DNA of 64,000 bases from Oscillospiraceae bacterium (lineage in GTDB: Bacteria; Bacillota; Clostridia; Oscillospirales; Oscillospiraceae). The position numbers and the translations under genes are program-made. The notes below the pieces were generated by a model. It was not told the DNA's origin and did not search any database. It saw only the letters and a list, made by a program, of their open reading frames with translations. The stretch lies in the NCBI GenBank assembly GCA_021771635.1, contig JAETOQ010000003.1, positions 1-64,000 on the forward strand, read 5' to 3'. Positions 1-64,000 of this stretch are shown in pieces. Each line of letters starts with the position of its first letter. The first letter of the stretch is position 1.

Positions 1-113
1 GCCATACGGCGTCGCTTTCCCTTGCCATACGTCAGTATGGCTGCGGAAAATCTCCTTGTCTGACGAGAAAAATCCTCGTCCATCCGGCATTCCCCGGTTA
101 TGAATACAGGTTC
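1..113. repeat. MITE-like dispersed repeat, copy 1 (5' part cut by window edge)
   Basis: Near-identical to 23809-23970 and 49905-50065; ends ...CCCCGGTTATGAATACAGGTTC, the right terminal inverted repeat of the other copies. Confidence 0.85.
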
Positions 114-220
114 TAAGCATTCTCCTGATCAATACGAAATGACGGCGCGTTTTTCTTCAAACGTTCCAAAAAAAGAGAACCCGCCCCCATCTGTTTGGAT
201 GGAGGCGGGCTCAACGTGTA

Positions 221-3200
221 TCAGACTTCGGCGGGAATCTCTTCGGCGCCGGGAGACGCGGGGGTATCCTTGCGCTTTTTCCGGTGGAAGTGCTTGGGCA
301 GGTCATCGATGACCGAGTAGTAAACAGGGGTGAACAGCAGGGTGATGATCGTGGAGATGATCATGCCGCTCATCATGGTGATGCCCATGTCGCTCATCAT
401 TTCGTTGGTGTCGCCGATGCCCAGGGCCATGGGGACCATAGCCAGAACGGTGGTCAGGGTAGTCATCATAATGGGGCGGATGCGCAGAGGGCAGGCCTTC
501 AGAATGGCGTCCTCCCGGCTCTCGCCCATCTCCCGGCGGATCTTGATGTATTCCACCAGGATGATGGAGTTGTTGACCACCGTGCCCGCCAGCATGATCA
601 GGGCCACCAGGGAGATCATGGACAGGTCCCGGCCTGTGACAGGCAGGGCAAACAGCGCGCCGGTGAAGGCCACCGGCAGGATCATCATGACGATGACCGG
701 CATCAGGAAAGACTCGAACTGGGCCGCCAGCACGAAGTACACCAGGCCCAATGCCACCAGCAGGGCCAGCAGCAGGTCGGAGAAGTTCTCCATCATGTCC
801 GTGTAACTGCCGGTCAATTCAGCGGTATAGCCCTCCGGCATCGGATACCGGTCCAAAAGCTGGGTGAGTTCCTTGGTCATCTCCGTGGCATTGCCGCTGA
901 TGGTGCCGCCGGTGATGTTCACCTGGCGGGACTGGTTGACACGGGTAATGGTCTGAGGAGCCTGAACGATGTCGACATTGGCGATGGAGGCCAGGGGCAC
1001 ATAGCCGCCCATGGCGGTGGCCACCGGCATGGACCGCAGAGCGTCCAGACTGGCGGCGGCGGAACCGTCGCCCTTGACCACCACGTCCAGCTCCTTGTTG
1101 TCGATGGTGACGGTGGTGGCGGTGCTGCCGGTCAGCTCGGAGCGGACGGCGGCGCCCACCTGGGCGGCCGTCAGACCGTACTGAGAGGCTGCCTCCCGGT
1201 TCATGGTGACCTTCACCTGGGGGACCTGCTCCGCCACAGAGCTGGTGACGTCCACGGCGTCCGGCAGCTGAGAGATCTCCGCCATGAGATCATCAGCGAT
1301 CATGGTCAGTGTGCCGTAATCGTCGCCGGTGATCTCCACGCTGATGTCGCTGCCGCCCATCATGGCGGTCATGTCGGAGGCGGAGACGGTGATCTCGCAG
1401 CCGGCGATATCCGCCAGCGGGGCCCGCAGGCTGTCCGCCACGTCGCTGCTGCTGCGCTTCCGGTCGCCCCGGTCCACCAGATTCAGCGTGACGGAGGCGG
1501 ACTCGGGCTGGCAGGTGTAGTACAGGCTGTCCAGCTCCGGCACCTGGACCTGGGCGAGAGACACCACCCGGTCGGCGATGGCCGAGGTCTCATTGATATC
1601 CGAGCCAATGGGGGTGCTGATGGAGACGGAGACCATGCCCTGGTCCATCTCCGGCATCAGGACCATGTTGGTGGAGAGGCAGCTGATAATAAAGATGGCC
1701 ACCAGACCAAAGGAGACCAGCATTCCGATTTTCAGATGATGGACAAAGTAGTCCAGCAGGCGGATATAGCGGTCGTAGAGCTTTTTGATCCACTGGCCGC
1801 AGCAGGCCACGATGGGGTTGGGCTTTTTGGATGCCTGTTTCAGCTGCTGCGCCCGGACCTTGTCCGTGTCCAGCAGCATGTAGCACAGCAGGGGGACCCA
1901 GGTCAGGGCGATGACCAGGGAGCCCAGGATCAGAAAGGCAATGGTCAGGCAGAAGTCCTTGAACAGCATGCCCGCCATGCCTCCGGTGAGGCCCAGGGGC
2001 AGGAACACGGCCACCGTGGTCAGGGTGGAGGCCATGACAGAGGTGGTGACCTCCTTGGTGCCGTCCACGCAGGCGCTCATGCGGTCATGGCCCTCGGCAG
2101 CGAAGCGGTAGATGTTTTCCAGTACGACGATGGAGTTGTCCACGATCATGCCCACGCCCATGGCGATACCGCCCAGGGACATCATGTTCAGCGTCAGGTC
2201 AAACACGTTCATCAGCACGAACACCGCCAGGATGCACACGGGCATGGACACGGCGATGGTCATGGTGGCGCCCCAGCGGCGCAGGAACAGGAATACCACA
2301 ACGGCGGCCAGCAGCACGCCCAGCATGATGTTCTGCAGGGCGGAATCCACGGCCAGATTGATGTAGTCCGAGGCCAGATAGGGGGTTGCGTAGTGGATGC
2401 CGGCGTTCTCCGCCGCCAGTTCCGCCATCCGCTCCTCCACGGCGTCGGAGGTGGCTGCCTCATTGGCGCCGGACTGCTTGGAGACCTGCAGGATCACGCA
2501 GGGGCTCCCATCCATCTGGGCCAGGGTGTCGGTATCCTGGGTGGCCAGCGCCACATCCGCCACTTCGCTGAGGCGGACGGTGCCGCCGGTGGGCAGAGCC
2601 ACCAGCATGTTGGCAACATCCTCCACAGATTGGAACTTGGCGTCCGTACTGACTGTCAGAGCCTTGGAGCCGTTCTGCATATCACCGCCGGGATACAGCA
2701 GGTTCTCCGCCGCCAGGAACTGGGAGATGTAGCTGCTGGACAGGCCGAAGCCCGATGCCCGGGTGGGATCGATGCGCACTTCGATCTGCTGCTCCACGCC
2801 GCCGCCGACAGACACGGAGGCCACGCCGTCGATGCGCTCCAGGGCGGGGGAGATGGTGTCCTCCGCCAGGGCCTGGAGGTCTGCCAGGTCGCTGCCCATC
2901 AAGGCGATGATGGCCGTGGGCATCAGGTCGCTGATATTGATGTTGACGATGATGGGGTCCATGGCGCCGTCCGGCAGGGAGAGCATGTCAAATTTCTCCC
3001 GCAGCTTGGTGGCGGCGATATCCAGGTCCGTGTCCTCCACATAGGTGATCTGGACCTGGCTGACGCCGTCCGACGAGGTGGAGGACACGGAGTCCACACC
3101 GGGGACGGACATGATGGCCGTCTCCAGGGGCCGGGTCACCAGCTCCTCAATGTCGCTGGGGGTGGCGCCGTTGTAGTAGCACATGACCAGCGCCATGGGC

Positions 3201-3325
3201 GCCTCCATATCCGGCAGCAGGGACATTTGGAGCTGGGTGGTGAATACCACGCCGAAGATGGCGATCATGATGACCGCCAGCAGCGTCGATACCTTATGCT
3301 TGATGCAAAATTTTGCTGTACTCAT
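221..3325 (-). CDS. Efflux RND transporter permease subunit (AcrB/HAE1-like)
   Basis: 1034-aa ORF with RND architecture (MSLLPDMEAPMALVMCYYNGATPSDIEELVTRPLE; GGIAMGVGMIVDNSIVVLENI; GTVVNNSIILVEYI). Confidence 0.95.
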   Translation of the reverse strand: MSTAKFCIKHKVSTLLAVIMIAIFGVVFTTQLQMSLLPDMEAPMALVMCYYNGATPSDIEELVTRPLETAIMSVPGVDSVSSTSSDGVSQVQITYVEDTDLDIAATKLREKFDMLSLPDGAMDPIIVNINISDLMPTAIIALMGSDLADLQALAEDTISPALERIDGVASVSVGGGVEQQIEVRIDPTRASGFGLSSSYISQFLAAENLLYPGGDMQNGSKALTVSTDAKFQSVEDVANMLVALPTGGTVRLSEVADVALATQDTDTLAQMDGSPCVILQVSKQSGANEAATSDAVEERMAELAAENAGIHYATPYLASDYINLAVDSALQNIMLGVLLAAVVVFLFLRRWGATMTIAVSMPVCILAVFVLMNVFDLTLNMMSLGGIAMGVGMIVDNSIVVLENIYRFAAEGHDRMSACVDGTKEVTTSVMASTLTTVAVFLPLGLTGGMAGMLFKDFCLTIAFLILGSLVIALTWVPLLCYMLLDTDKVRAQQLKQASKKPNPIVACCGQWIKKLYDRYIRLLDYFVHHLKIGMLVSFGLVAIFIISCLSTNMVLMPEMDQGMVSVSISTPIGSDINETSAIADRVVSLAQVQVPELDSLYYTCQPESASVTLNLVDRGDRKRSSSDVADSLRAPLADIAGCEITVSASDMTAMMGGSDISVEITGDDYGTLTMIADDLMAEISQLPDAVDVTSSVAEQVPQVKVTMNREAASQYGLTAAQVGAAVRSELTGSTATTVTIDNKELDVVVKGDGSAAASLDALRSMPVATAMGGYVPLASIANVDIVQAPQTITRVNQSRQVNITGGTISGNATEMTKELTQLLDRYPMPEGYTAELTGSYTDMMENFSDLLLALLVALGLVYFVLAAQFESFLMPVIVMMILPVAFTGALFALPVTGRDLSMISLVALIMLAGTVVNNSIILVEYIKIRREMGESREDAILKACPLRIRPIMMTTLTTVLAMVPMALGIGDTNEMMSDMGITMMSGMIISTIITLLFTPVYYSVIDDLPKHFHRKKRKDTPASPGAEEIPAEV

Positions 3326-3331
3326 TTGCCG

Positions 3332-4594
3332 TTATGCCTCCCCGGCAGGGGCCTGTTCATCCGGGGAAGCGGTCTCGCCGGGTGTTTCGCTGGAGGCTTC
3401 ATCAGGCGTTTCCACCGGCGCCGCGGAAATTTGCGTGTTCTCCTCCGTGACGATCCGCACAGGGGCGCCGTCGGACAGATAGGCCTGACCGACCGTCACC
3501 AGCTGCTCACCGGCGGAGAGACCGGAGAGGATCTCCGTAACGCCGCTGCCGGTGAGTCCGGTGGTGACCTCCACATACCGGGCGGTGTCGCCCTCCACCA
3601 CATAGACGTACTGGGTGTCGCCGCTGGTGAGGATGGCCTCCGTGGGGACCACGATGGCGTTTTCGGAGACATCGGTGTGGAAGGTCACGTCGGCAAACAT
3701 ACCGGAGAGCAGGTCCGTCACGTCAGCGGGAACGGTGAGGGTGACGGTGTACAGCTTGGTTTGGATATTAGCTGCCCGCTCCACGGAACGGATGGTGGCG
3801 GTGAAGTGTTTGTCAATGGCACTGACATATACGTCCGCTTCGCTGCCGGCGTCCAGCTTGGGCACCAGCGCCTCGGAGACGGAGACGGTGACCTTCATCT
3901 GGTCCGCGCCGTCAATGACCGCCAGCGGCATGGAGTTGGAGATGAAGCTGTTTTCCACGGCGTTCATGGTCACCAGTGTGCCGGACATGGGGGCGATGAC
4001 GTTGCCGTCCGTGTCCACGTTTTCCAGCGCGGTATCCAGCTGTTCCAGGCCGGATTTGGCATTTTGGATCCCGGCCTCCAGCTGGGACAGGGCGGAGTTC
4101 CGCCCGGCCACCGCGTTCAGATAGTTCAGCTCCGCCTGGTCCACCTCCAGCTGGGAGGCGGCGCCGATCTCAAACAGGGCCTTGGTGTTGTTGAGGTTGT
4201 CGGCCGCCAGCCCCACCTGTTTGTCCAGGACGGCTTTCTGGTCCTGATAGCTCTGCACCGTGGAGTTGTAGCTGATGCGGGCGGCGTTATAGGACGCCAG
4301 GGAGCTGCCCAGGTCCAGGGTGCAGAGGATATCTCCCGCTTCCACCAGATCACCGGCCTGTGCGTACACAGCGGTGCACTTGGCGGTAGAGGCGATGAGG
4401 ATCGTGGCCTCGTTATCCGCGGAGATCTTGCCGGAGACCTTGTTTTCCGCGGCAATGGTGTCGGCGGATACCGTCTCCACCTGGACGGCCGTGCCCGCGG
4501 CCGGCGCCTCCTCCGGCTCCTCACTGCCGCAGGCCGTCAGGGACAGGGCCAGGACGGCGGCCAGCAGAGCGGCGGCAATACGATTTCGTTTCAT
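3332..4594 (-). CDS. Efflux RND transporter periplasmic adaptor subunit (HlyD/AcrA-like lipoprotein)
   Basis: Lipobox LSLTACGS, barrel-sandwich/coiled-coil arrangement, immediately upstream of the RND permease. Confidence 0.92.
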   Translation of the reverse strand: MKRNRIAAALLAAVLALSLTACGSEEPEEAPAAGTAVQVETVSADTIAAENKVSGKISADNEATILIASTAKCTAVYAQAGDLVEAGDILCTLDLGSSLASYNAARISYNSTVQSYQDQKAVLDKQVGLAADNLNNTKALFEIGAASQLEVDQAELNYLNAVAGRNSALSQLEAGIQNAKSGLEQLDTALENVDTDGNVIAPMSGTLVTMNAVENSFISNSMPLAVIDGADQMKVTVSVSEALVPKLDAGSEADVYVSAIDKHFTATIRSVERAANIQTKLYTVTLTVPADVTDLLSGMFADVTFHTDVSENAIVVPTEAILTSGDTQYVYVVEGDTARYVEVTTGLTGSGVTEILSGLSAGEQLVTVGQAYLSDGAPVRIVTEENTQISAAPVETPDEASSETPGETASPDEQAPAGEA

Positions 4595-4619
4595 GTGATT
4601 CAGGTCCTCCTATGATAAT

Positions 4620-4875
4620 GTCTGCTGAATAAACCGCAAATCGGTTTATTCGCGCGGCGGCAGCCGCGCAATTCCATAAAACCGGCTCAAAGGAGCCGCT
4701 TTTATGGAATCCAGCCATTGTTACAATGCGTATTTCCACCGGTAGCGCTGAGACGCACCAGTGGCTGGTGCAAGGCTTTTGGACAATTTCGTTCAAAAAC
4801 CTTGCACTTGAACAAAGCCTATTGCTCTTGAAAGTTGGCTTTCAAGACTTTCGGCGTTGTTCAATACGCATTATG
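4620..4875. repeat. Intergenic multi-hairpin palindromic mosaic
   Basis: Consecutive stems: GAATAAACCGcaaatCGGTTTATTC; GCGCGGCggcaGCCGCGC; ATTCCATAAAA..GGCTC..GAGCC..TTTTATGGAAT; outer AATGCGTATT...AATACGCATT. Confidence 0.75.
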
Positions 4876-4928
4876 ATAAAGTATCTGATCCCATCCGCAT
4901 GACTGGGACAGCTGCTCTGAGACAGGCG

Positions 4929-6317
4929 TCAGTTCAAAACGCCGTGCTGCACAGCCCAGCAGTAGGTGTTGTAGGAAGAGAACAGATCGTTGGCGGAGGT
5001 GCGCACCTTTTCCTCCGCCTCGCGCAGATCGTCCTCGGCGTCCAGAAGGGCGTTTTTGGAGATGGTGCCCTGCTGGTATTTCAGCTCCATGGACGCATAG
5101 CTGTCCTGCTGGCAGGCCAGGGCGGTCTTGGCGGCGTCCCAGATCTGCTTGTAGTCGTTCACCTGGGCGTACAGAGTGCGGAACTTCAGCTCATAGTCCT
5201 GAATGGTGTTATTGTATGTATACTGTGCGGCCTGCCATGAATGTTTGGCGGCAAGGAACTCATACTTCTTCTCATTGTATCCGTATTTGCGGCCGGATTC
5301 TTTATAGTCCTCCTGGGCGTCCTCCAACGTTCTGGCGGCGGCATACAGGTCGTAGCTTTTCTCCTTGGCGGCCAGCAGGTCGGTCTCCAGATCCATGGCC
5401 CCCAGCTGCTTCTCCGTCACCTCCGGTACGGGTCCCAGCTGGATCTCACCGGTCTGCTCCGCGCCGATCAGCATTTCCAGCTGCAGCTTGTAATTCCGGA
5501 TGTTCATGCGCAGCGTCTCCAGGCCGCTGACCAGGGCCGTCCGCCCGGATCTGACCTCGGAGAGCTGAAGGGCGGAGATCTGTCCCATCTGATAGCGCAG
5601 CTCCATCTCCTCCACGGTGCGGTTCAGGGAGTCCAGCTGCCGCTGGAGCGCCGCCTCCTGGATGTCCATGGCCCGCACGGCCACATACAGGGCCTCACCG
5701 GCGATGACGATCTGATCCTGCAAGGCTTTCAACTGGCGGATGGTGGCGGCGTTGTCCTCCTGCATCTCGCCGTCCCGAATGGCGTCAAACTGCTCCCGCA
5801 CGGCATCATACTGCGTCTGCAGGTTCTGGGACGCCAGACTGCCCGCAATGGGTTCCCCCATCATGCCGGAGGAGGTGATCATACCCCACTGGGCGTCGGC
5901 GATATCATTCAGAGTTTCCCGGAGGCTTTGCTCCAGCTTGTCGTAGTCGATCACCTCCAAGGCCTGGATGTTTTCCTCCAGGACCAGCACCTGCAGGTTT
6001 TTCTCCCGCATCCGGCGCTCCACGTTGGCGAAGGTGACGGTGCCCACCTCGTCAGGGACGGTCTCCACCGCCTCCGTCAGCGATTCTCCCGTCTCGGGAT
6101 CGATTTCCGGCTCCGTGTCCGGTCCCGCCGGAGAGAGCGGCTCTTCCTCTTCGGCAGGCGCTCCGTCCTCGGTGTCCCCCGCGGCTTCGGTGCCGTCCGT
6201 TGTCTCCTCGGCGGCCTGATCCTCTGCCGGTGCTTCCTCTCCCGCCAGGGCGGACACCGCGCACAGGGAGAGCGTCAGCGCCAGGGCCAGAAGCAGTGCA
6301 ATGATTCGCTGTTTCAT
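4929..6317 (-). CDS. TolC-like outer-membrane-efflux-type coiled-coil protein
   Basis: Start at MKQRIIALLLALALTLSLCAVSALA with GAGG RBS; signal peptide followed by long coiled-coil repeats of TolC type; in the TetR-RND operon. Confidence 0.75.
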   Translation of the reverse strand: MKQRIIALLLALALTLSLCAVSALAGEEAPAEDQAAEETTDGTEAAGDTEDGAPAEEEEPLSPAGPDTEPEIDPETGESLTEAVETVPDEVGTVTFANVERRMREKNLQVLVLEENIQALEVIDYDKLEQSLRETLNDIADAQWGMITSSGMMGEPIAGSLASQNLQTQYDAVREQFDAIRDGEMQEDNAATIRQLKALQDQIVIAGEALYVAVRAMDIQEAALQRQLDSLNRTVEEMELRYQMGQISALQLSEVRSGRTALVSGLETLRMNIRNYKLQLEMLIGAEQTGEIQLGPVPEVTEKQLGAMDLETDLLAAKEKSYDLYAAARTLEDAQEDYKESGRKYGYNEKKYEFLAAKHSWQAAQYTYNNTIQDYELKFRTLYAQVNDYKQIWDAAKTALACQQDSYASMELKYQQGTISKNALLDAEDDLREAEEKVRTSANDLFSSYNTYCWAVQHGVLN

Positions 6318-6327
6318 ATGTGCCTCC

Positions 6328-6957
6328 TCAGTCAGGGTTTTCCAGGCAGTCCGCACGCAGACTGCCGCGTTTGATGATATCCAGGCGCTCGGCTAGCTCC
6401 CGCCGGTATTCCTCGTTCCGTTCGGGCTTTGTCAGGCTGTCCATCATGGCGGTGCCCAGACTTAGTGTCGCCATGGAGAATACCCGCCGGACAAATTCCA
6501 GGTCCTGCCGCCGGAGCCGGGAGATGTCCAGCTGGTCCAGCAATTCCTCCAGCGGTTTTTCCGGCGGCGCTGACGCGACCTTTTCCAGATCGATTCCGGC
6601 GTTGACCTGCAAAACACGGATGAACCGGTTCAGCAGAGGGCTGCAGGCCGTGTTCCGTCTCTCACAAAAGCTGTCATATGCCAGAAGCTGTACGCGGAAG
6701 ATATCCCCTTCCGCCTGGACCAACAGCTCTTTGAACGCCCGCAGAAAATGCTCCCGGATATCGTTCAGAAGGTAGGCAAACAGGTCGGCCTTATCGGCAA
6801 AGTACTGATAAAAGCTGCCCCGTGGAATGCCCGCCCGCCGGATGATCTTGTTGATGGAAGCGTCTGAGTAGGAAACGGCGGTGAATTCCTCCCAGGCCGC
6901 ATCCAGAAAACGGCTCCGCTTCTCCTCAGGCAGACGGAGAAACGTCTCTGTACACAT
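6328..6957 (-). CDS. TetR/AcrR family transcriptional regulator
   Basis: N-terminal HTH (FTAVSYSDASINKIIRRAGIPRGSFYQYFADKADLFAYLL). Confidence 0.92.
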   Translation of the reverse strand: MCTETFLRLPEEKRSRFLDAAWEEFTAVSYSDASINKIIRRAGIPRGSFYQYFADKADLFAYLLNDIREHFLRAFKELLVQAEGDIFRVQLLAYDSFCERRNTACSPLLNRFIRVLQVNAGIDLEKVASAPPEKPLEELLDQLDISRLRRQDLEFVRRVFSMATLSLGTAMMDSLTKPERNEEYRRELAERLDIIKRGSLRADCLENPD

Positions 6958-6979
6958 GGGTATGCCTCCTTATAAAAAA

Positions 6980-7010
6980 TGACAAATTGTCATCTTGTGA
7001 CAAGCTGTCG
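6980..7010. promoter_or_regulatory. Putative tandem TetR operator
   Basis: Two TGACA-N-TGTCR inverted repeats: TGACAAATTGTCA (6980-6992) and TGACAAGCTGTCG (6998-7010), directly upstream of the TetR gene. Confidence 0.6.
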
Positions 7011-7150
7011 CTTATTATAAACAAGCGGGGGACCTGTGTCAACACGCTCCCAATAAAAAATGAAATCTTCACAAAATCGTTACATTTGCGCCTATCTCCG
7101 GGCAAAAAGCTCCCGCAGACGGGCAAACCGCCTGCGGGATCGCAGTCTGG

Positions 7151-7888
7151 TCACTTTTTGCTCTGGCAGCGCAGGGACAGCTGCTCTGCCGTGATGGCAT
7201 AGCCGTCCTCCGCCCAGCGGTCCACTGGGCGCTCCTCCGGCAGAGTCTCGCCTCTGTGCCGGTAGATGGCGGCGGCCACCGTCTCCAGCAGCCGGGGGTT
7301 CTTCACCAGGATGGGCCCGGTGAGCTGGGAGGCAAACACACTGTTCCGGTGGAAGCCCTCGGCGCCTCCCGGCCCCTCGTTTCCATAGCCCATGGCAACA
7401 GAGGTCAGCAGGGGCGTGTCCACGCCCTTGATGATGGTGCATTTATTCATGAAGCCCACCACCGCCTCAGGGTAGAGGTCGGTCTTGCCGTAAACGTCCT
7501 CCACGAACCGCTTCCTGCCCTGCACAGAGGTAAAATCCGCCAGACCGATGCCGTCGAAGACCTTGCCGCCGGCGTCGGTGATGGACCTGCCCAGAAGCTC
7601 CATGGCAGTCCCGGCAAAGAGCATGGTGACGCCGCCTTCAGCGGCAGCCTTCACGGCCCCGCCGAACCGGGCAAAGTCCGCCAGAGCGGCCTTTTGGGCC
7701 CGCTCGGTGCCGGCACCCATGAAGAGGAAGTCGGCCTGGGAGAGGTCGGCCTCCTGACCGGGGGCCACCGTCTCCACGCTCACGGCATTGCCCAGCCCCT
7801 CCAGATACCGCCGCAGGACCGACACATTGGCATAGCTGCCGTACAGGCTCATGAGATCGGGGTAGAAGTGGATGATCTTCAGTTCCAT
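7151..7888 (-). CDS. gatD: Lipid II isoglutaminyl synthase glutaminase subunit (type 1 glutamine amidotransferase)
   Basis: MELKIIHFYPDLMSLYGSYANV...; LFAGTAMELLG; adjacent to the MurT-type ligase. Confidence 0.85.
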   Translation of the reverse strand: MELKIIHFYPDLMSLYGSYANVSVLRRYLEGLGNAVSVETVAPGQEADLSQADFLFMGAGTERAQKAALADFARFGGAVKAAAEGGVTMLFAGTAMELLGRSITDAGGKVFDGIGLADFTSVQGRKRFVEDVYGKTDLYPEAVVGFMNKCTIIKGVDTPLLTSVAMGYGNEGPGGAEGFHRNSVFASQLTGPILVKNPRLLETVAAAIYRHRGETLPEERPVDRWAEDGYAITAEQLSLRCQSKK

Positions 7889-7892
7889 GTCC

Positions 7893-9227
7893 TCACGCCT
7901 CCTTTTTCACATCCGGCAGAGTCAGCAGCTTGTCCCGGTCGGAGAAGCAGGTGATCACATACAGGTCCTCACCGCCCTCTTCCCTTAAAGCGGCCGCGGC
8001 GGCGGCAATGTCCGGCTGGACAGACCAGACCTCCGGGGAAATGGAGGTGAAGGAGAACCGCTCCGCCAGATCATTGCAGTACCGGCCCGAGAGGAGGATC
8101 CGCTTCACATGACCGCAGTTCAGCTGGTCGAAGTCGATGTCCCACAGCCAGCTGGTCTCGCTGGTGAAGTACTTCCGGCTCACCGCGTCCACGATGATGA
8201 GGACCGTGCAGTCCGCCTTGGTGGAGGCCACATACCGCAGGTTGGTGTCGTAGGCGATGCTGTTCTCGTGCTTGGAGGTCAGGAGCGTCCCGTGATGCGC
8301 CCCCAGGGTGAACTTCTGCATCCGGCCGTTTTTCAGGATGTAGTTGTTGATGACGCCCGCGATCCGCTCCGGCGCCGTGCCGCACTCCCGGCAGGCGGCA
8401 TAGGCCGCCAGAATGTTGTACACATTGTAAATGCTGCGAAACGCCAGCTGGATGGTCACGGTCCCGTCGATGGTCAGCGTGCCGTTTTCCAGGTCCGCCG
8501 CTGTGGCGGTGTAGTCCGTGGCGGGCTTAGCGTGGCCGCATTTCGTGCAGCGGTAGGCGCCGATGTGGTTGTAATGGACGTAATCGTATTCCATGGGGGC
8601 GTGGCACAGGGGGCAGTAGGCGCCGTCGTGATACACGCCGGTGGGGGCGCCGGTGGAGACGGCGCACTTGTCCAGGCCGAACCAGCGCACCTTGCCGTGC
8701 CCGTTGGCAAAACAGCTGGACAGGGGATCATCTGCGTTCAGGATCAGCTCCGTCTCGGAGTGGATGGCGGGCAGGATGGCGTCGTACACCCACTCGGGAT
8801 GGCCGTTCCGGGTCAGCTGATCCCGGTACAGGTTGGTGACCACGAACTCGGTGGGATGGAAGAACTTGAAGCTGTGGGCGGCGTAGCGCTCGTCGGACTC
8901 GATCAGCAGCACATCCGCCCGCACCCGACCGCTCAGGGTGGCGTGGGTCAGCACCAGGGTGGTGACGCCCTCGATCTGGTTGGAGCCCTCCTCGTTGTAG
9001 ACCACGTTTTTCCCGTCGGCCCGGAGAATGGCGGCGATCATCTCCACGGTGGAGGTCTTGCCGTTGGAGCCGGTGACGGCGATGATGTGGGGCGGCAGCT
9101 GCACCCGGGCCAGGATATCCGGGCAGATCTTCAGGGCGAACTTGCCGGGCATGGAGCTGCCCTTGCCAATGAGTTTGCCTACGAAACGGCCCAGCTTGCA
9201 CACGACGATGGCGAGAAATTTTCTCAT
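7893..9227 (-). CDS. murT: Mur ligase family protein, MurT-type lipid II isoglutaminyl synthase subunit
   Basis: VTGSNGKTSTVEMIAAIL P-loop; Cys-rich CPLCHAPMEYDYVHYNHIGAYRCTKCG insert typical of MurT; next to gatD. Confidence 0.9.
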   Translation of the reverse strand: MRKFLAIVVCKLGRFVGKLIGKGSSMPGKFALKICPDILARVQLPPHIIAVTGSNGKTSTVEMIAAILRADGKNVVYNEEGSNQIEGVTTLVLTHATLSGRVRADVLLIESDERYAAHSFKFFHPTEFVVTNLYRDQLTRNGHPEWVYDAILPAIHSETELILNADDPLSSCFANGHGKVRWFGLDKCAVSTGAPTGVYHDGAYCPLCHAPMEYDYVHYNHIGAYRCTKCGHAKPATDYTATAADLENGTLTIDGTVTIQLAFRSIYNVYNILAAYAACRECGTAPERIAGVINNYILKNGRMQKFTLGAHHGTLLTSKHENSIAYDTNLRYVASTKADCTVLIIVDAVSRKYFTSETSWLWDIDFDQLNCGHVKRILLSGRYCNDLAERFSFTSISPEVWSVQPDIAAAAAALREEGGEDLYVITCFSDRDKLLTLPDVKKEA

Positions 9228-9895
9228 GCCTGTTCCATCTCCTTCTCGGAAAAATCCCGGAATTCCGCGATGGCGCGGACCGGCGCGCCGTCGGCGTTTT
9301 TATATTTCAGCGGCAGGGCGAAGAACATCAGGTCGTTCCGGCCCACTACCTTTTTCAGACACAGGCTCTCGATGATGACCAGACCGCCGTTCAACAGGAT
9401 CTTGTGGGCGGAGAGGGTGTCCCCCCGCAGAGTATCCACGCTGAGGGCGTCGGTGCCCACGCCCTTGAGGCCGCAGGAGACCAGGTACTTGGCCGCCTCC
9501 TCGTCAGGGACCGGGAAGGTGTCCTCATAGTAGGCGTCCGTGCCCCACTTCTTCTCCCATCCGGTGTAGAACAGCACAAAGTCCGCGGACCGGACGGCGC
9601 CGTTCTGCTCCCGCAGGAAGTCGGCGGTGATGACGCCGCCGGGGGCCATATGGGACACGTCCAGCACGATGGCCCGCCCGCAGAAGTGGGAGGCGGGCAG
9701 GAGCTCCAGGCTGGAGCCCTCCCGCAGCAGGTGAGAGGGAGCGTCCATATGGGTGCCGGTGTGGGAGGACAGGGTGATCTGCGTCTCCCGGTAGCCGGTC
9801 CGGGTCAGAGAGCCGGTGGCGGTCATGGAGGGTGCGGTGGAACCGGGATACATGGGCATTTCCGGCGTAATGGTGTGCGTCAGGTCAATAATCAT
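9224..9895 (-). CDS. Cyclase family protein (kynurenine formamidase-like)
   Basis: MIIDLTHTITPEMPMYPGSTAP; SSHTGTHMDAPSHLL metal-binding motif. Confidence 0.9.
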   Translation of the reverse strand: MIIDLTHTITPEMPMYPGSTAPSMTATGSLTRTGYRETQITLSSHTGTHMDAPSHLLREGSSLELLPASHFCGRAIVLDVSHMAPGGVITADFLREQNGAVRSADFVLFYTGWEKKWGTDAYYEDTFPVPDEEAAKYLVSCGLKGVGTDALSVDTLRGDTLSAHKILLNGGLVIIESLCLKKVVGRNDLMFFALPLKYKNADGAPVRAIAEFRDFSEKEMEQA

Positions 9896-9986
9896 GAGTC
9901 GGATCCTTTCCTATGTGGTGCGGTTGATATAAATCTTCCCCGTGGGAGAAGATGGCAGACAAAACGAAGCGGAAAAAATGCGGGTT

Positions 9987-10211
9987 TCACCGCTCATCCC
10001 GGAGGCCCAGGAGGTAGTCGGTACTAACATGAAAATGCTGGGCCAGTGCGATCACGGTAAGCGCGGGAATGTTCACCTGCCCATACTCAATTTTTTGATA
10101 GTTGCTGGTAGTACAGCCCAGGGATTCTGCCATGGCTTTTTGGGTTTCACCGGATTCCATGCGCAAAGCCTGCAAACGCCGTCCTAAGATGGTTAGAAAA
10201 TTTTGTTCCAT
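9987..10211 (-). CDS. XRE-family HTH regulator, 74 aa
   Basis: LQALRMESGETQKAMAESLGCTTSNYQKIEYGQVNIPALTVIALAQHFHVSTDYLLGL. Confidence 0.9.
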   Translation of the reverse strand: MEQNFLTILGRRLQALRMESGETQKAMAESLGCTTSNYQKIEYGQVNIPALTVIALAQHFHVSTDYLLGLRDER

Positions 10212-10223
10212 GAGAGCCTCCTA

Positions 10224-10275
10224 TTGACACACAATTATATTATGTGTTATTATGGAAGCACAATAAAATTGTGCT
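10224..10275 (+). promoter_or_regulatory. Promoter with operator-like inverted repeats between the divergent XRE and small-protein genes
   Basis: TTGACA (10224-10229), TATTAT (10248-10253); inverted repeats ACACAATTATATTATGTGT (10229-10247) and AGCACAAT-AAA-ATTGTGCT (10257-10275). Confidence 0.6.
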
Positions 10276-10292
10276 ATTTGGGAGTGCTTTTT

Positions 10293-10550
10293 ATGAATGA
10301 GACTTATAACTGGCTTTATGACTATTACGCGGAGCCGCAGCTTCAAACCCTACCGGCGTTCAGCGATGAACTTCTGGAAGACTTCGCAAAGGCGGCGCCG
10401 GGATCGACAGAAATTGACCTGCTGGACCGCCTGGAAGCACTGCGGCTGGACTGGTGTACCGCCGCCTTTACAGCGGGCGTACAGCTGGGCATGGGCCTGC
10501 TGGCGCCGTATGCGCGGCAGACGGGGGCGGGCTTCTTCCGGAAGGATTAA
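10293..10550 (+). CDS. Small hypothetical protein (85 aa), divergent from XRE gene
   Basis: [31 protein letters not shown]... from ATG 10293 preceded by GGAGTG. Confidence 0.7.
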
Positions 10551-12412
10551 CGCTCCAAATAGATCATCAATGCCGTCACATCCGCCGGGGACACGCCGGA
10601 GATGCGGCTGGCCTGCCCCAGGTCCAGAGGGCGGACAGCGGCCAGTTTTTCCCGGGCCTCCAGCCGCAGTCCCTGAATGGCGCTGTAATCCAGATCCGGC
10701 GGCAGCTTGTGGGACTCCATTTTGCGGAAATCCTCCACCTGCTTCTGCTGGCGCTGGATATAGCCCTCGTATTTCACGCTGATCTCCACCTGTTCCGCCA
10801 CATCCGGCGGCAGTTCAGGCCGTCCGGGGTCAAAGGGGGCCAGCTCCTCGTAGTGGAGCTGGGGCCGCCGCAGCAGGGAGATGAGGGGACAGCCGTCGGT
10901 AACGTCCGCCGTGCCCTTTTCCGCCAGAAACGCGGACAGCGCGGGGCTGGGCGAGACGCCTGTGTGGGTGAGCCGCTTGATCTCCCGGTCCACGGCATCG
11001 TACTTTTCCTCCACGGCACGGAGCCGTTCCTCCGGGACCAGGCCGATCTCATAGCCGCGTTTTGTCAGCCGCTGGTCGGCGTTGTCCTGCCGCAGCAGCA
11101 GGCGGTATTCGCTGCGGGAGGTCATGATGCGGTAGGGCTCATTGGTTCCCTTGGTCACCAGGTCGTCGATGAGGGTGCCGATATAGGACTCCGACCGGGA
11201 CAGGACGAAATCGCCCTCGCCCCGCAGCTTCCGGACGGCGTTGACACCGGCCACAAAGCCCTGGACGGCGGCCTCCTCATAGCCGGAGGAGCCGTTGAAC
11301 TGCCCCGCGCCATAGAGGCCGGACACGGCTTTCACCTCCAGCGTGGCCCGCAGGGCCAGGGGATCGATGCAGTCGTACTCGATGGCATAGGCGGGCCGGG
11401 TCATCACGGCGTGACGCAGGCCCGGCACGCTGTGGAGCATTTGAATTTGGACCTCCTCGGGCATGGAGGAGGAGAAGCCCTGGATGTACAGTTCCTCGGT
11501 ATTCAGCCCCATGGGTTCCACAAAGAGCTGGTGGCGGAGCTTGTCCGGGAAGCGGACGATTTTTGTCTCGAAGGAGGGGCAGTACCGGGGGCCGACGCCC
11601 TCGATGAGGCCGGAGTACATGGGCGCCCGGTCCAGATTTTCCTGGACGATGCGCTTCGTCTCCTCCGTGGTCCAGGTGAGCCAGCAGACAGCCCGGTTTT
11701 CCGGCTGGGCCGGGGTGGAGTAGGAGAAAGGCACCGGCAGGTCATCGCCGGGCTGGACCTCCATCTCGTCAAAGTCCACGGTCGCCGCGTGTACGCGGGG
11801 CGGAGTGCCGGTCTTGAACCGCCGCAGGGGCAGGCCCAGCTTCAAAAGGGAGTCCGTCAGCCGCAGAGCGGCGTGCATCCCGTCGGGGCCGGAGTCCTCC
11901 ACGCACTCGCCCACGATGGTCCGGCCCGCCAGATAGGTGCCGGTGGCAAGGATCACAGCCCGCACGTCAAACACCGCGCCGGTGGACAGAACGACGGAAG
12001 AGACCGCGTCGTTCTCCACCCGGACCTCCACCACCTCGCCCTGGCGGACGGTCAGATGGTCCTGCCGCTCCAGAGTCTGCTTCATCCGCTCCTGGTATTT
12101 CCGGCGGTCCGCCTGGGCCCGGAGGCTCCACACGGCGGGGCCCTTGCCCTTGTTTAAAAGGCGGTATTGGATGCAGCACGCGTCGGCGGCCCTTGCCATC
12201 TCACCGCCCAGGGCGTCCAGCTCCCGGACCAGGTGGCCCTTGCCGGTGCCGCCGATGGCGGGGTTGCAGGGCATGTTGCCCACGGCGTCCAGATTGATGG
12301 TGAACACGATGGTCTCCATCCCCAGCCGGGCGGCGGCCAGAGCGGCCTCAATGCCGGCGTGGCCGGCGCCGATGACGGCAATATCAAATTGTCCGGCGTG
12401 AAATTCGGTCAT
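10547..12412 (-). CDS. mnmG: tRNA uridine-5-carboxymethylaminomethyl modification enzyme MnmG (GidA)
   Basis: [26 protein letters not shown] motif; [37 protein letters not shown]. Confidence 0.98.
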
Positions 12413-12428
12413 GGGACGGTGGTTCCTT

Positions 12429-12641
12429 TCAGCGTTTCAGCTCACGGATGTCCGTGCGGCCCATCAGCCAGTCCACGGACACGTCAAAAAAGTCCGCGAT
12501 ATGCAGCAGATTGTCAAAACCCGGCTTGGCTCCCAGTTCCAGGTCCTGATATCCACGGGCCGACATACCTACCTCTTTTGCAATTTCTGCCTGTGAGAGC
12601 TTCCGCTCTTTTCGCAGGGCACGGATTTTTTCAGCAAACAT
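12429..12641 (-). CDS. XRE-family HTH regulator
   Basis: [64 protein letters not shown]. Confidence 0.9.
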
Positions 12642-12660
12642 GGTCATCCTCCTCTTGACA

Positions 12661-12711
12661 CGCACTCGGATGTGCGGCATAGTAGTATAAAACAACACAC
12701 TCGAATGTGTG
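12661..12711. promoter_or_regulatory. Twin operator sequence between divergent XRE and small gene
   Basis: CGCACTCGGATGTGCG (12661-12676) and CACACTCGAATGTGTG (12696-12711), same inverted-repeat pattern, 35 bp centre to centre; TTGACA immediately upstream (12655-12660). Confidence 0.65.
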
Positions 12712-12748
12712 AAATTTTAAAATTATGCTAAGCGGGAGGGATTCATGT

Positions 12749-12934
12749 ATGAATGGCTTCTACAATATCCCCGAGGTCATGGAAGAGCTTTTTCTTGCCT
12801 GGGTTCCCGGCCCGGACCCGTGTCAATGGCCGGAGCACCTGCGGGAGGACCCGGTCCGGGGGTATGGGCTGTACTGCTTTTATCAGGGGCTCTCCCTGGG
12901 GGTGCGGTTGGAAGATGCCTGCCGTCAGGGCTGA
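12749..12934 (+). CDS. Small hypothetical protein (about 61 aa), divergent from XRE gene
   Basis: MNGFYNIPEVMEELFLAWVPGPDPCQWPEHLREDPVRGYGLYCFYQGLSLGVRLEDACRQG; exact start and frame uncertain (ATG at 12745 in another frame). Confidence 0.5.
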   Translation: MNGFYNIPEVMEELFLAWVPGPDPCQWPEHLREDPVRGYGLYCFYQGLSLGVRLEDACRQG

Positions 12935-13794
12935 CCGGCGGCCCGGCGCAGCGTCACCACCGCCACCTCCGGCCGGTTGAACAGGCGGAAGGTGGAGCCG
13001 GAGTTGCCCAGTCCCCGGGTGACGAACAGGGCGGAGCCGCTTTCCTCGTAAAGCCCCGCCGTGTAGGAGGGGAACAGGGTGCGTTCCACGGAGATCAGCC
13101 CGTCGGTAAAGGGCAGGCGCACCAGTCCGCCGTGGCCGTGGCCGGAGACCACCAGGTCCGCTCCCAGCAGACTGTAATGCTCCGGGAAGTAATTATTCCT
13201 ATGGGCCAGCAGGATCCAGAAGGGATCGCCGTATGCGGCGTAGACCTCAGCCGCCACGGTCTCCGGCGGCTTCTGGTCCGCGTAGCCGTTGGGATCGTCG
13301 ATGCCCGCCAGCACGATGGTGCTGCCATTTCGCTCTAATTGTAAAGACTGGTTGGACAGGACCGTCATGCCGTGGGCCGTCAAGGTCTCCTTCAGCTCCG
13401 GCACATCGCCGATGGCCCACTCATGGTTGCCTGTGATATAGTAGGCGGGAGCGATGGCGGACAGTCCCTCCGCCACGGTGGCGGCGTAATCCGCGGGGAT
13501 GTCATGAAAGGAGTCCAGCAGGTCCCCCACCAGAAAGATGTATTCCGGCGTTTCCGCCCGAACGGCATCCAGAAGCTCCGCGTTGTCCTCGCCGAAACAG
13601 GCGGTGTGCAGATCGCCCAGCACCACGATCCGGCAGCCGTCAAACCCATCGGGCAGGTCCGTGAAAGATGGTTCAAAATGCGTGATCTGCAGAGCGCGGT
13701 TGTCCCACCGGATGAAGAGCGCGGCCAGGACACCGGCCAGCAGCAGCGTCAAAGCCGTCCGCAGGGCCCTGCGCTTCCGCACATGCTTTGCCAT
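12925..13794 (-). CDS. Metallophosphoesterase (YkuE/YaeI-like)
   Basis: IVVLGDLHTACFG; FLVGDLLDSF; YYITGNHEW; VVSGHGHGGLVRLP; start chosen at MAKHVRKRRALR. Confidence 0.88.
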   Translation of the reverse strand: MAKHVRKRRALRTALTLLLAGVLAALFIRWDNRALQITHFEPSFTDLPDGFDGCRIVVLGDLHTACFGEDNAELLDAVRAETPEYIFLVGDLLDSFHDIPADYAATVAEGLSAIAPAYYITGNHEWAIGDVPELKETLTAHGMTVLSNQSLQLERNGSTIVLAGIDDPNGYADQKPPETVAAEVYAAYGDPFWILLAHRNNYFPEHYSLLGADLVVSGHGHGGLVRLPFTDGLISVERTLFPSYTAGLYEESGSALFVTRGLGNSGSTFRLFNRPEVAVVTLRRAAGQP

Positions 13795-13853
13795 AAAAAA
13801 GCGGCCTCCTTCGCCGCAATATCGAACACACGCCAAAGACGCGAAAAAGTACG

Positions 13854-13881
13854 TTAGCCGTGCCAGATCCGGCACGGCTAA
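13854..13881. repeat. Perfect intergenic hairpin
   Basis: TTAGCCGTGCC agatcc GGCACGGCTAA. Confidence 0.6.
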
Positions 13882-14101
13882 TATTATAACATATGTAGTA
13901 TTTGTGTGGCGAGAGAAAAAATGTACAAAGAAGCGGGAAAAACAGGGGGCTGTTCCGCATTTTTCGGGGATTTTGCCCCATGGAACACCGCACGCCCCGC
14001 AGACGGTCCGGCCAACAGCGGCAAAAGGCGGAGACGCCGAAAAAGATGGTAAAATACACAAAAGCAAAAAGTGAATTTTATGTAAAGAGACGAAAAAAGC
14101 C

Positions 14102-14130
14102 TTGACTCTTCATAAAATTTGTGCTATTGT
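14102..14130 (+). promoter_or_regulatory. Putative sigma-A-type promoter
   Basis: TTGACT-17 nt-TATTGT. Confidence 0.55.
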
Positions 14131-14162
14131 GATTTCAACCTGAAAAGAAAGGAGTGACTGAT

Positions 14163-14246
14163 ATTAGGATCCAAAACGTTCTGCCGCGCGGGGATATTGA
14201 TGATCTGATTTTTTTGGATGATCCATGGACCTCCAGCGAGCGATAA
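14163..14246 (+). CDS. Candidate cryptic small ORF (27 aa, non-ATG start)
   Basis: AAAGGAG RBS at 14148-14154, ATT start, I/MRIQNVLPRGDIDDLIFLDDPWTSSER*, followed by a terminator. Confidence 0.25.
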   Translation: MRIQNVLPRGDIDDLIFLDDPWTSSER

Positions 14247-14258
14247 ATCAAGTGGAAG

Positions 14259-14290
14259 CCACGCCAGACAGGCGTGGGTTTTTCTTTTTT
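14259..14290 (+). terminator. Intrinsic terminator
   Basis: CCACGCC agaca GGCGTGG followed by a T-rich tract. Confidence 0.75.
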
Positions 14291-14440
14291 GCGGCACTTT
14301 CACGCGGCGGGAACGCCCATTTGCCATGGCGGCCCCAAGCGGCATTTTGGAAGAGGCCGGCTGGCGGTGCCGGCCGGCCCCCGATGGCCTTTGAAAGGAG
14401 ACTGGGCGTTCAAGGAGCCCAGCCCAGTATATGAAAGTGC
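14291..14440 (+). ncRNA. Candidate rod-like structured RNA
   Basis: Nested perfect stems GCACTTTCA/TGAAAGTGC, GAACGCCCA/TGGGCGTTC, GCCAT/ATGGC, GGCCGGC/GCCGGCC. Confidence 0.45.
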
Positions 14441-14495
14441 AAAAAAACGCAAAAAACCATAAATTTTCCACGCAAAATTTGCAAAAGCAAAAAAA

Positions 14496-14530
14496 GCCAT
14501 CCGGAAGACTTTCTTTCGGATGGCTTTTTT
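14496..14530 (+). terminator. Intrinsic (bidirectional-looking) terminator
   Basis: GCCATCCGGAA gacttt ctTTCGGATGGC TTTTTT with A-tract upstream. Confidence 0.85.
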
Positions 14531-14679
14531 CCAGAGAAACTTTGTTTTTTGCGCTACAAAAACGCAAAATTTGCGAAAATTTGCCTGGAATTGGGAACAA
14601 TTTTACCGGAAGCTAATGCTATTTTTTGGATAAAACGTAAAAAATACAACGTTTGCGCAAGAAAAGGCAAAAGTGTTAC

Positions 14680-14707
14680 TTGAAAAAACGTTCACGTGTG
14701 TTATTAT
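14680..14707 (+). promoter_or_regulatory. Putative hppA promoter
   Basis: TTGAAA-16 nt-TATTAT upstream of hppA. Confidence 0.5.
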
Positions 14708-14752
14708 GATATAGCACTGTAAAACACACAAAACCAATAAGGAGTGGAAAAA

Positions 14753-16873
<2,121 letters not shown>

Positions 16874-16906
16874 GCAGACACTGCCTGACAGCGTTCACCA
16901 CATACG

Positions 16907-16945
16907 AAAAGACGCCCCCCGTTTCCCGGCGGAGGGCGTCTTTTT
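16907..16945 (+). terminator. Intrinsic terminator downstream of hppA
   Basis: AAAAGACGCCC...GGGCGTCTTTTT. Confidence 0.85.
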
Positions 16946-16982
16946 GCATGTGGTTCATCAGGGAGTATCATGTTTGCGCATA

Positions 16983-17285
16983 TTAAAAATGGAGAAGGAG
17001 GTCCAGTGTGGCAAGCGCTGTGGCAAGAGCAGGCAGCATTGCCAAGCGGGAGACGAACCAACTTTGTGCGGCATATACTCCCTGCCGGAATTCCCGCCAC
17101 CAGATGATGAGAAGCGGCCAGGACAGCAGGTTCAAGGGCACCATGCACAGTTCAAATACCCCGTCGTCCAGATCAAACCAAATTTGAACGATCAAGAATA
17201 GAAGAACAGTTCCCATACAGAGGCAGAAAGTAAGTGTGCAACGCTTTTCCACGAACCCCATCAGCCTGTCTAAAAACGCGAGCAT
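16983..17285 (-). CDS. Small hypothetical membrane protein
   Basis: 100-aa ORF with hydrophobic segments (LTFCLCMGTVLLFLIVQIWF). Confidence 0.5.
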   Translation of the reverse strand: MLAFLDRLMGFVEKRCTLTFCLCMGTVLLFLIVQIWFDLDDGVFELCMVPLNLLSWPLLIIWWREFRQGVYAAQSWFVSRLAMLPALATALATLDLLLHF

Positions 17286-17417
17286 GCCAACGCCTCCTTT
17301 CCTTCAGAATAGCAGGCTGCCGGACAAAAAACAAGATTTCCCGCTTTGCACATTTTTCAAGAGGAAAATCCCCTAAAAATTGAGCGGGAAAAGGCCAAAA
17401 CAAATCACGCACTTCGC

Positions 17418-17446
17418 TTGACAAGGTAATCGTTTACCGATATAAT
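17418..17446 (+). promoter_or_regulatory. Consensus promoter with a LacI-family-like operator in the spacer
   Basis: TTGACA-17-TATAAT; spacer contains GGTAATCGTTTACC (17425-17438), matching the AANCGNTT core. Confidence 0.75.
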
Positions 17447-17524
17447 GTTCAGCGGAAAACCTGTGAAAGCCGCCCAAAACAGCGGTTTTTCCTAAAATAC
17501 ATATCAGGAAAGGAACGCACGAAC

Positions 17525-18217
17525 ATGATCTACTCTACCGAAGTGCAGAATATGTGCCCCGTTGCCAAGGGCGCGTACCATGGTCCAGCGCCCATCCCCG
17601 AAGAGGGCAAGTGGGTCCAGGCCAAGGAAATCAAGGATATTTCCGGCCTGACCCACGGTATCGGCTGGTGCGCCCCCCAGCAGGGCGCCTGCAAGCTGAC
17701 GCTGAATGTGAAAGACGGCATCATCGAGGAGGCTCTGGTGGAGACCATTGGCTGCTCCGGCATGACACACTCCGCCGCCATGGCCTCCGAGATCCTCATC
17801 GGCAAGACGCTGCTGGAGGCGCTGAACACCGACCTGGTGTGCGACGCCATCAACACCGCCATGCGGGAGTTGTTTTTGCAGATCGTCTATGGCCGCACCC
17901 AGACCGCGTTCTCCGAGGGCGGCCTGCCCATCGGCGCCTCCCTGGAGGACCTGGGCAAGGGCCTGCGGAGCCAGGTGGGCACCATGATGGCCACCAAGGC
18001 CAAGGGCCCCCGCTACCTGGAGATGGCCGAAGGCTATGTTACTCGCATCGCCCTGAACAAGGACGATGAGATCATTGGCTATGAATTTGTGAACTTGGGC
18101 AAGATGATGAACAGCATCAAGAAGGGGCTGGACGCCAACGCGGCGCTGGAGAAAGCCAAGGGCCACTACGGCCAGTTCGAGAATGCCGCCAAGTACATCG
18201 ACCCCCGTCACGAATAA
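17525..18217 (+). CDS. NifU/IscU-like iron-sulfur scaffold family protein (GGGtGRT-associated)
   Basis: GCSGMTHSAAMASEILIGKTLLEAL typical of NifU-N homologues; upstream of a GGGtGRT gene. Confidence 0.85.
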   Translation: MIYSTEVQNMCPVAKGAYHGPAPIPEEGKWVQAKEIKDISGLTHGIGWCAPQQGACKLTLNVKDGIIEEALVETIGCSGMTHSAAMASEILIGKTLLEALNTDLVCDAINTAMRELFLQIVYGRTQTAFSEGGLPIGASLEDLGKGLRSQVGTMMATKAKGPRYLEMAEGYVTRIALNKDDEIIGYEFVNLGKMMNSIKKGLDANAALEKAKGHYGQFENAAKYIDPRHE

Positions 18218-18236
18218 GAAAAGGAGGAATTGACCA

Positions 18237-19235
18237 ATGGCTCTGTTTGAAAGCTACGAGAGAAGAATCGACAAGATCAATTCCGTCCTGTCTCAGTACG
18301 GAATTTCCAGCGTGGAGGAGTGCCGCGACATCTGCACCGCCGCCGGCTTTGATCCCTACGAGATCGTCAAGGGCATTCAGCCCATCGCCTTTGAGAACGC
18401 CGGCTGGGCCTACTGTGTGGGCGCCGCCATCGCGCTGAAGAAGGGCGTCAGCTCTGCCGCCGAGGCGGCTGAAGCGATCGGTGAGGGCCTCCAGGCCTTC
18501 TGCATCCCCGGCTCTGTGGCCGAGGACCGCAAGGTGGGCTTGGGCCACGGCAACCTGGGCGCCATGCTGCTGCGGGATGAGACCAAGTGCTTCGCCTTCC
18601 TGGCGGGCCACGAGTCCTTTGCCGCCGCCGAGGGTGCCATCGGCATCGTCCGCAATGCCAACAAGGCCCGCAAGGAGCCCCTGCGGGTCATCCTGAACGG
18701 CCTGGGCAAGGACGCCGCCCAGATCATCAGCCGCATCAACGGCTTCACCTACGTCCAGACCAAGTTCGACTACTACACCGGCGAGCTGGCTGTCGTCAAG
18801 GAGATCCGTTACTCCGAGGGCGAGCGGGCCAACGTCCGCTGCTACGGCGCCGACGACGTCCGTGAGGGCGTTGCCATCATGCACAAGGAGGGCGTGGACG
18901 TGTCCATTACCGGCAACTCCACCAACCCCACCCGGTTCCAGCACCCCGTTGCCGGCACCTACAAGAAGGAGTGCATCGAGCAGGGCAAGAAGTACTTCTC
19001 CGTGGCCTCCGGCGGCGGCACCGGCCGCACCCTGCATCCTGACAACATGGCCGCCGGTCCCGCCAGCTACGGCATGACCGACACTATGGGCCGGATGCAC
19101 TCCGACGCCCAGTTCGCGGGCAGCTCCTCCGTCCCCGCTCATGTGGAAATGATGGGCTTTTTGGGCATGGGCAACAACCCCATGGTCGGCGCCACCGTCG
19201 CCGTGGCTGTGGCTGTTGCAGAGAGCCGGAAGTAA
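18237..19235 (+). CDS. GGGtGRT family protein
   Basis: Signature VASGGGTGRTLHPDNMAAGPASYGMTD. Confidence 0.92.
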   Translation: MALFESYERRIDKINSVLSQYGISSVEECRDICTAAGFDPYEIVKGIQPIAFENAGWAYCVGAAIALKKGVSSAAEAAEAIGEGLQAFCIPGSVAEDRKVGLGHGNLGAMLLRDETKCFAFLAGHESFAAAEGAIGIVRNANKARKEPLRVILNGLGKDAAQIISRINGFTYVQTKFDYYTGELAVVKEIRYSEGERANVRCYGADDVREGVAIMHKEGVDVSITGNSTNPTRFQHPVAGTYKKECIEQGKKYFSVASGGGTGRTLHPDNMAAGPASYGMTDTMGRMHSDAQFAGSSSVPAHVEMMGFLGMGNNPMVGATVAVAVAVAESRK

Positions 19236-19254
19236 TTTCGAATACAAAATGTAA

Positions 19255-19290
19255 AGAATCCCCGGAGTTCAACTCCGGGGATTCTTCTAT
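19255..19290 (+). terminator. Intrinsic terminator
   Basis: AGAATCCCCGGAGTT c AACTCCGGGGATTCT. Confidence 0.75.
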
Positions 19291-19295
19291 TTAAG

Positions 19296-19673
19296 TCAGG
19301 GACAGGTGACTCCGGATTTTTCTTCCAGAAATTTGATCCATTTTTCACGCTTTGTCATGGAGAGTTTATCTGTTGTAAGGCCGCTTTCCTGAGTCTCGTA
19401 AGTAATCTCGATTCCCATGGGGAAAAAGCCCTGAGAACATTTTCCAATTTGCCGGATGTTCTGGTAAGGGATGACGATGTTATCGTCCAGAGGGCCTGTT
19501 ATGCAGATCAACCTCGCTTCTGTGAAGTAGGCCCAGCCCTGTTTCCACTGTCCGATTTTCCACACCTTTTGCACATAGCTTGCCTGTAGATAATCCACAA
19601 GGGTATCATTCTGATCCATCAAACCTGCTTCCACTAGGTTTTTCTTCTGTTTTTCCTTTTTGGCGTCGTTCAT
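19296..19673 (-). CDS. Hypothetical protein, possibly PH/GRAM-like fold
   Basis: 125-aa ORF (GWAYFTEARLICITGPLDDNIVIPYQNIRQI pattern). Confidence 0.6.
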   Translation of the reverse strand: MNDAKKEKQKKNLVEAGLMDQNDTLVDYLQASYVQKVWKIGQWKQGWAYFTEARLICITGPLDDNIVIPYQNIRQIGKCSQGFFPMGIEITYETQESGLTTDKLSMTKREKWIKFLEEKSGVTCP

Positions 19674-19705
19674 TGTTATGCGTCCTTTTCGCGATGTATA
19701 AGGGA

Positions 19706-20686
19706 TCAGTCCTCACACAGGCCGGCGGTGATGATGGCCATGGAGTAGACCTCCTGGGCGTTGCAGCCGCGGCTGAGGTCGTTGATGGGGGCGTTCAGGC
19801 CCTGCAGGATGGGGCCGTAAGCCTCGAAAGAGCCCATGCGCTGGCAGATCTTGTAGCCGATGTTGCCGGCGTTGATGTCGGGGAAGATGAAGGTGTTGGC
19901 GTGACCGGCCACCTTGGAATCGGGGCACTTGGTGTGGGCCACACGGGGAGAGACAGCGGCGTCGAACTGCAGCTCGCCGTCGATGGCCAGATCGGGGGCC
20001 AGGGCCTTGGCCTTGGCGCAGGCGTTGCGCATCTTGTCCACGTCCTCGCCCTTGCCGGAGCCCAGGGTGGAGTAGCTCAGGAAAGCGACCTTGGGATCAA
20101 TGCCGAACACCTTGGCGGTGGCGGCGGTCTCCAGGGCGATCTCTACCAGCTCGTCCTCGGTGGGCTTGATGTTGATGGCGCAGTCGCCCATAGCCAGGAC
20201 CTCACGGTCGCCGGTGGCAGAGGGACGGACCAGGATGAAGCAGGAGGAGACGATCTTGTTGCCGGGCTTGGTCTTGATGATCTGCAGCGCGGGACGGACG
20301 GTGTCGGCGGTGGAGTAGGTTGCGCCGCCCAGCAGGGCGTCGGCATAGCCCATCTTCACCAGCATGGTGCCGAAGTAGTTGCCCTGCTTCAGGGCGGCGC
20401 GGCACTGCTCGTCGGTCATCTTGCCCTTGCGCAGCTCCACCATGGTGGCGACCATCTTGTCCATATCCTCGAAGGTCTCGGGATCCAGGATCTCGGCGCC
20501 GCGGATATTGAAGCCGATCTCCTCGGCGGCCTTCTGGACTTCCTCCACGCTGCCCACCAGAACGGGAGTCAGGAAAGTACCGGACAGCAGGCGGGCGGAG
20601 GCCTCCAGAATGCGGGGATCGGTGCCCTCGGTGAACACGATCTTGCGGGGATGGGCCTTTAACTTGTTGATCAAGAATTCAAACAT
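19706..20686 (-). CDS. pta: Phosphate acetyltransferase
   Basis: KIVFTEGTDPRILEAS; GGATYSTADTVRPALQIIKTKPG; GPILQGLNAPINDLSRGC. Confidence 0.96.
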   Translation of the reverse strand: MFEFLINKLKAHPRKIVFTEGTDPRILEASARLLSGTFLTPVLVGSVEEVQKAAEEIGFNIRGAEILDPETFEDMDKMVATMVELRKGKMTDEQCRAALKQGNYFGTMLVKMGYADALLGGATYSTADTVRPALQIIKTKPGNKIVSSCFILVRPSATGDREVLAMGDCAINIKPTEDELVEIALETAATAKVFGIDPKVAFLSYSTLGSGKGEDVDKMRNACAKAKALAPDLAIDGELQFDAAVSPRVAHTKCPDSKVAGHANTFIFPDINAGNIGYKICQRMGSFEAYGPILQGLNAPINDLSRGCNAQEVYSMAIITAGLCED

Positions 20687-20920
20687 TTTGATTTCCTCCA
20701 AAAATCGTCAAGATTAGGCTGAGTTGAATACTGATTTTATTATACACAACTGGTCGGCAGGGTCAATCAGAAAATGGAAATATCACCACAAAAATTTACG
20801 GATACTTCACCAATTCTTCTGTCAAATGTGCAAAACTGCCATTGCCGGACCCAATATGAACAAAGGGAACAAAAGTATCAAAACAGGGCCATTTGGAGAG
20901 GTTTCGGTCACAAATAGTGC

Positions 20921-20949
20921 TTGACGAACCTATATAAAAGGGGTATCAT
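20921..20949 (+). promoter_or_regulatory. Putative promoter of M23 peptidase gene
   Basis: TTGACG-17-TATCAT. Confidence 0.6.
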
Positions 20950-21000
20950 GAAACGGTAACAAATTGTAACTATTTTGGATGCCATTGATTCAGGAGAATT

Positions 21001-22923
21001 ATGAGTCAGAATACAAAAAGAGAACATCAGCCGGAAGCGCAGGGCGGCAGGCGGCTGGCAAAGGGAGCCTCCGCGCCGGCTTACAGCGCAGAGGGAGAGA
21101 CCAGGCGGCAGAGGCCGCCCGCTGACCGGAGAGAGCGCCGGGAGGTCCGGACACAGGCCGCCGGGGGGACTGCGGTCACAGAACGGTCCGCTGAGCGAAA
21201 GCAGGCCCGCCGTCCCGCCAGGGCCGCGATCTCCGCGTGGGAAGAGCAGCCGGCGGTGCGGCAGGAGAAGAAGCGGCCGGTGAGAAAGACGCGGAAAAGC
21301 ATTCTGGAAAACCTGCTGGAGGACTGGCGGGACCCGGAGGATGACGCCGGTTTTTTCAAGAGCTGCTACTTCGGGATGAAGCGGATCACGCGGCGGGTCC
21401 GCCGCCGCTGGCGGCACATCGTCCGGGAAAAGCACGCCCATAACTTCCCGGAATCGGAGCGCCTGCCCATTCAGCTTCTGCTGTTTGCCTGGTGTATGCT
21501 GCCCATGCTGGGAAGCCGGCTGCAGGAGCTGATCCTGGGCCGCCGCAGACAGGCGGCCAACGGCCCGGGACATACCCGGAAATGGAAGCGGAAGATCCAC
21601 CCGGCGGCATTCCTGGGCAGCGGCTGCGTGATCGCGGCGATCATCCTGTTTTGTTCCACCTACACGCTTGGCACAACGGTCAGCTATGACGGCGAGGTCA
21701 TCGCCTCCGTGGCCAGCAAGAGCACGGCGGAGGACGTACAGGAGGATCTGGAGCAGATCACCACCCGGACGCTGGGAGAGACCTTTACCATCGATGACTC
21801 TCTGATCCAGTATTCCTCCGGCCTGCTGCGCAGGAAGGATGTGGTGGATAAGGACACGCTGGAGGAAGGCCTGTCCGAGGAGATCGGCCTGGTGACGTCG
21901 GCCTACTGCCTGTATGTGGACGGCGAGCGCATCGGCGCGACGCCCTATGAGGGCGCGCTGGATGAATTGCTGGAGCAGCTCCGCAGCGGCGCCACGGATG
22001 AAAACACCATCTCCTGCACCTTTGCTGAGGACGTGGAGATCAAGGAGGAATTTGTCCCAACGGATGAGATCATGAACCTGGGACACCTGGCGGAGACGCT
22101 GTACAGCACGAAGACCGCCGAGGTGACCTATGAGGTGAAGAAGGGCGACACTTGGTCGGAGATCGCCAACAGCCATAACCTGACCTCCAAGGAGCTGCTG
22201 GCGCTGAACCCCGGCTACAACATCAATAAACTGCAGATCGGCGAAGTGCTGACGCTGTCCGCGTCTGTTCCCTACCTGACCATGACCGTGGTACAGCGGG
22301 AGCGGTACGTGGAGGATGTGATGTACGACATCGAGTACACCGACTCCGCCAATATGTATAAGGGCGATACCAAGGTCACCTCCGCCGGACAGTACGGTGC
22401 GGCGGACGTGGTGGCCACTGTCACCTACGTCAACGGTGAGGAGACGGAGCGGACGGTCCTGTCCTCTGTCACATTGCGGCAGCCCGTCACGGAGCAGCAG
22501 CTCCGGGGTACGAAGGACCGGCCCACCTGGCTGCCCACGGGCAGCTTCCGCTGGCCTGTCTCCGGACGCATCACCTCCCGCTTCGGCGGGCGGAAATCCC
22601 CCGGCGGCATCGGCTCCACCAACCACAAGGGCATCGACATTGCGGCGCCCTATGGAACGCCGGTCTACGCCGCTGACGGCGGCATCGTGACCTACGCTGG
22701 CTGGATGAGCGGATATGGCTATCTGGTCCGCATCAATCACAACAACAACGGCTACGAGACCTATTACGGCCATAACAGCAGCCTGACGGTCTCCGTGGGC
22801 GACAGAGTCTACAAGGGCCAGCAGATCGCCCGGGTGGGCTCCACCGGCAACTCCACCGGCAACCACTGCCACTTTGAGGTCCGCTATAACGGCGTTGCCA
22901 AAAACCCCCTGAACTATCTGTAA
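21001..22923 (+). CDS. LysM/G5/M23 family cell-wall metallopeptidase
   Basis: VKKGDTWSEIANSHNLTSKELLALNPGYNINKLQIGEVLTL (LysM); G5-like block; NHKGIDIAAPYGTPVYAADGGIVTYAGWMSGYGYLVRINHNNNGYETYYGHNS; GNHCHFEVRYNG. Confidence 0.95.
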   Translation: MSQNTKREHQPEAQGGRRLAKGASAPAYSAEGETRRQRPPADRRERREVRTQAAGGTAVTERSAERKQARRPARAAISAWEEQPAVRQEKKRPVRKTRKSILENLLEDWRDPEDDAGFFKSCYFGMKRITRRVRRRWRHIVREKHAHNFPESERLPIQLLLFAWCMLPMLGSRLQELILGRRRQAANGPGHTRKWKRKIHPAAFLGSGCVIAAIILFCSTYTLGTTVSYDGEVIASVASKSTAEDVQEDLEQITTRTLGETFTIDDSLIQYSSGLLRRKDVVDKDTLEEGLSEEIGLVTSAYCLYVDGERIGATPYEGALDELLEQLRSGATDENTISCTFAEDVEIKEEFVPTDEIMNLGHLAETLYSTKTAEVTYEVKKGDTWSEIANSHNLTSKELLALNPGYNINKLQIGEVLTLSASVPYLTMTVVQRERYVEDVMYDIEYTDSANMYKGDTKVTSAGQYGAADVVATVTYVNGEETERTVLSSVTLRQPVTEQQLRGTKDRPTWLPTGSFRWPVSGRITSRFGGRKSPGGIGSTNHKGIDIAAPYGTPVYAADGGIVTYAGWMSGYGYLVRINHNNNGYETYYGHNSSLTVSVGDRVYKGQQIARVGSTGNSTGNHCHFEVRYNGVAKNPLNYL

Positions 22924-22939
22924 ACAGCGGCACTGACAG

Positions 22940-22965
22940 AAGGCGCCCCGCACGCGGGGCGCCTT
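22940..22965 (+). terminator. Strong hairpin, putative terminator
   Basis: AAGGCGCCCCGC ac GCGGGGCGCCTT (weak T tract). Confidence 0.55.
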
Positions 22966-23106
22966 CTCTGCTGCGGATCGCCCCCGAGCTCACGATTTTC
23001 AGCGTGTCGGAGGTCGGCGGCTGCATGGGCGCTGTCTCAAAAAATAGGTGATTTGTGAAAATTTTTCTTACATCTTTTGTTTAAAATGTGGTAAACTATA
23101 AGTGCA

Positions 23107-23152
23107 GCGTGCGGTCCCGGCAGACGTAAGTCCAGTTGCCGGGACCGTACGC
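23107..23152 (+). promoter_or_regulatory. Leader hairpin in carD 5' region
   Basis: 16-bp stem GCGTGCGGTCCCGGCA/TGCCGGGACCGTACGC followed by GCGTTTTC. Confidence 0.55.
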
Positions 23153-23179
23153 GTTTTCTATGATCAAGGAGGGATTTCC

Positions 23180-23710
23180 ATGTTTCAGCCAGGAGATATG
23201 GTCGTATACGGCACCACCGGCGTGTGCCGGGTAGAGGAGATCACCCAGCCGAATATGAGCGGTGTGGACCGGAGCAAACCGTATTATCTGCTCAAGCCGC
23301 TTTTTCAGGACGGCGTGATCTATACCCCCGTGGAAAATGGAAAGGTGTCCATCCGCCCGGTGATCTCCGCGAAGGAGGCGGAGGCGCTGATCGACCTGAT
23401 CCCCGGTATGCAGGCGGAGGCCTGCCGCGCGCCGACGCTGCAGGCCCTGGCCCAGCACTATCAGGCCGTGGTGCGCAGCCACGACTGCAGGGACCTGATC
23501 GAATTGATGATGTCCATCTATGCAAAGCGCTGTCAGGCGGAGGCACAGAATCGGCGGCTGGGCATGGTGGACGAACGGTATATGAAACAGGCGGAACGCC
23601 TTCTGTACGGCGAACTCTCCGTTGCGCTGAACATTCCCTTTGACGAGGTCCAGCCTTACATCGCCCGCCGGGTGGACGAGGGCTGCCCCTCAGGAGCGGC
23701 TGGGGCGTGA
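23180..23710 (+). CDS. CarD family transcriptional regulator
   Basis: MFQPGDMVVYGTTGVCRVEEITQP; YYLLKPLFQDGVIYTPVENGKVSIRPVIS. Confidence 0.92.
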   Translation: MFQPGDMVVYGTTGVCRVEEITQPNMSGVDRSKPYYLLKPLFQDGVIYTPVENGKVSIRPVISAKEAEALIDLIPGMQAEACRAPTLQALAQHYQAVVRSHDCRDLIELMMSIYAKRCQAEAQNRRLGMVDERYMKQAERLLYGELSVALNIPFDEVQPYIARRVDEGCPSGAAGA

Positions 23711-23768
23711 GCGCGAAGCGCGGCCGCGACAAAATCATGAGCGGATCATGAGCGCATGCACATATGGA

Positions 23769-23800
23769 CACGGCTGCGGACAGTTATGTCCGCAGCCGTG
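23769..23800 (+). terminator. Hairpin downstream of carD
   Basis: CACGGCTGCGGAC agttat GTCCGCAGCCGTG. Confidence 0.5.
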
Positions 23801-23808
23801 CTGCTTTA

Positions 23809-23970
23809 GAACCTGTATTCATAACCGTTGATCGCCGTCTGAGCGGTCTTTTTCCCGCCATACTGCGTCGCTTTCCCTTGCCATACGTCAGTATGGCTGC
23901 GAAAAATCTCCTTGTCTGTCGGGAAAAATCCTCGCCCCTCCAGCATTCCCCCGGTTATGAATGCAGGTTC
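23809..23970. repeat. MITE-like dispersed repeat, copy 2 (complete)
   Basis: TIRs GAACCTGTATTCATAACCG / CGGTTATGAATGCAGGTTC; flanked by TTA on both sides; internal GCCATACgtcaGTATGGC. Confidence 0.88.
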
Positions 23971-25614
23971 TTACAGATGGAGATACCGCCCGCCGTTCCG
24001 CCGGTAAAGACGGTGAGAGATGGAGAGCACGGTGCGGCCCTGAGCCGCCTTCTGCAGGGCGGTCAGAACGGCGCGCTCCGTATCGGCATCCAGATTGGCG
24101 GTGATCTCGTCCAGCAGGAGAATGACCGGGTCTGCGGCCACGGCCCTGGCGACCGCCAGGAGCTGGCGCTCTCCCTGGGAAAACAGCGTTTCCGTGCAGG
24201 GGGTGTCATAGCCTTGCTTCAGGCGGGAGATGGTTTCATGGAGGCCTGCCATTCTGGCGGCGGATATCACCTGCTCCCGGGAGATGGAGCCATCCCACAG
24301 GGTGATCTGGTCCGCCACAGTGCCCGGAACCAGGTAAAAGGACTGCTCCACATAGCCGAAGAGCCTGCGCTTGACGGCACTTGGGATTTTGTCCGCATCG
24401 GCGCCAAAGACGCGGACACTTCCGCTGCCCGGGGAATAGAGACCCAGCAGCAGCTTGAACACGGTGCTCTTTCCCGCGCCTGTCCGCCCGGTGAGGGTGA
24501 CGGTCTCACCGGGAACCACTGTGAAGCCGCAGTGATGCAGGACCTGCTGGCTGTCGCCGTAGCTGAACGCCACATCCGTCAGCTGGACGGCCGGCTCCCC
24601 GCTGGACAGGAGGGCTTCCAGTGTGATGGTATTGTCCGTGTCCGGCTGCTGGGGTTCCACAAGGAATTCCTGGATGCGCCGGACGCCTGCCACGGCGGAC
24701 TGGATGCTCTGGATCTCCATGCCGACGCTCTCCAGAGGCTCAAACACCTTGCCCACATAGGCAATGACCGCTACGGCGGTTCCCACCGACATCCCGAAGA
24801 GCGCCTGCATCTCTCCGCCCAGGGAGGCGGCGGTCATCATGACGGCCACCACCACGGCACTGACAGTCAGGATGATGGGGGAGTAGATGGCGTCATAGAA
24901 GTTGGATTTCTCCATAGCCCGGTAGCTCTTCTGGATGGCCTGGTCATACCGTTCCTCCATATACCGCTCCCTGCGGTAGGTGTGGATCATGCGGATGTTC
25001 CGAATGGTCTCGGGAACGTGCTGGCTGACCTGGCCCACCGCCGCCCGGTTATCCAGCTGGGCTTTCAGCATCCGCCTTTGGAAGATGCGGGTCATGGCAA
25101 ACAGCAAAGGCGTGACCAGCACCAGCAGTCCGCCCAGTCCGGGGCTTTTGACAAAGATGACGGCCAGAATACCGGCGATTTTGCACACGTCCACCACCAT
25201 GCCGATGACGCCGGAGGCAAACAGGGCCTCCACGGTGTCCACATCCCCGACGAACCGGGAGACCGTGGCGCCCGGGGCCTGGGCGGTGAAATAGGCGGCG
25301 GGGAGGTGGGACAGCTTGGCGCACATGGCGCGGCGGAGGGCGCGGGTGATCTTCTGACCGAATACGGTGATGAGGAACGCCTGCGCGGCGTCAAACAGGC
25401 CGGAGGCGGCCGCCGCCCCAAAGTACAGCAGGGCCAGCCGAAGGGAAATACTTCCGCCGGAGGTCAGCGTGTTGACGATGTTCTCCAGCACCAGCGGCGG
25501 GAGCAGCGCGAAGAGAATGGAACCCGCCACAGCCAGCAGCAGGCCCAGCATCAGCAGTTTGGACCGCAGGACGACGGAGCGGAGGATGGTCCAAAGAGAG
25601 GCCTTACGCTTCAT
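23971..25614 (-). CDS. ABC transporter ATP-binding/permease protein (exporter type)
   Basis: TLTGRTGAGKSTVFKLLLGL; SQGERQLLAVARAVAADPVILLLDEITANLD. Confidence 0.93.
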   Translation of the reverse strand: MKRKASLWTILRSVVLRSKLLMLGLLLAVAGSILFALLPPLVLENIVNTLTSGGSISLRLALLYFGAAAASGLFDAAQAFLITVFGQKITRALRRAMCAKLSHLPAAYFTAQAPGATVSRFVGDVDTVEALFASGVIGMVVDVCKIAGILAVIFVKSPGLGGLLVLVTPLLFAMTRIFQRRMLKAQLDNRAAVGQVSQHVPETIRNIRMIHTYRRERYMEERYDQAIQKSYRAMEKSNFYDAIYSPIILTVSAVVVAVMMTAASLGGEMQALFGMSVGTAVAVIAYVGKVFEPLESVGMEIQSIQSAVAGVRRIQEFLVEPQQPDTDNTITLEALLSSGEPAVQLTDVAFSYGDSQQVLHHCGFTVVPGETVTLTGRTGAGKSTVFKLLLGLYSPGSGSVRVFGADADKIPSAVKRRLFGYVEQSFYLVPGTVADQITLWDGSISREQVISAARMAGLHETISRLKQGYDTPCTETLFSQGERQLLAVARAVAADPVILLLDEITANLDADTERAVLTALQKAAQGRTVLSISHRLYRRNGGRYLHL

Positions 25615-27352
25615 GGCTGCCGCCTCCTTCCGCCTGGGCCTGATACAGCCCGGCGTATTCCGGGCAGGTCTCCATCAGCGCGGCGTGGGTGCTGGCCGTA
25701 ACATGCCCATCCTCCATCCAGAGCACCTGGTCAAGGGAGGGGAAGAGGTCCAGCCGGTGGGAGATGAGGAGCACGATGCTCTCTCCGGCAAGCTGCCGCA
25801 GGTGGGCCATGATCTCACCCTCTGTCGCCTGGTCCACGGCGGAGAAGGGATCATCCAGGACCAGGAGGGGCCGCCTGTGGCAGAGAGCGCGGGCCAGCGC
25901 CAGGCGGGCCTGCTGCCCGCCGGAAAGCCCCGTGCCGGAATCTCCCACCAGCGTCTGCACCCCTGCCCGCATGACCGAGACCTCCTGATCCAGGCAGACG
26001 GCTTTCAGCCAGGGGGATGCGTCGCCGTCAGTCCCCAGAAGAATATTTTCCGCGATGCTGGTCCGCAGAAGCTCCGGCTGGTGGCCCAGATACCCAACAA
26101 CGGTGCTGCGCTCCGCCGGAGACAGGGCGGCCAGCTCCCGCCCGCCGAAGCGGATGCTGCCGCCGTAGGGCCTCTCGCACAAAAATACTTTACCCAAGGT
26201 GGACTTTCCGCAGGCTACGGGTCCGGTGACGCCGATGACCTGTCCGGGCCGGGCGGAGAAGGACACTTCGGAAAAGATCGGGCCTCCGCCGGGATAGGCG
26301 AAGGAAAGACCGGAGACCACCAGCTCCGCGGGCGGCGCGGCGGGAAGCTCCGGCACCGCCTGGGGCGGCTGGAGCAGGGGCTTGACACGTCTCCAGGACA
26401 CCTGGGCCTTCTGCACGGCGTTGAACAGCTTGGCGGCCTTAGAGGTCTTGACGGCCAGCTTGGTGTAGCAGGTGAGAAAAGCGGTGAACGCGGCGATATC
26501 CCAGGCCGCCCAGCCGTTTCCCTGGACATTCCGGGCGCCCAGCCACAGGATGGGCACCGTGCCCAGCATGGAGAGGACGCGGTACAGGGGCGGCATGGTG
26601 TTCTCCCACAGGTTGGCGGCCACCGCCCGCTTTTCATAGTCGGCCAGCCGGGCCTCGTAGGCGGCGTTTCGGCGCTCCTCCAGGCCAAACACCCGGTAGG
26701 TCACGGCGCCGGACACCCGGTCCAGCGTGGCGCCGCTCAGCACCCCGGCACTCTCCTTATAGGCCGCCGCGCAGCGGGACACCGGCTTTTTCATGCGCTC
26801 CGCCAAAAAGAGCGCCGCAGGCGGGAAGAGACTGACCAGCAGGGTCAGCCGCCAGTCGTAAACCAGCAGCAGGGCCAGATACGCCGCCATGGCCACGCCG
26901 GTGTCGAATACCTCGGTGGTGAATTTGCGCATCCCCTCCGCGCAGGCGTCCACATCAGCGATGGCCCGGGTCATCATGCCGCCCACGCTCTCCTGCTCCA
27001 GGTCCGGCTTGGACCTGTGGACCAGGCTGTTGTACAGGACACGCTTCATATTGCGGTTTACGTCGTTGGCAAAGCGGCGCACATAGAACCGCTTCAAATA
27101 CCGCATCCCCTGGACAAACAGCGTCACGACCGCATAGAGCGCCGCCGCGGCCAGCATGGCGGACCATTGGGCGGTGCCCCGCAGGATCTCCAGCAGGCAT
27201 TGGGCCAGCCGGCCCTCCAGCAGCGGTCCCGCCGCAAGCCCCACATTGTATAGGATGCCGGTTACGGTAACGATCAGCAGCGGCCCCCTCTCCATCGCGA
27301 AATAGGAGCGGATGCGGTCCGGCTGCCGGAGACCGGGCATGGCTTCTCTCAT
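25604..27352 (-). CDS. ABC transporter ATP-binding/permease protein (exporter type)
   Basis: VTGPVACGKSTLGKVFL; LSGGQQARLALARALCHRRPLLVLDDPFSAVD; start at MREAMPGLRQPDRIRSYFA. Confidence 0.92.
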   Translation of the reverse strand: MREAMPGLRQPDRIRSYFAMERGPLLIVTVTGILYNVGLAAGPLLEGRLAQCLLEILRGTAQWSAMLAAAALYAVVTLFVQGMRYLKRFYVRRFANDVNRNMKRVLYNSLVHRSKPDLEQESVGGMMTRAIADVDACAEGMRKFTTEVFDTGVAMAAYLALLLVYDWRLTLLVSLFPPAALFLAERMKKPVSRCAAAYKESAGVLSGATLDRVSGAVTYRVFGLEERRNAAYEARLADYEKRAVAANLWENTMPPLYRVLSMLGTVPILWLGARNVQGNGWAAWDIAAFTAFLTCYTKLAVKTSKAAKLFNAVQKAQVSWRRVKPLLQPPQAVPELPAAPPAELVVSGLSFAYPGGGPIFSEVSFSARPGQVIGVTGPVACGKSTLGKVFLCERPYGGSIRFGGRELAALSPAERSTVVGYLGHQPELLRTSIAENILLGTDGDASPWLKAVCLDQEVSVMRAGVQTLVGDSGTGLSGGQQARLALARALCHRRPLLVLDDPFSAVDQATEGEIMAHLRQLAGESIVLLISHRLDLFPSLDQVLWMEDGHVTASTHAALMETCPEYAGLYQAQAEGGGSHEA

Positions 27353-27819
27353 ATGGATTCCTCCTCGCTCAGCCGGGCGGTCACATGGGGAAAGCCGCTC
27401 CGGCTCTCGGCCTTGGAACGGACATAGAGCGTGTGCAAAAGGCTCGTAAAGACCTCCTGCTCTGGGGGAGACAGTCCCTCCAGCAGCCATTCGTAAAAGG
27501 CTGTCTCCACGGACACCTTGGACCGCTTCAAAGACTCCGCCTGTTCCGTGGCGTACAGCATCTGCCCCCGGCTGTCGGCGGGATTCTGCCGCCGGACCAG
27601 GTAGCCCTTGCCCTCCAGGCTTGCCACCCGGCGGGCCACGGCGCCTTTATCCATGTTCAAAAGCGTACAGACCTCTTTTTGTGAAATGCCGGGGTTATGG
27701 CGGACGGCGTGGATCAGATCGAATTCCCCGGTGCCGATCCCGGTCTCCTTCATCATGCGGAGTGTCAGTTTGGCAGCCTCCCGGGCGATCTTGGTGATCT
27801 GACGCTGGGAAAGGTCCAT
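27349..27819 (-). CDS. MarR family transcriptional regulator
   Basis: HNPGISQKEVCTLLNMDKGAVARRVASLEGKGYLVRRQNPADSRGQMLYAT. Confidence 0.92.
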   Translation of the reverse strand: MDLSQRQITKIAREAAKLTLRMMKETGIGTGEFDLIHAVRHNPGISQKEVCTLLNMDKGAVARRVASLEGKGYLVRRQNPADSRGQMLYATEQAESLKRSKVSVETAFYEWLLEGLSPPEQEVFTSLLHTLYVRSKAESRSGFPHVTARLSEEESI

Positions 27820-27837
27820 GGGAACACCTCACTTTAA

Positions 27838-27855
27838 TAGTTGTAGCATCAACTA
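27838..27855. promoter_or_regulatory. Putative MarR operator
   Basis: TAGTTG-TAGCAT-CAACTA inverted repeat just upstream of the marR start. Confidence 0.65.
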
Positions 27856-28177
27856 AATCATAGTACCCAGAGATGGAAAAGTCAAGGCCTGGGGCTTTCT
27901 GAGAGAGCCTGTAATAGGGCAGAATGCCCCTGTAAAACGATGAAATACCTATCTGAAAGGCGGGCACAAAGGGGAGCGGATCGGATCGATCGGTGTTGGC
28001 CTGATGGGAAAGTCCATGGTCCGCACGCTGATGAGGTATTATGAACGGTCAACCAGCAGATAAACACTTGTTTATAAAAACAAATGTCCACCACTGGCAA
28101 ACTAAACAAGAATTCCAGGGATGACTGTGGAATTGAAATGGAAAACGACGAAAAAGGGATGAGATCTAAAGAGCAGC

Positions 28178-28207
28178 TTGACTTTCTGAAAAGCCCTATG
28201 CTAGGAT
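28178..28207 (+). promoter_or_regulatory. Putative promoter of T-box-ilvC transcript
   Basis: TTGACT-18-TAGGAT. Confidence 0.55.
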
Positions 28208-28213
28208 AACACC

Positions 28214-28490
28214 ACGAAATACGAAGAAGGGAACAAGTAACCTGGTTCGCTCCGCTTTCAGAGAATTGCCGGTTGGTGCAAGGCAATAAGCGCCGGATAA
28301 GGTGAAATCATCCTGGAGTAGCCTGCTGAAGGAGAACCTGTTAGGCAGTGCCGGGCCGCACCCGTTACAGTGCAGGGCTTGTTGGAGCCTGCTGAGATGG
28401 CGGCGCATGATACGCCGTTAACAAGAGTGGTACCGCGAAGGATCTTCAGCCTTTGCCTCTTGATTTGCAAGAGGCAAAGGCTTTTTTCAT
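28214..28490 (+). ncRNA. T-box leader (probable Ile specifier) upstream of ilvC
   Basis: AGAGTGGTACCGCG T-box sequence (28424-28437), terminator GCCTTTGCCTCTTgatttgcAAGAGGCAAAGGC-TTTTTT; GGTGAA-ATC-ATCC candidate specifier (28307-28309). Confidence 0.9.
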
Positions 28491-28567
28491 TCTCCGGAGC
28501 GCAGGCCAGAAGTCAGCAGACACGCGGATCGCCCCACAAAAACGAAAAGAAAAAGGAGAACAAAAAC

Positions 28568-29587
28568 ATGGCTGTCAAGAAGTATTACGATTCCGACTGT
28601 AATCTGGGGGTGCTGGACGGCAAGACTGTCGCCGTCATCGGCTTTGGCTCCCAGGGCCACGCCCATTCTGAAAATCTGGCCGAGAGCGGCGTGAACGTGG
28701 CCGTCGGCCTGCGCAAGGGCTCCACCCACTGGGAGAAGGCCGCGAAGTTCGCCGAGACCTGCCCCAACTTCCACGTGATGGAGGTGGAGGAGGCCGCCAA
28801 GGCCGGCGATATCGTGATGATGCTGGTTCCCGACGAGCTGTGTGCCGATATCTACAACAAGCAGGTGGCTCCCTACATGACCGAGGGAAAGACGCTGGCC
28901 TTCGCCCACGGCTTCAACATCCACTTCAAGACCATCGTGCCCCCCACCAATGTGGACGTCATCATGGTGGCGCCCAAGGGCCCCGGCCACACGGTCCGCA
29001 GCCAGTACCTGGAGGGCAGGGGCGTTCCCAGCCTGATCTGCGTGGAGCAGGACTTCACCGGCAAGGCCAAGGACACCGCCCTGGCCTACGCTTCCGCCAT
29101 CGGCGCCGGCCGCGCCGGTATCCTGGAGACCTCCTTCAAGGAGGAGACCGAGACCGACCTCTTCGGTGAGCAGGCCGTTCTGTGCGGCGGCGTGTGCGGC
29201 CTGATCCAGGCCGGCTTCGAGGTGCTGGTGGAGGCCGGCTACGAGCCGGAGATGGCCTATTTTGAGACCTGCCACGAGATGAAGCTCATCATCGACCTCA
29301 TCAACGAGGGCGGCTTTGGCAAGATGAGTTACTCCATCTCCAACACCGCCGAGTACGGTGACTACCGCACCCGCAGCCGGCTGATCACCGAGGATACCCG
29401 CAGGGAGATGCGCCAGATCCTCAAGGAGATCCAGGACGGCACCTTCGCCTCCGAGTTCCTGGCGGAGATGAATCCCAACGGCGGACGCAAGACACACTTC
29501 CTGGCCCAGCGCCGCATGGCCGCAGAGCACCCCATCGAAAAGGTGGGCGCCCAGCTGCGGGCCATGATGAGCTGGCTGAAAAAGTAA
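28568..29587 (+). CDS. ilvC: Ketol-acid reductoisomerase
   Basis: [48 protein letters not shown]. Confidence 0.97.
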
Positions 29588-29649
29588 TAAGGACAGAGGG
29601 GCCGGGACACGGAGCCATGGCCCACCCGAAGAAGGAGGAGACCATTTCC

Positions 29650-31308
29650 ATGCGCAGCGATAACGTGACAAGAGGCGCCGAACGGGCGCCCAACCGCAGT
29701 TTGTTTTACGCTCTGGGCTACACGCCCGAGGATCTGGAAAAGCCGCTGATCGCCGTGGTCAGCGCCCACAGCGACATCGTCCCCGGTCATATGAACCTGG
29801 ACAAGCTGACCGACGCTGTGAAGAGCGGCATTGAGGCAGCCGGCGGCACGCCCTTCATGGTGCCCGCCATCGGCGTATGCGACGGCATCGCTATGGGCCA
29901 TGTGGGCATGAAGTACTCCCTGGCCAGCCGGGAGCTGATCTGCGACAGCGTGGAGACCATGTTTATGGCCCACCAGTTCGACGGGATGGTGCTGGTGCCC
30001 AACTGCGACAAGATCGTCCCCGGCATGGTCATGGCGGCGGTGCGGATGAACGTGCCCACCGTGGTCTGCTCCGGCGGTCCCATGCTGGCAGGCACCTATG
30101 ACGGCCAAGAGGTCAGCCTCTCCAAGATGTTTGAGGCCGTCGGCTCCTACAAGGCCGGGCTGATCAATGAGGAACAGCTGGAGGACTGCACCCAGAACAG
30201 CTGCCCCGGCTGTGGCAGCTGCTCCGGTATGTACACCGCCAACAGCATGAACTGCCTGTGCGAGGCCATCGGCATCGGCCTGCCCGGCAACGGCACCATT
30301 CCCGCGGTGTACAGCAAGCGGCTCCAGCTGGGCCGCCGGGCGGGCGCCGCCATCATGGAGCTGGTCCGCCGGAACATCTGCGCCCGGGACATCGTCAACG
30401 AGCGCAGCATCCGCAACGCCCTGACCTGCGACATGGCTCTGGGCTGCTCCACCAACACGGTGCTGCATCTGCTGGCCATCGCCCACGAGGCAGGCGTGCC
30501 TGTGGACCTGGCGCTGTTTAACGAAATTTCCGCCAAAACGCCCAACCTGTGCCACCTGGCCCCCGCCGGTCCCACCCACATGCCGGACCTGTACGCCGCC
30601 GGCGGCATCCCCGCCGTTCAGGCGGAGCTGGCAAAGCAGGGCCTGCTGGATCTGGACTGCCTGACCGTCACCGGCAAGACACTGGGCGAGAACATCAAGG
30701 GGGCAAAAAACACCGATCACAACGCCATCCGGCCCATCGAGGACCCGTACAGCACCACCGGCGGCCTGCAGATCCTGTGGGGCAACCTGGCCCCCAACGG
30801 CTGTGTGGTCAAGCGCAGCGCCGTGGCTCCTGAGATGCAGGCCCACACCGGCCCCGCCCGGGTGTTTGACAGCGAGGACGATGCCATCGCCGCCATCTAC
30901 GCCGGAAAGATCGTCCCCGGCGACGTGGTGGTCATCCGCTACGAGGGCCCCAAGGGCGGCCCCGGTATGCGGGAGATGCTGAATCCCACCTCCGCCCTGG
31001 CGGGCATGGGCCTGGACAAGACCGTGGCCCTGATCACCGATGGCCGCTTCTCCGGCGCCAGCCGGGGCGCGTCCATCGGCCATGTCAGCCCGGAGGCCGC
31101 CTCCGGCGGCCCCATCGGCCTGGTGCGGGAGGGAGACCAGATCGCCATCGACATCCCCAACGCCTCCATCACCCTGCTGGTGTCCGGGGAGGAATTGGCC
31201 GCGCGCAGGGCCGCCTATGTCCAGCCCGCCCCCAATATCACCACCGGCTGGCTCAGCCGCTATGCCCGCATGGTCACCAGCGCCGACGAGGGCGCGGTCC
31301 TGCGGTAA
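29650..31308 (+). CDS. ilvD: Dihydroxy-acid dehydratase
   Basis: [69 protein letters not shown]. Confidence 0.97.
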
Positions 31309-31326
31309 ATCCCACTGGATCAGGAT

Positions 31327-32529
31327 GTGAGTACTGTGCGATTGGAAGAGATGAAAAACCGCCTGGCGGGGCTGGTGATCTTTCGGGAGCTGCTGAAAGA
31401 TCCTGTGGCCGCTGCTTTCCGGGAGATGCTGGAGGCCCGCTGCCGGGCGGATGGGGAGGCATTCACCGCCAGCTGTGCCGCCTTTGAGGCCGCGCTGTTT
31501 GAATCCGGTGACAACTGGTCCGCCTATCTGCACGACATCGTGCTGGAGAGCGAGAACGTCTGCGTCCGGCATCAGGCCGCGGGCGGCGTCAGCCCAGTCC
31601 TGGAGACGACGCTGCACCGGGAGCTGGCCTTTTTTGACGAGCTGGCCCAGGTGCGGCTGGAGACACTGACGGACGGGCTGCCCGGCGCTCCCGCGTTTCT
31701 GGAGAGCTGGGCCGTAGCCCCCAGCGCCATTTCCACCGACTATGTCCAGCGGATGCGGGAGGTGAGCTCCAAGGGTTACGGCATCTTTGCTCGCTACCAT
31801 GTGTTTACCGTGGAAGACGGCCAGCTGGTGCCGGTGAAGTATCCGGACCCCCAGCGGCTGGAGGAGCTGCCCGGCTACGAGAAAGAGCGGGAGAAGGTCA
31901 TTGCCAACACCCGTGCATTGCTGGCAGGCAAGCCCGCCAACAACGTGCTGCTGTACGGCGACGCGGGCACCGGCAAATCCAGCGCCATCAAGGCCATTGC
32001 CAACGCCTTTGCGGACGAGGGGCTGCGGCTGGTGGAGGTGAAGAAAAACCAGCTCTACCAGATCCCGGACCTGATGGATGCGCTGGCGTCCAATCCGCTG
32101 AAATTTATTCTGTTCATCGATGACCTGAGCTTTACCGCCAATGACGACAACTTTGCCGCCCTGAAGGCGATTCTGGAGGGCAGTGTGGGCGGACGGGCGC
32201 ATAACATCGCGGTATACGCCACCAGCAACCGCCGCCATCTCATCAAGGAAACACTGACGGACCGCACCGGCGATGACATCCATGAGAGCGACACCCGTCA
32301 GGAGCTGATGAGCCTCTCCGCCCGCTTCGGCCTGACCATTACGTTCGGAAGCCCCGACCGGGATCGGTATCTCCATATCGTGGAGCAGCTGGCCCGGCAG
32401 TACGGCGTGGAAATGGATGCGCGGGAGCTGGCGGTCCGCAGCGAGGCATTTGCCATCCGCGCCGGCGGGCGCAGCGCCCGGGTGGCAAAACAGTTCATTG
32501 AACTGTGCAAGGCCGGCGTTCCCTGCTGA
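31327..32529 (+). CDS. ATP-binding protein (DUF815-type AAA)
   Basis: NNVLLYGDAGTGKSSAIKAIAN; ILFIDDLSF; VYATSNRRHLIKE; GTG start. Confidence 0.88.
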   Translation: MSTVRLEEMKNRLAGLVIFRELLKDPVAAAFREMLEARCRADGEAFTASCAAFEAALFESGDNWSAYLHDIVLESENVCVRHQAAGGVSPVLETTLHRELAFFDELAQVRLETLTDGLPGAPAFLESWAVAPSAISTDYVQRMREVSSKGYGIFARYHVFTVEDGQLVPVKYPDPQRLEELPGYEKEREKVIANTRALLAGKPANNVLLYGDAGTGKSSAIKAIANAFADEGLRLVEVKKNQLYQIPDLMDALASNPLKFILFIDDLSFTANDDNFAALKAILEGSVGGRAHNIAVYATSNRRHLIKETLTDRTGDDIHESDTRQELMSLSARFGLTITFGSPDRDRYLHIVEQLARQYGVEMDARELAVRSEAFAIRAGGRSARVAKQFIELCKAGVPC

Positions 32530-32561
32530 ACCAATACTAGATAAAGAGGGAGGCGTTCCCC

Positions 32562-33155
32562 ATGTCTGTTGCAGTCTGCCTGGAACTGGTGGTCTCCGCC
32601 TGTGCCACGACCTTTTCGCCGGGACCCAACAATATCCTGCTGCTGAGCAGCACCAGCACCCACGGCTTCCGGAAGTGCCTGCCGCTGCTCTGCGGCATCT
32701 GGACCGGCCTGCTCACCATCATGCTGGTCTGCGGCTTCGGCTGCGCCGTGCTGGGAGAGCTGGTGCCTCAGATCGTCCCCGTGGCAAAGTACGTGGGCGC
32801 GGCGTACATCCTGTATCTGGCCTACCGCACGCTGCTGCGGAAGGCGGGCGGCGCCGAGGGCGGCGAGTCCAGGCCGCTGACCTATGTCAATGGGTTCCTG
32901 CTTCAGTTCCTGAATGTGAAGATCCTGATGCTGGGCATCTCTTTCTACTCCAGCTTCATCATGCCCCATGGCTTCCGCGTGACCTCGGTGCTGGCTTTTG
33001 CGGTCATCATGGCGGCCTGCGCCGGAACGGGAAATGTGATCTGGGCCACGCTGGGCGCCATGCTGTTCCCCATCTACCAGCGGTACAACAGGGCCATCCA
33101 TGTGATCATGGCGCTGCTGCTGGTATGGTGCGCGTGGAAGATCGTCTCCATTTGA
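32562..33155 (+). CDS. LysE/RhtB family amino-acid exporter
   Basis: FSPGPNNILLLSSTSTHGFRKCLPLLCGIWTG; IPVAKYVGAAYILYLAYR-like segment. Confidence 0.88.
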   Translation: MSVAVCLELVVSACATTFSPGPNNILLLSSTSTHGFRKCLPLLCGIWTGLLTIMLVCGFGCAVLGELVPQIVPVAKYVGAAYILYLAYRTLLRKAGGAEGGESRPLTYVNGFLLQFLNVKILMLGISFYSSFIMPHGFRVTSVLAFAVIMAACAGTGNVIWATLGAMLFPIYQRYNRAIHVIMALLLVWCAWKIVSI

Positions 33156-33314
33156 CGGGACCTCAGGCTGTCGATAAACCAGAAAGGTCAGGAAAACGGG
33201 AAGGAGGGGTGTGCGCGGCTGGCCCGCAGGCCGTTTCGGAGCGCAACCGGGCGCGGCCCGGCTCTTAGCGCGGAGATGAACCCAGGAAGGGTGCCCTGCG
33301 CCATTCAAATCAAC

Positions 33315-33418
33315 AGATTTCAGAACTTTTTAAAAGTTCTGAAATCTTAAGCAGCTTGTCGAAAAGACTTTTTCGACAAGCTGAGGTCCGCCTGATTTTT
33401 GATCAGGCGGACCTTTTT
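33315..33418. repeat. Triple tandem hairpin array; last hairpin is terminator-like
   Basis: AGATTTCAGAACTTTTtAAAAGTTCTGAAATCT; CAGCTTGTCGAAAAgacTTTTTCGACAAGCTG; AGGTCCGCCTGATtttttgATCAGGCGGACCTTTTT. Confidence 0.8.
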
Positions 33419-33434
33419 CAGTGCCGGACAGAAA

Positions 33435-34325
33435 TCATGCCTCTTTGCCGACGGTGACGTCCATTTTGTCCTCGTAGTATTTCACCATGGCGATCTGGTC
33501 CTCGTCGATATGCCCGTTGTCGGCCATCCAATCCATCACATGCAGGACCACGTCCGTCATGGGCAGATCAATGCCCAGTTTGTGGGCGTAGTGCTTGGCG
33601 TTGAGAATGTCCTTGCGGTGGACGGCGATGCGGGCGCCAGGCTCATAGTCCCGGAGGATGAGCTTGGGGACCTTGTTGTCATACAGGGGGCCGCCGGCAA
33701 AGCCGCCCCGGGTGGCGTCGAAGGTGGTCTGCAGGTCAATGCCCGCCTTGGCGGCAAAGGCGTATCCCTCAGCGATAGCCACCAGAGTGGCGCCGCCAAT
33801 CATGTTGTTCACCAGCTTGGTGACACTGCCGCTGGCAGGCCCGCCGGTGTACACCGGATCGCCCATGCAGGACAGCAGAGGCTTCACTGCCTCAAAGGCC
33901 TCCCGGCGGCCGCCGGTCATGATGGCCAGCGTTCCGGCGATGGCCATGGGATTGCCGCCGCTGATGGGGGAGTCCAGCAGGGACATGCCGGCGGCCTCTG
34001 CCTTTTCGTAGAGATCCAAAATGATGTCAGGGGCGGTGGAGGAGAGGTCGACGATGATATTGCCGGGTTTGCCGTACCGGATAGCCTGCTCCACGGAATC
34101 GATGATGATGGGGTGCGTGGGCAGGATCTGCATGATGACGTCGCAGGTCTTATAGATCTCCACAGCGTCCTTCGCGGCGATGCCGCCCGCGGCCCGGAAG
34201 GACTCCACCTGCGCCGGGACCACATCAAACCCCATTACGGGGCAGCCGGATCTTTTCACCAGATTTTTAGCCATGGGCAGCCCCATGACGCCCAGGCCGA
34301 GAAAACCGATTTTCATATCAGACAA
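33435..34325 (-). CDS. NAD(P)-dependent oxidoreductase (3-hydroxyisobutyrate dehydrogenase/GarR-like)
   Basis: MKIGFLGLGVMGLPMAKNLVK; LDSPISGGNPMAIAGTLAIMTGG; GPASGSVTKLVNNMIG. Confidence 0.93.
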   Translation of the reverse strand: MSDMKIGFLGLGVMGLPMAKNLVKRSGCPVMGFDVVPAQVESFRAAGGIAAKDAVEIYKTCDVIMQILPTHPIIIDSVEQAIRYGKPGNIIVDLSSTAPDIILDLYEKAEAAGMSLLDSPISGGNPMAIAGTLAIMTGGRREAFEAVKPLLSCMGDPVYTGGPASGSVTKLVNNMIGGATLVAIAEGYAFAAKAGIDLQTTFDATRGGFAGGPLYDNKVPKLILRDYEPGARIAVHRKDILNAKHYAHKLGIDLPMTDVVLHVMDWMADNGHIDEDQIAMVKYYEDKMDVTVGKEA

Positions 34326-34545
34326 GCTCCTTTATCGACCGGAATTTTGGGGGACAGCAGCCGATCCGCAAGAACGCGGTCACTCGCTGCTGATCTCAGG
34401 ATAGCAGATTTTGCTTCCGCGGGGAAATATCGGTTTTTTATCCGCCGATAACCTGGGATTATGGGTATGTGCGGAAAAAGGCGCTGTCCTGCGATAAGCG
34501 GCATATTGACTTTTCATAAAAAGATTTTATGATAAAGACAATAAA

Positions 34546-35460
34546 ATGTCTCAAGGGGGGATCTGTTTGCTGGATATCAAACGCCTGCGGTATCTCGAGG
34601 CCGTGTACCGCTGCCGCAATTTCACAAGGGCCAGCGAGGAGCTGTTTGTCTCGCAGCCGGCCATTTCCGCGGCGGTCAGCGCCATGGAGCGGGAATTGGA
34701 TGTGAAGCTGATCGTCCGAACGCCCAAGGAGGTCACGTTCACCCTGGAGGGGGAGCAGTTCATGCGGCATGTGTTCCGCATTTTAAAGGAGTGCCAGGCG
34801 GCAGAGGAGCTGGCGGCGGACTTTTCCAAGACCCGGAGCGGAACGCTGCGCCTGGGAGTCTCCCCGACGTTGAGCGGACAGTTTTTGCCCATGCTGTATG
34901 AGGATTTCCTGCCCGGCTGGCCCGGGGCTGTGGTGCATCTGGACGAGGGGTCCATGCGGGACCATATCGAAAAGATCCAGAATGACGTACTGGATCTCTC
35001 CTACAACGCGCTGCCGGAGCCGGGCAGCCTGCCGGGGCTCTCACTGGTCCCTGTGACCTCAACGGAGGTGTGCGTGCTGATGCGGCCCCAGCACCCGCTG
35101 GCGGCGGAGGAGCGGATCCCGATCTCTGCCTTGGAGGGGCGGGATATCGTGACACTGAACGAGAAGTCCCAGATCCGGGCGAAGGTCACGGCGGAGCTGG
35201 AACGCCATGGCATCGTGCCCCATGTGGTCTCCTGCCACGAGCAGATCATATGCATGGTCAACATGATCCGCCTGGGGGATTACATCGGCTTCATCAACGC
35301 GGACAGATCGTACCATGCCCTGGGCTGTGAAGAACTGATCGTCCGCCCCTTTGCGGAACCCATCCGCTTTGACGTGGGATTTCTCCTGAAACAGGGAAAG
35401 CAGATCCCCAGGATCTCCCGGGAGCTGATCGCATTTACCCAAAAAACCATGGAGCCATAA
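34546..35460 (+). CDS. LysR family transcriptional regulator
   Basis: LDIKRLRYLEAVYRCRNFTRASEELFVSQPAISAAVSAMERELDVKLIVR; exact start uncertain. Confidence 0.92.
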   Translation: MSQGGICLLDIKRLRYLEAVYRCRNFTRASEELFVSQPAISAAVSAMERELDVKLIVRTPKEVTFTLEGEQFMRHVFRILKECQAAEELAADFSKTRSGTLRLGVSPTLSGQFLPMLYEDFLPGWPGAVVHLDEGSMRDHIEKIQNDVLDLSYNALPEPGSLPGLSLVPVTSTEVCVLMRPQHPLAAEERIPISALEGRDIVTLNEKSQIRAKVTAELERHGIVPHVVSCHEQIICMVNMIRLGDYIGFINADRSYHALGCEELIVRPFAEPIRFDVGFLLKQGKQIPRISRELIAFTQKTMEP

Positions 35461-35626
35461 GCATGGGATGGAACGGGGCAATATCGGAAAAGAGTAAGGC
35501 GCGGCCCCCCCTGCGGGCCGCGCTCCTCTCTGGATACCTCAGACGCCTCTGCCTGCAACGCCCGCATTTTCCGGCCGCGCAGAAAGACGAATTTGCTTTT
35601 CCCCTTCGGCTGTCCATGAGCCGCTG

Positions 35627-36856
35627 TTACCGCACGGCGCGGAACCGGGGCAGCCAGGCCCGCAGGACGGAGGAGATCAGCATGGCGCCCACGGACAGCG
35701 CGGCGGCAAAGCCCAGGGTGTGGAGCAGGGTGGACAGGAACAGGGAGGTCTCACCCGTGATGCAGTACTGCATGGCCTTGTAGATGCCGGAGCCGGGCAC
35801 CAGCGGGAGCAGGGCCACCTGCAGATACCCGGTGACCGGACAGTGCCGGACCCGGGCCATCAGCTCCGAATAGGCGCTGATGGACATGGCCGCCAGGAAG
35901 GCGGAAAAGATGTCGGATCGGAGGACTTCCATGGACAGCAGGTAGACCAGCCAGCCCAGGGCCGCCCCCAGCCCGCAGATCAGGATGCCGAGGCCCTGGA
36001 TGTTGAATTCGATGCCAAAGCCCACGCAGGCGAAAAACGCCCACAGGCAGGGGAGCAGATACGCGCCCGTCACCGCCTGGGCGGCTGGAGCGGCGCCCCA
36101 CAGCCCCTGCCCGATCAACAGCGGCAGGGCGGTGCCCAGGGCGATGGCGGTTGCTACCAGCAGGGTCTCGGCGGTGCGGGTCAGACCGGAGATCAGGTCA
36201 CCCGCCATGATCTCCCGCATGGCGTTGGTCAGCGCCATGCCGGGCACCAGGACCATCAGCGTGGCGATGGTGATGACATCCGGGCTCCGCCCCCAGCCGA
36301 TGTGGACCAGGACCAGCGCCAGCAGGGAGGCCACGGCGGAGCAGACCACCGTGCGGAAGAAGATGTTGGAGCCGATGAAGGCACGGCCGAACAGGACGCA
36401 GACGCCCACCGCCAGACCGGCGACGGCGGCGCAGAGGCAGTCCTGGATGCCGCCGCTGAAAAAGAGGGCAAAAAAGGCGGGAGCCATCATATAGCCCAGC
36501 AGGGTCATGCGGGGAGAAAAGGCCCGGCAGTTCTCCGTCAGGCCGTCCACCAGCCGCTGGGCCTCCTCCACCGGCGGCGTCTCCCGGCACAGGCGGCGGC
36601 ACAGGCCGTTGCACCGCTCCAGCAGTTCGATATCCGTGCCGTGGGCAGGGATGCGGTACATCTGCGTGATGGGCGTCCCATCCGGGGTGTTGATGCTGAC
36701 GATCAGACAGCTGGGGATGGAAAAGACCTGGGGCTCCAGGCCGTAGGCGGTCAGCAGGCGGTTCACGGATTCCTCCACCCGGTAGATCTCCGCTCCGCTG
36801 GCCATCAGCTGGCGGCCCAGCTGGGCGGACATATTCAGCAGCTTATAGTAATCCAT
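35627..36856 (-). CDS. Threonine/serine exporter (ThrE) family protein, fused two-domain type
   Basis: GAEIYRVEESVNRLLTAYG...VFSIPSCLIVSI; polytopic C-terminal segment with VPGMALTNAMREIMAGD and LVPGSGIYKAM. Confidence 0.88.
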   Translation of the reverse strand: MDYYKLLNMSAQLGRQLMASGAEIYRVEESVNRLLTAYGLEPQVFSIPSCLIVSINTPDGTPITQMYRIPAHGTDIELLERCNGLCRRLCRETPPVEEAQRLVDGLTENCRAFSPRMTLLGYMMAPAFFALFFSGGIQDCLCAAVAGLAVGVCVLFGRAFIGSNIFFRTVVCSAVASLLALVLVHIGWGRSPDVITIATLMVLVPGMALTNAMREIMAGDLISGLTRTAETLLVATAIALGTALPLLIGQGLWGAAPAAQAVTGAYLLPCLWAFFACVGFGIEFNIQGLGILICGLGAALGWLVYLLSMEVLRSDIFSAFLAAMSISAYSELMARVRHCPVTGYLQVALLPLVPGSGIYKAMQYCITGETSLFLSTLLHTLGFAAALSVGAMLISSVLRAWLPRFRAVR

Positions 36857-36874
36857 GGCGGCCTCCTTGTCGAT

Positions 36875-37050
36875 ATAGTCGGCACACTTGAAAATCGGTC
36901 AATACCGATTTTCTGACAGCGGCAGAGCCGCTGTCGGGCGCCGCCCGTGCGCTGACTATGAAGTCTGACGCAAGGCCGCTTTGCGGCCTTGTGGGGTGAG
37001 ATGGCTCCCCCGCAAGTTGAAAAGATTTTACTTCTTTTCAACTGCGTCAA
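36875..37050. repeat. Two tandem cloverleaf-like palindromic elements
   Basis: Element 1 outer ATAGTCGGCAC/GTGCGCTGACTAT with hairpins GAAAATCGGT/ACCGATTTTC and GACAGCGGC/GCCGCTGTC; element 2 outer GACGCA/TGCGTC with AAGGCCGC/GCGGCCTT, GGGG.GAG/CTCCCC, AGTTGAAAAG/CTTTTCAACT. Confidence 0.75.
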
Positions 37051-37163
37051 CTATAACACCCTCAAGATACCATGTTTTCGCAAAATTGCAAGGGGAAAGA
37101 CAGGGGCAGGGCGATTTGCGGAGACGTTAACGTGCCCGTGGCCCTTTGTGTTTCTGCAAAACA

Positions 37164-37197
37164 AGGAGGGAGCGCTGTTGAAAACGCGCTCCCTCCG
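37164..37197 (-). terminator. Intrinsic terminator of the MerR gene
   Basis: GGAGGGAGCG...CGCTCCCTCC inverted repeat immediately downstream of the gene end, T-rich on minus strand. Confidence 0.7.
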
Positions 37198-37204
37198 AAA
37201 ACGA

Positions 37205-38011
37205 TCATGCCATTTCCAAGACCTGCACCTCATAGATGCAGTCCTTGAAACTTGTGAAGTTGTCCTCATATTCGTTGGCCAGGGCCAGACACGGTGCCGC
37301 CGCGTCCCGGAAATACTGGCGGACAAAGGTGCTGTCAAAGGGCTCCGACAGGATGCGGGACTGGGTGCAGAAATAGGTGCCCGCCGGAATGCGCATCAGA
37401 TTGGGGCACCGGATCTCAGGCAGTTCCCGCAGATATACAAAGTAATGGGTGGGAACGATCTTTCCGGCCAGCAGGGAGGGGAAGTCCAGCAGATACCCGT
37501 TCTGGCGCAGAAAACGCGTGTGGGAGAAAGCCTCGCTGTGCTGCAGCTTCGTGAGACGTTTCCCGGCGGTCCCATAGATATCCTCGCCGGGGGCCAGGGG
37601 CTCCGCCAGCAGATATCGTTCCGGCTCCTTTACCTTATAAGGCAGATTGTTATAGTTGTAGTAATCGATGTGGTCGTAGTACTCCACATACCAATCCAGC
37701 TCTTTCAAAAGCTCCTGCAGATGATCCAATTCTTTTTGGATCGATTGCCGCCGCCGGATCAAAAACTGCTTGAACTGCCCAATATCATTGGAGGCCAGAG
37801 CCTCCCGGATATCCTCCAGACGGAAGCCGAAGCGCTGTAAGTACTTGACACGGGAGATGTAGTGGATCTGATCGTAGCTGTAATAACGGTAGCCGGTTTT
37901 CTGGTCGGTGTAGTGGGGGACCACAATGCCGCTTTTGTCGTAGAAGCGGATCGTTTGGGGAGACATATTCAAGAGTGCGGCGACTTCACCGATGGTATAA
38001 CGTTCCTTCAT
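37205..38011 (-). CDS. MerR family transcriptional regulator (multidrug/effector-binding type)
   Basis: MKERYTIGEVAALLNMSPQTIRFYDKSGIVVPHYTDQKTGYRYYSYDQIHYI. Confidence 0.93.
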   Translation of the reverse strand: MKERYTIGEVAALLNMSPQTIRFYDKSGIVVPHYTDQKTGYRYYSYDQIHYISRVKYLQRFGFRLEDIREALASNDIGQFKQFLIRRRQSIQKELDHLQELLKELDWYVEYYDHIDYYNYNNLPYKVKEPERYLLAEPLAPGEDIYGTAGKRLTKLQHSEAFSHTRFLRQNGYLLDFPSLLAGKIVPTHYFVYLRELPEIRCPNLMRIPAGTYFCTQSRILSEPFDSTFVRQYFRDAAAPCLALANEYEDNFTSFKDCIYEVQVLEMA

Positions 38012-38296
38012 AGAGACACCTCCCTGCATACCAGTATTACAAAAAAGATCGAAAAAGTCTACACTTAACTACAAGGTTTGACTCAAAAAATCACAAAAAA
38101 TAGCTGGATGTCACAAAATAGATCCAAAAAATTTTATCAAATTTTACAAGGGATTCCCGTTGACCTTATAGCGGGGAAAAGCAATACACTGATGCCAAAG
38201 GGGTTCGCAGCTGGTATTTTTTCAAAAATACGGGCCTGAGAACTCCGATAGGCACCCTGCGCGAGAGAAAAGAGAAAAAGAAGAGAGGTATTACAA

Positions 38297-39778
38297 ATGA
38301 CGTTTATTGATTTCCTGTACAAGCTGGACGGCTGGGTCTGGGGAACGCCGCTGCTGGTCCTGATCATGGCCGTGGGCATCTACTACATGGTCAAGGGCAA
38401 GTTCTTCCCCTTTGTGCACTTCGGCCACGCGGTCAAAAACACGGTCCTTGCCAAGAGCACGGAGTCCGGCAAGAGCGGTGAGGGCAAAATCTCTCCTTAC
38501 CGGGCGTTCTGCCTGGCCCTGGGCGGCGCTGTCGGCATGGGAAACATCTCCGGCGTGGCAACCTCTATCGCTGTCGGCGGGCCCGGTTCGATTTTTTGGA
38601 TGTGGGTCTGGGCGTTCTTCGGCATGATGATCAAGACCGCTGAGACCTCTCTGGGCCTGTACTACCGCCACAAGGAGGCTGACGGCAAATACAGCGGCAG
38701 CGCCATGCACTACATGGAGCGGGGCATCAAGGGCGAGATGGGCTGGAAGTTCGGAAAGCCCCTGGCGGTCCTGTTTGCCATCTCTCTGTTCCTGATGGTG
38801 CTGCAGGGCAGCGGCGCCTACACGGTGGGCGAGACGCTGAACGCCTCCTTTGGCCTGAACCTCATGGCCGTTGTGGTGGTTTACGTGCTCTTTATCGTGT
38901 ATCTGCTGATCCGCGGTGAAAACACCATCGGTAAAGTCGCGGAAAAGCTGGTCCCCATTATGTGCGGCGTGTATCTGCTTGCGACGATCGTGATCCTCCT
39001 GCTGAATGTCACCCATCTCCCCGCCATGTTTGCGGAGATCTTCAAGGGCGCGTTTACCGGTACTGCTGCCGCCGGCGGCTTTGCGGGCTCCGTGGTCTCC
39101 CTGACCATCCGCCAGGGCGTTGCCCGGTCCGTCTATTCCAATGAGGCCGGCAACGGCACCTCTCCGCTGATCCACGGCTCCGCCGACACCGTCCACCCGG
39201 TCCGTCAGGGCCTCTGGGGCGCCGTGGAGGTGTTCTGCGACACCCTGATCGTCTGCACCTGCTCCGGTCTCGCCATCCTGGCCACCGGCACCTGGACCTC
39301 CGGCGTCAGCGGCGCGCCCCTGGGCGTGCTGGCATTCACCACCGCCTTTGGAGAGATGGGCAGATACTTCCTCGGCATCATGACGATCCTCTTCGCGTTC
39401 ACCACCTCCACGACTTGGTACATCTTCTATCAGAACATTTTGAGATACCTCTTTGAGAAGTGGCCCAATGTGCAAAAGGCCGCGCACAAGATCTTTGCGG
39501 TCGCTTTCCCGCTGATCATGGTGGGCAACGCCGCGCTGGTGTACTATTCCAATTCCGACGCCACGCTGTTCTGGACCATCGTCAGCATTGTCACGGCGTT
39601 CCCTCTGTTCTTCAATGTCCTGGCCCTGGTGGTCCTGAGAAAGAAGTTCTGGGCGCTGCTCAAGGACTATAAGGCCCGCTATATGGGAATCGGCGAGGTC
39701 GATCCCAGCTTCCATGTGTTCGCGGAGGACGATCCGGAAGTAATGGCCAAGATCAACAAGAACCTCGGCGAATCCTGA
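38297..39778 (+). CDS. Alanine/glycine:cation symporter family (AGCS) protein
   Basis: FLYKLDGWVWGTPLLVLIMAVGIYYM; ALGGAVGMGNISGVATSIAVGGPGSIFWMW; YSNEAGNGTSPLIHGSA. Confidence 0.93.
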   Translation: MTFIDFLYKLDGWVWGTPLLVLIMAVGIYYMVKGKFFPFVHFGHAVKNTVLAKSTESGKSGEGKISPYRAFCLALGGAVGMGNISGVATSIAVGGPGSIFWMWVWAFFGMMIKTAETSLGLYYRHKEADGKYSGSAMHYMERGIKGEMGWKFGKPLAVLFAISLFLMVLQGSGAYTVGETLNASFGLNLMAVVVVYVLFIVYLLIRGENTIGKVAEKLVPIMCGVYLLATIVILLLNVTHLPAMFAEIFKGAFTGTAAAGGFAGSVVSLTIRQGVARSVYSNEAGNGTSPLIHGSADTVHPVRQGLWGAVEVFCDTLIVCTCSGLAILATGTWTSGVSGAPLGVLAFTTAFGEMGRYFLGIMTILFAFTTSTTWYIFYQNILRYLFEKWPNVQKAAHKIFAVAFPLIMVGNAALVYYSNSDATLFWTIVSIVTAFPLFFNVLALVVLRKKFWALLKDYKARYMGIGEVDPSFHVFAEDDPEVMAKINKNLGES

Positions 39779-39826
39779 CCACTTGGGTTTCACTATCATA
39801 AGCTGTTCAATAAGGAGAATCACATC

Positions 39827-41008
39827 ATGCCTGAATATTCCGTTACCACTGAGGCCCTGTATCAGGGTAATCATATCCGGGGAATGGAAATGCACCCGGA
39901 GACCATTCCCTGCTTCCTGACCACCGCCTTCACCATGAAGGGGTTCAAGGAGGTCCAGGAGACCTATGACACCAAGGGCTATACCTACATCCGCACCCGC
40001 AACCCCAACCGCACCGCCCTGGGCGAGGTCATCTCCTGCCTGGAGGGCGGGGAGGAGTCCCTGATCTTCTCCTCCGGCATGGGCGCTATCACCACGACGC
40101 TGATGGCGGTCCTGGAGCCCGGCGACCATGTGATCTGCAACGCCAACATCTACGGGGAGACCTTCTGCGTCATGACACAGATCCTGAAGAAGTGCAATGT
40201 GGATGTGACCTTTGTGGACTACCAGAACACCGAGGACATCGCCAAGGCTGTGCAGCCCAACACCAAGCTGATCTACTCCGAGGTGTTCTCCAACCCCACG
40301 CTGACGCTGGTGGACTTGCGGGCGGTGTCGGAGCTTGCCCACAAAAACGGCGCGCTGCTGATGGTGGACAATACCTTCACCAGCCCCATTGCCATCCGGC
40401 CCATTGACTTTGGCGCCGATATCGTCATCAACAGCCTGACCAAGTTCCTCAACGGCCACAGCGATGCCGTGGGAGGCTCCGTCACCACCACCCATGAACT
40501 GTGCGGAAAGATCCAGCCGGTATCCATGCTGCTGGGCACCCCCGGCGATCCCTTCAGCTCCTGGCTGATCCACCGGGGCATCAACACCGCTTCCGTGCGG
40601 CTCCCCCAACAGATGCACACCGCGGAGCGGCTGGCCCAGGTGCTGTCCCGGAACAAGCACGTCTCCAAGGTCAACCACCCCAGCCTGCCCACCTACCCCC
40701 AGAAGAAGCTGGCGGACAGCATGTTCGGCAAAAACGGTTACTGCGCCATGCTGAGCTTCATCGTGCCGGAGGACCTGGAGAAGATCGACCAGTTCATGCT
40801 GGCTCTGAAGTTCCCCCGGTACGCCCCCACCCTGGGCGGCCTGCACACCACTCTCAGCCATCCCGTCACATCCTCCCACATGGGCGTGCCTGACGAGACC
40901 CGGCGGAAGATGGGCATCACCCCCGGCATGATCCGTGTCTCCGTGGGCATCGAGGATGCCGACGACCTGGCGGCGGACTTTGAGAACGCGCTGAAGGTTT
41001 TCGACTGA
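39827..41008 (+). CDS. Trans-sulfuration PLP-dependent enzyme (cystathionine gamma-synthase/methionine gamma-lyase family)
   Basis: YTYIRTRNPNRTALGEVISCLEGGEESLIFSSGMGAI; VINSLTKFLNGHSDAVGGSV. Confidence 0.92.
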   Translation: MPEYSVTTEALYQGNHIRGMEMHPETIPCFLTTAFTMKGFKEVQETYDTKGYTYIRTRNPNRTALGEVISCLEGGEESLIFSSGMGAITTTLMAVLEPGDHVICNANIYGETFCVMTQILKKCNVDVTFVDYQNTEDIAKAVQPNTKLIYSEVFSNPTLTLVDLRAVSELAHKNGALLMVDNTFTSPIAIRPIDFGADIVINSLTKFLNGHSDAVGGSVTTTHELCGKIQPVSMLLGTPGDPFSSWLIHRGINTASVRLPQQMHTAERLAQVLSRNKHVSKVNHPSLPTYPQKKLADSMFGKNGYCAMLSFIVPEDLEKIDQFMLALKFPRYAPTLGGLHTTLSHPVTSSHMGVPDETRRKMGITPGMIRVSVGIEDADDLAADFENALKVFD

Positions 41009-41136
41009 TCAAAACAGGAAGCCGCACTCACATCCGTACGGCCCGCGGGGCAGTCGGTATGCGGATCGCTCTATGTGTTCGGGATATAGCAAGGCGGGCG
41101 GCGTGCTGCGTATCCGTGATATGAAAAGAGTTCAGA

Positions 41137-41178
41137 ATCCCCCTGCGATTTTTGAAAAGTCGCAGGGGGATTTTTTGC
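41137..41178 (+). terminator. Intrinsic terminator
   Basis: AATCCCCCTGCGA tttttgaaaag TCGCAGGGGGATTTTTT. Confidence 0.85.
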
Positions 41179-41264
41179 GTCCCCACGCATGAAAATAAAA
41201 AAAGCAGAAATCCTATTCCAGAACAAGCGCAACACATTTTGACTCTGAAAAGGAGTGAACCGAT

Positions 41265-42488
41265 TTGGAGACGGGACTTCATAATACTTCCGAGATCGGG
41301 CGGCTGAAAAAGGTGCTGCTGCACCGGCCCGGCGCGGAACTGGAAAATCTCATGCCGGAATATCTGGAGCGGCTGCTGTTTGACGATATCCCCTATCTGC
41401 GGGAGGCACAGCGGGAGCATGACGCCTTTGCTGACTGCCTGCGCAGCCAGGGGGTAGAGGTGGTCTACCTGACGGACCTGGTGGTCCATTCACTGACTTC
41501 TGACGAAGTGCGAAGGGACTTTATTCGGCAGTTTTTGGACGAGTCCGGCGTCCAGGATGACCGGACCCGCGGCATTCTGGAGGATTTCCTTGGAGAGATG
41601 CCGGACAAGGAGATGGTGTCCACCATGATGGCGGGCATCCGGAAAGGGCAGCTGCGGGCGGAGAGCGGAAGACTGGGCGACTATCTCTCCGCGGCGGAGG
41701 ATGATTACCCCTTTGCTGTGGACCCCATGCCCAACCTGTATTTCACCCGGGACCCCTTTGCCATCATCGGCACCGGCGTGTCCATCCACAGGATGCACAC
41801 CGCCACCCGGAACCGGGAGACACTGTTCGGCAAGTTCATCTTTGAGCATAACCCGGAGTATATGCACGCGCCCCGCTGGTATGACCGGGGGGAGACCTCC
41901 TCCCTGGAGGGCGGCGACATCCTGGTGCTGTCGTCCCAGGTGCTGGCGGTGGGCATCTCCCAGCGGACGCGGGAGAACTCCATCGACACCCTGGCGGAGA
42001 CAGTCCTTTCTCAGAGCAAGACCTTTAAAAAGGTCCTGGCCTTCAACATCCCCAAGACACGGTCCTTTATGCACCTGGACACCGTATTCACCATGGTGGA
42101 CCGGGACAAGTTCACTGTCCATCCCAACATCCTCTCCAGCATCACCGTGTTCGTCATGGAGCTGGACGAGAACCGCAAAATGAAGATCCGCCAGGAGGAC
42201 GGACGGCTGGAGGATATCCTCAAGGAGCATCTGGACCTGGACAAGGTGACCTTGATCCCCTGCGGCCAGGGCAGCGAGATCGACGCCGCCCGGGAGCAGT
42301 GGAGCGACGGCAGCAACACTCTGGCCATTGCCCCCGGCGAGGTGGTGGTGTACTCCCGAAACTATGTCACCAACCGCTCTCTGGAGGAGGCGGGCATCCG
42401 CATCCACACCATTCCCAGCGCGGAGCTGTCCCGGGGACGGGGCGGCCCGAGATGTATGTCCATGCCTCTGTGGAGAGAGGATCTGTGA
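41265..42488 (+). CDS. arcA: Arginine deiminase
   Basis: TSEIGRLKKVLLHRPGAELENL; PNLYFTRDPFAIIG; LEGGDILVLSSQ; SRGRGGPRCMSMPL; TTG start. Confidence 0.96.
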   Translation: METGLHNTSEIGRLKKVLLHRPGAELENLMPEYLERLLFDDIPYLREAQREHDAFADCLRSQGVEVVYLTDLVVHSLTSDEVRRDFIRQFLDESGVQDDRTRGILEDFLGEMPDKEMVSTMMAGIRKGQLRAESGRLGDYLSAAEDDYPFAVDPMPNLYFTRDPFAIIGTGVSIHRMHTATRNRETLFGKFIFEHNPEYMHAPRWYDRGETSSLEGGDILVLSSQVLAVGISQRTRENSIDTLAETVLSQSKTFKKVLAFNIPKTRSFMHLDTVFTMVDRDKFTVHPNILSSITVFVMELDENRKMKIRQEDGRLEDILKEHLDLDKVTLIPCGQGSEIDAAREQWSDGSNTLAIAPGEVVVYSRNYVTNRSLEEAGIRIHTIPSAELSRGRGGPRCMSMPLWREDL

Positions 42489-42593
42489 AAAAGCAGGGAT
42501 CAGAAATGAAAAAATCAAAAATTTTCTTTCCGATCTCCCGATTCCTGACGCCGAATTCCCAATTTCTAATTGTATAAAAAGGAGAACTGAACG

Positions 42594-43592
42594 ATGGCAG
42601 TGAATTTGAAAGGCCGGAGCTTTTTGACTCTGGAGGACTTTACCCCCGCTGAGATCCGCTATCTGCTGGATCTGGGCCACGCCCTGAAAGCAAAGCGCAG
42701 AGCGGGCATCTGCGATCCCGTGATGAAAGGCAAGCACATCGTGCTGCTGTTTGAAAAGACCTCCACCCGCACCCGCTGCTCCTTTGAGGTGGCGGCCACC
42801 CAGGAGGGCGCCCATGTCACCTACCTGGACGCCGGCAGCTCCCAGATGGGCAAAAAGGAGTCCCTGGAGGACTCCGCAAGGGTACTGGGCCGCTTCTTCG
42901 ACGGCATCGAGTACCGGGGCTATGACCAAAAGAATGTGGAGGAGCTGGCGAAGTACTCCGGCGTCCCGGTTTGGAACGGCCTGACCGACGCGGACCACCC
43001 CACCCAGATCCTGGCGGACATGATGACCATCGAGGAGCACTGCCACAAGCCCCTGAACAAGGTCAAGGTGGTGTTCCCCGGCGATGTGCGGAACAATATG
43101 TGCTACGCCTGGATGATCGGCGCGGCGAAGATGGGCATGCACTTTGTGGCCATGGGGCCCCAGGAACTGGCCAAGGAGATGGACCAGGACCTGATCAAGC
43201 GGGTGTTCGCCACCGCCCGGGAAAACGGCGGACTCATTGAGATCACCGATAACCGCAACGACCTCAAGGACGCCGACGTCATCTACGGCGACATCTGGGC
43301 CTCCATGGGCGAGGAGGAGCTGATCCCCAAGCGGGCGGAGCTGCTGTCGCCTTTCCGGGTGACGGAGGAGACCTTGAAAGCCACCGGCAATCCCAATGTA
43401 CTGTATATGCACTGCCTGCCCTCCTTCCACGACTTTGAGACCAAGCTGGCCAAGGAGTGGAAGGATAAGGGCGTGGATATCCGGGAGGTCACCGACGAGG
43501 TGTTCCGCAGCCGGAACAGCGTCGTGTTCGACGAGGCGGAGAACCGGATGCACTCCATCAAGGCCGTGATGGTGGCGACTATCGGAAAATAA
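42594..43592 (+). CDS. argF: Ornithine carbamoyltransferase
   Basis: FEKTSTRTRCSFEVAATQEGAHVTYL; DADHPTQILADMMTIEEH; MHCLPSFHD. ArcB (catabolic) role possible from context. Confidence 0.95.
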   Translation: MAVNLKGRSFLTLEDFTPAEIRYLLDLGHALKAKRRAGICDPVMKGKHIVLLFEKTSTRTRCSFEVAATQEGAHVTYLDAGSSQMGKKESLEDSARVLGRFFDGIEYRGYDQKNVEELAKYSGVPVWNGLTDADHPTQILADMMTIEEHCHKPLNKVKVVFPGDVRNNMCYAWMIGAAKMGMHFVAMGPQELAKEMDQDLIKRVFATARENGGLIEITDNRNDLKDADVIYGDIWASMGEEELIPKRAELLSPFRVTEETLKATGNPNVLYMHCLPSFHDFETKLAKEWKDKGVDIREVTDEVFRSRNSVVFDEAENRMHSIKAVMVATIGK

Positions 43593-43607
43593 GGAGGGGA
43601 CACCCCT

Positions 43608-44996
43608 TTGAAAACATCCAAATTCCGTATGCCCACCGCCTACACCATTTTGTTTCTGCTGATCATTCTGGTGGCGATCGCCACATGGCTGATTCCGGCG
43701 GGCGCTTATGAGTATGTGGACGGTGTGCCGGTGGCAGGGACCTACCACACGGTGGAGCCCAATCCACAGGGCGTGGGCGATGTGCTGAAGGCCGCGTTCT
43801 CCGGCTTTTACGACGCTGTGGACGTCTGCGTCTTTATCCTGATGGTGGGCGGCTTCCTGGGCGTGGTGATGAAAACCGGCGCTGTGGACGCGGGCGTCAG
43901 CAGCACCATCCGCCTGCTGGACAACAAGGAGAAGTGGCTCATCCCCATTCTGATGCTGCTCTTCGGCCTGGGCGGCACCACCTACGGCATGTGGGAGGAG
44001 ACCATGGCCTTCTATCCGCTGCTGATCCCGGTGTTCCTGGCCGCGGGATACGATGCGGTGGTGGGCATCTCCGTGATCCTGCTGGGGGCCGGCGCGGGCA
44101 TCATCAGCTCCACGGTGAATCCCTTTGCAACGGGTATCGCGGCGGGCTTTGCCGGGGTGTCCCTGGGAGAGGGCATTTTGCTCCGTGTCCTCCAGTGGAT
44201 CGTGTTTGAGGGCGCGGCCATCTGGTTCGTCATGGCCTACGCCGCCAAGGTGAAGAAAAATCCCTCCAAGTCCGTGGTGGGTGTTGGCGCGGGCAAGATC
44301 AAGGTGGCCATGGATGAGACCGTGCCCTTCACTGTCCGGCGCAAGGTCATTATGGTCCTGTTCACCCTGACATTTCTGGTGATGATCTACGGCGTCATCC
44401 CCTTTGACGAAATGGGACTGCCCCTGCCGGTTTTGGGTTGGTGGTTCCCGGAGCTGTCCGCTCTGTTTCTGGTGGCGGGCATCATCATCGGCTTCATCGA
44501 CGGCCAGCGGGAGGATGAGATCGCCGAGACCTTTGTGGCGGGCTGCGCGGACCTGCTGGGTGTGGCGTTCATCATCGGCATCAGCCGGGGCATCACGGTG
44601 CTGATGAACGATGGCGGCATCACCGACACGGTCCTGCACTGGGGCGAGAACGCCCTGGCGGGGGCGGGACCCATCAGCTTCGTCCTGCTGGTGTATCTGA
44701 TCTATCTGCCCCTGACCATCCTGATCCCCTCCTCCTCGGGCCTTGCCACCCTGTCGGTGCCCATCATGGCACCCCTGGGCAAGTTCGCCGGAGTGGGGGG
44801 AGACCTGGTGGTGACGGCGTTCCAGTCCGCCTCCGGCCTGGTGAACATCATCACCCCCACGGCGGCAGTGGTGATGGGCGCCCTGGCCCTGGGCCATGTG
44901 CCCTACGACCGCTGGGTCAAGTATGTGTGGAAGCTGATCCTATATTTCCTGCTGCTGACCATGGTGTTTTTGATCGTGGGCGTCTGGCTGGGGTAG
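43608..44996 (+). CDS. YfcC family transporter (putative arginine/ornithine exchanger by context)
   Basis: Polytopic; AIATWLIPAGAYEYVDGVPVAGTYHTVEPNPQG; GTTYGMWEETMAFYPLLIPVFLAAGYD. Confidence 0.85.
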   Translation: MKTSKFRMPTAYTILFLLIILVAIATWLIPAGAYEYVDGVPVAGTYHTVEPNPQGVGDVLKAAFSGFYDAVDVCVFILMVGGFLGVVMKTGAVDAGVSSTIRLLDNKEKWLIPILMLLFGLGGTTYGMWEETMAFYPLLIPVFLAAGYDAVVGISVILLGAGAGIISSTVNPFATGIAAGFAGVSLGEGILLRVLQWIVFEGAAIWFVMAYAAKVKKNPSKSVVGVGAGKIKVAMDETVPFTVRRKVIMVLFTLTFLVMIYGVIPFDEMGLPLPVLGWWFPELSALFLVAGIIIGFIDGQREDEIAETFVAGCADLLGVAFIIGISRGITVLMNDGGITDTVLHWGENALAGAGPISFVLLVYLIYLPLTILIPSSSGLATLSVPIMAPLGKFAGVGGDLVVTAFQSASGLVNIITPTAAVVMGALALGHVPYDRWVKYVWKLILYFLLLTMVFLIVGVWLG

Positions 44997-45121
44997 GAGA
45001 CAGATATCCACGCCGGCCAACGAAGCACTGCCGGCAAAAGAGACTGCCTGCGGATGCCATACCGGACGCGGAAAAGGACGGGCGGGAAGCGGCCGCTTTT
45101 TGCCCATCCTTCTTTGCAGCA

Positions 45122-45176
45122 AGATCGCCGTCAAGGACTCGAAGCGCAAAGCGCGTCCTTGACGGCGGTCTCTGTT
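45122..45176 (+). terminator. Long-stem terminator
   Basis: GCCGTCAAGGAC...GTCCTTGACGGC followed by GGTCTCTGTTTTT. Confidence 0.7.
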
Positions 45177-45217
45177 TTTCGCGGCGGGCGGCGCTATACA
45201 GTGGATACGAGGAAAAA

Positions 45218-45243
45218 GCGAATATTCATCTTGATATTCATAC
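45218..45243. promoter_or_regulatory. Possible ARG-box-like tandem motif
   Basis: gCGAATATTCATCTTGATATTCATAC; TGAATAT-type half-sites on minus strand between the arc cluster and amino-acid ABC transporter. Confidence 0.3.
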
Positions 45244-45354
45244 TGCACTGGTAAAAATAGACAAGAAAGCCAAAAATAATACTGATATTCGAGGGGGATT
45301 TCTGGCAGGACAGAGAAAGCGGCCAAATAAATATACATTTTTTTTGAAAAAGTA

Positions 45355-45383
45355 TTGACATTGAGGGTGCGGCGTGATAAGGT
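45355..45383 (+). promoter_or_regulatory. Putative promoter of amino-acid ABC operon
   Basis: TTGACA-17-TAAGGT. Confidence 0.55.
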
Positions 45384-45483
45384 ATCCACAGTCAAAGGGA
45401 GGAAAACATTCCCTCCTGGCGGCATTTGGAATTGACTCTCCCTCAAAAGGGGAGGAAACTTATTGGAAAAGGAAGATCGTATT

Positions 45484-46350
45484 ATGAAAAAGCTGTTTGC
45501 ACTGTTGCTGACACTGGCAATGGTCCTGTCTCTGGCCGCCTGCGGCGGCAAGGAAGAACCCGCCCCCGACACCCAGGAGCCCAGCGGCACCGAGGAACCC
45601 ACCGAGACCGCCATCACCACCGTCGTTGACGGTGTGCTGACTGTGGCTACCAGCCCCGACTTTGCCCCCTATGAGTTCTATGCCGTGGACGAGAGCGGCA
45701 ATGCCAACCTGGCGGGCTTCGATATGGCCCTGGCTCAGTACATCGCCGACTACCTGGGTCTGGAGCTGGACGTCATCCCCATGGACTTTGACGGTGTGCT
45801 GAGCGAAGTCACCGCCGGCAACGTGGACCTGGGCATGGCCGGTCTGTCTCCCGATCCTGACCGTATGGAGGCCATGGACTTCTCCGACATCTACTATATG
45901 GGCGGCCAGTCCCTGGTGGTCACCCAGGACAACAAGGACAAGTGGTCCGCGCTGGAGGATCTGAACGATCCCTCTCTGAGCATCGGCGCGCAGCTGGGCT
46001 CTATCCAGTATGACCTGGCGGTGGAAAACACCCCCGACGCCAACATCGTTCAGCTGGCCAAAGTGACCGATGTGGTCTCCGAACTGCTGGGCGGCAAGCT
46101 GGACGCCGGCTTCATCGAGACCGTTGTGGCCGAGAGCTATGCCAAGAACTATCCCGACCTGTATATTGCCTTTGACGTCCCCTATGAGGTGGAGGGTTCT
46201 TCCATCGGCGTTGTGAAGAACAACGAGGCGCTGCTGGCCGGCGTCAATGAGGCCATCGCCGCCGCTCTGGCTGACGGCTCCATGGACAATTTCGTGGCCG
46301 AGGCCAATGAGCTGGCTTCCGGCGACATCATTGAGGGCCTGGTCGACTGA
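45484..46350 (+). CDS. Amino-acid ABC transporter substrate-binding lipoprotein
   Basis: MKKLFALLLTLAMVLSLAACGG lipobox; LTVATSPDFAPYEFYAVDESGNANLAGFDMALAQYIADYLG. Confidence 0.95.
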   Translation: MKKLFALLLTLAMVLSLAACGGKEEPAPDTQEPSGTEEPTETAITTVVDGVLTVATSPDFAPYEFYAVDESGNANLAGFDMALAQYIADYLGLELDVIPMDFDGVLSEVTAGNVDLGMAGLSPDPDRMEAMDFSDIYYMGGQSLVVTQDNKDKWSALEDLNDPSLSIGAQLGSIQYDLAVENTPDANIVQLAKVTDVVSELLGGKLDAGFIETVVAESYAKNYPDLYIAFDVPYEVEGSSIGVVKNNEALLAGVNEAIAAALADGSMDNFVAEANELASGDIIEGLVD

Positions 46351-46449
46351 TCCCTCTGCACATTCTGGCATGTATTCCGCAATTCCTCCCCGTAAGCGCA
46401 CGGGGAGGAATTGCGCGTTCAAGAAAGAGACCCCGAAAGGAGTTGCGCG

Positions 46450-47235
46450 ATGAAAATTTCTGCGGCAGGCTTTGAAAAGGTATGGCAGTACTCTCAGATG
46501 TTTAAGGAGGGTATGCTCTGTACCGTCTATCTCTCTCTGTTTACGGTCATCCTCGGCTTTTTGCTGGCCCTGGTGCTGGCCACCATGCGAATGACCAACT
46601 TCCGTCCCTTCCGGGCCCTGGGATTGGACAAGGACGGACATCTCCGGGACGGCGGCTTTCTGCTGGCCCTGAGCAAGTTCAATCCCATCGCGTTTATTGC
46701 CACCGTCTATGTGGAGGTCGTCCGCGCCACGCCTATGCTGGTGCAGCTCTTCATCGTGTACCAGGTGGTCTTCAATAAGAATGTCATCCGGCTCCCCTCG
46801 GTGACGGTTCTGGGTTTTCTCCGGCTGGACCGGTTTCTGCCCGGCGTCATCGCCCTGGCCCTGAACTCCGGCGCCTACCTGTCCGAGATCATCCGGGCGG
46901 GCATCCAGTCCATTGACGGCGGCCAGACCGAGGCGGCCCGCTCTCTGGGCCTGACACAGGGACAGAATATGATCCATATCGTGCTGCCCCAGGCCATCAA
47001 GAACATTCTGCCGGCCATCGGCAACGAATTTGTCACCATCATCAAGGAATCCGCCATCACCTACACCATCGGCGTTCAGGACCTGATGGCCGCGGTGAAG
47101 GCGGCCCAGGCGGGGACCTTCCTGGTGCTGGAACCGCTGCTGGTGGTGGCGGCCATGTACTTCTGCCTGACGTTCCCCACCTCCAAGGTCATTGCTTACT
47201 TTGAAAGGAGAATGAGCCGTGGCGACAAGAGATAG
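46450..47235 (+). CDS. Amino-acid ABC transporter permease
   Basis: [73 protein letters not shown]. Confidence 0.93.
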
Positions 47236-47995
47236 TCTGATCCAGGTCACCGACTTGAAGAAACACTACAACAAAGGCGCCATCAAGGCTCTGGACGGCG
47301 TCACTGTGGATATCAACCGGGGCGACGTGATGGTGGTCATCGGCCCCTCCGGCTCCGGCAAGTCCACCTTCCTCCGCAGCCTGAATCTGCTGGAGGAACC
47401 CACCGGCGGCTCCATCGTGTTCGACGGCGTGGATATCACCAAGAAAAAGACGCGGAACGCCGAGGGAAAGATGGTCAAGCTGGACATCGACCAGCACCGC
47501 CAGAAGATGGGCATGGTGTTCCAGCACTTCAACCTGTTTCCCCACATGACCATTCTGGACAACATGACACTGGCCCCCATCAAGGTCAAGCATATGGACC
47601 GGGCCGCCGCCGAGGAAAAGGCTCTGGCCCTGCTGGACCGGGTGGGTCTGAAAGACCGTGCCGGGGCGTATCCCATCCAGCTCTCCGGCGGCCAGAAGCA
47701 GCGGGTGGCCATCGTCCGGGCCCTTGCCATGGAGCCGGAGGTCATGCTGTTTGATGAGCCCACCTCCGCTCTGGACCCCGAGATGGTGGGCGAGGTATTG
47801 GAGGTCATGAAGCAGCTGGCTCATGATGGCATGACCATGGTGGTGGTCACCCATGAGATGGGCTTTGCCCGGGAGGTGGGCAGCCGTGTGCTGTTCATGG
47901 CGGACGGCAAGCTGCTGGAGGAGGGTGCGCCGGCGGACATCTTCGGCAATCCCCAGCACCCCAGACTGCAGGACTTTCTGAGCAAGGTACTTTGA
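47219..47995 (+). CDS. Amino-acid ABC transporter ATP-binding protein
   Basis: [66 protein letters not shown]. Confidence 0.97.
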
Positions 47996-47999
47996 TCTC

Positions 48000-48260
48000 G
48001 AGGGGGGAGCGGGCTATCACCGTTGCGGCATTACGATTCCCGGCCCTTATCAGGGCCGCCAATCGTGCCGCTGCCTCAAAAGCGGTTCGCTTCATCCGCC
48101 GCTGGCGGCGCTTCACCGCTTTCCCCTCGACCTCCCCCTCGCACCAGTGACATCGGTCACTGGTGGACGCCGCCCAAGGAGGCTGAGTCAATGTATTTTT
48201 GCCAGGTACAGAAGGTGAATTGCCCCAAGGGGCAAGAGAAGCCCCTCTGGAGGGCGCCCT
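48000..48260. repeat. Intergenic palindromic mosaic
   Basis: GGCA..ACGATT / AATCGT.GCC around GGCCCttatcaGGGCC; AAAGCGG..CCGCTTT around GCCGCtggCGGC; CACCAGTGACatcgGTCACTGGTG. Confidence 0.65.
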
Positions 48261-48304
48261 GACAAAAATGATTTCAAATTTTTATCGTGCAAAAATACTG
48301 ACAA

Positions 48305-48335
48305 GGGCACGCACGAAAGTGCGTGCCCTTTTTCA
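48305..48335 (+). terminator. Intrinsic terminator
   Basis: GGGCACGCAC gaaa GTGCGTGCCC TTTTT. Confidence 0.85.
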
Positions 48336-48371
48336 CAAACTGGACCAATATTATAGAGAGGTGTTGTCATC

Positions 48372-49814
48372 ATGATAAAAGAAAAGCAGGCGGCTATCCG
48401 TGCCGTTGCGGAAAAAGCGGGCCTGGTGGCGGAAGTGGCGGACCACATCTGGGAATATGCCGAGTTGTCCCTCCAGGAGGAGAAGTCCGCCGCACTGTAC
48501 TGCGAGGTGCTGGAGCGGGAGGGCTTTGCCGTGGAGAAGGGGATCTGCAACATTCCCACGGCGTTTTCCGCGTCCTATGGCAGCGGGCGGCCCATCATCG
48601 GCATCCTGGCGGAGTATGACGCCCTGTCCGGCCTGTCCCAGAAGGCGGGCAGCGTGGAGCGGGAGGAGCTGGTTCCCGGCGGCTGCGGCCATGGCTGCGG
48701 ACACAATCTGCTGGGCGCCGGGGCTTTTGCCGCGGCGCTCGGAGTCAAAGCCTATCTGGAAATGACGAAGCAGCCCGGGACCGTGGTGCTCTACGGCTGC
48801 CCCGGCGAGGAGGGCGGTGCCGCCAAGGCGTTCATGGCCCGGGACGGCCTGTGGTACGGCCTGGACGCGGCTCTGACCTGGCACCCGGAGGACACCAACG
48901 AGGTGGTCACCGGCTCCACCAACTCCTGCATCCAGACCCAGTACAAATTCACCGGCGTGGCAGCCCATGCCGCCGGGGACCCGGACCGGGGCCGCAGCGC
49001 CCTGGACGCTGTGGAGCTGATGAACATCGGCGTCCAGTTCCTGCGGGAGCACATGTCCTCCAAGGCCCGCATCCATTACGCCATCACCGACGCCGGCGGC
49101 CGCAGCCCCAACGTGGTCCAGCCCCGGGCCAGCGTGCTGTATATGGTCCGGTCCAACCACGTGGCGGAGGCGGTGGAGCTGCAGAAGCGGGTGGACCAAA
49201 TCGCGGAGGGCGCGGCGCTGATGACGGGGACCACCTTTGAAAAGCAGTTTATCGACGGCCTGGCGGACACGGTGACGAATCACACGCTGGAGACGCTGCT
49301 TCACCGGAACTTCACGGAGCTGGGCGTGCCCGGCTATACGGCGGAAGAGCACACCTTTGCCGACGCACTGGCAGAGACTTATCCCGGCAGCGATAGCATA
49401 CCGGGCATCGGCGCCCAGTATGACGCCACTTACGGGGAACAGGCCAAAGCCCTGCGGGCCAAGGCCGGCCACGCCATGAACGACTTTCTGCTGCCGCTGT
49501 ATCAGGGGGAGGCGTTCCAGCCCGGCTCCACCGATGTGGGCGACGTCAGCTGGCAGACGCCCACGGCCCAGATCCATGTGGCGGCGTGGCCCAACGGCTG
49601 TCCCGGCCACAGCTGGCAGAATGTCTCCTGCGGCCGGACGGACATCGGCCATAAGGCTGCCCTCCACGCCGGAAAGGTGCTGGCGGCGGCCGCCATCGAC
49701 CTGCTGGCGGACCCGTCGCTGCTGACAGCGGCTCGGGCAGAGTTCCAAAAGCGGACGGAGACAGGCTATACCTGCCCCACTCCGGCGGATGCCGTGCCGG
49801 TGGTCCCGGACTGA
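48372..49814 (+). CDS. M20 family amidohydrolase/peptidase (AbgB-like)
   Basis: GCGHGCGHNLLGAGAFAAALGVK; LTWHPEDTNEV; AAHAAGDPDRGRSALDAVELMNIGVQFLREHM. Confidence 0.93.
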   Translation: MIKEKQAAIRAVAEKAGLVAEVADHIWEYAELSLQEEKSAALYCEVLEREGFAVEKGICNIPTAFSASYGSGRPIIGILAEYDALSGLSQKAGSVEREELVPGGCGHGCGHNLLGAGAFAAALGVKAYLEMTKQPGTVVLYGCPGEEGGAAKAFMARDGLWYGLDAALTWHPEDTNEVVTGSTNSCIQTQYKFTGVAAHAAGDPDRGRSALDAVELMNIGVQFLREHMSSKARIHYAITDAGGRSPNVVQPRASVLYMVRSNHVAEAVELQKRVDQIAEGAALMTGTTFEKQFIDGLADTVTNHTLETLLHRNFTELGVPGYTAEEHTFADALAETYPGSDSIPGIGAQYDATYGEQAKALRAKAGHAMNDFLLPLYQGEAFQPGSTDVGDVSWQTPTAQIHVAAWPNGCPGHSWQNVSCGRTDIGHKAALHAGKVLAAAAIDLLADPSLLTAARAEFQKRTETGYTCPTPADAVPVVPD

Positions 49815-49817
49815 TAC

Positions 49818-50135
49818 GATTCTTCCGCAGAAAATAGATATTTTCTGCGGAAGAAGGCGTCGCTAAGCGCGCCGCCCATTTGTGCCACAGGCACAAATGC
49901 CGTCGAACCTGTATTCACAACCGTTGAACGCCGCCTGAGGGGCCTTTTTCCCGCCATACGGCGTCGCTTTCCTTTGCCATACGTCAGTATGGCTGCGGAA
50001 AATCTCCTTGTCTGACGAGAAAGATCCTCGTCCATCCAGCATTCCCCGGTTATGAATACAGGTTCTAAGACTTCAACGCGCCTTCGGCGCTATAAAAAGC
50101 AAACTTCGTCTACTTTTTAATGAAGTCTAGTATGA
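49818..50135. repeat. Intergenic palindromic mosaic interrupted by MITE copy 3
   Basis: TTCTTCCGCAGAAAATAgaTATTTTCTGCGGAAGAA; CATTTGTGCC..GGCACAAATG; AGACTTCA...TGAAGTCTAGTATGA. Inverted counterpart without the MITE at 57194-57355. Confidence 0.85.
49905..50065. repeat. MITE-like dispersed repeat, copy 3 (complete)
   Basis: GAACCTGTATTCACAACCG...CGGTTATGAATACAGGTTC; near-identical to copies 1 and 2. Confidence 0.88.
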
Positions 50136-50141
50136 AAGCAG

Positions 50142-50173
50142 ATCCCCCGTGTGCCGGCACGGGGGATTTTTTA
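50142..50173 (+). terminator. Intrinsic terminator
   Basis: ATCCCCCGTG tgccgg CACGGGGGAT TTTTT. Confidence 0.75.
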
Positions 50174-50290
50174 TGGGCCGCGTGAATACATACAAATATT
50201 TATTTTGGAAAACAAAAATTTTGTTTGCTTTTACGGGGAAATGTGCTATGATAGAGAGGTATCCCAAAAACCTGTAAGGAGGCGTTTCCC

Positions 50291-51646
50291 ATGAAGACCC
50301 CAGCGTCCAGCCGGGACCTGCTGTTCCAGTTCCATGGTGTCCCGCCCTTTGGCACATCCGTATCCCTGGCCCTTCAGCATCTGGTGGCCATGATCGTAGG
50401 CTGCGTGACGCCGCCGATCATCATCGCCGGAGCCATCGGCCTCTCCCAGGCGGACCGGGTATTGCTGATCCAGGCGTCTCTGGTGATGTCCGCCGTGTCC
50501 ACGCTGCTGCAGCTCTTTCCCATTGGGAAGCGGTTTGGCTCCGGCCTGCCGGTGATCCTGGGTGTCAGCTTTGCCTATGTACCCAGCATGCAGGCCATCG
50601 CCGCCTCCGGCGGAGGTGTGTCCGCCATCGCGGGCGCCATGCTGGTGGGCGGCCTGGTGGCGATCGTCGTGGGTGTGTTTGTGAAGAAGATCCGCCTGCT
50701 GTTTCCGCCGGTCATCACCGGAACGGTGGTGTTCACCATCGGACTGTCCCTGTATCCCACCGCCATCAACTACATGGCGGGCGGCACCGCCAATACCTAC
50801 GAGGCCGTTACGGCCAAGGGTCTGACGGAGGCGCTGGTGTACGGCTCCTGGCAGAACTGGCTGGTGGCGGCGCTGACGCTGACGGTGGTCATGATCCTGA
50901 ACAACCACGGCAAGGGGCTGTGCAAGCTGGCGTCCATCCTGCTGGGCATGATCTTTGGCTATATCGTGGCATTGCGCTTCGGCATGGTGAGCTTTGCCGA
51001 CGTGGGGACGGCGGCCTGGTTCTCCCTGCCCCGCCTTCTGCACTTCGGCGTGACCTTTGACTTGCCCAGCTGTGTGGCGGTGGGCCTGCTGTTCGCCATC
51101 AACTCCATTCAGGCCATTGGCGATTTTACCGCCACCACCGTGGGAGGCATGGACCGGGACCCCACGGACAGCGAATTGCAGGGGGGCATCATCGCCTACG
51201 GCGCCAGCAATATCCTGGCGGCGCTGTTCGGCGGACTGCCCACGGCGACCTATTCCCAGAACGTGGGCATCGTCAGCACCAATAAGGTGGTGAACCGGAC
51301 GGTGTTTGCCCTCACCGGGGTTTTTTTGCTGCTGGCGGGCGTGTCGCCCAAGTTCGCGGCTCTGCTGACCACGATCCCTCAGTGTGTGCTGGGCGGCGCC
51401 ACCATCACCGTGTTCTCCACCATTGCCATGACGGGCATGAAGCTCATTGCCTCCCAGGACCTGACGGCCCGGAATACCACCATCGTGGGACTGTCCGCCG
51501 CCCTGGGCGTGGGCATCTCCCAGGCCAGCGCCGCCCTGAGCCAGTTCCCGGACAGCGTGACCATGATCTTTGGAAAATCCCCCGTGGTCATCGCCACCCT
51601 GATGGCGGTGCTGCTGAACCTGATCCTGCCCAAAGAGAAGGCCTGA
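50291..51646 (+). CDS. NCS2 family nucleobase:cation symporter (uracil/xanthine permease type)
   Basis: SLALQHLVAMIVGCVTPPIIIAGAIGL; GGLPTATYSQNVGIVSTNKVVNR. Confidence 0.94.
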   Translation: MKTPASSRDLLFQFHGVPPFGTSVSLALQHLVAMIVGCVTPPIIIAGAIGLSQADRVLLIQASLVMSAVSTLLQLFPIGKRFGSGLPVILGVSFAYVPSMQAIAASGGGVSAIAGAMLVGGLVAIVVGVFVKKIRLLFPPVITGTVVFTIGLSLYPTAINYMAGGTANTYEAVTAKGLTEALVYGSWQNWLVAALTLTVVMILNNHGKGLCKLASILLGMIFGYIVALRFGMVSFADVGTAAWFSLPRLLHFGVTFDLPSCVAVGLLFAINSIQAIGDFTATTVGGMDRDPTDSELQGGIIAYGASNILAALFGGLPTATYSQNVGIVSTNKVVNRTVFALTGVFLLLAGVSPKFAALLTTIPQCVLGGATITVFSTIAMTGMKLIASQDLTARNTTIVGLSAALGVGISQASAALSQFPDSVTMIFGKSPVVIATLMAVLLNLILPKEKA

Positions 51647-51781
51647 GGATGATAGAGCTTTGATAAACCGCCGCTGGGCATGATCAAACGATCATTGCAC
51701 CTGGTAAGATAAAGGTAGGCATTCACAAAAATGAAGTGGCTCCAAAAAGTTAGACAAAAATAGAAGCAAAAATGAGTTAAG

Positions 51782-51832
51782 CAGCTGAAGGGCTTGCCGC
51801 CTGTGCAGAGCAGGCGGCAAGCCCTTCAGCTT
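51782..51832. repeat. Long perfect-arm hairpin
   Basis: CTGAAGGGCTTGCCGCCTG tgcagag CAGGCGGCAAGCCCTTCAG. Confidence 0.8.
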
Positions 51833-52182
51833 TGCCTGAATGCGGCGGCTGGTAGAAGAAGTTCAGTGCAAGATCGCCTATTGCGGGTTCTGCGGGTTTG
51901 AACTGGATGACGCCATCCCGGATCACACTGCATTCAGCAAAACCAGGACGCAAAAATGGCAGCAAGGCAGGCCACCGCCGTTCCCGGCATGTGGGTATAC
52001 TGGGAAGCACAATGGATAAATCTTAACAGCCATGAATAAATTGTTGACGCCTCCCTGCATATGACGTATGCTTATACAAGCTGGATGCTCAAACAGGCGT
52101 CAGATACATCCGTTCGAAAATATCATGTTTGCGTGATAGCATCTCCGGCGGAATGATTTAAAAATAAAGGAGAAGAACAGCT

Positions 52183-53571
52183 ATGGCGAGCTTATGGGGC
52201 GGCAGATTTGAAAAGGATATGGATGAGATCGTAAAAAAATACAATGCCTCCATCTTTTTTGACCAGAGGATGTACAATGAGGACATCGACGGCAGTATTG
52301 CCCATGTGACGATGCTGGGCAGACAGGGCATCGTCACGGAGGAGGAAAAGGAGCAGATCATAGCGGGGCTGGAGGAGATCCGGGAGGACATCGCCGCCGG
52401 CAGGATCGTATTCACCGTGGAGGACGAGGACATCCACATGGGGATCGAAAGCCGCCTGACCGCCCGGATCGGCGACGTGGGCAAAAAACTGCACACCGCC
52501 CGCAGCCGCAACGACCAGTGCCAGGTGGACGGCCGCCTGTATCTGAAAAGGGAGATTCGGGAGATTTTGAACAGCCTCTGCTGCCTGGAGAGCGTCATCC
52601 TGGAGAAAGCGGAGAAATACGCGGACCAGATCACCGTGGGCTTCACCCACCTGCAGCACGCACAGCCCATCACCATCGGCTTTGTGTTCATGGCCTATTT
52701 CCAGATGTTTAAGCGGGACATCCAGCGGCTGACAGACACCCTGGAGCGGATGGATCACAACCCCCTGGGCTCCTGCGCCCTGGCGGGGACCACCATGCCC
52801 ATCGACCGCCAGCTCACCAGCCAGCTGCTGGGCTTTGCCGCTCCCTGTGAAAACGCCATGGACGGTGTCAGCGACCGGGATTACAGTCTGGAATTCCTCA
52901 GCGACGCATCAATCTCTATGATGCACCTCTCCCGCTGGGCGGAGGAGTTCGCCTGGTGGAATTCCTCGGAATTCTCCTATATCGCCATTGACGACAGCTT
53001 CTGCACCGGCAGCAGCATCATGCCCCAGAAGAAAAACCCGGATATGGCGGAGCTGATCCGGGGCAAGGTGGGCCGGGTGTACGGCGACCTGATGCAGCTG
53101 CTGACAGTCATGAAGGGAACACCTCTGGCCTACAATAAGGACTTTCAGGAGGACAAGGAGAGCCTGTTTGACGCCGTCGATACCTGGAAGGCCACCATTG
53201 ATATCTTTACCCGGATGCTGGATAAGACGGAATTCCGCATGGACCACATCGAAAAGCAGCTGAGCCGCGGCTTCCTGAACGCCACCGATATTGCCGAGCA
53301 CTTCGCCAAGCAGGGCATTCCCTTCCGGGAGGCCCATGCCATCGTGGGCCGTATGGTCAAGGCATGTGAAAGCAAGAACTGCGATTTCCAGGACCTGACC
53401 GAGGAGGACCTGCAGAGCATCGACAGCCGTGTGACTAAGGCATCCCTGGGCGATATCAGCATCAGATCCTGTGTGAATGCCCGTATGTCCTTCGGCGGCA
53501 CCGCCCCGGCGGAGGTGCGCCGCCAGATCGCCGTGGGCAAGGCGTGGCTGGACAGTCTGGAATTCCAATAA
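52183..53571 (+). CDS. argH: Argininosuccinate lyase
   Basis: LWGGRFEKDMDEIVKKYNASIFFDQRMYNEDIDGSIAH; TARSRNDQCQVDGRLYLK; GSSIMPQKKNPDMAELIRGK. Confidence 0.97.
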   Translation: MASLWGGRFEKDMDEIVKKYNASIFFDQRMYNEDIDGSIAHVTMLGRQGIVTEEEKEQIIAGLEEIREDIAAGRIVFTVEDEDIHMGIESRLTARIGDVGKKLHTARSRNDQCQVDGRLYLKREIREILNSLCCLESVILEKAEKYADQITVGFTHLQHAQPITIGFVFMAYFQMFKRDIQRLTDTLERMDHNPLGSCALAGTTMPIDRQLTSQLLGFAAPCENAMDGVSDRDYSLEFLSDASISMMHLSRWAEEFAWWNSSEFSYIAIDDSFCTGSSIMPQKKNPDMAELIRGKVGRVYGDLMQLLTVMKGTPLAYNKDFQEDKESLFDAVDTWKATIDIFTRMLDKTEFRMDHIEKQLSRGFLNATDIAEHFAKQGIPFREAHAIVGRMVKACESKNCDFQDLTEEDLQSIDSRVTKASLGDISIRSCVNARMSFGGTAPAEVRRQIAVGKAWLDSLEFQ

Positions 53572-53582
53572 ACCAAATAGCA

Positions 53583-53623
53583 AAAGCCGCCCGCAGCGTT
53601 TTCCGCTGCGGGCGGCTCTGCTT
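53583..53623. terminator. Convergent-gene terminator
   Basis: AGCCGCCCGCAGCG ttttc CGCTGCGGGCGGCT between argH and malY. Confidence 0.7.
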
Positions 53624-53644
53624 ATGCAGATATCAGAACAGAGA

Positions 53645-54814
53645 TCACAGGCCGTTGACCGCCGCTTCCAGCTGCCGCAGGGCCTGTTCCAGCACGCTGC
53701 GGGGGCAGGCGGCATTCAGGCGCATATAGCCGTTCAGGCTGCGGCCGAAAGAACAGCCGTCGTTCAGGCCCAGTTTGGCTTTCTGGATCATGAAGTCGTG
53801 CAGCTCTTCGTTGGTCATGCCCAGCTCCCGGCAGTCCAGCCACATGAGATAGGTGGCGTCGGGGGCGTAGGTCTTGATTTTGGGAATGTGCTTTTCGCAG
53901 TAGTCCACAACAAAATCAAAGTTGCCGGAGATGTAGGGCAGGAGCTGTTCCAGCCACTCCTCACCGCCGGTAAAGGCGGCCTCCATGGCGGTCAGGGAGA
54001 AGGCGTTGTTTCGGTGGATATCCATGTTCATCCAGAAGCGGTCAAAGACCTGCTTCATGTGCTGGTTGGGGAATACCACGGTGCTGGCCTGAAGCCCCGC
54101 CAGGTTGAAGGTCTTGGTTCCGGAGATGCCGGTGATGACATATCTGGCGATCTCAGGAGACAGCGCTGCTGTGGGGGTGTGCTTCCTGCCGTGGAAGATC
54201 AGGTCGGAGTGGATCTCGTCGGAGAACATCACCACATGGTATTTCATGCACAGCTCCGCCATGCGGCGCAGCTCCTCCGGCGTCCAGACAATGCCCAGGG
54301 GGTTATGGGGATTGCACAGCAGGAACAGGTCCGCCTGCTGGAGCTTGGCCTCGAAATCCGCCCAGTCAACGGTCCACTTCCCATCTTGTTCCACGAACTG
54401 GTTTTCCAGGACGCTTCGGTTCCAGGCCTCGGTCATGTCGTAGAACTCGGAGTACACCGGCGTTTGAATGAGGACGCTGCCGCCCTCCGGGGTGAACAGC
54501 TTCACACAGGCGCTGATGGACTGGACCACGCCCAGGCTGAAGCTCATGAGAGACTGGTCGATATCCCAGCTGTTCCGGCGTTTCTGCCAGGTCCGGATGG
54601 CCTCAAAATAGCTGTCGGGCCGGGCGGTGTAGCCCCAGATGCCCTCCTGAGCACGCCGGGACAGGGCGTCAATGATGGGCTGGGCGGTGCGGAAATCCAT
54701 ATCCGCGATCCACAGAGGGATCACGTCGTCTGTGCCGAATTTTTTGATCCGTTCATCGTATTTGGCGGAGTGGTTTTGAGAACGGTCAATGACGGTGTTG
54801 AAATCATACTGCAT
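53645..54814 (-). CDS. MalY/PatB family pyridoxal-phosphate aminotransferase (cystathionine beta-lyase type)
   Basis: PLWIADMDFRTAQPIIDALSRRAQEGIWGYT; CNPHNPLGIVWTPEEL; SGTKTFNLAGLQAS. Confidence 0.94.
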   Translation of the reverse strand: MQYDFNTVIDRSQNHSAKYDERIKKFGTDDVIPLWIADMDFRTAQPIIDALSRRAQEGIWGYTARPDSYFEAIRTWQKRRNSWDIDQSLMSFSLGVVQSISACVKLFTPEGGSVLIQTPVYSEFYDMTEAWNRSVLENQFVEQDGKWTVDWADFEAKLQQADLFLLCNPHNPLGIVWTPEELRRMAELCMKYHVVMFSDEIHSDLIFHGRKHTPTAALSPEIARYVITGISGTKTFNLAGLQASTVVFPNQHMKQVFDRFWMNMDIHRNNAFSLTAMEAAFTGGEEWLEQLLPYISGNFDFVVDYCEKHIPKIKTYAPDATYLMWLDCRELGMTNEELHDFMIQKAKLGLNDGCSFGRSLNGYMRLNAACPRSVLEQALRQLEAAVNGL

Positions 54815-55059
54815 GCTGCCTGCTTCCTTTCTCCATGGCTGCCGCTGAACGCGTGAATGTAGTCGCCAAATGGTTCGGACAGGAACTGTGGTCCGCAGCC
54901 ATTCGCCATCATCAGTTAACCATGATTCTGCCTGTTTTTCAAGAGCTTTCTGGGAAATAGCGGGGGAGCGAACAGGCAGGCGGCTTGCTTTTTACTCTGG
55001 TTCGGGATACAATGAATGGGATACAAAGCCAACCGCATTTATGGGAAGGAGCTTTCATT

Positions 55060-56352
55060 ATGATCACAAGAGAAGAACTGCTGACAATGCTGAGGCAGGA
55101 AGTCGTCCCGGCCCTGGGCTGCACGGAACCGGTGTGCGCGGCTCTGGCCGCCGCCGACGCCTACCACGCCATCGGGGGACAGATCGTCTCCGTGAAGCTG
55201 GAGGTCAATCCCGGCATCTATAAAAACGGCATGAGCGTGGGGATCCCCGGCTTTCCGAGAGTGGGCCTGAAATATGCCGCCGCCCTGGGGGCATGCCTGA
55301 GCAATCCGGAAAAGGGCCTTCAGCTGCTGGAGGATATCGACGAGTCCATTACCGCCCGGGCCATCCAGCTGGTGGAGGACCGCCATGTGGTGGTGATGAT
55401 CAAGCACGACGAGATCCAGCTCTACGCCCGGGCAGAGATAATTACCACCACGGGCATCGGCATCAGCGAGATCCGGGGCACCCACTCCAACATCGTGTTC
55501 ACCAAGCGGAACAATGAGGTCCTGGTGAACAAGCCGTACGCCGCCGGCGGGGAGGACGACCTCCACGCCAGGCTGAAGCACATGACCGTGGCGGAGATCA
55601 AGGCCGTGGTGGACCAGTGCGGCGAGGAAGAGCTGGCCTTCATGCTGGACGGCGTGGAAATGAACGAGAAGCTGGCGGACTTCGGCCTGAAGAACGCACC
55701 GGGCATCGGCATTGCCGGAGCGCTGAAAGATCAAGTGGAGACCGGGACCATGGGGGACAATCTCTTCAGCCGCGCCATGATGCGGGTGGCCAGCAGCGCC
55801 GAGGGACGCATGAGCGGCTGTCCCTATGCCGTCATGAGCAGCGCCGGAAGCGGCAACCACGGCATCACCGCCATCATTCCCGTGGTGGAGATGGCGCGCC
55901 ATTTGGGCGCTTCCAATGAACAGCTGGAAAAAGCGCTGGCCTTCTCCCATGCACTGAACGTGTACATCAAGATGTATACCGGCAAGCTGTCCGCCACCTG
56001 CGGCTGCGGCGTTTCGGCCGCCACCGCCGCTGCCGCCGCTATGGTATGGCTGATGGGCGGCACGGACGAACAGATCGGCAGCGCCATCATCAACATGAGC
56101 GGCAACCTCACCGGCATGATCTGTGACGGCGGAAAGATCGGCTGCGCCCTGAAGCTGGCCACCGCCACCAACGCTGCCATGATGTGTGCCTATCTTGCTA
56201 TGAGCGATGTGGTGCTGCAGTCCACGGACGGCATCTGCGGGAGCACGCCGGAGCAGGCCATCCGCAACATGGGCCGTGTCAGCACACCGGGTATGCTGGA
56301 GACGGATAAGACCATCCTGGATATCATGATGGAGAAGGACCAGGCGGGCTGA
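55060..56352 (+). CDS. L-cysteine desulfidase/UPF0597 (serine dehydratase alpha-type) family protein
   Basis: [64 protein letters not shown]. Confidence 0.92.
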
Positions 56353-56507
56353 AAGACATCGCCGCCGTATCACGGACTATGGTGAAAAGCGGACCATGAT
56401 TTTTTGGAAAGGCCCAAGTCCGGCTTGCATGGTGTCCTGTTCTGCGATACAATTAAAAAAGCAGGGCCCGGCTGTGCGCGGGCAGACAGAAAGGGAGGCG
56501 AGTTTCG

Positions 56508-56957
56508 ATGCTCTACGGAACGACGAAGCATTTAGAATCCTATCAGGGGATCCACCCCGGCGTGATGCGGGGATTGGAGATCCTGCGGGACACGGATTTT
56601 TCTAAACTGGAGGATGGCCGGTACGAGGTAGACGGCGATGACCTGTTTTTCTTTATCCAGAGCTATATGAGCAAACCGGCCAACGACATGCCGGAGTCCC
56701 ACAAAAAATATGTGGATATCCAGTATCTGATCTCCGGTCGGGAATGGATGGGCGTAGCGCCCCTGGAGGACATGACAGAGGTCGTGGAGGCACGGCCTGA
56801 GAAGGATATCTGGCGCCATCACGGTCCCACGGATAAGATCCTGGTGACCGGGGACCGGTTTGCGGTGTTTTGGCCGGAGGATGCCCATGCTCCGGGGATC
56901 GCCGTGGATGGCCCCGAGCCCTGCCGCAAGTGCGTGGTGAAGGTGCGGGTGGGCTGA
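56508..56957 (+). CDS. YhcH/YjgK/YiaL (DUF386) family protein
   Basis: MLYGTTKHLESYQGIHPGVMRGLEILRDTDFSKLEDGRYEVDGDDLFFFIQSY; FAVFWPEDAHAPGIAVDGPEPCRKCVVKV. Confidence 0.92.
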   Translation: MLYGTTKHLESYQGIHPGVMRGLEILRDTDFSKLEDGRYEVDGDDLFFFIQSYMSKPANDMPESHKKYVDIQYLISGREWMGVAPLEDMTEVVEARPEKDIWRHHGPTDKILVTGDRFAVFWPEDAHAPGIAVDGPEPCRKCVVKVRVG

Positions 56958-57084
56958 AAACCACCGTATATCCAGTGGGATGCTGCATAGCAAAAAGAAA
57001 AGCGCTGTGGGAAACAAGAGTTTCCCACAGCGCTTTTTTGATATTGCATGATACGTAAACCTGTTAAAAAGATTGGAGATCCTT

Positions 57085-57355
57085 TGATAGCGCAAAGCGC
57101 GTCGGTTTTTTATGAGATGTGGCGGCGTACGTTTCGTGCGCCACCCGCGCGGCACGCGGAATTTCAAATAAAGTACTTTATTTGAAATTAGTATCATACT
57201 AGACTTCATTAAAAGTAGACGAAGTCTGCTTTTTATAGCGCCGAAGGCGCGTTGAAGTCTTATGAGACGGCATTTGTGCCTGTGGCACAAATGGGCGGCG
57301 CGCTTAGCGACACCTTCTTCCACGGAAAATATCTATTTTCTGTGGAAGAATAGTA
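57085..57355. repeat. Intergenic palindromic mosaic (MITE-free, inverted counterpart of 49818-50135)
   Basis: AATTTCAAATAAAGTACTTTATTTGAAATT; TCATACTAGACTTCA...TGAAGTCTTATGAGAC; CATTTGTGCC/GGCACAAATG; TTCTTCCACGGAAAATA/TATTTTCTGTGGAAGAA. Confidence 0.85.
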
Positions 57356-58477
57356 TCAGAGGCTGATGAGGTTTTTCTCAGAATCCGGATCAAACAGGTG
57401 GATGGAGTCAGAACGGAAGGTGAAGTTCATGGCGGTGCCATAGGTGATGCCGCCCCGCAGCTCGGCGGGCAGATCGCCGGTGGGGACACGCAGGACCACG
57501 TCCTTGCCGTTGCTGGTGACGTGCAGATAGTATTCGCTGCCCATCATCTCGGAGACCTCCACCGTGCCGGTGACCGTGCCGGGAGTGCCGGCGGGGGCGA
57601 AGCGGATATGCTCGGGCCGGATGCCCAGGATCACGTCCTGCTCACCATGACCGGCCAGGGCCTTCTGGATCTCGGCAGAAAGGGCGACATCAACGCCGCC
57701 CACCTGGGCGTGATAGCTCTCCTCGCCGTCCTTGACCAGCTTGGCGTCGAAGAAGTTCATCTGAGGCGTGCCGATGAAGCCGGCGACAAAGATATTGGTG
57801 GGATGGTCGAACACCTGCTGGGGCGTGCCGATCTGCTGGATGAAACCGTCCTTCATGATGACGATGCGGTCAGCCAGTGTCATAGCCTCAGTCTGGTCAT
57901 GGGTGACGTAGACGAAGGTGGTGTTGATGCGCTGACGCAGCTTGATGATCTCGGCGCGCATCTCGTTGCGCAGCTTGGCGTCCAGGTTGGACAGAGGTTC
58001 GTCCATCAGCAGCACCTTGGGCTCACGGACGATGGCACGGCCGATGGCCACACGCTGGCGCTGGCCGCCGGACAGGGCCTTGGGCTTCCGGTCCAGATAC
58101 TGGGTGATGCCCAGAATCTCAGCCGCCTGATCTACCCGCTGCTTGATCTCGGCGGCGGGGACCTTCTTCAGCTTCAGGGGGAACTCCATGTTCTCGCGAA
58201 CTGTCATGTGGGGATACAGGGCGTAGCTCTGGAACACCATGGCGATGTCCCGGTCCTTGGGCTCCACGTCGTTGCAAAGTTTGTCATCGATGTACAGCTC
58301 GCCCTTGCTAATCTCCTCCAGGCCGGCCACCATGCGCAGTGTGGTGGACTTGCCGCAGCCGGAGGGGCCGACCAGGACGATAAATTCCTTATCGGCGATC
58401 TCCAGGTTGAAGTCTGTGACTGCGGTGACGCCTCCGTCATAGATCTTGTAGATGTTCTTCAGGCTGACAGTTGACAT
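57356..58477 (-). CDS. ugpC: Sugar ABC transporter ATP-binding protein (UgpC/MsmX type)
   Basis: VLVGPSGCGKSTTLRMVAGLEEISKGELYID; LSGGQRQRVAIGRAIVREPKVLLMDEPLSNLDAKLR; C-terminal TOBE region. Confidence 0.95.
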   Translation of the reverse strand: MSTVSLKNIYKIYDGGVTAVTDFNLEIADKEFIVLVGPSGCGKSTTLRMVAGLEEISKGELYIDDKLCNDVEPKDRDIAMVFQSYALYPHMTVRENMEFPLKLKKVPAAEIKQRVDQAAEILGITQYLDRKPKALSGGQRQRVAIGRAIVREPKVLLMDEPLSNLDAKLRNEMRAEIIKLRQRINTTFVYVTHDQTEAMTLADRIVIMKDGFIQQIGTPQQVFDHPTNIFVAGFIGTPQMNFFDAKLVKDGEESYHAQVGGVDVALSAEIQKALAGHGEQDVILGIRPEHIRFAPAGTPGTVTGTVEVSEMMGSEYYLHVTSNGKDVVLRVPTGDLPAELRGGITYGTAMNFTFRSDSIHLFDPDSEKNLISL

Positions 58478-58667
58478 AGTATATGACCGTGGCTCCGGTG
58501 CCTCCGCACCAAAAGCCTCCCCGCCGGGAGAGTATCCCCCGTGGGATTACGGCAGGTCTCCACACTGCCGCACCGCCGGTTAACGGATTATTTCCTCCTT
58601 TTTTATGGCTGACCTGCCGCTATAAAAATGGAGTAGCGGCAGGCGCCTGATTCAAAAATTTGGGGGA

Positions 58668-59801
58668 TCAGCGCTCCACGGCCCTGCCGCGGAACACGAC
58701 CGCGCGAATGGAGAGGTCCTCTCTGTCCAGCAGGACCAGGCTGGCTTCCTTGCCGGCCTCCAGACTGCCGGCACGGTCATTGATGCCGATGGCCTGAGCG
58801 GGATTGCAGGACGCGGCCCGCACGGCATCCGCCAGAGGGATACCGAAGGAGACCGCTGTTTTCAGACAGCCCATCAGGTCTGTGACAGACCCCGCCAGGG
58901 TGTTGGGATCGTGGGCGAGAGTGGCCCGGTTGCCGCGGACCACGATCTCCTGCCCGCCGAAGGGATACTGGCCGTCGGGCATGCCGGTGGCCCGGAGCGA
59001 ATCGGAGACCAGGACCACCCGCTCCGCGCCGAAAAGCTGGAACACGGCACGGACCACGCTGGGATGGATGTGGATACCGTCGCAGATCAGCTCCACACGG
59101 GTGGCGGGGTGGTCGAACGCCGCACCGACCACGCCGGGAGCCCGGTGGGTAAAGGGAGGCATGGCGTTGAAGAGGTGGGTGCAGTGGCGGGCGCCCGCAT
59201 CCATGGCGGCGCAGGCGGTCTCATAGTCCGCTGTGGTGTGGCCGATGGAGACGGTGATGCCGTCCGCCGCCGCGCCGCGGATGAATTCCTCCGCATGGGG
59301 CTGCTCCGGGGCCACCGTCACCAGCTTCACAAGACCGCCGGCGGCTTTCTGAAGGCGGCGCAGCATGCCGATATCCGGATCATGGAGGAAGGCACCGTTC
59401 TGGGCGCCCTTTTTCGCTTCGCAGAGGAAGGGACCCTCCAGATGGAGGCCCGCCAGATCCGCGCCGCGGTCAGCCTTGGCCTTGTGGGCGGCGGCATTCT
59501 CGCAGATGCGGGTCAGCTGATCCTCCGGAAGCGTCATGCCCGCGGGGCAGATATAGGTGATGCCCCGGGACAGCTCATAGTCCGCCATCTTCTGCAGACC
59601 GTCAGGCGTTGCGTCGCTGAAATCCTCGCCCACACAGCCGTGGAAGTGCACGTCGATCAGGCCGGGGATCACATAGCAGCCGGCAGCGTCCAGGACCTGG
59701 CCGTCTCCGCTGGCGGCGGAGAGAAGGGGACCGTCGGTACAGACCTCCCGCGCCACAAAGCCTTCCTTCAGGTCAAAGACCTGTCCGCCGGTTATTCGCA
59801 T
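58668..59801 (-). CDS. nagA: N-acetylglucosamine-6-phosphate deacetylase
   Basis: YVIPGLIDVHFHGCVGEDF; LHLEGPFLCEAKKGAQN; GARHCTHLFNAMPPFTHRAPG; VLVSDSLRATG. Confidence 0.95.
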   Translation of the reverse strand: MRITGGQVFDLKEGFVAREVCTDGPLLSAASGDGQVLDAAGCYVIPGLIDVHFHGCVGEDFSDATPDGLQKMADYELSRGITYICPAGMTLPEDQLTRICENAAAHKAKADRGADLAGLHLEGPFLCEAKKGAQNGAFLHDPDIGMLRRLQKAAGGLVKLVTVAPEQPHAEEFIRGAAADGITVSIGHTTADYETACAAMDAGARHCTHLFNAMPPFTHRAPGVVGAAFDHPATRVELICDGIHIHPSVVRAVFQLFGAERVVLVSDSLRATGMPDGQYPFGGQEIVVRGNRATLAHDPNTLAGSVTDLMGCLKTAVSFGIPLADAVRAASCNPAQAIGINDRAGSLEAGKEASLVLLDREDLSIRAVVFRGRAVER

Positions 59802-60544
59802 ACAGGCACCCCCGCGGCCGCCAGTTTGCTCAGGGCCGCCTTATCGCCCACCAGGACCACGTCCTTGTGGAGCTGGAGGATAGAGGCGGGACACTCCGGC
59901 GTGATGGGACCGCAGAACGCGTTGTATACGGCATCGGCTTTGTCCTCGCCGCTGGCGATCAGCAGCACCCGGCGGGCGGCCATGATGCAGCCGATGCCCA
60001 TGGTCAGGGCCTGGCGGGGCACATCGTCAGCGCTGGCAAAGAAGCGGGCGTTGGCATCGATGGTGCTCTGTGTCAGGTCCACCACATGGGTCTCCTTCAC
60101 AAAGCAGTCGCAGGGTTCGTTGAAACCGATGTGGCCGTTCCGGCCCAGGCCCAGCAGCTGCAGATCCGCATAGCCCAGGGAGCGGACCAGCTCGTCGTAC
60201 CGGGCACACTCGGCGGCGGGATCGGCGGCGAGACCGTCGGGCACATGGGTGTTTGCCGCGTCGATATCGACGTGGTCAAAGAGGTTGGTCTGCATGAAGT
60301 AGCGGTAGCTCTGGTCGTGCGTGGGAGCCAGACCCTTGTACTCGTCCAGATTGACGGTGCGGACTTCCTTGAAGCTGAAATCGCCCCGCTGGTTCCAAAC
60401 AGTCAGCTGCTTGTACGTGCCGATGGGAGTGGAGCCGGTGGCCAGACCCAGTACGCAGTCCGGCTGACGAATGACCTCAGCGGAGATGAGGTTGGCGGCC
60501 CGGCGGCTCATGGCCTCGTAATCCGCCTCCTGATAGATCCTCAT
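59792..60544 (-). CDS. nagB: Glucosamine-6-phosphate deaminase
   Basis: VLGLATGSTPIGTYKQL; TVNLDEYKGLAPTHDQSYRYFM; LGLGRNGHIGFNEPCD. Confidence 0.97.
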   Translation of the reverse strand: MRIYQEADYEAMSRRAANLISAEVIRQPDCVLGLATGSTPIGTYKQLTVWNQRGDFSFKEVRTVNLDEYKGLAPTHDQSYRYFMQTNLFDHVDIDAANTHVPDGLAADPAAECARYDELVRSLGYADLQLLGLGRNGHIGFNEPCDCFVKETHVVDLTQSTIDANARFFASADDVPRQALTMGIGCIMAARRVLLIASGEDKADAVYNAFCGPITPECPASILQLHKDVVLVGDKAALSKLAAAGVPVCE

Positions 60545-60576
60545 AATATTTGCTCTCCTTTATTATGCGATGATTT

Positions 60577-61485
60577 TTAGCAGTACTTGGCGATGGAGGC
60601 GGCGATCATAGCGGCGGCTTCATCCACAATGGCTTCATCGGCGGCGGTCAGGGGCGCCAAAGGCAGCCGGACGCCGCCGCAGTCCGGGCCGCCCTGCTTG
60701 CGGAGGATGGCCTTGATGACCGCGTACATGTTGCCGTGGGTGGAGCACATCTTGTAGATGATGCGGCAGGCCTCGTTCTGGATCTCCCGGGCCTCTTCCA
60801 TCTTGCCGGCCAGGAACAGCTCCCGGATCTTCAGATACAGCTCCGGCATGGCACCGTAGGTGCCGCCGATGCCGCCGATGGCGCCCATGGCCAGGCCGCC
60901 CAGCAGCTGCTCGTCGGGACCGTTGAAGACAATGATGCCCTCGTCCCTCCACATCTGGATATCCTGGGTAGGCATGGAGGAGTTCTTCACGCCGACGACG
61001 CGGGGGTTCTTGATCATCTCCCGGATCAGGGGAATGGACAGGGACACACCCGCCAGCTGGGGGATGTTGTAGATGATGAAGTCGGTGTTGGGGGCCGCGT
61101 CGGAGATGTCATTCCAATACTTGGCGATGGCATGCTCCGGCAGGTGGAAGTAGATGGGGGGGATGGAGGCGATGGCATCCACGCCCAGGGATTCGGCGTG
61201 AGCGGCCAGCTCCCGGGAATCAGCGGTGTTGTTGCAGGCCACGTGGGCAATGACGGTCAGCTTGCCCTTGGCAACGGCCATCACGTTTTCCAGCACCAGC
61301 TTGCGCTCCGCCACACTCTGGTAGATGCACTCGCCGGAGGAGCCGCCCACATAAAGCCCCTTGACGCCCTTGTCCACGAAATACTGAGTCAGCTCGCGGA
61401 CAGCCTGGGGGCTGATGGCCCCCTCGGCGTCATAGCAGGCGTAAAACGCAGGGAAAATACCCTGATACTTGGTGATATCTCTCAT
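60577..61485 (-). CDS. nanA: N-acetylneuraminate lyase/dihydrodipicolinate synthase family protein
   Basis: KGLYVGGSSGECIYQSVAERKLVLENVM; FIIYNIPQLAGVSL; VGVKNSSMPTQDIQMW; nag/nan context. Confidence 0.9.
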   Translation of the reverse strand: MRDITKYQGIFPAFYACYDAEGAISPQAVRELTQYFVDKGVKGLYVGGSSGECIYQSVAERKLVLENVMAVAKGKLTVIAHVACNNTADSRELAAHAESLGVDAIASIPPIYFHLPEHAIAKYWNDISDAAPNTDFIIYNIPQLAGVSLSIPLIREMIKNPRVVGVKNSSMPTQDIQMWRDEGIIVFNGPDEQLLGGLAMGAIGGIGGTYGAMPELYLKIRELFLAGKMEEAREIQNEACRIIYKMCSTHGNMYAVIKAILRKQGGPDCGGVRLPLAPLTAADEAIVDEAAAMIAASIAKYC

Positions 61486-61541
61486 AACGAACAAACGCTC
61501 CATTCTTTTTCAATATACCGGAAAATCGCCGTTTAATACTG

Positions 61542-61733
61542 ATTCTTGACAAAACCATTTCGTTTTATCAAGAATGGAAACGCACTTGTGCGTTTCCATT
61601 TTGCACCGTAAACGGTGCAAAATGCGTCTCATAAGAACTTGACGCGCCTCCGGTGCTATATTGGGCAGCCGTTGGCGGCTTCGCCGCTTACGGATGCCGC
61701 ATCCCACTTGCAGGGTAACAAGTTCTAGTATGA
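61542..61733. repeat. Intergenic palindromic mosaic
   Basis: ATTCTTGACAAAAC/GTTTTATCAAGAAT; GGAAACGCACttGTGCGTTTCC; ATTTTGCACCGT/ACGGTGCAAAAT; GTCTCATAAGAACTTG...CAAGTTCTAGTATGA. Confidence 0.8.
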
Positions 61734-61747
61734 CACGGCATTCCCCA

Positions 61748-62632
61748 TCAGCCCTTCACAGCGCCCATGGTGATGCCCTGGGTGAAGTACTTCTGGAAGA
61801 TCAGGAACACGATGATGATGGGCACGGCGGCCAGCGCGGCGCCGGACATCAGCAGGCCCAGATCCACGGAGGTCTCCGCCTGCATGGTGGAGATGCCCAG
61901 GGAGATGGTGAAGTTGGCGTTGCTGGCCAGCATGACCAACTGCATGAAGTAATCATTCCAGGAGTTGATGAAGGTGAAGATCGCCAGCGCGCCGATGCCC
62001 GGCTTGACCATGGGCAGGACGATGGTGGCAAAGGTGCGGACCTCACCGGCGCCGTCCACACGGGCGGCCTCCAGGATCTCTCCGGGAATGCCCTCGGCAA
62101 ACTGCTTCATCAAAAACACGCCGAAGGGCCAACCCACTGTCGGGAAGATCACAGCCCACAGGGTGTCCCACAGATGGAGGGCGGACATTTCGCGCAGCAG
62201 AGGGATCAGGATGACCTGCTTGGGCAGAGCCATGGCGCACACGATCAGGGAGAACAGCAGGGTGCGGCCCACAAAACGCTTCTTCGCCAGGGCATAGCCC
62301 GCCATGGCGGCAGTGATGCAGGTGAGGAGCATAGCCATGACCGCCATAAACACCGTGTTCACCAGCCAGCGGATCACGCCGGGGACGGTGGGCCCTACCA
62401 GGGCGCCGATCTCAAACAGAGGCGCGGAGCGGCGGGAAAACAGCTTTTCAAAGTTGGCCATGGTCCACTCGGTAGGCCACAGGTGCGGCGTCTGCGCATA
62501 AATGTCCTGGCCGGTTTTGAAAGCGCCTGTGACGATCCAGTACAGCGGGAAGGTAAACGCTACGGCCAGCAGGATCAGCACGATCAGGCTGAAGATCCGG
62601 TAGGCCTTGCTGCGGTTAGACGTAATCTTCAT
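61748..62632 (-). CDS. Carbohydrate ABC transporter permease (MalG-like)
   Basis: YWIVTGAFKTGQDIYAQTPHLWPTEWTMANFEKLF; EAARVDGAGEVRTFATIVLPMVKPG. Confidence 0.93.
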   Translation of the reverse strand: MKITSNRSKAYRIFSLIVLILLAVAFTFPLYWIVTGAFKTGQDIYAQTPHLWPTEWTMANFEKLFSRRSAPLFEIGALVGPTVPGVIRWLVNTVFMAVMAMLLTCITAAMAGYALAKKRFVGRTLLFSLIVCAMALPKQVILIPLLREMSALHLWDTLWAVIFPTVGWPFGVFLMKQFAEGIPGEILEAARVDGAGEVRTFATIVLPMVKPGIGALAIFTFINSWNDYFMQLVMLASNANFTISLGISTMQAETSVDLGLLMSGAALAAVPIIIVFLIFQKYFTQGITMGAVKG

Positions 62633-62647
62633 AGTTTCCTTCCCCCC

Positions 62648-63565
62648 TTACTTCTCTTTTGCCAGCTTGAACTGCAGGGCAGACAGCAGACCGATGAAGA
62701 TAGCCAGGATCACGCCCATGGCGTTGGCATAGCCGAAGTGTCCGGCCTTTTCCGTCAGCTTGAAGGCGGTGTAATAGATATAGTACATCACCGTGTTGGT
62801 GCCGGAGCCGCCCTGTGTCAGCAGCTGGATCAGAGCAAAGCACTGGAAGGAGTTGATGGTGGTGATGACCAGGATATACAGTGTCGTGGGCATCATCTGG
62901 GGCCACTTGATCTTCCAGAACACCTGCAGGTTGGTGGCGCCGTCCACCTGGGCGGCCTCCACCAGGGACTGGTCCACGTTGCCCAGCGCGGAGACATACA
63001 GCACGATGGGCTGGCCCACGGAGGTGGTGAACAGGATCAGGATGATGCAGCCCAGGGCGTACTTGGGATCGCCCAGCCAGTTGATGTTTTTGTCGATGAT
63101 ATGGAGCCCATCCTTGAGCACATAGTTGAAAATGCCGGTGTAGTTGTCGTACATCCACTTCCACACCACGGTGACGGCCACGGAGCCGGTGACCACAGGC
63201 AGATAGAAGATGCAGCGGAAAGCGGACAGCAGCTTGCCATTGAGCTTATAGATGGCGGAGGACACCCACAGGGAGAATGCGCAGACCGTGGGCACGCTGA
63301 CGATCACGATGACAAAGGTGTTCCACAGCGCCTCCTTGAAGGTGGCGTCTTGCCACAGGTCCGTGAAATTCTTCAGCCCCACAAAGTTTCCCATGCCCGC
63401 GGTGTTCATGTTGACGTCAGTCAAGCTGTTGAAAATACAGACGAACATGGGAATGATGACAAAGCCGACAAAGAAGATCAAACTGGGCAGCAGGAACATA
63501 TAACCAGAGATGGTCTCACGCCGCACCAGCGCTCGGCTCATGGTTGATTTAGGCTGTTTTGCCAA
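62648..63565 (-). CDS. Sugar ABC transporter permease (MalF-like)
   Basis: GYMFLLPSLIFFVGFVIIPMFVCIFNSLTD; EAAQVDGATNLQVFWKIKWPQMMPT. Confidence 0.93.
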   Translation of the reverse strand: MAKQPKSTMSRALVRRETISGYMFLLPSLIFFVGFVIIPMFVCIFNSLTDVNMNTAGMGNFVGLKNFTDLWQDATFKEALWNTFVIVIVSVPTVCAFSLWVSSAIYKLNGKLLSAFRCIFYLPVVTGSVAVTVVWKWMYDNYTGIFNYVLKDGLHIIDKNINWLGDPKYALGCIILILFTTSVGQPIVLYVSALGNVDQSLVEAAQVDGATNLQVFWKIKWPQMMPTTLYILVITTINSFQCFALIQLLTQGGSGTNTVMYYIYYTAFKLTEKAGHFGYANAMGVILAIFIGLLSALQFKLAKEK

Positions 63566-63740
63566 AACAAATCTCTCCTCTCTCAGAATGATTCAGAGGG
63601 TGGAGATACGCATCACAGGCTCGGTTTGTCCAGCCTGTCATGCGTATCCCCATCCAGGAAAGGAAACGCCCCTTCCCCGCGCGTTGCGGGGAAGGGGCGC
63701 GCTACCCTTCTATGCGTTAGATGGTTTCTCAGCGGATCGA

Positions 63741-64000
63741 TCAGCCGTTGATAGCGGCATTTGCCTCGGCCATGAAGGTGTCGACAGTGGAGGCGATATC
63801 AGCGCCCTCACCGATATCCTGGAGCATATTCCACCAGGAGGTACGAGCCTGGGCCCAGCCGCCGGTGACCTGATAGTAGTCGCCCAGGTAAGGCATCAGC
63901 TTGTTGTACTCGGCCATGATGGCGTTGTCAGCCCAGATACCGGACAGATCGGTGCCCTCAGCGGTGTCGCGGACGGCGAAATAGTTCGCGGCCTTGACAG
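63741..64000 (-). CDS. Sugar ABC transporter substrate-binding protein, C-terminal part (runs off window)
   Basis: Open minus-strand frame to window end, ending ...STVDTFMAEANAAING*; position follows permease genes. Confidence 0.75.
   Translation of the reverse strand, partial: VKAANYFAVRDTAEGTDLSGIWADNAIMAEYNKLMPYLGDYYQVTGGWAQARTSWWNMLQDIGEGADIASTVDTFMAEANAAING

Follow-up and report, generated by a model that had tools for sequence, protein, structure and literature searches.

The two adjacent folded structures at positions 36875-37050 of the window (the whole stretch of 64,000 nucleotides that was analysed) form a single dispersed repeat of 182 bp, spanning 36874-37055, which is interpreted here, with a probability of roughly 85%, as a gene-less MITE that would be moved in trans by an IS630 transposase, with a body derived from snap-back copying and with hairpin arms kept matching mainly at the DNA level. 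The element is present at ~33 sites in the 2.8-Mb Oscillospiraceae genome, a count in which the split matches of the genome search were merged by hand, and most copies are 85-96% identical over the full ~185 bp, with element lengths ranging from 175 to 194 bp. The alignment of the genome copies stops sharply at TATAGTC and GACTATA. The original prediction had described a multi-hairpin region with similar arrays elsewhere in the window, and it would have been refuted by stems occurring once each in the genome, an outcome that these sites exclude. It had also regarded the structures as two tandem modules, a view that is abandoned here: both halves are present, in a constant order, in the full-length copies, so that two independent modules are ruled out and each structure is half of one element. 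The arms, which had been thought exchangeable, are unshuffled between copies in this genome and differ between species and subfamilies.

The + strand of the element is defined as the orientation that places CTATGAAGTC in the centre. In this orientation the whole element (36874-37055, +) is a dispersed repeat with sharp ends that matches the covariance model from 1 to 184 and includes a copy of the duplicated TA on each side, at 36874-36875 and 37054-37055 (neither assigned a strand), as judged from the duplication shown at other copies, namely the nested insertion L002 and the empty sites L014 and L016; without these flanking TA copies, the mobile unit proper occupies 36876-37053. The terminal inverted repeats (TIRs), TATAGTYNNCRCASTTGAAAA, are 21 nt long, are found at both ends of copies, and are 81% complementary in the window copy, where the left repeat is TATAGTCGGCACACTTGAAAA (36874-36894, +) and the right repeat, read on the - strand, is TATAGTTGACGCAGTTGAAAA (37035-37055). 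The left half (36874-36960, +) folds, with pairs conserved across species, into an outer stem TATAGTCGGCACAC / GTGCGCTGACTATG (TATAGTC.../...GACTATG in the window copy) that encloses three hairpins. Hairpin 1, GAAAATCGGT-CAAT-ACCGATTTTC (36890-36913, +), and hairpin 2, GACAGCGGC-AGA-GCCGCTGTC (36915-36935, +), are supported by the fold and by cross-species pairs, and the short hairpin 3, GGGCGCCGCCC (36936-36946, +), folds, its columns being aligned too poorly for pair counting. The right half (36962-37053, +) likewise folds with conserved pairs, its outer stem AGTC.TGACGCA / TGCGTCA.ACT enclosing hairpin 4, CAAGGCCGC-TTT-GCGGCCTTG (36971-36991, +; the structure model counts its inner part), hairpin 5, TGTGGGGTGAG...CTCCCCCGCA (36990-37014, +; exactly inverted in copies L011 and L013), and hairpin 6, AGTTGAAAAGA-TTTTACT-TCTTTTCAACT (37015-37043, +; cross-species pairs). 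The earlier count of three hairpins in the second structure was thus right, and that of two in the first fell one short by missing GGGCGCCGCCC. Between the halves lies the centre, ACTATGAAGTC (36955-36965, +), in which the inner ends of both halves resemble the TIRs without a terminal TA. Within it CTATGAAG is nearly invariant among 45 elements and its G is invariant in all 45, and the TA is always absent from the inner ends of these elements, as would be expected if the inner ends must stay uncut. The element is flanked by a ThrE (threonine/serine exporter) gene (35627-36856, -; Pfam ThrE and ThrE_2) and a MerR-family regulator gene (37205-38029, -; Pfam MerR_1), and it lies upstream of the ThrE ATG at a distance of ~18 bp, next to the AAGGAGG ribosome-binding site without including it.

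Insertion at TA can be read directly from one copy, L002, which is nested inside a second structured repeat: the uninterrupted repeat reads TTTCTTGATAAAAAGAT and the filled one TTTCTTGATATAGTC...AACTATAAAAAGAT, so that the TA is duplicated. Additionally, the joined flanks of ten copies were compared with 86 genomes of the genus, and relatives are empty, with a single TA, at the positions of L016 and L014, the exact TA being absent in some relatives at the latter; the positions of L003 and L009 are too diverged in relatives to read. Copies are located beside terminators, in leaders and between genes. No gene interrupted by the element was seen with a simple gene finder among the genome copies, and no clear bias in the gene arrangement of insertions emerged. 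That the hairpins are ordinary intrinsic terminators of neighbouring genes is extremely improbable: they do lie between genes, several copies being beside terminator hairpins, but a terminator-like site (a GC-rich stem followed by a T run) is absent from the element on either strand, in agreement with the original view that the structures go beyond simple terminators, and homology is full-length at the ~33 sites and extends to copies in gene leaders. At L014 (G000:C154:3600-3787), a promoter with a LexA-like box (GAACAAAAGTTC) lies on one side of the element and a small gene's ribosome-binding site on the other, an arrangement that may represent an SOS-type leader carrying the whole fold. Two further focal copies, L045 (G000:C131:59659-60005) and L044 (G000:C80:5514-5867), are themselves broken by the structured repeat in which L002 is nested (TAATACTATTTCTTGATAAAAAG...), which in L045 lies in a hairpin loop and is seemingly flanked by a duplicated TA too.

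Because its ends match IS630 elements and its target is TA, the element is assigned, by sequence comparison, to the non-autonomous IS630-type MITEs. In the window's genome (94.7% complete) there is no match to the IS630 transposase domain PF13358 (DDE_3), and no autonomous copy was found there, the terminal-repeat matches being in short copies; the cognate transposase may have been lost or left unassembled. Across the genus, PF13358 has matches in 13 of 86 genomes. One of these, G031, contains a 0.88-kb element (L088) whose ends, TATAGTAAAACCAGTTGAAA and TATAGTTACCACAGTTGAAA, match the MITE and enclose HTH_Tnp_IS630 and DDE_3 frames; the MITE covariance model has no match in G031 itself. In other assemblies, contigs break within the same transposase, right beside the same end (L112, L119, L145 and L181), a pattern suggesting that assemblies often lose a multi-copy IS. 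The IS end TATAGTCACCACAGTTGAAAAG (L145 and L181) is identical over 22 nt to the right end of the MITE L079, the window copy being a weaker match to IS630 ends than L079, and the best-matching IS630 ends were found in genomes that are not among the tested carriers, or at contig ends. MITE carriage is more common in genomes with DDE_3 (7/13) than in those without (17/73; Fisher p 0.04). A 1.65-kb candidate element in G034 (L043) was rejected as two decayed MITEs flanking an ordinary gene, and other IS630 elements in G034 and G102 were rejected because their ends differ. In Lawsonibacter- and Colidextribacter-labelled genomes there are plain MITEs of 160 bp (L150, L161 and L179) that share these ends and lack the hairpin array, so that the importance of the fold could be judged by a natural comparison.

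The palindromic, intergenic and high-copy character of the element is shared with elements of the REP/BIME type, which depend on a Y1 RAYT transposase for their movement, an association that had been put forward originally. The presence of terminal inverted repeats and TA duplication, as in IS630, the match of the ends to IS630 elements, and the degenerate state of the genome's only Y1_Tnp match, a partial reading with two stops, nevertheless leave that explanation with almost no probability. The element is not a tRNA either, as ARAGORN finds no tRNA gene in it.

A covariance model built from 45 dereplicated elements has matches in 24 of the 86 genus members examined, and many of these genomes have at least 20-30 matches among the 30 candidates scored per genome. 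In an order-wide sample of 394 genomes, four genomes besides the window's match, weakly and mostly over shorter stretches, and belong to two other genera. No phage or plasmid record matched.

The fold itself is strongly supported. Window positions 36870-37060 form two adjacent multibranch domains with a z of about -10 relative to dinucleotide shuffles on either strand, and 0 of 200 shuffles are as stable. RNAalifold predicts 40 pairs, 36 of which show two-sided changes. When the double structure is written out explicitly for 45 diverged elements, 92.1% of cells are paired, compared with 37-45% when the partners are slid, and two-sided changes occur in 46 of 62 pairs (shuffle mean 24), figures that are favoured by a structure written from the same 45-element alignment and compared with a shuffle control inflated by relatedness; the gap between real and slid pairing is still very large despite the alignment-derived structure. 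A minimum-energy fold with six hairpins of at least four pairs is obtained for 28 of the 45 elements. Each end matches its own inner copy (82%) better than the opposite end (53-60%), as found in 36/45 elements, so that each half behaves as a snap-back unit. Hairpin 1 of L060 starts with CAGTTGAAAAGCGGTAAA, like an IS630 end, followed by its inverted copy.

The element could alternatively be the same MITE with its fold kept as RNA, which in gene leaders or 3' ends would protect, process or attenuate mRNA; mRNA-level roles of that kind have been proposed for Neisseria NEMIS and pneumococcal BOX. The strong two-sided changes and the location of some copies between promoter and gene (L003, L014 and, adjoining the ThrE ribosome-binding site, the window copy) agree with this explanation, which is nonetheless considered unlikely on several grounds. 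No Rfam relative was found, there being no match at gathering score and the best sub-threshold matches lying far under the cut-off. G-U and A-C cells are about equally frequent, at 72 and 80 across species and 33 and 40 within the genome, and therefore do not indicate that one RNA strand is under selection, in a test that is diluted by the decay of individual copies. Resident copies decay without compensation: arm changes within the genome comprise 81 broken, 40 paired and 4 two-sided paired cases, most being one-sided and unrepaired. Furthermore, the sites are patchy, unconserved and missing at orthologous positions, and the gene arrangement lacks a clear bias. Hairpins or loops are exactly inverted in L011, L013 and L025, which, taken with the equal G-U and A-C numbers, favours correction of the arms at the DNA level (template switching) over RNA selection. 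Arm homogenisation and spacer inversion are reported as marks of template switching in PMC8604942 and PMC8794818. Since most within-genome changes are unrepaired, such arm correction, if it is the cause, would be slow or would act mainly in active lineages.

Against the preferred reading stand the missing DDE_3 match in this genome and the source of the best-matching IS630 ends; moreover, template switching between the arms alone leaves the constant three hairpins per half and the 175-194 bp length unexplained. The fold might instead be needed as DNA, if the transposase or some host protein recognises a cruciform or single-stranded hairpins, so that only folding copies multiply. The retention of layout and length across 24 species while single copies decay, the lack of strand bias and the constant absence of the inner TA are all compatible with such a requirement, but IS630/mariner transposition works on double-stranded ends, internal folds are not known to be necessary for it, and the plain MITEs L150, L161 and L179 share the ends without such hairpins. 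This requirement is accordingly held to be possible and rather doubtful. A similarly tentative standing is given to the broader proposal of a MITE class that would need a fixed double-cloverleaf DNA fold beyond its ends, with arms made and renewed by snap-back template switching at transposon ends.

The mechanism favoured here is that of a MITE mobilised by IS630 and corrected at the DNA level. An IS630-family (Tc1/mariner-like) DDE transposase would act, or would have acted, in trans on the TATAGT... ends, and insertion would take place at TA in intergenic DNA. The body probably originated from snap-back copying of transposon ends, the three hairpins of each half being enclosed between the end and its inverted copy. 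The halves would have been joined back to back with loss of the inner TA, leaving only the outer ends cuttable. Thereafter, the arms would be kept matching mainly as DNA, through template switching between arms, and perhaps also through selection on copies still transposing. The paired layout and its covariation are direct observations, and their persistence would be attributable to these DNA-level causes.

The other arrays that had been likened to the focal region are also dispersed repeats; they belong to other families, without a match to 36874-37055. The array at 4609-4881 is a ~265-bp multi-hairpin repeat with the ends TATGATAATG...CATTATGATA and at least 11 genome copies, and those at 57070-57370 and 61530-61745 are dispersed with few copies each. 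At 33300-33386 there is a repeat of two perfect hairpins with at least 25 copies, many of them ~30 bp from contig ends, which may be the end of a longer, assembly-breaking repeat; an ordinary-looking terminator hairpin (33387-33415) follows it directly. The earlier suggestion of a modular mosaic of palindromes does not hold for the focal element and finds a better candidate, judged from sequence, in the complex hairpin array at 47990-48280, of which the query parts 175-288, 285-372 and 337-442 also occur apart elsewhere in the genome. A further ~165-bp family (49905-50069, 23809-23971 and 1-122) has long terminal inverted repeats GAACCTGTATTCA...TGAATACAGGTTC and at least 25 copies, and its copy at 49905 splits a relative of the 57070-57370 array into two parts, 49811-49904 and 50066-50135. 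Since all of these are multi-copy, the genome contains several short structured repeat families. Two RNAs in the window, a malK-I RNA (58472-58651, -) and a T-box leader (28215-28463, +), score above the Rfam gathering threshold.

These findings indicate that hairpin arrays in Oscillospiraceae, which may readily be mistaken for RNA genes or terminators, can be mobile elements, and some are located in gene leaders. Most arms change sequence in step, and the family thus offers natural data with which selection on structure could be told apart from template-switch arm correction, a question that bears on the reading of covariation as evidence for RNA genes. No description of such elements in Oscillospiraceae, or of cloverleaf MITEs, was found in the open-access literature.

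Among known elements, this one belongs with the bacterial MITEs (short, at less than ~200 bp, non-coding, with TIRs and a target duplication), and by analogy would work like RUP with IS630-Spn1. Ends beginning with TATAGT are also found in the Correia/NEMIS elements of Neisseria. RUP (repeat unit of pneumococcus), 107 bp long and with IS630-Spn1 as its proposed mover (PMC2229807, PMC3049150), is similarly short, gene-less and intergenic, with TA termini, target duplication and ends resembling an IS630 element; it is shorter, however, and folds end to end, whereas the halves of the focal element close on their own inner copies, with three hairpins per half and cross-species covariation. Correia/NEMIS (PMC2229807), likened here by description, is a MITE of ~100-160 bp with TA termini, target duplication and structured transcripts, but its fold is a single end-to-end stem in place of two closed halves. 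BOX of Streptococcus pneumoniae (PMC3049150) is a structured, modular MITE with many copies, some of them transcribed; its boxA/B/C content is variable and its ends are likened to ISSpn2, in contrast to the fixed layout and IS630-like ends described here. The CIR repeats of Caulobacter and Brucella (PMC2229807) share two structured arms with a linker and phylogenetically conserved folds, and differ in sequence, host, the GANTC motif and the lack of a demonstrated target duplication. REP/BIME elements with RAYT are likewise palindromes repeated between genes and paired head to head, but they lack such terminal repeats and TA duplication, and the focal genome lacks an intact Y1 transposase. The unusual feature is a body of two three-hairpin halves, with covariation across species. 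Bacterial MITEs are generally portrayed as simple hairpins that fold end to end, whereas this family keeps a six-hairpin layout across about two dozen species.
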